Positions 1 to 22,751 of a DNA stretch of 22,751 nt are shown here, in pieces. Position numbers and translations under genes: made by a program. The notes beneath the pieces were generated by a model that saw nothing but the letters and a program-made list of their open reading frames with translations, did not search any database and was not told the DNA's origin. The stretch comes from a virus: IMG/VR virus record IMGVR_UViG_3300025401_000670, positions 1-22,751 of that record; one strand, written 5' to 3'. Within the stretch, counting starts at the first letter, position 1, and every line of letters begins with the position of its first letter.

Positions 1-1666
1 TACTTACTGAATCTCCCAAGACATCATAGCCAAACTTGGTCTTAGCGCCAATGTTACCAATGAGTGTTTCACCAGTGTTGACACCTGCGCCCATGCCCAC
101 TGGTGGACGTCCTTTGGCAGTTAATTCGACATTAAAATCAGCAATAGCCTGTATCATTTCTTGTGCTGTGCGTACCGCAGTTTTAGCATGATTGGCATCA
201 TCTAATGGAGCACCGTGTACATGTAGACTTGCATCACCAATGAACTTGATAAGTGTACCATCATTTTTAAGCACAGGAACACTGAGAGCTGTCATGTAGT
301 CGTTCATGATTTGTGTTAGCCCTTCTACGTCATCTCCAAATGATTCACCTAATGTAGTAAAGCCGCGCAAGTCAGTCATAACAATACTAAGTTCTTTACG
401 CTCGCCACCTAGTTTAATTAGGCTAGGATCTTTCTGTAAGCGTTCTACAATAGTAGGATTAACATAACTACCAAACTGTTTCTTGATCTGTTGTTTCTGT
501 AAGAACTCGCTTACAAATTTGACCCCGTAAGTATGGAGACTAACAAGCACAAGCCCACTAACCAAACCAGTAACGTCGACAAGCCAAGCATTAGTCGAAT
601 ACAACAAATTAGAAAGGGGAATACTACCACCAATAATAATAACGCTAGTAAAAATTCCAACATAAGTCCACCTTGATAAAAAGATTAATAATATACCTAG
701 AGCTACAAGTAATAATACTTCTCCGCCTTCTGCCCAGTCTGGACGAGTAATAGCTGATCGATCCTTGTTGGCAATTACAGTACCTAGTACAGCCGCTTGT
801 AAATCTTGTGGTAACATTTCACCTAGACTAGTAGCAACTGGATTTGCTAAGCCTTGTGCTGACACACCTACAATAACTATTTCACCTTCAAAGTCTTGAG
901 GTAAATCTGTTAGGCTATACTTGCTTGGTACTAGACTCCAATCAATCCAGATGCGACTTAGGCTGTCTGTTGTTATAGGGCCAAACTTAGGAATACGCAT
1001 TTTCTCAACGCCATTCTCGTTGATCTTAACTTGGAATGTTGAATCGCCAGCAGCTACACGCAGTACTTCCATAGCAAGGCTAGGATATAGTTTACCGTCA
1101 TGTGCAGCAACCATAGGCATACGGCGCACAACACCGTCAACTTCGGGCAAGGTATTGACAAGTCCTACACCGGCAGCAGCGGATTCTATACTAGACTGAT
1201 TAGCTACAATTCCCGGATAGGTTACAAAAGAGTCCAAGCCATAAGGTCCAATAATAACAGAACCAGGGTTCCGGGCTTGATTGCGATTATTTGTTGACCC
1301 AACTGCTGGAAGAATTGTGGGATACTGTCGGAGTGCTTGTATGTATTCCGCATCGTGCCCCATGCGATCTCTATCAGGAGTAAGAACATTGAAAACCACA
1401 AGACCAGCATTACGGCGGTATAAGTCTCGGATGAGCTGGGCATATACATCTCTACTAAACGGGAATTGTCCATATTTTTCTAAAGCCTTTTCGTCAATGT
1501 TTACTACACTAACACCTATAGTCTCAGGTGCTTTGCTAGTTACTAGTGTATCAAAGTAACGTAGGCGTACTGATTCTACAAATGATGGGTCTGCTACACG
1601 TAAGCCCACTACTAACGCTAGTGTTAGCAGAGCAGTCCAGGGGCTAGTTAGGATTTTTTTCAGCAT
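1..1666 (-). CDS. CHASE2-domain class III adenylate cyclase (3' end cut by window edge)
   Basis: Read by hand: 555 codons open from ATG at 1666 to the window edge, with no stop. Residues 5-22 form a membrane segment; about 25-300 match an extracytoplasmic CHASE2 sensor domain (start RYFDTL, then VNIDEKAL); three membrane segments follow at about 315-380; a class III cyclase domain starts near 420. Both metal-binding Asp are visible (D432 in TDLRGFT, D478 in FIGDAS), as are Lys474 (LIKFIGD) and Asp548 (YDVLGD), which fit ATP as substrate. The residue where many relatives have the transition-state Asn is Ser555, the last one visible. It would make cAMP in response to an envelope signal. It is the last gene of the curli-like locus, after a terminator. 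No SD precedes the ATG. FecR and CHASE2-cyclase genes are often neighbours in bacteria (recollection). A phage location is unusual. Confidence 0.88.
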   Translation of the reverse strand, partial: MLKKILTSPWTALLTLALVVGLRVADPSFVESVRLRYFDTLVTSKAPETIGVSVVNIDEKALEKYGQFPFSRDVYAQLIRDLYRRNAGLVVFNVLTPDRDRMGHDAEYIQALRQYPTILPAVGSTNNRNQARNPGSVIIGPYGLDSFVTYPGIVANQSSIESAAAGVGLVNTLPEVDGVVRRMPMVAAHDGKLYPSLAMEVLRVAAGDSTFQVKINENGVEKMRIPKFGPITTDSLSRIWIDWSLVPSKYSLTDLPQDFEGEIVIVGVSAQGLANPVATSLGEMLPQDLQAAVLGTVIANKDRSAITRPDWAEGGEVLLLVALGILLIFLSRWTYVGIFTSVIIIGGSIPLSNLLYSTNAWLVDVTGLVSGLVLVSLHTYGVKFVSEFLQKQQIKKQFGSYVNPTIVERLQKDPSLIKLGGERKELSIVMTDLRGFTTLGESFGDDVEGLTQIMNDYMTALSVPVLKNDGTLIKFIGDASLHVHGAPLDDANHAKTAVRTAQEMIQAIADFNVELTAKGRPPVGMGAGVNTGETLIGNIGAKTKFGYDVLGDSVS

Positions 1667-1670
1667 TGAA

Positions 1671-1678
1671 TATTTATC
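1671..1678 (-). promoter_or_regulatory. T4-type late promoter box (GATAAATA) before the cyclase gene
   Basis: GATAAATA on the minus strand differs by one base from the T4 late consensus TATAAATA. It lies between the terminator and the cyclase ATG, only 4 nt from the ATG. A start 5-7 nt past the box would fall at or just inside the start codon, so either the message is essentially leaderless or the match is fortuitous. Confidence 0.4.
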
Positions 1679-1681
1679 CGT

Positions 1682-1705
1682 GAAAAAGCCCTCTTCGGAG
1701 GGCTT
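1682..1705 (-). terminator. Rho-independent terminator after the curli-like operon
   Basis: A perfect 8-bp stem (AAGCCCTC / GAGGGCTT) closes a four-base loop and is followed in the minus direction by five T. It sits just after the stop of the 46-aa gene and before the cyclase start, so it should end most transcription of the curli-like operon. It is the only hairpin in the window with a clear T-tract directly after a perfect stem. Confidence 0.85.
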
Positions 1706-1715
1706 GTGAAATGAG

Positions 1716-1856
1716 CTATGCCCGAATGTGTGTATTATTAGAAATTAATTCTTGCCTGAAGTGATGCCAGTGTTTTCGCTCGTCTAGGTAATACCATATG
1801 TAAGCAGTGCCAAAGCCAAATAAGCCGCCTAGTATTTGTGCTATTATTGTACCCAT
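1716..1856 (-). CDS. 46-aa single-span membrane protein, unknown
   Basis: Hand-read small gene. ATG at 1856 is preceded by a purine-rich GGAG/AGAAGA stretch; the stop is TAG at 1716-1718. The protein starts MGTIIAQILGGLFGFGTAY, a glycine-rich membrane segment (about residues 3-23), and then has a charged, His-rich tail (DERKHWHHF). Its start overlaps the end of the upstream 73-aa gene by 13 bp and a terminator follows, so it looks like the last gene of the curli-like operon. The function is not recognised; a small membrane partner or a holin-like peptide are possibilities only. Confidence 0.6.
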   Translation of the reverse strand: MGTIIAQILGGLFGFGTAYIWYYLDERKHWHHFRQELISNNTHIRA

Positions 1857-2065
1857 TCTTCTGTAGTCTCCTCTATCTCAGGATGCTTCATTAATAAAAA
1901 ATCAGCATACTTTTCTGGCACTCGAAATTCTATAGTGTACTTGCCAATTTCCATACTTCCGTCATGGGCTTGTACATACTGCCAGATGTCTTCTTCCAGT
2001 AGATTATATTCCGGAGTATTCCTACCCTTACGCCATAGTTTAAAAAATCTCATGTTCGCTCTCAT
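1844..2065 (-). CDS. 73-aa hypothetical protein in curli-like operon
   Basis: The start ATG at 2065 is chosen because GGGGA lies 8 nt upstream and the curlin gene stops 2 nt before it. A longer reading upstream would run into that gene. The product (MRANMRFFKLWRKGRN...) has a basic N-terminus and an acidic C-terminus (HPEIEETTEEWVQ), no signal peptide and no membrane segment, so it is probably cytoplasmic. No family is recognised. Tight spacing to genes on both sides suggests co-translation with the curlin and the 46-aa membrane protein. Confidence 0.6.
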   Translation of the reverse strand: MRANMRFFKLWRKGRNTPEYNLLEEDIWQYVQAHDGSMEIGKYTIEFRVPEKYADFLLMKHPEIEETTEEWVQ

Positions 2066-2067
2066 GA

Positions 2068-3192
2068 TTAATTCCCCTGTCTTACTGTAATAGGTTGACA
2101 ACCACCAGCAGTTACACACACGGTATTGATATAATAATTCTGTCCACCAGTTTGTGTTAAGTTTACACTACCCGGACCGCCAGCATTGGTAATGCTAATG
2201 CTGGCGTTGTTTGCTGTGCTACCTGATTGATTAACTGTGGCAGAATTTCCGGTGCCTAATAAGTTAACACTTAGATAATGTTGGCCGAGACCGCTTTGGC
2301 TTGTTGATACTGTATTCAAATCTCCTTGTACATTGACAAAGGATGCTTTGGCTGTATTGTCAGTTTGACTTGTATTCACAGTATTGTAATCTCCATTAAC
2401 AGTTGTTGACAAATAATGCCCACCACCACCTGTATTAGTCTGCTCGCTATTGACTTGGTTGCCTGTTCCAGTTACACTTATCGCTTGATAATGCTGTCCG
2501 TTATCTTGTCCGTTAGTTTGATTACCTAAGGTCGTTCCTTGGTTAAGTCCTAGGGTATTATAGCTACCATATACTTCAGCTTCAATTAAGTTCTGTCCGT
2601 AGGGATTACTTGGATCCCCTTGACGGATTTTAACAGTATTGCCCGAACCTTGTATTGGCATGCTCTGTTGTCCTAATCCTGCTACACTGTTTTGTGTACC
2701 ATTTTGTTGTACGATAACTGTATTGTTAGAGCCAACTTGATCTATATAGATACTATTTCGAGTAATATAATTAACTCTAGCACGGGCAGAATCTATTGCG
2801 GCTTGTTGATCAGCGGTAATAGCACTGACTGGTGTTGTTGGTGGCGGATAAAAAACATAAGTGGCACCGGATTCTCCCGGCACATTTAAATTTATTACTG
2901 CCCAATCAGCTGGATTACCTATAGAGTTTAAAGAAGCACCTGTTACAGTTCCGGCTTGCGGGCCTGTACAATTATTGCAGGTCCATACCCAACCGGGACC
3001 TATTCTAGAGACTGCGGATCCATTCCAGTCATGCATGCCAATGCTTCCAGACCATAGACCAACGTAGGTGTTATTGCCGTTTACATTTTGTATCGAGCCG
3101 GTACTACTATCCGTAGTTGCGGCATTTTGAGCATGAGCGTTACCGCACATATTGAGTCCTGCGACAAGAAATAATATCATTAAGTATTTCAT
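2068..3192 (-). CDS. Secreted curlin-repeat (CsgA/CsgB-like) protein with extra N-terminal domain
   Basis: A 374-aa protein with a Sec signal peptide (cleavage probable after AHA, residue 21). Residues about 22-145 form a non-repetitive domain containing a CxxC pair (C72, C75). From about 146 curlin-type repeats follow: NSIYIDQVGSNNTVIVQQNG, then many N-T-V / Q-x-G-x-x-N units to the C-terminus. Curlins (CsgA, CsgB) cross the outer membrane through CsgG and polymerise as amyloid; this one would be a fibre subunit, nucleator or tip. It is longer than CsgA (about 150 aa). The amyloid core starts like the other curlin here (NSIYxDQxGS). It starts one base after the FecR gene, so the two are co-translated. 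Which curlin is major and which minor cannot be told. Confidence 0.82.
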   Translation of the reverse strand: MKYLMILFLVAGLNMCGNAHAQNAATTDSSTGSIQNVNGNNTYVGLWSGSIGMHDWNGSAVSRIGPGWVWTCNNCTGPQAGTVTGASLNSIGNPADWAVINLNVPGESGATYVFYPPPTTPVSAITADQQAAIDSARARVNYITRNSIYIDQVGSNNTVIVQQNGTQNSVAGLGQQSMPIQGSGNTVKIRQGDPSNPYGQNLIEAEVYGSYNTLGLNQGTTLGNQTNGQDNGQHYQAISVTGTGNQVNSEQTNTGGGGHYLSTTVNGDYNTVNTSQTDNTAKASFVNVQGDLNTVSTSQSGLGQHYLSVNLLGTGNSATVNQSGSTANNASISITNAGGPGSVNLTQTGGQNYYINTVCVTAGGCQPITVRQGN

Positions 3193-3193
3193 G

Positions 3194-4324
3194 TTAGTTC
3201 TGCTTTACAGTTATAGTAGTACCGGCACCGGAGTTGATACGGTTCTTAAATGTATACTGCCCTTGAGTCATGTAGACTGTAGCAGTTTCATTCTTGTTTA
3301 CTGTTACACTTTCTTTGTTACTGCCATCATCACGATATAGTGTAACTGATAGATCATCCACGTAGGCCTTGATACCTGTACTGGCACGATAATCTGGTAA
3401 TAGTCCTGTATTAGTGGAATTTAGTAATTTCAATTCAGCGGCCAGCTCTTCATTTAACATAGTCAATACATTGGCTAGAAAATCCTGGTCTAGAAAGTTC
3501 TGAGCTAGCTTATTGGCGAATATCTGACGTTGTTGGTCAGCGAGCACGTTGCCCAAGTCTGCTTCTTTAAGAAAATCTTGACTTAATAAACTTACTGTGG
3601 TTCGTGATTGTTCTTGTTGTGCTTTCTTAAGTTCAGGGGGTGGTGATAGAATCAACAGATTATTCATAGCATCTAGACTAAGATTAATGGTTACCGGTTT
3701 AGTTGGGGGTTGACTGCGGCTTTCAACCTTAGTGGCTTGGAACGCTTGATCTAGTGTAACCGACCCTGCGTCAGTAATAACGTCAATAATTCCAACCTTA
3801 CAATCTCGCTTTACATCTGCCCATCCATTAGGACAGCTAGGCAATAGGATAACTGTACTGGCACCTAGTTCGTCTACAGTAGCAGTAAAATCAGTACCAC
3901 GAACAGCAATAGTAGCTGTAGGGGTATTGATGGCGACTCGATTAGGATTATTATGAGCAATAGCACCTGAAGCGTACCTGACAGTACCTTGCGCCATATT
4001 GAGAGCAAGTTTGCCTGCGGCAGGTTTTTTAGGGTCGTAGACAAATTCGTCAATAACTAGTCGACTATTTTCATTTACCTGTACCCTTGTATCGTCCGCG
4101 AATGTAATACCAACCTTACCTTGGTTGGTCTTTACCGCGTCCTCCATTTCCACTCCGGTTCCCTTGGTTCCAGTTAGAGTCGTCTTCGATCGTTGTATCG
4201 AAGCTGGGCTGTTCAATTGTTCCGTTATGGTCCCGATCGCGGCTTCGCAATTCGTGAATGTACTCCCTAAGAGTACGCATAGTAGTCCCGTCCATATTAG
4301 TCTCCTTTTATAAACCATGAGCAT
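3194..4324 (-). CDS. FecR-domain exported protein
   Basis: A 376-aa protein. The N-terminus (MLMVYKRRLIWTGLLCVLLG) is a signal peptide with probable cleavage near residue 29. A FecR domain lies at about 30-190, shown by the hallmark INTPTATIAVRGTDF (132-146). A helical segment (about 215-310) and a beta-rich end (GAGTTITVKQN) follow. FecR domains serve in envelope sensing; in bacteria they often sit beside CHASE2 cyclases. The start at 4324 is chosen for GAGAG 8 nt upstream and for the KRR n-region; 4318 is possible. The start overlaps the preceding 56-aa gene. The last residues resemble a curlin strand. It may gate or sense the amyloid secretion; that is inference. Confidence 0.8.
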   Translation of the reverse strand: MLMVYKRRLIWTGLLCVLLGSTFTNCEAAIGTITEQLNSPASIQRSKTTLTGTKGTGVEMEDAVKTNQGKVGITFADDTRVQVNENSRLVIDEFVYDPKKPAAGKLALNMAQGTVRYASGAIAHNNPNRVAINTPTATIAVRGTDFTATVDELGASTVILLPSCPNGWADVKRDCKVGIIDVITDAGSVTLDQAFQATKVESRSQPPTKPVTINLSLDAMNNLLILSPPPELKKAQQEQSRTTVSLLSQDFLKEADLGNVLADQQRQIFANKLAQNFLDQDFLANVLTMLNEELAAELKLLNSTNTGLLPDYRASTGIKAYVDDLSVTLYRDDGSNKESVTVNKNETATVYMTQGQYTFKNRINSGAGTTITVKQN

Positions 4325-4467
4325 TTTTGTAACTCTCGCATAACTTGATCAGCAGTGGTTCCATTTACACGAGTCACTAGTTCCACAAAGTCCAACCAAT
4401 TGTGTGCATAGTCATTCATACCATGACTCCACTGTTGGTACATGTGTTCTAGGAATCGTCGATCCAT
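4297..4467 (-). CDS. 56-aa hypothetical protein between curlin and FecR genes
   Basis: Hand-read: ATG at 4467, TAA at 4297-4299, starting MDRRFLEHMYQQWSHGM. It begins 2 nt after the curlin stop and overlaps the FecR start by 28 bp, so it fills what would otherwise be a gap of about 145 bp. The product is polar, probably helical, with many aromatic residues and no signal peptide. No SD is evident; translational coupling to the curlin gene would explain expression. The function is not recognised; a cytoplasmic helper or a small regulator are possible. Confidence 0.55.
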   Translation of the reverse strand: MDRRFLEHMYQQWSHGMNDYAHNWLDFVELVTRVNGTTADQVMRELQKCSWFIKGD

Positions 4468-4469
4468 GA

Positions 4470-5399
4470 TTAATTGTGATTACTTTGGTTTATAGTTGTA
4501 GTATTACTACTACCATTAATCTTTAGGTTAAGTATATTACTATCACTGGTAGTATTATTCTGTGTTACATTGACAGTATTACTGCTACCAGTCATGCCTA
4601 GGGCAACACTATTATTACCAGTTTGACCGATAGTAACACTATTACTGTTACCTACCATTGAATCACCTGAGGCATAACCACCAATGCTGACACTATTCAA
4701 ACCATTTTGATTGATTGTATAAGTGTTACTAGCACCATCGGATTTAATACCAACTGAGTTTCCACCCTGCATAGTGACCGAAGCAGTATTGTTGCCTCCG
4801 CCTATTAAGCTGATAGCGGCACTGCTATCACCACCAGATAGGTTAACATTTACTTGGTTGCTTGAACCTCCAGCTGTAGCGATATTAACATGATCCCTAC
4901 CACCTATCATTTTAATATTAACACCGGCATTATCACCAACTTGGACAACATTGACACTACTGCTGGTAAAGCTGTTTTGTCCATCGCCATTAAGATCAAT
5001 TATGGCTGTAGCACTATTACCTGTTACGCTATAGTTTACAGCAGGTGCCTGATAACCTCCCATGGTGCTACCCACCATGCTAATATCTAATTTATTTTGA
5101 TTACCTACTTGATTAATGTTGACTCCGGCATTATCACCGTAGAGTTTGGCTGAGACTGTATTATCATCCCCACCCTGGATCGGTTGTACTCCTCGGACAA
5201 CGTTTCCAAATCCATCCTGTGTGATAGCCACAGTTGCGCCACTACCGGATTGATCCACGTAGATGCTGTTATCTGCTGCCATTCCCAATGTTGGCATTGC
5301 AGCCACCATCAGAGTTGTAAGTAATTTTCTCGACAACTTACCAGCGCCTTTTAGACTTGATGTATTCATCATCATTTTTTGATTTGGGTTGGAACTCAT
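4470..5399 (-). CDS. Secreted curlin-repeat (CsgA/CsgB-like) protein
   Basis: A 309-aa protein with a long n-region and a signal peptide ending about residue 42 (MVAAMPTLGMAA). Nearly all of the mature part is curlin-like: NSIYVDQSGSGATVAITQDG, then repeated units such as NQVGNQN, SNTYTINQNG, SNSVTIGQTGNN and SNTVNVTQNN. The Gln/Asn/Gly ladder is what stacks in curli amyloid. With no unrelated domain, it is the better candidate for the main fibre subunit. It lies downstream of csgF and csgG, with a 135-bp leader. No SD precedes ATG 5399; the MMM triplet at residues 9-11 offers alternative starts. The repeats are divergent at the DNA level. Confidence 0.83.
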   Translation of the reverse strand: MSSNPNQKMMMNTSSLKGAGKLSRKLLTTLMVAAMPTLGMAADNSIYVDQSGSGATVAITQDGFGNVVRGVQPIQGGDDNTVSAKLYGDNAGVNINQVGNQNKLDISMVGSTMGGYQAPAVNYSVTGNSATAIIDLNGDGQNSFTSSSVNVVQVGDNAGVNIKMIGGRDHVNIATAGGSSNQVNVNLSGGDSSAAISLIGGGNNTASVTMQGGNSVGIKSDGASNTYTINQNGLNSVSIGGYASGDSMVGNSNSVTIGQTGNNSVALGMTGSSNTVNVTQNNTTSDSNILNLKINGSSNTTTINQSNHN

Positions 5400-5534
5400 T
5401 GTTTGTCATTTAAGCCAAACGCTTAGTTTATCCCCTCATCGCTCCTGGAGTCTCTGCTCCTTTAATTTTCGCTACTATCTTTCCTTTCTTAAAATATTTA
5501 CTGCATTTGCAACTAAGATTTTATACTACTACTA
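5400..5534. other. 135-bp leader between csgG and the first curlin gene
   Basis: No gene of useful length is seen. In the minus direction it holds two purine-rich SD-like stretches (AAAGGAGCAG and CCAGGAGCG). The second precedes a three-codon reading frame (ATG AGG GGA TAA, 5428-5439). No clear sigma70 promoter or terminator was found. The longer-than-usual spacing in an otherwise tight operon suggests separate control of curlin translation, for example through mRNA structure; that is inference. Confidence 0.4.
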
Positions 5535-6719
5535 CTATTGTTTTACTTCTTCCAACTTCTCTACAAGTATCCAACCGCCTCGTGATTGATTATCTGATAC
5601 TTTTATCCATCCTTCGCTACCAGCCTGTTTTATTTCTACTACGGTGCCTTTCTTAAATTGCCAAGTTTTTTGACTCTTATCATTTGATTCTCTATAAATG
5701 AATTCAGCTTCTTTTAATCTGCGTTGGCCAACTAATTCTTTAGGTTCTTCTTTTTTTACTTCTATCTTAGGTTCTTCTTTTTTTACTTCTATCTTAGGTT
5801 CTTCTTTTTTTACTTCCGTATCTACTGCAACCGGTTGAGTTAGGGTAGGTGTCATAACTACTACAGGTAGTTTACGATAATCCCATACTCCTTTGCGCTC
5901 ACCTTCTTTGATCATTTCTACCACTGCGGCTTCGACGGTAGTCTTAACTGCTAGTGTTGCAGGTTCATTAATAGTCAATCCGCTTTCAAATTCAAATATT
6001 CCTGCTGTAGCACTAGTTGATCCTGTGTTGCCATTAAATACCTGCTGAAGTATGCCGCCCCCTGGATCAATACTTTTTAGGATGGCTACGCTATCTGCTG
6101 TTGAGTAAATGATCTTAGTTACTGTTACTGCTGCAAGTATCTTACCTGTGTTTACACTAATAGCTCGTAAACTTACAGTAACAATATCTTTCGAGTATTG
6201 TGTCTGTGGACCTACACCCAAAAACTTATATGCCGCGCCTCCTGATTCTAGGCCTGTATCGTAACCAATGATACCACCTTCCATAATAATACCAGCGAAC
6301 TGCATTGGCATTAGGGGTTTAGCATCCTTGCCTTCATATGCTTCACGCATCTGTTTGATGATTAAGCGTTCTTTAGTAAGTGCATCGATGTTGCCACGCT
6401 CAACTACATCAAACCAACGGCCCTGTCCTACATCTTGTAGAGCTTTGATTAGGAACACCTCGGCACCCTGTGTGACCGCAGTTGAAAAACTAGCAACACC
6501 CGGAGTAGGTTTACGCTGTCCAGTTTTATCTGCAAACTGATAAACAGCAACACTGAGTTTAGGCCCCGCAGGTGGAGGAAGCAAATCAAATTCTTTTTGC
6601 ATCTTATTCTCTGCTAACTTGGGCTCATGCTCTATGCCCGCAAGTTGTCCTGTCTTTTGTGTTATCGCACAACCGGACATTAATAAAACTGTAGAAAAAA
6701 TAATTACTATTTTTTTCAT
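5535..6719 (-). CDS. csgG: CsgG-like curli secretion pore lipoprotein with C-terminal SH3-like extension
   Basis: A 394-aa protein. Residues 1-17 are a lipoprotein signal (LLMSGC, Cys17). Residues about 50-285 match CsgG: KLSVAVYQFADKTGQ, FSTAVTQGAEVFLIKAL, RWFDVVERGN, GGIIGYDTGLESGGAAYKF, and the C-terminal GVWDYRKL. CsgG forms the nine-subunit outer-membrane channel for curlins. Bacterial CsgG is about 277 aa; this one adds a linker with the repeat EVKKEEPKI (302-327) and an SH3-like domain (about 333-392: FIYRESN, FKKGTVVEIK, GWIKVSD, GGWILVEKL). In the constriction loop the E. coli KPYPASNF aligns with KPTPGVASF, so Tyr is Thr and Phe is kept (Phe78). It starts 1 nt after csgF. CsgG/CsgF homologues are known from marine phages (recollection). 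Confidence 0.92.
   Translation of the reverse strand: MKKIVIIFSTVLLMSGCAITQKTGQLAGIEHEPKLAENKMQKEFDLLPPPAGPKLSVAVYQFADKTGQRKPTPGVASFSTAVTQGAEVFLIKALQDVGQGRWFDVVERGNIDALTKERLIIKQMREAYEGKDAKPLMPMQFAGIIMEGGIIGYDTGLESGGAAYKFLGVGPQTQYSKDIVTVSLRAISVNTGKILAAVTVTKIIYSTADSVAILKSIDPGGGILQQVFNGNTGSTSATAGIFEFESGLTINEPATLAVKTTVEAAVVEMIKEGERKGVWDYRKLPVVVMTPTLTQPVAVDTEVKKEEPKIEVKKEEPKIEVKKEEPKELVGQRRLKEAEFIYRESNDKSQKTWQFKKGTVVEIKQAGSEGWIKVSDNQSRGGWILVEKLEEVKQ
5741..5815. repeat. 27-bp tandem repeat inside csgG (about 2.7 copies)
   Basis: Two exact 27-bp copies (5741-5767 and 5768-5794) and a third partial copy encode the repeat EVKKEEPKI in the CsgG linker. Each copy contains a run of seven T on the plus strand. 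The perfect identity of the copies suggests recent duplication and possible length variation between strains. Confidence 0.9.
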
Positions 6720-6720
6720 C

Positions 6721-7200
6721 TTAGTTCATATTAAAGGAATTAAGTGGTACGTTGATTACTGTAGTGTTACCTACGTTATCTCTAACAGTTAATAAAATAT
6801 TAGTTGGGTTAGTTGGGTCTTTCATCCAACTTAATGTATTGCCCTGGAAGTTAATTGTGCCGCCGCAAGCTGATGCATTTGCACTACAGGCGCCTCCTGC
6901 AAACATCTGTGTGGCTACGTTTTGACTAACCTGTGCGTAGATACGAGATTCTAAATTAGTTAAGAATTGATTAATGGGTTGATTACTAGCCGCACTTGCG
7001 GCTGCATCTTTAGCTGATTGTAATGCACTCAATACTGCCTGCTGACGTGTATACTGTTCATTCTCTATAGTCAGCACATAGGTACCGTATCCATTGCCGT
7101 TAAAACTTGGACTTTTAAATGAATAATCAGCCAAGGGCGTTGCTGCTACAAAAGCAGGAAACAGTAGAAGTACTGCAAGAAATTTTGCTGCTTTAGACAT
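6721..7200 (-). CDS. csgF: CsgF-like curli assembly factor
   Basis: A 159-aa protein with a signal peptide cut near residue 20 (AFVAA). The mature N-terminus (ADYSFKSPSFNGNGYGTYVL) aligns with the E. coli CsgF segment FRNPNFGGNPNNGAFLL, the part that inserts into the CsgG constriction and narrows the pore. The middle helix (NQFLTNLESRIYAQVSQNVA) and the beta-rich C-terminus follow the family plan. CsgF couples CsgG to curlin nucleation at the cell surface. This is the first gene of the curli-like operon; csgG follows 1 nt after its stop. A G-rich stretch (GGGGG) about 9 nt upstream is a weak SD. Confidence 0.85.
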   Translation of the reverse strand: MSKAAKFLAVLLLFPAFVAATPLADYSFKSPSFNGNGYGTYVLTIENEQYTRQQAVLSALQSAKDAAASAASNQPINQFLTNLESRIYAQVSQNVATQMFAGGACSANASACGGTINFQGNTLSWMKDPTNPTNILLTVRDNVGNTTVINVPLNSFNMN

Positions 7201-7224
7201 GGATTCGCCCCCACTAGGTCTTAT

Positions 7225-7259
7225 TAGTATTTAATATACCTACATATTAAATAATACTA
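7225..7259. promoter_or_regulatory. AT-rich inverted repeat upstream of csgF
   Basis: TAGTATTTAATAT (7225-7237) is mirrored by ATATTAAATAATACTA (7244-7259), the second arm having three extra bases. It lies in the 68-bp gap between the nuclease-like gene and csgF, so it could be an operator or an mRNA stem-loop controlling the curli-like operon. The box ATTAAATA inside one arm is two bases off the late consensus. No sigma70 promoter is clear here. Confidence 0.5.
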
Positions 7260-7268
7260 GCGGTTTTC

Positions 7269-8558
7269 TTAGGGTACTTTTACCTGCATGCCATTCTGAC
7301 TGCCAGTGTTGAATCCTAGTTTCTGAATGGTTAGGTTAGACTCAAATTCGTCGGGTGTTTGAGTATAAATGAAATTACCAGTAGTGCCATTTAAAAATAA
7401 AATACCCTGGAACTTATCATGTTTCTGATAGTAAGCATAGGCAAATCTTTTTAAATTTGGAATAAATGCATCAAAGTTTATTACACCCTGATCTGTAATA
7501 CTAGGGTTTACTACAGCCGCTACATCACTATCTGATGCTTCTAAGTATAGTGATTGAAAAATGGAAGTAATTGATGCTTTTACAAATGCTGCAACGTCTT
7601 TAGGTTTTGCACCTTGTTGTATTAAAGCAGGACCAAAGCCGCTCCAAAATGGATTTGTTGATCCTACACTGACTGCATCTTTACTAGCTATAATTTGTGA
7701 AGCGGTAGTTCCTGGTGCAATCTTAGCTCCACGTGCTTCAGCTACTGCTGTTGGATTTTCTTCCTCTGCTGTGTCTGCCTCTGGTTGAGGTGCAGCAGCC
7801 GGAACTGGTCTTCCAGTCCACTGTGGAGCAGTAGGTTTAGTATCAGGCTTAGTTGGATCAATAGCCTTTAATGGTTCTGATTTTTTCGTTGTCTTTGCTA
7901 ATTTAGTAGTCAGAGTTGAAATAAATTGGGCAGCAGATTTTCTTACTTGTGATATAGCTTGATTAGTAGTGCCGTATCCTCGCACACCTATAATACGGGC
8001 ACCGTTGCCTTTTACTTCAACTAGTCGACCGTTAATAATAAGGTCCCCAGCATCTTTACTAAGCATGATCTTTGGACTGGCAATCGCTAGGAAAAATTCT
8101 CCTTTGCCTTTATTAGTAGTAGTTTTTCCAGATTTAAATTTTCCAGAAATATTTAATAAATCACTTGAAACCTGTTGATACACTGTAGGATATTTTGTCT
8201 GTACAACATCATCTAAATTTTGCCAAACACCGGGAGTTAATAATTGTTTAATATTAATAATTCCCTTGGTTGCTAATTCCTGTGCGAATGCCATTTTATC
8301 ATCGAATGGTGCTTTTGCATCTATAATTGCACGAGATATAATAGTGTGGACTTGTTTTAGATCTTCATCTTTTGATAAAATGTTATCAATACCGCTACCG
8401 ATATCAATTTTTCTTATGTAAGAATAAATCTGATGTAACTCATCAATATCTAAAATATTAGGTATTTGCTGAATAATATGTTGTTGAACCGCGGCAACTC
8501 GAGGGTCAACACCTGGTTCTTTTTTTGATCGTTCTAGTAAAATGTCAATTACACGCAT
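7269..8558 (-). CDS. Phage protein with PD-(D/E)XK nuclease-like core
   Basis: A 429-aa protein. In the middle, G-K-G-E (151-154), then G-D-L-I-I-N-G-R-L-V-E-V-K-G (171-184), give Glu154, Asp172, Glu181 and Lys183: the helix-Glu plus D...ExK pattern of the PD-(D/E)XK nuclease fold. The N-terminal 150 residues are helical; a Pro/Ala-rich linker (about 230-270) leads to a C-terminal domain (about 285-429) without a recognised family. The start (MRVIDILLE) resembles N-termini common in virion-associated proteins of T4-like marine phages. A perfect late box lies 7 nt before the ATG and no SD is seen. It may be a packaged or late-expressed nuclease or a structural protein with a dead nuclease fold. 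Confidence 0.65.
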   Translation of the reverse strand: MRVIDILLERSKKEPGVDPRVAAVQQHIIQQIPNILDIDELHQIYSYIRKIDIGSGIDNILSKDEDLKQVHTIISRAIIDAKAPFDDKMAFAQELATKGIINIKQLLTPGVWQNLDDVVQTKYPTVYQQVSSDLLNISGKFKSGKTTTNKGKGEFFLAIASPKIMLSKDAGDLIINGRLVEVKGNGARIIGVRGYGTTNQAISQVRKSAAQFISTLTTKLAKTTKKSEPLKAIDPTKPDTKPTAPQWTGRPVPAAAPQPEADTAEEENPTAVAEARGAKIAPGTTASQIIASKDAVSVGSTNPFWSGFGPALIQQGAKPKDVAAFVKASITSIFQSLYLEASDSDVAAVVNPSITDQGVINFDAFIPNLKRFAYAYYQKHDKFQGILFLNGTTGNFIYTQTPDEFESNLTIQKLGFNTGSQNGMQVKVP

Positions 8559-8565
8559 AGTGTAA

Positions 8566-8573
8566 TATTTATA
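8566..8573 (-). promoter_or_regulatory. Perfect T4 late promoter box TATAAATA
   Basis: Exact match to the T4 late consensus on the minus strand, overlapping the stop codon of the bilin reductase (GTA TAA ATA) and 7 nt before the ATG of the nuclease-like gene. It indicates late transcription of that gene with almost no 5' leader. Confidence 0.7.
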
Positions 8574-9249
8574 CTATTTCTGGGAACAGGCAATCTTGTA
8601 TGAACACTTGTACATCTGCTTCGTTTAGGCCTAAACTAGCCATAACTTTAGGTGTATGCGGGTTACATTTCTGATTTAGGCAGTAGTAGTTTTGTGCTTC
8701 TGTAGTATCTACTGCTGTATTATTAGTTTCTGCCACAGTTTCTAGGTAATGGGCCAAAGTAGTGCGAGCCATGGACATAATTTGCTCTAATTCAGCTTCA
8801 TCCTGTACATTGCCCGCAGCCACCATACTAGGGCTGAATATGTTAGTAGCCCACTCGGGCAATGTTCTAGGTTTACGCCATTCTAACTTGCTAATTTCTT
8901 CAGCAAACCACGACATCATTGGATGATCGGGATCCCCAGCTTTTGAATAGTCATGGAAACAGCCAGTCATTTTGTTTTTACCAGCTACTACATCAAAGCC
9001 GTAAATTGGAGCAGGATTATGAGTATGTGGGAAGATGCAACAGTGCATCATCCAAAGTCCTTTAGTTTCTCTCGCATCCACCACGTCAACGTGAGCACGG
9101 CGATAGCGATCACTAGTCCATACCCTATTAATCCAGCCAGGTTGGTTAAAACGATCCATCCCAGGTTCGAAAATTTCAGTGCCTGTAAGATCAAAACTTT
9201 CTTCCAGCAAATGCTGTATTTCTATTAGTGTGTCCCAGACCTTACTCAT
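8569..9249 (-). CDS. Ferredoxin-dependent bilin reductase (PcyX/PcyA-like)
   Basis: A 226-aa protein of the PcyA/PebS/PcyX family: ESFDLTG, RYRRAHVDVVDARETKGLW, MMHCCIFPHTHNPAPIYGFD, VVAGKNKMTGCFHDYS, and the C-terminal NYYCLNQKCN motif. These enzymes reduce biliverdin with electrons from ferredoxin. Aligned to Synechocystis PcyA, His88 and Asp105 are kept (His69, Asp86), while Glu76 is Asp55; at the second Asp position important in PebS (the ND of the NDKT-type motif) this protein has Pro197 (NPHTP). These changes fit the phage PcyX group reported to form phycoerythrobilin (recollection), but the product cannot be proved here. Its start overlaps the heme oxygenase stop by 8 bp, so substrate production and use are translationally coupled. 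Confidence 0.92.
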   Translation of the reverse strand: MSKVWDTLIEIQHLLEESFDLTGTEIFEPGMDRFNQPGWINRVWTSDRYRRAHVDVVDARETKGLWMMHCCIFPHTHNPAPIYGFDVVAGKNKMTGCFHDYSKAGDPDHPMMSWFAEEISKLEWRKPRTLPEWATNIFSPSMVAAGNVQDEAELEQIMSMARTTLAHYLETVAETNNTAVDTTEAQNYYCLNQKCNPHTPKVMASLGLNEADVQVFIQDCLFPEIV

Positions 9250-9796
9250 CCTGATATTCTACAAGATCCATCATTTCTTTAAAAAAATCAGTAGCAAATT
9301 CAAAACAAATTTTAGCTTCATCGGCCATATCATCACTGATCTTTTCACGGACAGCAGCCTTGAGTGCTTCTGGATTTTCAAACTGATACATGCGTCCAGC
9401 ACCTGGAATTTTTTTGGCAATCATCTGTCCACCAGCAAGATCTCCCATGTGGCGCACATAGATATGTGCCATTAGTTTTTTTGGATCATGTTTAATACTC
9501 ATGATATGATCCATATAGCGTTTGACTACCGGTAGAATTTGTGGATCACCGTCTTTTTCATCATCCCACAATTCCATAAAGTCTGCAAGTATATGCGGTG
9601 CTCTGCGAATTTCAGGCATGCTGTTTAACAAACCATGCGGCATTGCGCATACTTCTAACAACTCATATTGTGGGTGTTGATTTTTTAAATATACCGCGTA
9701 GAGTTTAGGATTAATCGTTCCCGAAAATAAAATCTTTACAAACTCTTGACGTTCTGCATTCTGATGTGCTTCGTGGGTTAGGTCTCTTAAGCTCAT
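9242..9796 (-). CDS. ho1: Heme oxygenase
   Basis: A 184-aa protein, shorter than cyanobacterial HO1 (about 240 aa) but with the core intact. The proximal heme ligand is His11 (EAHQNAE), and the distal helix signature is MGDLAGGQ (117-124), preceded by AHIYVRH. The reaction opens heme to biliverdin, releasing Fe(II) and CO, using reduced ferredoxin. The next gene encodes the bilin reductase that consumes biliverdin. The start ATG overlaps the clpS stop in an ATGA. Besides bilin, released iron may matter in an iron-poor host; that is inference. Confidence 0.93.
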   Translation of the reverse strand: MSLRDLTHEAHQNAERQEFVKILFSGTINPKLYAVYLKNQHPQYELLEVCAMPHGLLNSMPEIRRAPHILADFMELWDDEKDGDPQILPVVKRYMDHIMSIKHDPKKLMAHIYVRHMGDLAGGQMIAKKIPGAGRMYQFENPEALKAAVREKISDDMADEAKICFEFATDFFKEMMDLVEYQDE

Positions 9797-10095
9797 TCTT
9801 CTTCCAATTTAATTTGTAAGGGGAAACCATTTGTTCGGGCAAGATTAGTTGCTTCTACTGCTTTGACTTCAGCGATTTCAAAACTATAAACACCTGCTAT
9901 TCCACTACCTTGCTCGTGAACTTGTAACATAATATCTCTAGCTGTAGATTCATTATGTTTAAAAACTTCAGTCAGTACCGATACTACAAATTCCATAGGA
10001 GTGCTATCATCATTCACAAGTATAACCTTCCAACGCTTTGGTTCTGTGATAATTACTTTAATTTTTTCATCTAATTGAATATCTGTACTTGACAT
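9793..10095 (-). CDS. clpS: ClpS adaptor for ClpAP protease
   Basis: A 100-aa protein, close to the usual ClpS length. The N-degron pocket residues are visible: Asn28-Asp29-Asp30 (VNDDSTPMEFVV), gatekeeper Met34, and His60 (LQVHEQG). GVYSFEIAEVKA matches the family core. ClpS delivers N-end-rule substrates to ClpA. In a phage it could redirect host proteolysis. It is first in a coupled unit clpS-ho-bilin reductase (4-bp overlap with ho). The SD is weak (AAAGAAAG); a strong stem-loop stands between hsp20 and this gene. Confidence 0.92.
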   Translation of the reverse strand: MSSTDIQLDEKIKVIITEPKRWKVILVNDDSTPMEFVVSVLTEVFKHNESTARDIMLQVHEQGSGIAGVYSFEIAEVKAVEATNLARTNGFPLQIKLEEE

Positions 10096-10115
10096 GATTG
10101 CTTTCTTTTAATGTT

Positions 10116-10133
10116 GGGGGAGTTGCCTCCCCC
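10116..10133 (-). promoter_or_regulatory. Perfect GC-rich stem-loop between hsp20 and clpS
   Basis: GGGGGAG GCAA CTCCCCC: a perfect 7-bp stem with a GNRA tetraloop, starting 6 nt after the hsp20 stop codon. No T-tract follows (AACATT), so termination would be inefficient. More likely roles are an mRNA stabiliser, a processing boundary or partial attenuation. GTTAAATA, two bases off the late box, lies just before it at 10140-10147. Confidence 0.7.
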
Positions 10134-10139
10134 GGTTGA

Positions 10140-10571
10140 TTATTTAACCTTAATGATACGAGGTTTTAATGCTTCTGGAACAATACGTTCGATATTAATA
10201 ATCAACATACCGTCCTTGACTTCTGCATCCTTAACTTCCATGTATTCAGCCAAAGTCCAATTCTGTTCAAAGTTACGGCTAGCTAAACCACGGTGCAAAT
10301 ATTCTTTGCTCTCGTCTGTAGTTTCAGCTTGTATACCACGAACAACTAATTGATCCTGATCTATTTCAACTGAGATTTCATCTTTGCTGAAACCTGCAAC
10401 TGCTACTTCGATAGCATAAGCACTATCACTATACTTCACAATGTTGTGTGGAGGATAGTTTCCGTTTACTTGTTGTAATCTTTGATTAAAGATTTGATCA
10501 AAGCCAACTAGAGCTCTGCTTAGATTAGCCAATTCGGCTGGTGTTACTGTTTTTAATTGCATTGTTGCCAT
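10140..10571 (-). CDS. hsp20: Small heat shock protein Hsp20 (IbpA-like)
   Basis: A 143-aa protein starting at ATG 10571, which has AAGGAG 7 nt upstream; an in-frame extension upstream lacks support. The alpha-crystallin domain runs from about residue 40: YPPHNIVKYSDSAYAIEVAV, EYLHRGLASRNFEQNWTLAEY, and the signature AEVKDGMLIINIER. The C-terminal PRIIKV supplies the I-x-I-type anchor. It holds unfolded proteins for DnaK/ClpB. Hsp20 is a common core gene of marine T4-like phages; having dnaK directly upstream is not. The leader contains a ROSE-like thermosensor candidate and its own promoter in the dnaK 3' end. Confidence 0.95.
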   Translation of the reverse strand: MATMQLKTVTPAELANLSRALVGFDQIFNQRLQQVNGNYPPHNIVKYSDSAYAIEVAVAGFSKDEISVEIDQDQLVVRGIQAETTDESKEYLHRGLASRNFEQNWTLAEYMEVKDAEVKDGMLIINIERIVPEALKPRIIKVK

Positions 10572-10627
10572 TTTTAATCTCCTTATAGTAAGCAAGAATG
10601 TGCAGGGCCCCGAAGGCACCCTACATT
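10572..10627 (-). promoter_or_regulatory. ROSE-like RNA thermometer candidate in the hsp20 leader
   Basis: Two adjacent hairpins. The first (10597-10627): AATGT-AGGG ... CC TTC GG ... CCCT-GC-ACATT. The second (10579-10596): CUU-G-CUU, loop ACUAU, AAG-GAG, in which the SD AAGGAG pairs with CUUGCUU leaving one bulged G (or a G-G pair). That is the hallmark of ROSE elements, in which UYGCU masks the SD and melts on warming. The spacing from SD to ATG is 7 nt. The dnaK leader has the same design and sequence. Confidence 0.6.
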
Positions 10628-10630
10628 TTT

Positions 10631-10659
10631 ATTATATTACTTCTCTTCTTTAGGGTCAA
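10631..10659 (-). promoter_or_regulatory. Sigma70-type promoter for hsp20 (TTGACC-17-TATAAT)
   Basis: -35 TTGACC (10654-10659) and a perfect -10 TATAAT (10631-10636) with 17-bp spacing on the minus strand, inside the 3' end and over the stop codon of dnaK. A start about 7 nt downstream would place the first leader hairpin at the very 5' end of the hsp20 message. Confidence 0.75.
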
Positions 10660-12547
10660 CCTCTGTAAAGCTCGCATCTACTGTTTGCTCAGCAGCCTGT
10701 GGTTGGGCTTCAGCTTGAGCTTTAGCCTGTTCAGCAGCCTGTTTTTTAGCAGTCAGTGGATTAGCAGCTTCAAAGAATGACTGTACAGCTTTTTGGATAG
10801 CCTCTACATCTTCACCGGCCATTGCAGTGTTAACAGCGTCAAGCGCGGTTTGGTATGCAGTCTTTTCCTCTTCAGTTAATTGATCTTGATATGCATCAAA
10901 ATCTTTCTTAACTGTATGTAGTGAAGCCTCAGCTTGATTACGTGCTTCAATCAATTCCTTGGCTTTCTTATCAGCTTCAGCATTTTCTTCAGCTTCTTGT
11001 ACCATGCGTTGGATTTCAGCATCAGTCAATCCTGAATCAGATTTGATAGTAATCTTGTTTTCTTTGCCAGTGTTTTTATCTCTGGCACTTACATTCAAGA
11101 TACCATTAGCATCTAGATCGAGTGTAACTTCAATCTGTGGCATGCCACGCATTGCAGGAGCAATACCTTCTAAGTTGAACTCGCCCAGTTGCTTATTATA
11201 CTTGTACAACTCACGCTCACCTTGTGCAACCTTAATGGTCACAGCTGGTTGATTGTCTTCTGCTGTTGAGAAAACTTGTGAGTGCTTAGTTGGGATAGTA
11301 GTGTTCTTAGGAATCAATTTGGTAAACACACCGCCCATTGTTTCAATACCCAATGTTAATGGTGTAACGTCTAACAACAATACGTCTGTCTTGTCGCCAG
11401 CTAGAACAGCACCTTGTACTGCGGCACCTGCGGCAACTGCTTCGTCTGGGTTAACGTCTTTACGTGGAGCCTTGCCAAACAGTTTCTCAACTGCTTCTTG
11501 TACTTTAGGCATACGTGTTTGACCACCAACTAGGATAACTTCATCGATATCACTAGCACTTACCTTAGCATCGGTCATAGCAATCTTACATGGCTCAATT
11601 GAACGTTGGATTAAGTCTTCAACCATTTGTTCAAACTTACTACGGGTAATAGTAATGTTCATGTGCTTTGGACCGCTTGCATCAGCAGTAACATATGGAA
11701 GATTTACTGTAGTCTGTTGTGTGCTTGACAGTTCAATCTTGGCTTTTTCAGCGGCATCTTTCAAACGCTGTAAAGCAAGCATATCATTTTTCAAATCAAT
11801 ACCGTTGTCTTTCTTAAACTCGTCGACTAGGTGATCCATGATACGTTGGTCAAAGTCTTCACCACCTAAGAATGTATCACCGTTTGTGCTTAATACTTCG
11901 ATCTGTTTATCGCCGTCGATATTTGCGATTTCAATGATCGATACGTCGAACGTACCACCACCAAGGTCGTAAACAGCAATTTTGCGATCTCTTTTATCAG
12001 CTTTATCAACGCCATAAGCAAGAGCTGCCGCAGTAGGCTCGTTAATAATACGGAGTACTTCCAAGCCGGCAATTTTACCAGCATCTTTAGTAGCTTGTCT
12101 TTGACTGTCATTGAAGTACGCTGGTACTGTAATGACTGCTTGTGTAACTGTTTCACCTAGATAATCCTCTGCTGTTTTTTTCATTTTACGAAGTACTTCA
12201 GCTGACACCTGTGGTGGAGCCAGTTTTTCGCCATTTGCTTCAATCCATGCATCGCCGTTGTCGGCTTTGACAATAGCGTATGGCATAAGGTCAATGTCTT
12301 TCTGTACTTCTTTTTCGTCAAATTTACGCCCAATCAAACGCTTGGCCGCATAGATTGTATTTTTTGGATTCGTGACTGCTTGACGTTTTGCTGTTGCACC
12401 AACTAAAATTTCTTTGTCAGTGTATGCAATGATTGACGGTGTTGTTCTAGCACCTTCGCTGTTTTCGATTACTTTTGCAATTCCATTTTCTAGGATTGCT
12501 ACGCAGCTATTTGTTGTACCCAAGTCGATACCGATGATTTTGCTCAT
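10637..12547 (-). CDS. dnaK: DnaK (Hsp70) chaperone, full length
   Basis: 636 aa from ATG 12547 (AAGGAG 6 nt upstream), the normal bacterial length. The N-terminal ATPase carries [51 protein letters not shown] and [12 protein letters not shown]; the linker [10 protein letters not shown] leads to the substrate domain ([23 protein letters not shown]) and helical lid. The C-terminus ([13 protein letters not shown]) resembles the usual VVDAEFEEV tail. Nothing is missing, and the sequence is canonical DnaK rather than HscA. It looks like a host-derived proteobacterial gene. No dnaJ or grpE is in the window, so it would need host co-chaperones. Full-length dnaK is uncommon in phages. The leader is ROSE-like. 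Confidence 0.97.
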
Positions 12548-12609
12548 AATTTTCTCCTTATAATTAAGCAAGTAAATATGTACAGCCCTTACGGCGCTCT
12601 ACACATTTA
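12548..12609 (-). promoter_or_regulatory. ROSE-like RNA thermometer candidate in the dnaK leader
   Basis: First hairpin 12573-12609: outer stem TAAAT/ATTTA and TGTA/TACA, inner AGC/GCT and CC/GG, loop GTAA. Directly after it, 12554-12572: CUU-G-CUU, a 6-nt loop, then AAG-GAG, so the dnaK SD is paired opposite CUUGCUU with a bulged G. Sequence and order match the hsp20 leader (shared TTGCTTA, then TATAAGGAGA), which implies one regulatory element used twice. Confidence 0.6.
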
Positions 12610-12615
12610 TTTATC
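12608..12615 (-). promoter_or_regulatory. Late-type box GATAAATA before dnaK
   Basis: One mismatch to the T4 late consensus, between the MazG-like stop codon and the dnaK leader hairpin. Transcription from it would begin within the first arm of that hairpin. No good sigma70 promoter was seen for dnaK. Confidence 0.4.
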
Positions 12616-12900
12616 TCAGACATTCTCTAAATTCTTAATATTAGACCACTTTTTAAGCCTTTGGAATTTGGCAAGTTTTGCTGCCTGAATATTATCGTGG
12701 CCGATAATATCCATAGAATACAGAATATCTATCATGGCTAGTACATCACCAACTTCGTCTTCTAGGTGTTCTCTATTAGTTTTAGGTTTGCCCGGTTTAT
12801 AATTGTCCAATCCAAACCTACTAATTTTGCTAACTGCTTGAATCACTTCAGCACATTCTTCTTGCAATATATCTAATACTTCTTTAGTTTGACTGTCCAT
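12616..12900 (-). CDS. MazG-like nucleotide pyrophosphohydrolase
   Basis: 94 aa from ATG 12900 (AGAGG 7 nt upstream). The magnesium-binding motifs of the MazG/dUTPase-like all-alpha fold are visible: Glu14-Glu15-x-x-Glu18 (EECAEVIQA) and Glu49-x-x-Asp52 (DEVGDVLAMID). It would hydrolyse (d)NTPs or alarmone-like nucleotides to monophosphates. This is a short single-domain form, typical of phages. It overlaps the upstream 59-aa gene by 17 bp. Confidence 0.85.
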   Translation of the reverse strand: MDSQTKEVLDILQEECAEVIQAVSKISRFGLDNYKPGKPKTNREHLEDEVGDVLAMIDILYSMDIIGHDNIQAAKLAKFQRLKKWSNIKNLENV

Positions 12901-13063
12901 TTTGTGCCTCTTGTAAAATTTCAATTAATTGTGGAATAATTTTTTCATCTAACACTACACTATATCCTTTAGCTGACCCTGTATTAAGTTTAATTTTAAT
13001 AAGTGAATCTACGATGTCTACCCAACAGTAGACTTCTCCATCGGGTTTAGTTATTTCTCTCAT
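12884..13063 (-). CDS. 59-aa hypothetical protein
   Basis: Hand-read: ATG 13063 overlaps the exonuclease stop as ATGA, and TAA is at 12884-12886, 17 bp inside the MazG-like gene. The product starts MREITKPDGEVYCWVDIVDS and ends LIEILQEAQNGQSN, with a likely small alpha/beta fold and no signal peptide. Position and overlaps on both sides make it a real, co-translated gene. The family is not recognised. Confidence 0.7.
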   Translation of the reverse strand: MREITKPDGEVYCWVDIVDSLIKIKLNTGSAKGYSVVLDEKIIPQLIEILQEAQNGQSN

Positions 13064-13641
13064 CTTTGGTTTATAAATGGTTGTAGCATTTTGCCTTCGT
13101 ATGTAGTGCTAGTACGAAGTGTATTGTAGACATTCTGAATGCCTACTGCCTGGTTCCATGCATCTTCTAATGCATGGTGGGCCGTTACAGGTGGACGTTT
13201 AGGATCGATGCCTAGGTCAAAGGCTGTGCGAACATCTCTGACTTCCCAAAACTTCCAAGGAATTGCCTTGTTAATTTTACGGAACACATGCTCGCAAATG
13301 ATAATATCAAAACATGCACCATTTGCCCATACACGCTTGGCACCCCAACAAAATTTATACAGTTGATTAAATGCATCAACGATATCAATCCTTCCATCTG
13401 GGTCAAAGGCAGCTTCCTGTGCCTCCTTGCTTTGATTAGCCCACCAGGCGATTGTATCATCACTAGTGGTTAATCCAATTCGATCACAACTATCTATATC
13501 TACCTTGACATAAAAACTTTCCATTGCTGGCTCTTTTAATTCAGCACCGAATGGGTCAAATTTTACTGCGCCAATTGTAAGAATAGTAGCGTCTGGAGTT
13601 GTATTTAGAGTCTCCAAATCTATCATAATGTCTGTTAGCAT
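13060..13641 (-). CDS. DexA-like DEDDh 3'-5' exonuclease
   Basis: 193 aa. Exo motifs: Asp8 and Glu10 (MIDLETL), Asp112 (NGACFDIIICEHV), and His155 to Asp160 (HHALEDAWNQA). VRDVRTAFDLG resembles T4 DexA and Rv2179c-like exonucleases, which digest single-stranded DNA or RNA ends. A consensus sigma70 promoter ends only 6 nt before the ATG, and no SD is seen, so the message may be leaderless; Met6 is an alternative start. Confidence 0.88.
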   Translation of the reverse strand: MLTDIMIDLETLNTTPDATILTIGAVKFDPFGAELKEPAMESFYVKVDIDSCDRIGLTTSDDTIAWWANQSKEAQEAAFDPDGRIDIVDAFNQLYKFCWGAKRVWANGACFDIIICEHVFRKINKAIPWKFWEVRDVRTAFDLGIDPKRPPVTAHHALEDAWNQAVGIQNVYNTLRTSTTYEGKMLQPFINQR

Positions 13642-13647
13642 ACAGTT

Positions 13648-13677
13648 ATTATAACAGATTTAAATTGACATGTCAAT
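13648..13677 (-). promoter_or_regulatory. Consensus sigma70 promoter with 14-bp palindrome over the -35
   Basis: TTGACA (13671-13676), 17 bp, TATAAT (13648-13653): an exact consensus on the minus strand. The -35 hexamer is part of a perfect palindrome, ATTGACATGTCAAT (13664-13677), which also contains the bS21 stop codon. A dimeric regulator bound there would block RNA polymerase. Expected to be an early phage promoter. Confidence 0.8.
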
Positions 13678-13906
13678 ACATTTTTTTAGGAAGTTGTTGA
13701 TCGCGGAGTTTTTTCTTCCAACGAGCTTTAGCCGCACCCTTTTTGCGTTTGCGTTCTGTGGTGGGTTTTTCGTAGGTTTCTTTTTGGCGGAGATCGTCCA
13801 ATTTACCAGAATCTTCAATTTTACGTTTGAAACGACGTAGGGCCTGATTGATATTTTCACCGTCTTTAACGGTAATACCAGTTCCTCTACTCTTCTGATG
13901 CATCAT
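13673..13906 (-). CDS. rpsU: Ribosomal protein bS21 homologue
   Basis: 77 aa. Core [20 protein letters not shown] and the signature [12 protein letters not shown] are diagnostic for bS21; the tail ends LPKKMY, as in betaproteobacterial bS21. bS21 sits near the anti-SD on the 30S subunit and can be exchanged, so a phage copy could bias initiation to phage mRNAs. bS21 is among the ribosomal proteins most often found in aquatic phages (recollection). The start overlaps the upstream gene by 20 bp, with AAGAGGAAG upstream. ATG 13903 is an alternative start. Confidence 0.93.
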
Positions 13907-14306
13907 CTTGGTTATCTTCCTCTTGCTGATTCTTTAATTGTTCTACAATCAAGTCTAAATTATATATCCGATTTTTACTAATTAAGTGGTACGGAGTGAG
14001 TTCATCACCGGTAATATAATGAGTATTTGGTGCAGACAGCAACAAAGTAATGAATTTTTGGGTAATAGGATCACAATTATCAACATCGACGATTACACAA
14101 TCTACCTGTTGAGCAACACTGAGCATCCAGCTGATATCCGAATCATCTTGATCAAAAATAAACACATTAAGATCTTCTATGCTTTGGCTAAGAATTGTCT
14201 GAAACTGTTCTTTAACTAATTGGCTTGGTTTTATCAAAAGATATGCCAAGTTCATGTTGAACAATCTATCAGGCGGTGTTATTAGAGTTATTTTTCCTAA
14301 GTTCAT
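13887..14306 (-). CDS. 139-aa protein conserved in marine T4-like phages, unknown
   Basis: Start ATG 14306 (GAAGAG 8 nt upstream); a TTG further upstream is less likely. It begins [17 protein letters not shown] and ends in a very acidic tail ([13 protein letters not shown]). The middle has a Rossmann-like alternation ([20 protein letters not shown]). I recall similar proteins beside bS21 or in core regions of T4-like cyanophages but know no function. It overlaps bS21 downstream and the -1 frame extension upstream. Confidence 0.75.
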
Positions 14307-14592
14307 GTATACGCTCTTCAAAGTATTCTATTTTTTCCATCGGATAGTCACTAAATCTAGGACCATGCAATTTTGTCTCTTTTACAAATGCTGCCAATTC
14401 TGGTTCAGTTTTTTCATCAACATTAAAATCTGTAAATTGATGATCACCATATTCCTTGTACAACTGATCAATGGGTTGTAATCCTATTATTTTACTCCAA
14501 ATACTACCTGTACCTTGTTCTTGATTTTGTATATAGCCTATGTTCGATTCTTGGTAATCAGATTCCCTTCCGAGTCCTTGATCATGTAAGTC
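14269..14592 (-). CDS. 107-codon -1 frame extension of the membrane protein gene
   Basis: Read in the -1 frame from the slippery site at 14592-14598, the frame stays open for 107 codons to TGA at 14269. The sequence is protein-like: [53 protein letters not shown]. It contains no ATG or GTG before the TTG at 14463 (which lacks an SD); its only Met is near the end. A frameshift product would be 505 aa (398 + 107) instead of 415. Alternatives: a miscounted A-run in the assembly, a real gene broken by a lost base, or a separate gene with a rare start. Confidence 0.5.
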   Translation of the reverse strand, partial: DLHDQGLGRESDYQESNIGYIQNQEQGTGSIWSKIIGLQPIDQLYKEYGDHQFTDFNVDEKTEPELAAFVKETKLHGPRFSDYPMEKIEYFEERIHELRKNNSNNTA

Positions 14593-15785
14593 TTTTTTTT
14601 TGATTCATCGACAGGAAGATCGATGTCAGGGACAGCTAACTGAGGTTCTTCGATTTCAGCTTCTTCCAATGCTGAAATTTCATTACCTTCGTTATCAATA
14701 TAAGTTTCGCCTTTAGCCACACGTTCTTCTACTGTAGTTTCCTGTGATTTGGCCACTTCGCGTTCCGCCTCTTCAATCATTTTATTCCAACGATCGAGTT
14801 CAGTCTCTTCTTCAATTTCAGGAGTATCTGTAACGATTGTTTGTTCTCCAATTTGAACCAGCTGATCAGCAGTTAGCTCTGTATCAGTTTGTTCATCTTG
14901 AGATTCTTGTTTCTTATCCCAGAATCGGGCTTTCTCTTTAGCACGAGTAAACCATTCGCTAACAGTAGTATCGTTAAATGCCTCAGTTAATTCATCGGCT
15001 TGGTCATCTAACCATGTATGTTCTTTTTCTTCTTTAGCCCAAGCAAAGGACATCTGTGCCGCCAACAGCATAATAACTGCCAGTGGATCGAACACAATAA
15101 CAATCATAATAATAACCCAGGTCACTGCTTTTTCTAGTATCGTAGCATCGGGATTAACACCGTAGATCAGTGCGGCAATATATTTGATTGGTCCGACTTC
15201 TGCTTCTACCTTACGTAGATCCTTAGCAATAGGAGCACGTTCTTCGTTTAATGAAGCGATTGTCTTTTGAGATTTTTGGATATCGTTTTGTAAGTTACTA
15301 CGTTCTTTAGCTTGGCTTCGACGTAGTGCGGCAGCTTTATCGGCACCTTTCTCATCACTACTACGACTCATAGTTTGATCCACAGCCGAGTCCATTTGTG
15401 TTAGAGCTCTGCGAGCTGACTCAATGTTGTCTCGTTCGGTTTTGATTTTTTCGTCTATGATAGCGACTTTGTCAACAACGTCACCGCTTACCAAACTTTG
15501 ATCTAAGTGTGCTTTTGATAAGAAACCAAAAATACCCATCGATGTAATCATCATGAGTACTATGACTGCGATACACATGTATGTTTTCATCAACATGGGT
15601 ACACGGGTCCAATTGGCCTTAATCCATGTGGCGCATACTAATTTGGCAACTTCGAGGGTGGCGCCCATTATCATAACTGGAATCGCCGCGGCCGCGAAGA
15701 TTGAAGTAAGCCCTACTACACTATAGTAAATGGCTACCGCTGATATTGTAAGACCAGTTAAAAGGAGCAGATATGCAAGTATCAT
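14538..15785 (-). CDS. Membrane protein with large coiled-coil domain
   Basis: 415 aa in the main frame. Membrane segments at about 2-22, 26-48 and 67-89 are followed by a long, charged coiled-coil region (about 100-195), another membrane segment (about 219-243), and an acidic cytoplasmic tail. The tail crosses TCA AAA AAA AAG (S-K-K-K) and ends 17 residues later at TAG. I recall proteins of this plan in marine T4-like phages; the function is unknown. A TATAAT-like box lies 17 nt before the ATG, without a convincing -35, and the SD is poor. Envelope remodelling or superinfection exclusion are guesses. Confidence 0.8.
   Translation of the reverse strand: MILAYLLLLTGLTISAVAIYYSVVGLTSIFAAAAIPVMIMGATLEVAKLVCATWIKANWTRVPMLMKTYMCIAVIVLMMITSMGIFGFLSKAHLDQSLVSGDVVDKVAIIDEKIKTERDNIESARRALTQMDSAVDQTMSRSSDEKGADKAAALRRSQAKERSNLQNDIQKSQKTIASLNEERAPIAKDLRKVEAEVGPIKYIAALIYGVNPDATILEKAVTWVIIMIVIVFDPLAVIMLLAAQMSFAWAKEEKEHTWLDDQADELTEAFNDTTVSEWFTRAKEKARFWDKKQESQDEQTDTELTADQLVQIGEQTIVTDTPEIEEETELDRWNKMIEEAEREVAKSQETTVEERVAKGETYIDNEGNEISALEEAEIEEPQLAVPDIDLPVDESKKKTYMIKDSEGNLITKNRT
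14592..14598 (-). other. Candidate -1 ribosomal slippery site A_AAA_AAG
   Basis: In the reading phase of the membrane protein the codons are TCA AAA AAA AAG, giving the heptamer A_AAA_AAG, the same as in E. coli dnaX. Slipping back one base enters the open frame described separately. No upstream SD-like stimulator and no strong downstream hairpin were found by eye. Confidence 0.5.
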
Positions 15786-15815
15786 CCGGTAGTGCTTTCT
15801 ATATTATAAGGTTGA

Positions 15816-16424
15816 TTAAGTTAAAGTAGTTCCAGAAATTTGGCTAACACTAACAACACCAACTAGGGTGGCGTTACTTACTGCGGCATTAGCTGTAACT
15901 GATTGTTGTGTTCCAGCACTGCTTACAGGATCATAAACACGCATAGATTCTGTAGTACCGTTGTATAATCCGCTAGCGACTGCATTGGCAATAACTTTGG
16001 CATTGGTATTCATAGGATTACCAGCGGCATCATTACCCACTGTAGCTGTACCTTGTTTGGTTCCAGTCTGTGGTAAGAATGTGTCACGATCGAACTTTAC
16101 AGTGAATGCCAATGCTGTAGCTTGTGTGCTGCCATCGGTTTCGCCCGTTAGTACGATATCTAAAATTTGACAATCTGCTATACTGGTGATTTGATTAACT
16201 ACTTGTTTGAAACGTAGATTACCACGAGCACGACTTAGTGCTAGTGCGGCTGTACTTGGTAAACTTGCACCTGAGAAATAATCCCAAGTGTTTGGGGTGC
16301 AACCACCGTCTTGATGATTACCCAAATCTGTTGTTGGGAAATTTGTTGAGTTGCTCATGTCAATCACAACACGGTAAAAATTTGGTTGTAATTGATCTAA
16401 ATCTTGTTGAAATCCTGATGCCAT
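15816..16424 (-). CDS. Probable virion structural protein
   Basis: 202 aa from ATG 16424 with AAGGAG upstream. It starts MASGFQQDLDQLQPNFYRVV, has no signal peptide, and is rich in Ala, Thr, Ser and Val with beta-strand character throughout, as in phage head or tail decoration proteins. A GATAAATA late box 25 nt before the ATG supports late, structural expression; a sigma70 promoter lies further upstream. No specific T4 gene is recognised. Confidence 0.55.
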   Translation of the reverse strand: MASGFQQDLDQLQPNFYRVVIDMSNSTNFPTTDLGNHQDGGCTPNTWDYFSGASLPSTAALALSRARGNLRFKQVVNQITSIADCQILDIVLTGETDGSTQATALAFTVKFDRDTFLPQTGTKQGTATVGNDAAGNPMNTNAKVIANAVASGLYNGTTESMRVYDPVSSAGTQQSVTANAAVSNATLVGVVSVSQISGTTLT

Positions 16425-16448
16425 GGTCCTGCTCCTTAATTGATAGTG

Positions 16449-16506
16449 TATTTATCAGCAAAACACCTCTAGTAGTGATTATATATTAGAGGTGTCCGAT
16501 AGTCAA
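16449..16506 (-). promoter_or_regulatory. Tandem early (TTGACT-17-TATAAT) and late (GATAAATA) promoters with inverted repeat
   Basis: -35 TTGACT (16501-16506), 17 bp, TATAAT (16478-16483). An inverted repeat, ACACCTCTA ... TAGAGGTGT, places one arm in the spacer and the other over the expected start, flanking the -10, followed by TTTT. It could be an operator or a terminator for read-through from upstream. GATAAATA follows at 16449-16456, then the SD of the structural gene. Confidence 0.65.
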
Positions 16507-16507
16507 C

Positions 16508-16861
16508 TTATTTGAATATAATCAAGGCCATCAAGCCTGCCTGGACAAAGAACCCAAATCCTATGGTTACAATGTTTAAAAAGTCCTTTTGGATGGCGGC
16601 TTTGATGAAAAAGCAGAATAACCCAGCCCATGCAAACAATACTAGGTCTACAGGTGGCATTTTTTCAGTTAATCCTGTTAAAACTGCCAACAGTGTAGGA
16701 ATAGTAGCTAGGTGCATTAGAATAACTGCTATCCACCCCATGGTTTCTGCACTCACTGTAGGTGCATGTGTTTTGATATTTTTAACTAGCAAATCTAAAT
16801 CAAATAGATCGTGTATTTTTGATTTGAGCTGGCTTAAAAATAATTGTGTTTTTGCGTTCAT
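16508..16861 (-). CDS. Small membrane protein, about three membrane segments
   Basis: 117 aa. A polar, helical N-terminus (about 1-38, FLSQLKSKIHDLFDLDLL) is followed by hydrophobic segments at about 40-62, 70-90 and 95-116. The start ATG 16861 is supported by AAGG, which overlaps the stop of the SleB gene 8 nt upstream, so the two are coupled. A holin-type role beside a cell wall hydrolase is possible, but the family is not recognised. Confidence 0.7.
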   Translation of the reverse strand: MNAKTQLFLSQLKSKIHDLFDLDLLVKNIKTHAPTVSAETMGWIAVILMHLATIPTLLAVLTGLTEKMPPVDLVLFAWAGLFCFFIKAAIQKDFLNIVTIGFGFFVQAGLMALIIFK

Positions 16862-16869
16862 GCTAGACC

Positions 16870-17400
16870 TTAATTGTAAAAGATATGATGTCCAATTTTG
16901 GCCACAGGTTTTTTGCCCCAGCCCGGTTGAACATAATCACCGTGGAAATATAATGCATTTTTCAAATCTGGAAGTCTAAATCCTTCTAAGAGTACTTTCT
17001 TTGCTACTTCCATGGATTCGGTGTACATTGGACCATTCATTGGTTTCATGGCACTTGGGCCTTCACAATACCAGCTAAACTGGCACATGACTTTTTCGTA
17101 CACTACATTCTTTTGATATACAACCTTACAGATGTCGCTAGGAAATGCGCCAGATTCTGTACGGTTGATTGTGACCTGTGCAACAGCTACTTTGCCTTCA
17201 AATGGCTCAGAGCCTGCTTCATGATATATGTTACGAGCTAGACAATCTAATTGAGTTTGTCTCATTTGAGCTGTAACTGGACTCGTTTGTTCACGAGCTT
17301 GTTTTAGGTGTTCAAACTTACGACTTACTGCTTCTTGTGCTACAAATAATACTGATAGTGCTACTACTAAATTTACTGCAATTTTGATAATGCGTATCAT
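16870..17400 (-). CDS. SleB-type cell wall hydrolase (Hydrolase_2)
   Basis: 176 aa from ATG 17400 (AAAGGAG just upstream); the open frame continues further upstream but without an SD. A signal-anchor helix lies at residues 5-22 (IKIAVNLVVALSVLFVA). The catalytic domain carries NIYHEAGSEPFEGKVAVAQ with Glu61 as likely catalytic acid, then VINRTESGAFP-like, CQFSWYCEG and YFHGDYVQPGWG. These enzymes cleave peptidoglycan glycan strands. With a membrane anchor it would act from the inner membrane on the periplasmic wall, as a lysin. The next gene encodes a small membrane protein. Confidence 0.9.
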   Translation of the reverse strand: MIRIIKIAVNLVVALSVLFVAQEAVSRKFEHLKQAREQTSPVTAQMRQTQLDCLARNIYHEAGSEPFEGKVAVAQVTINRTESGAFPSDICKVVYQKNVVYEKVMCQFSWYCEGPSAMKPMNGPMYTESMEVAKKVLLEGFRLPDLKNALYFHGDYVQPGWGKKPVAKIGHHIFYN

Positions 17401-17574
17401 GTTTTTCTCCTTTACGCTGGATGAGGTATCGCTAGTACCGTCATTAAATCGGCTGTGTTTATTTCTCCTATAAAAATTAGCCTTACTACTCGTGTCCTCT
17501 AAACCCTTAGGGGACAATATATAGTTATCCTCTGTTTCATGAGGTAAAATACTATTATTATGATTGGGCAATAT
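17401..17574. other. 174-bp leader before the SleB gene
   Basis: No convincing gene. It holds a GATAAATA late box at its upstream end (17572-17579), an imperfect stem TGTCC ... GGACA around 17503-17526, and a 10-codon frame (MTVLAIPHPA, 17412-17444) whose stop touches the SleB SD. The long leader may hold translational control of lysis; only the late box is clearly supported. Confidence 0.45.
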
Positions 17575-17579
17575 TTATC
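17572..17579 (-). promoter_or_regulatory. Late-type box GATAAATA before the SleB hydrolase
   Basis: One mismatch to TATAAATA, overlapping the stop codon of the 127-aa gene (AGA TAA ATA). Late transcription suits a lysis enzyme. Confidence 0.5.
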
Positions 17580-17958
17580 TCCGCATTTTGGATATATCAA
17601 CCGCTTCATCATCACTAAAAATAGGCACTGCATTGCTTTTATGCATGGTTCCGATGCCCTTAACTTTGGTTCCGGTGTAGATTTTGTCAGCACCCTTAGT
17701 ACAAGCCACCCAACCAGTGTCACGACTTTCGATCCGGGGCAGGTCTGATCCCCGGAAACTAGTTGGTGGAGCCTGATAAACTTCGGCAGTTAACGCCCTT
17801 TTACGCTTGCGGGCTTCTTGTTCGATACCCTGCTGTTTGAGCAGTTCTTTCCATTGCTCATCTAATTGTTCAGCCTTACGTTTGGCTTCTGCGCTGGCCC
17901 ATTTCTTTTTGCCTTTTTTCTTACCGGTAGTACTAAGCCACGGGCCTTCAAGGTGCAT
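17575..17958 (-). CDS. 127-aa basic protein, marker of marine T4-like phages
   Basis: Start ATG 17958, with GGAG upstream and a consensus promoter 37 bp away; TTG 17976 is less likely. The N-terminal half is highly basic (TTGKKKGKKKWASAEAKRKA) and helical; the C-terminal half carries GWVACTKGADKIYTGTKVKG and ends AVDISKMRR. I recall this C-terminal block from many uncultured marine phage contigs, without a function. A nucleic-acid-binding role is plausible from charge alone. Confidence 0.75.
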   Translation of the reverse strand: MHLEGPWLSTTGKKKGKKKWASAEAKRKAEQLDEQWKELLKQQGIEQEARKRKRALTAEVYQAPPTSFRGSDLPRIESRDTGWVACTKGADKIYTGTKVKGIGTMHKSNAVPIFSDDEAVDISKMRR

Positions 17959-17994
17959 TGACAATCTAAACTCCAAACTGTTAATAATAGTAAT

Positions 17995-18023
17995 ATTATA
18001 CAGTAATGCTACCTATTTGTCAA
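17995..18023 (-). promoter_or_regulatory. Consensus sigma70 promoter (TTGACA-17-TATAAT)
   Basis: Exact -35 (18018-18023) and -10 (17995-18000) with 17-bp spacing on the minus strand, in the gap after the 109-aa gene. It should drive the 127-aa gene early in infection with a leader of about 30 nt. Confidence 0.85.
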
Positions 18024-18027
18024 GTTG

Positions 18028-18357
18028 TTAGGAATTATAACTTTGGATTACATCGTTTAGCAGTTCATCCAAATCCTTGTCTAGCATTTGGGTATTAAGT
18101 TCATATATATCATCATCTATGCCCTCTGTATCTGTAAAACCTAAAATCTCAAATACTTCTCTTCGACTAATTTGCTCATTCCGCATATTAGCCACCCAAA
18201 TTACAGTAATAACCATACAGGCTATAATTTTTTCATCTGAGTAGATATCGTGTTTTTTGCACCATTCTACAGCCTGATTTACATGATAGGTTATATCTTC
18301 AATTCGATGTTCTAATTGGGCGATCCATTCTAATGTGTTATCTCGATTCCAGGTCAT
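18028..18357 (-). CDS. 109-aa hypothetical protein after iscA
   Basis: Start ATG 18357 overlaps the iscA stop as ATGA, so the two are translationally coupled. The product is acidic and mostly helical (NTLEWIAQLEHRIEDITYHV, DKDLDELLNDVIQSY), with a hydrophobic stretch IIACMVITVIWVA that may be a buried helix. The family is not recognised. By position it might assist the Fe-S proteins; that is inference only. Confidence 0.7.
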   Translation of the reverse strand: MTWNRDNTLEWIAQLEHRIEDITYHVNQAVEWCKKHDIYSDEKIIACMVITVIWVANMRNEQISRREVFEILGFTDTEGIDDDIYELNTQMLDKDLDELLNDVIQSYNS

Positions 18358-18698
18358 ACTCGAAAACTTTCCCCGCATCCACATTCATCTTTGGCATTTG
18401 GATTGATAAATTTGAATCCTTCGTTGAGTCCGTCTCTAACATAGTCTACAGTCATACCTGTAAGATATGGAAAATCTTTTTTTGAACATACTACTTTGGC
18501 ATATTGATTGCCACCCATCCAATACAGGGTATTTTCATCCAGGCTGTCGAGATATTCTAGTGTATAGGCCAATCCAGAACATCCGGTAGTTTTTACACCT
18601 ACACAAATCCCTATACCTTTGCCACGCTGAGCTAGCTTTTTTTGGATCTGTTTGGCGGCTGCCTCAGTTAAGATTATTGGTTTTTCTTCTGTAGTCAT
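18354..18698 (-). CDS. iscA: A-type Fe-S carrier IscA
   Basis: 114 aa. The three cluster-binding cysteines are present: Cys40 (TTGCSGLAY), Cys106 and Cys108 (DECGCGESF). The C-terminus (GLNEGFKFINPNAKDECGCG) is almost the E. coli IscA sequence, so IscA fits better than ErpA or SufA. It receives or delivers Fe-S clusters or iron. The start lies 35 bp inside iscU, so translation is coupled. No iscS, hscA, hscB or fdx is in the window; sulfur would come from the host IscS. Confidence 0.95.
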   Translation of the reverse strand: MTTEEKPIILTEAAAKQIQKKLAQRGKGIGICVGVKTTGCSGLAYTLEYLDSLDENTLYWMGGNQYAKVVCSKKDFPYLTGMTVDYVRDGLNEGFKFINPNAKDECGCGESFRV

Positions 18699-19050
18699 CT
18701 ATGGCAGCCTTAATAGCGTCTTCCGCAAGGATACTGCAATGGATCTTAACCGGCGGGAGTGCGAGCTCCTCTGCAATCGCAGAATTCTTAATTGATCCAG
18801 CCTGCTCCAGCGTTTTACCCTTGACCCATTCGGTGACAAGTGACGATGAAGCGATCGCCGACCCACAGCCATAAGTTTTAAATTTCGCATCTATTATTAT
18901 TCCGTCTTCTACTTTAATTTGTAATTTCATCACGTCACCGCAGGCCGGGGCCCCGACCATACCAGTGCCTACCGCTGGATCAGCCGCATCCATTTTTCCT
19001 ACGTTACGTGGATTTTCATAGTGATCTAATACTTTATCGCTGTAGGCCAT
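18664..19050 (-). CDS. iscU: Fe-S cluster scaffold IscU
   Basis: 128 aa, the same length as E. coli IscU and very similar: MAYSDKVLDHYENPRNVGK. Cluster ligands Cys37, Asp39 (APACGD), Cys62 (YGCGSAIASSS), His104 and Cys105 (KIHCSIL) are all present, and so is LPPVK (98-102), the motif bound by the chaperone HscA. All residues for cluster assembly with host IscS and release by HscA/HscB are kept, so it should dock into the host machinery. A phage IscU is unusual. It begins 1 nt after the 54-aa secreted peptide gene. Confidence 0.97.
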   Translation of the reverse strand: MAYSDKVLDHYENPRNVGKMDAADPAVGTGMVGAPACGDVMKLQIKVEDGIIIDAKFKTYGCGSAIASSSLVTEWVKGKTLEQAGSIKNSAIAEELALPPVKIHCSILAEDAIKAAIDDYRRKTNNLN

Positions 19051-19051
19051 A

Positions 19052-19216
19052 TTATTTCTTTACCGGAGGTTGAGGTGGTTTAGGTGCCTGCGGTGGTTGA
19101 GGAGTTTGACGTGGTTGTTGTACTGGCTTTTTTAAATCGTTGAATATATTAGCAAGCCCTGCAGCCGATACTGTGGATACACTAACTAAAATAATAAAGG
19201 TATACAGGTATTTCAT
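19052..19216 (-). CDS. 54-aa secreted proline/glutamine-rich peptide
   Basis: Hand-read small gene: ATG 19216, TAA 19052-19054, 1 nt before the iscU start and directly after the 113-aa secreted protein gene. Residues 1-18 (MKYLYTFIILVSVSTVSA) form a signal peptide or signal anchor; the rest is NIFNDLKKP followed by a Pro/Gln/Lys-rich tail (QQPRQTPQPPQAPKPPQPP). No lipobox. The extended tail could span part of the periplasm or bind peptidoglycan; a spanin-like or anchoring role is only a guess. Confidence 0.65.
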   Translation of the reverse strand: MKYLYTFIILVSVSTVSAAGLANIFNDLKKPVQQPRQTPQPPQAPKPPQPPVKK

Positions 19217-19217
19217 T

Positions 19218-19559
19218 TTAATTTGGAACTAGCACAGCTCTATAGCAATTACAGTTAGCATCTACTAGTGCTTCCCAATGGTATCCTGCAGGTGCTGGAT
19301 AGACTGGTGGGTATATTGGTGGATTTTGTTGCTGAATATAAACTGGTTGCTGTTGAATTACAACCGGCGGACGAGTAGCTTCGTACACAATAACACCACC
19401 GACTACAGCTGGAACTGCCCAGCCATAGCCTGGATGATAGTAGTATGCTCCGCCACCATGTCGCCAACGTTCAGCATGGGCGTCAGCAGAAAACGCAAAC
19501 AAAGCACTCATTGTTAAAATACTAGCAAACACTGAAATTACAATTAATTTACTTTTCAT
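19218..19559 (-). CDS. 113-aa secreted His/Tyr/Pro-rich protein
   Basis: ATG 19559 with AAGGAG upstream. Signal peptide to about residue 29 (ADAHA). The mature part begins ERWRHGGGAYYYHPGYGW, has a short hydrophobic stretch (AVPAVVGGVIVYEA), a Gln/Pro-rich section (VVIQQQPVYIQQQNPP) and a C-terminal CNCYRAVLVPN. Similar small exported proteins occur in bacteria and some phages as unknowns. Metal binding by the His/Cys residues is possible. Confidence 0.7.
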   Translation of the reverse strand: MKSKLIVISVFASILTMSALFAFSADAHAERWRHGGGAYYYHPGYGWAVPAVVGGVIVYEATRPPVVIQQQPVYIQQQNPPIYPPVYPAPAGYHWEALVDANCNCYRAVLVPN

Positions 19560-19585
19560 ACTGCACTCCTTGATATTATTACTTA

Positions 19586-19876
19586 TTAAACTAACTTAAT
19601 ACCGCTAGTCTGTTCGGTGTAACGATCTGCGGCATCTTTAACAGTAGATGCTAGCACCATAATGGTACTACGATTGATAGTAACTTCAGCATCTGGGTCT
19701 GTTGTAAATAAAAACGGAACAAGTCCAATACCATCTTTAGTAGCTGTCAAACACAATGGCTTACTAACTTTAATACCATTAGCGCCATCTTCGATCAATT
19801 TAGCCACAATCTCTTCTCCAGCTGTAGTTTTGATCGTAACTACTTCACCTGCGGTAACACCTTTTGAAATTAACAT
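19586..19876 (-). CDS. Sm-like (LSm/Hfq-fold) phage protein
   Basis: 96 aa from ATG 19876, 1 nt after the glutaredoxin stop. The pattern resembles an Sm fold: KGVTAGEVVTIKTTAGEEIV (strand-turn-strand with conserved Gly), then IKVSKPLCL, and a final INRSTIMVLAS strand like the Sm2 motif. I recall a crystal structure of an Sm-like protein of putative cyanophage origin with this kind of sequence. Such a protein could bind RNA as a ring, in the manner of Hfq. Placement after grx and nrdB is typical of marine T4-like phages. Confidence 0.6.
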   Translation of the reverse strand: MLISKGVTAGEVVTIKTTAGEEIVAKLIEDGANGIKVSKPLCLTATKDGIGLVPFLFTTDPDAEVTINRSTIMVLASTVKDAADRYTEQTSGIKLV

Positions 19877-19877
19877 A

Positions 19878-20105
19878 TTATACCTTTTCGAAATATTTTT
19901 TGAGTTCTGTAAATCCGCCAATATAATTATCGTCTAAAAATATCTGCGGCAAAGTTCTGGCTGTGGGAACTGCCTCTAACAGTTGTTCTTTGGTCCATGT
20001 TGTTTGAACATTACGTTCTTCGTATTCAATACCTTTCATTTCTAACAGGGCTTTGGCCTGTACACAAAATGGGCAGGCGTTTTTACTCCATACTATTGCT
20101 TTCAT
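19878..20105 (-). CDS. grx: Glutaredoxin
   Basis: 75 aa from ATG 20105 (AGAGGAA upstream); a longer frame upstream runs into nrdB and is not used. Redox motif CPFC (11-14), cis-proline TLPQIF, and GGFTEL of the glutathione site are all present. It likely reduces the phage ribonucleotide reductase, as T4 NrdC does. It directly follows nrdB and has its own promoter in the nrdB 3' end. Confidence 0.95.
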   Translation of the reverse strand: MKAIVWSKNACPFCVQAKALLEMKGIEYEERNVQTTWTKEQLLEAVPTARTLPQIFLDDNYIGGFTELKKYFEKV

Positions 20106-20123
20106 TTTAATTCCTCTTTGCTT

Positions 20124-20153
20124 ATTATAACGTCGGAAGGGCGTCGTAGTCAA
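20124..20153 (-). promoter_or_regulatory. Sigma70-type promoter for glutaredoxin (TTGACT-18-TATAAT)
   Basis: -35 TTGACT (20148-20153) and perfect -10 TATAAT (20124-20129), 18-bp spacing, on the minus strand. The -10 contains the nrdB stop codon. It would separate grx and the genes after it from nrd expression. Confidence 0.65.
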
Positions 20154-21225
20154 TACCTTCGGACATGACTCCGATTACGTAATTGGTACTTTCGTTTTCC
20201 TGAAGAGCAGTTTGCTTTTTACTAGTGTCCGTATGCTTGTTGAACCAAGGAATTGGTGTGGATTTTGGAGCATTGGCTTGATACTTAATGCCAATATCTT
20301 TAAGTGCGCCCACTGCTGTGTAATCCACAAAATCTTTTAGAATATTTGCGTTAAGTCCAATAACTGGTCCTTTTTGGAACAAGTAGTCAGCCCATTCTTT
20401 TTCTTCTCGGATAACATCCATGTACAACTGATATACTTCTTGTTCACATTCGGTTTTGATGTCAGCAAATCGTTGATCTTCTTTGATTACTTGATTGATC
20501 AAGTAGGCTGTCCAACCTTTGTGTAGTAATTCATCTTGTAGGATTAAACTGATAATATTGCCATTACCAATAAAGATCTTGTTCTCTACCATGGCCAAGC
20601 TGGTAGCAAATGACACCATAAAGCGAAACGCTTCTAAGGCATAACTGGCATGTAGAGCCATCCAAATGGCTTTGATATGTGTGCGTTCATTGATCTTTTC
20701 TCCTGCCTCTTTACGACAGTTGATTAGATGCAGTGCGTCATAATAATTTCCTACCGAACTTGCCATGTCTACGATTTCTGTAGTATCGTGAATGGTGTTG
20801 AACACATCCTTAGGCACATTGTAGATATTACGAATTATATGACTGTAGCTCTTACTGTGGATGTTGGTTTCGTAGAATGTCCAATTATAAACTAGAGCTT
20901 CTAATTCTGGTAAACTAACAACCGGAGTAAAGATTTGACTAGGTCCACGACCTTGCAGACTATCTAAAGCAGTCTGGCGAAGTAGATTACTAGTAAAGAT
21001 ATGTCGAATGGCATCTGAGGCATCTTTAAAGTCATTAGCATCTTTACTAAGACTAATCTCTTCGGGTTGCCAGAAGAAGCCTCGGGCTGTCGCTTCAAAG
21101 TCTGCAATCTTACGATATTTAGTCTCCTCAAATCTCTGTATTGTGACTGGACCTGCAGGATCTAAGAACATCTTACGATTAAGATAATCAGTTGGTTTGC
21201 TTAAATCATATTGTTGTTTTGACAT
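20125..21225 (-). CDS. nrdB: Class I ribonucleotide reductase beta subunit
   Basis: 366 aa. Expected metal ligands: Asp88 (ALDSLQG), Glu198 (ALEAFRF), Glu232 and His235 (DELLH), and His123; radical Tyr127 (HSKSYSH). One oddity: E. coli has E-T-I-H at Glu115/His118, whereas here it is E119-T-N-I-H123, one residue longer. The C-terminal tail (DYDALPTL) would dock in NrdA. It generates the radical for dNTP synthesis. The start (AAGGA upstream) lies 20 bp inside the homing endonuclease gene. Confidence 0.96.
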
Positions 21226-21742
21226 TTTTATTCCTTCTCAATTGAGCTTCTCTCATTTTTTGTTTTGTTTCTTCTGATCGCTTAACTCCAACTGGATTAG
21301 AATTTTTATTATGCGATAATCTTAATTTCAATTTAGTTTCTTCAGACTTTGCTCGACCTTTTAGTTTTTCACGCACTTGACGTTTTCTTTCTTCCGATTG
21401 CGGCGGTCTTTTAATACCTTTTAAAGCATTACTTATTTTAGATTTATGATCTTCTGTAAAAACTATTCCAGCCGTACCTTCTCCGCCGTCTGTTCTATTA
21501 TGCAATATACCAGTACCTAAATCTTTTCTACCGTACCATCGAATCATTCTTCGTTCAAGTGCTAGAGCTCCAACTTCTGTTAAGTTAGATTCTAAAATAA
21601 TGATATAAGATTTTTCTGGAGTATGTACACCTTTATTGTTAATTCGGTGTTGTTCCCATGCTCGATCATCTTTTCCCTTACCAATATAGTAGGGTGTGCC
21701 ATCTTTTCTCAAGTAGGCATAGATGTAATAGTGTAAATACAT
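21206..21742 (-). CDS. GIY-YIG homing endonuclease with NUMOD3-like repeats
   Basis: 178 aa from ATG 21742 (GAGGAG 10 nt upstream). The open frame extends to ATG 21814, but that start lies at a late box and overlaps the nrdA stop. The nuclease domain: [18 protein letters not shown], then [16 protein letters not shown] with the catalytic Glu, and N..DGGEGT. The C-terminal half has repeated basic motifs, [24 protein letters not shown] and [10 protein letters not shown], of the NUMOD3 DNA-binding kind. Free-standing, between nrdA and nrdB, a spot also used by homing endonucleases in T4 relatives. It would cut endonuclease-free alleles of this locus. Confidence 0.93.
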
Positions 21743-21745
21743 TTG

Positions 21746-21761
21746 CTGTAACTCCTCACAG
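21746..21761 (-). promoter_or_regulatory. Hairpin holding the SD of the homing endonuclease gene
   Basis: CTGTGA GGAG TTACAG: a 6-bp stem (one G-T pair) with the SD core GGAG as the loop, ending 3 nt before ATG 21742. Such RBS hairpins limit translation of early read-through mRNA for T4 homing endonucleases; late messages starting at the nearby late box would include it too. Confidence 0.5.
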
Positions 21762-21804
21762 TTATAGAGCCGGTGGATATTATCAGTATCGCGATCGGCA
21801 CTTG

Positions 21805-21812
21805 TATTTATC
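21805..21812 (-). promoter_or_regulatory. Late-type box GATAAATA before the homing endonuclease
   Basis: One mismatch to TATAAATA, at the nrdA stop codon. A transcript from it would have a leader of about 57 nt to ATG 21742. T4 homing endonuclease genes inside early operons often have their own late promoter. Confidence 0.55.
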
Positions 21813-21813
21813 A

Positions 21814-22751
21814 TTACAACTTACAAGCCTCGCAATCTTCTTCGTCATCAAAATCTATTGGCTCTAACATAGGCGGCGCTTCCTCTACATCTGCTTTAGC
21901 ACCCTGTTTATTTACGAGGCTGTAATAGAAGGTTTTCAGACCCCATGCATGTGCCTGCATCAAGTTCTTGGCAATTAATGTAGTTGGAACTTTACGATCT
22001 GCCCAGTGTGCTGGATTGTAAAAAGTATTTGTACTCAGACTCTGATCAACATAGGCTGCAATGACAGCCGCTGTCTTTAAATATCCGTCGCAGTCTTTTT
22101 GTTCCCACATTAGTTGATACTTGTTCTTTAACTTAGCATATTCTGGTACAACTTGTGTAAATGATCCTGCCTTTGATTCTTTAGTACTGATCAAGCTCAT
22201 GGGCATTTCAATACCATTAGTGCTGTTTATAACAACACTACTGCTTTCAACTGGTGCAACGGCCATTAAAGTTGCGTTGCGAACACCATACTGTTTCATA
22301 TTTGTACGTAGTGTTTCCCAATCGAGTTCTGGAGCAAAGTCTGCTAATTGATTAACACCCTCTGCTCGTAATTCCCAAGGGAATATGCCTTGACCATATC
22401 GTGTATGTGAGCTATGCAGACAAGCGCCACGCTCTCGGGCCAACTCTACAGTAGCCTCTGTTAGATAAAATGCTTGATGTTCCATCCAGCTTTTAACATC
22501 TTGTAGTGCATCTTTATCGCCATACTTTAATCCACGCTTGGCATGCCAATAGGCCAAGTTAGTGATACCAATGCCCAGAGGACTGATTTCATCGTTGCTG
22601 AGTTTGCTTTGAATACTTAGGAAATCTTGGTAATCAAGTATGTTGCATAGGCTACGCTGTAGTATACGGCAAGCACGACGCATGTCTTCTGGATTACGGA
22701 AAGCTCCCCAGTTGATTGATCCCAGTGTACATAACGCTATGCGACCTTCGA
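21814..22751 (-). CDS. nrdA: Class I ribonucleotide reductase alpha subunit (5' part outside window)
   Basis: The last 312 residues are visible, open to the window edge. [13 protein letters not shown] contains the active-site Cys equivalent to E. coli Cys462; [53 protein letters not shown] and KTFYYS (paired radical-transfer Tyr) follow as in NrdA. The C-terminus (EDCEACKL) has the redox pair as CxxC, shorter than E. coli CxxxxC, and is fit for reduction by glutaredoxin. It reduces ribonucleoside diphosphates with NrdB. Confidence 0.96.

Follow-up and report, generated by a model that had tools for sequence, protein, structure and literature searches.

Our comparative analysis of a 22,751-nt stretch of DNA (the window), which comes from a large freshwater virus of bacteria, indicates that the leaders of its hsp20 and dnaK genes are likely to be ROSE-type RNA thermometers that govern how Hsp20 and DnaK of the phage are translated. 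This reading is based on the sequence of the leaders and its conservation, on covariation in their first hairpin (hairpin I), on the confinement of the element to leaders of chaperone genes, and on the fact that it and the Rfam family ROSE_3 recognize each other. A first-pass annotation had noticed the element before hsp20; the observation is real and was under-stated, and the second copy before dnaK had been missed. The parts of the two leaders are as follows.

10140..10571 (-), hsp20, the putatively regulated gene, encoding an IbpA-type small heat shock protein of 143 aa
10570..10625 (-), complete hsp20 ROSE-like element (ROSE_3 28.8 bits, E 1.5e-4; phage model R1 68.8 bits, an identical leader, L002, having been among the R1 training sequences)
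10579..10584 (-), Shine-Dalgarno (SD) sequence AAGGAG of hsp20, read directly, immediately 5′ of the AUG
10585..10589 (-), hairpin II loop of hsp20, ACUAU, 5 nt
10590..10596 (-), anti-SD CUUGCUU of hsp20, with the bulged G and the ROSE U(U/C)GCU motif
10601..10625 (-), hsp20 hairpin I, UGUAGGGUGCC-UUCG-GGGCCCUGCA, with compensatory changes in relatives
10631..10636 (-), TATAAT, likely -10 element of an hsp20 promoter, just 5′ of hairpin I
10637..12547 (-), dnaK (Hsp70), the second putatively regulated gene, with its ATG at 12547
12545..12603 (-), complete dnaK ROSE-like element (ROSE_3 25.2 bits, E 0.0013; also matched by R1)
12554..12559 (-), SD sequence AAGGAG of dnaK
12566..12572 (-), anti-SD CUUGCUU of dnaK
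12579..12603 (-), dnaK hairpin I, UGUAGAGCGCC-GUAA-GGGCUGUACA (ROSE_3 25.2 bits; R1 45 bits, E 6e-9)
12608..12615 (-), GATAAATA, resembling a T4-type late promoter, 5′ of the dnaK element

The hsp20 leader reads, on the minus strand, UAAUAUAAUAAAAA-UGUAGGGUGCC-UUCG-GGGCCCUGCA-CAUU-CUUGCUU-ACUAU-AAGGAG-AUUAAAA-AUG, the start codon being the ATG at 10571. As the first-pass annotation had claimed, AAGGAG can pair with CUUGCUU 5 nt upstream, and coordinates, spacing and pairing (C-G, U-A, U-G, the bulged G, C-G, U-A, U-A) are all as described. The stable first hairpin which it placed ahead of the anti-SD is likewise present (10625-10601); it is G+C-rich, covaries in relatives and carries a bulged G of its own (YGCC/GGG). 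The assignment to an IbpA-type small heat shock gene is borne out by a Pfam HSP20 score of 61.2 bits and 40% identity to E. coli IbpA. The leader has the U(U/C)GCU motif, the bulged G, the conserved upstream hairpin and the position before a small heat shock gene that characterize ROSE-type elements. None of 200 dinucleotide shuffles folds as well as the leader (z -2.97), and the pattern TTGCTTN{0,9}AAGGAG occurs twice in the window, in the hsp20 and dnaK leaders, where 0.06 occurrences would be expected by chance. For dnaK, a longer open reading frame of 644 aa begins at a spurious TTG start and reads through the anti-SD at 12566..12572. The minimum-energy fold at 37 °C, in which UUGCU of the hsp20 leader pairs with GGCAA of the coding region, was rejected: many relatives start with ATGACACAA or ATGCAA, and this pairing is not conserved.

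Among 4227 Rfam families, ROSE_3 (RF02523) was the best at each of the two window leaders, and the alignments span its full length (positions 1-69) for both of them as well as for Methylophilales phage Melnitz-3. The curated gathering cut-off of ROSE_3 is 43 bits, and at the gathering threshold Rfam gave no match in the window; the scores of 28.8 and 25.2 bits, that of Melnitz-3 (34.1 bits) and those of every other scored phage leader lie below it. A covariance search, which the first-pass annotation had proposed as a check, thus favoured the ROSE assignment in family and length but not in score. RF00435 gave no match in the window. With ROSE_3 the phage elements share the two-hairpin layout, the YGCC-loop-GGGY arrangement in hairpin I and U(U/C)GCU opposite the SD; they differ in their scores (25-34 bits, where the cut-off is 43), in the A+U-rich loop of hairpin II and in their occurrence before dnaK as well.

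The relation to cellular elements was approached with two phage models, R1, built from 16 hsp20 leaders, and R2, built from R1 matches. In 200 Pseudomonadota genomes, R2 found a single match at E <= 0.05 (L443), located 5′ of an IbpA-type gene, and this leader scores 67.1 bits with ROSE_3 of Rfam, above the cut-off. Since the cellular match of R2 is itself a ROSE_3 element, the phage and cellular elements recognize each other. The phage-type element seems to be rare in this genome sample, as judged from a sequence scan with strict filters, which lose weak matches. On E. coli, R1 gave no match at ibpA, and R2 gave merely a weak, non-significant match before ibpB and none at ibpA. The E. coli ibpA ROSE element (ROSE_2, RF01832) resembles the phage leaders in having UCUCGCU opposite CAGGAG with a bulged G, but differs in its hairpin I, which the phage models do not match at ibpA, and in a hairpin II that is predicted to be stronger. 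A closer counterpart is the two-hairpin, ROSE-like ibpA leader of Pseudomonas, a proven thermometer in which hairpin II alone senses temperature while hairpin I stays folded, and in which single-base deletions strengthening hairpin II lower expression (PMC3669281). The phage leaders share with it the two hairpins, a length of about 60 nt, the stable hairpin I, U(U/C)GCU in hairpin II and the small heat shock gene (PMC3669281). Hairpin II of the Pseudomonas leader melts and, by analogy, that of the phage leaders may do so as well. In contrast to the phage elements, which sit behind phage-type promoter motifs, the Pseudomonas gene is cellular and transcribed by a heat-shock sigma factor. Taken together, the match to ROSE_3 and to these proven elements supports, at the level of sequence, the ROSE-like interpretation and layout given in the first-pass annotation.

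To assess conservation, we read 80 viral contigs with a related hsp20 and 80 with a cyanophage-like hsp20. Nearly all relatives that reach far enough upstream carry a hairpin with the core Y-G-C-C-loop-G-G-G whose arms change together, for example GUAGGG/CCCUAC, GUGGGG/CCCCAC, UGAGGAG/CUCCUCA, GUA/UAC, UGU/ACA and UGGA/UCCA. It is followed in the 3′ direction by U(U/C)GCU, a short A+U-rich loop and AGGAG, and the bulged-G motif, Y-G-C over G-G, is common to both hairpins. A few hsp20 leaders of relatives lack a clear element. The fetched loci contain 792 distinct starts with AGGAG. U(U/C)GCU directly precedes AGGAG at 268 of 276 hsp20 and all 41 dnaK starts versus 23 of 475 other starts, the last figure being inflated because a match to the motif was the reason for fetching many of the loci. 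CUUGCUU is kept in relatives, and the sole substitution, C for U, falls on the wobble position (72 C and 47 T at the second base of the motif, and nothing else, in loci not selected for it). In several dnaK leaders of relatives (L008, L010, L017, L019 and L029) we observed a three-hairpin form, with an extra hairpin of the GGGC-AAGG-UGCCC type between hairpin I and the anti-SD.

Covariation is strong in hairpin I, and both sequence-level tests named in the first-pass annotation, covariation and the conservation of CUUGCUU, favour its reading. A hairpin I with at least 3 pairs beyond the YG step is present in 110 of 119 hsp20 leaders from loci not selected for the motif, compared with 175 of 6340 shuffles; there are 169 distinct versions, and most stem positions show all six standard pairs. 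Cells changed on both sides in the model-based alignment described below number 175, against 40.7 +/- 11.2 in shuffles and 16-47 with slid partners. A MAFFT alignment of all leaders (A2) misaligned some hairpin loops and the SD, and a model-based alignment was therefore used. In this model-fitted alignment of 93 distinct leaders, which leans towards the structure, 96.0% of cells pair, versus 84.1% in shuffles and 49-60% with slid partners; a smaller MAFFT alignment, not fitted to the structure, gave 98.5% and 28 double-changed cells versus 9.2. RNAalifold recovers the two-hairpin structure from the model-fitted alignment, which is itself fitted to that structure. Helix II is nearly invariant and has almost no covariation beyond the exchange of U-G and C-G, which keeps the pairing, because one of its sides is the fixed SD; its conserved G, unpaired in the structure, is the bulged G of the anti-SD/SD helix. 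These patterns also bear on the idea that the element is a functionless relic brought along with hsp20 from a bacterial donor. Resemblance to cellular ROSE_3 would be expected of such a relic, but compensatory substitutions across very different phages and a constant position behind phage-type promoter motifs indicate that selection has continued, and dnaK has the element too. We consider a relic highly improbable.

The element is largely confined to chaperone genes. In two IMG/VR scans that used the anti-SD plus SD alone, 155 of the matches listed had an ORF of 60 aa or longer; hsp20 accounted for 136 of these, and the remainder included dnaK, GroES and small phasin-like genes. In 597 kb, every R1 match at E <= 0.05 lay in a leader of hsp20 or dnaK. 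R2 gave one match per genome in seven named phages (55-469 kb), always at hsp20, and in large window-like phages it matched hsp20 and dnaK with a few weak extra matches (E 0.08-0.9). The seven comprise Melnitz-3, Synechococcus phages S-SKS1, Bellamy and ACG-2014f, phage C48C1, Sinorhizobium phage Phosso and Pelagibacter phage HTVC115P, in which the hairpin is weaker. Twelve further named phages were inspected, most of them chosen from places scattered through the hit list, and 11 have the element; among these are Prochlorococcus phage P-SSM3, Agrobacterium phage Atu_ph07 and Pseudomonas phage Paride. In all, 18 of 19 named phages inspected have it. The exception among the 12 is cyanophage S-TIM61 (L452), whose hsp20 has no clear element and which offers a natural contrast. 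By tblastn, hsp20 is found in 508 GenBank phage records, and leader DNA resembling that of one cyanophage query in 172 cyanophage records. In Paride (host PAO1; L451:353-402), the element before hsp20 has UUGCG in place of UUGCU. One phage contig carries a ROSE-like leader before GroES (L243:10728-10777) and a second before hsp20. In four two-gene operons in which a small phasin-like gene is followed by hsp20 (L222:4206, L312:10928(-), L377:8538(-) and L412:1968(-)), the ROSE-like element precedes the phasin-like gene and not hsp20. Three other genes with the motif (L105, L107 and L109) match TTGCTA, probably by chance.

In several of these phages (S-SKS1, Bellamy, ACG-2014f, C48C1, S-SSM7, S-CAM1 and S-CAM4), regA lies next to or near hsp20, which would fit a leader to which a phage regulator binds in trans, for instance RegA, a translational repressor of the T4 type. 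However, the element matches cellular ROSE_3, where RegA is not expected, no regA was noticed among the genes of the window, and we regard this explanation as very improbable.

Promoter-like motifs (the T4-late-like TATAAATA or TTAAATA, or TATAAT) lie a few bases 5′ of hairpin I in 191 of 255 hsp20 and 25 of 26 dnaK leaders, as raw counts in A+T-rich phages. If these are promoters, transcription begins at or close to hairpin I; this hairpin would then be the 5′ end of the mRNA, and the leader an independent unit rather than the terminator of dnaK. Hairpin I of the window, with its UUCG loop, starts 12 bases past the stop codon of dnaK, as it might if it were merely a terminator or 3′ end of dnaK with a chance anti-SD match. 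This reading is contradicted by the relatives: in named cyanophages, hairpin I follows a promoter-like motif and dnaK is absent upstream, dnaK has such an element in its own leader, and the anti-SD is conserved. Moreover, no U-run follows hairpin I in the window. We give the terminator reading almost no credence.

In the thermometer reading, a phage promoter just upstream would start the mRNA, whose 5′ end would fold into the stable hairpin I, followed by a weak hairpin II in which U(U/C)GCUU pairs with the AAGGAG ribosome-binding site around a single bulged G. This would keep the ribosome off at moderate temperature; upon warming, hairpin II would melt but hairpin I would persist, and existing mRNA would be translated into Hsp20 and DnaK. 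The RNA would thus open with temperature in the cell, and repression would presumably be relieved during infection. Nearest-neighbour folding predicts the hsp20 SD of the window to be 23% unpaired at 20 °C, 41% at 42 °C and 52% at 50 °C, and helix II to weaken from -4.1 kcal/mol at 25 °C to -1.4 at 42 °C. Folding energies are a poor guide and weak evidence here, because the dnaK leader fails (its SD in the full leader is about 80% unpaired at all temperatures in standard folding) and the E. coli ibpA thermometer comes out too rigid (almost fully closed even at 50 °C).

Alternatively, the leader could mainly sense protein aggregation, with phage Hsp20 bound to its own leader, and perhaps to that of dnaK, and repressing translation until it is titrated off by misfolded protein. 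In E. coli, IbpA uses R93 to repress the ROSE-bearing mRNA that encodes it (PMC10474464). Of 260 phage Hsp20s, 243 have R and 17 have K at the R93 position, and all have Y or F at the Y34 position; the window protein keeps Y and R at these positions. In addition, many of these phages probably live in waters with small temperature swings. On the other hand, R97 and K98 are also needed in E. coli IbpA, where alanine at either abolishes repression (PMC10474464), and K98 is seldom basic in phage Hsp20, the window protein having Q at 97 and N at 98. As the main function, aggregation sensing appears unlikely to us. Such self-repression can coexist with temperature sensing, and we favour temperature sensing as the main mechanism, with self-repression by the small heat shock protein as a possible, compatible second layer.

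Phage RNA thermometers have been described for lambda cIII, SPbeta blyA and a gut-phage sigma70 (PMC11182007, PMC10586365). They resemble the present elements in being carried by phages, but none of them lies at a chaperone gene, and that of blyA is a fourU thermometer. The statement in the first-pass annotation that it knew of no phage example therefore needs qualifying for RNA thermometers in general; in the open full-text literature on ROSE with phages or cyanophages, which includes few subscription papers, we found no ROSE-type element at a phage chaperone gene. Likewise, there is little sign of an earlier description of ROSE-type structures before the chaperone genes of many sampled phages, several of them cyanobacterial. 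On balance, we lean towards the view that large aquatic phages, several of them cyanobacterial, run their own RNA-based heat-shock regulon, in which ROSE-type thermometers before hsp20, dnaK and, in single loci, GroES would supply chaperones on demand from standing mRNA without a host heat-shock factor. If so, ROSE-type thermometers would be a recurrent feature of phage chaperone genes, ROSE control would extend to dnaK, and a testable role would be given to the genes for phage small heat shock proteins and DnaK, about whose purpose little is understood. The question also bears on the effect of warming water on infection.

Several other genes of the window attracted our attention. Downstream of hsp20 and clpS, a heme oxygenase gene is followed by a ferredoxin-dependent bilin reductase gene (8569-9796, minus strand), and genes for an IscU/NifU-N and an IscA-like protein, both iron-sulphur cluster assembly proteins, adjoin each other at 18354-19050 (minus strand). 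Moreover, positions 2068-7200 (minus strand) hold a curli-like gene set in a phage:

6721-7200 (-), CsgF
5535-6719 (-), CsgG with an SH3 domain
4470-5399 (-), curlin-repeat protein, borderline
3194-4324 (-), FecR-domain protein
2068-3192 (-), further repeat protein of the curli-like set
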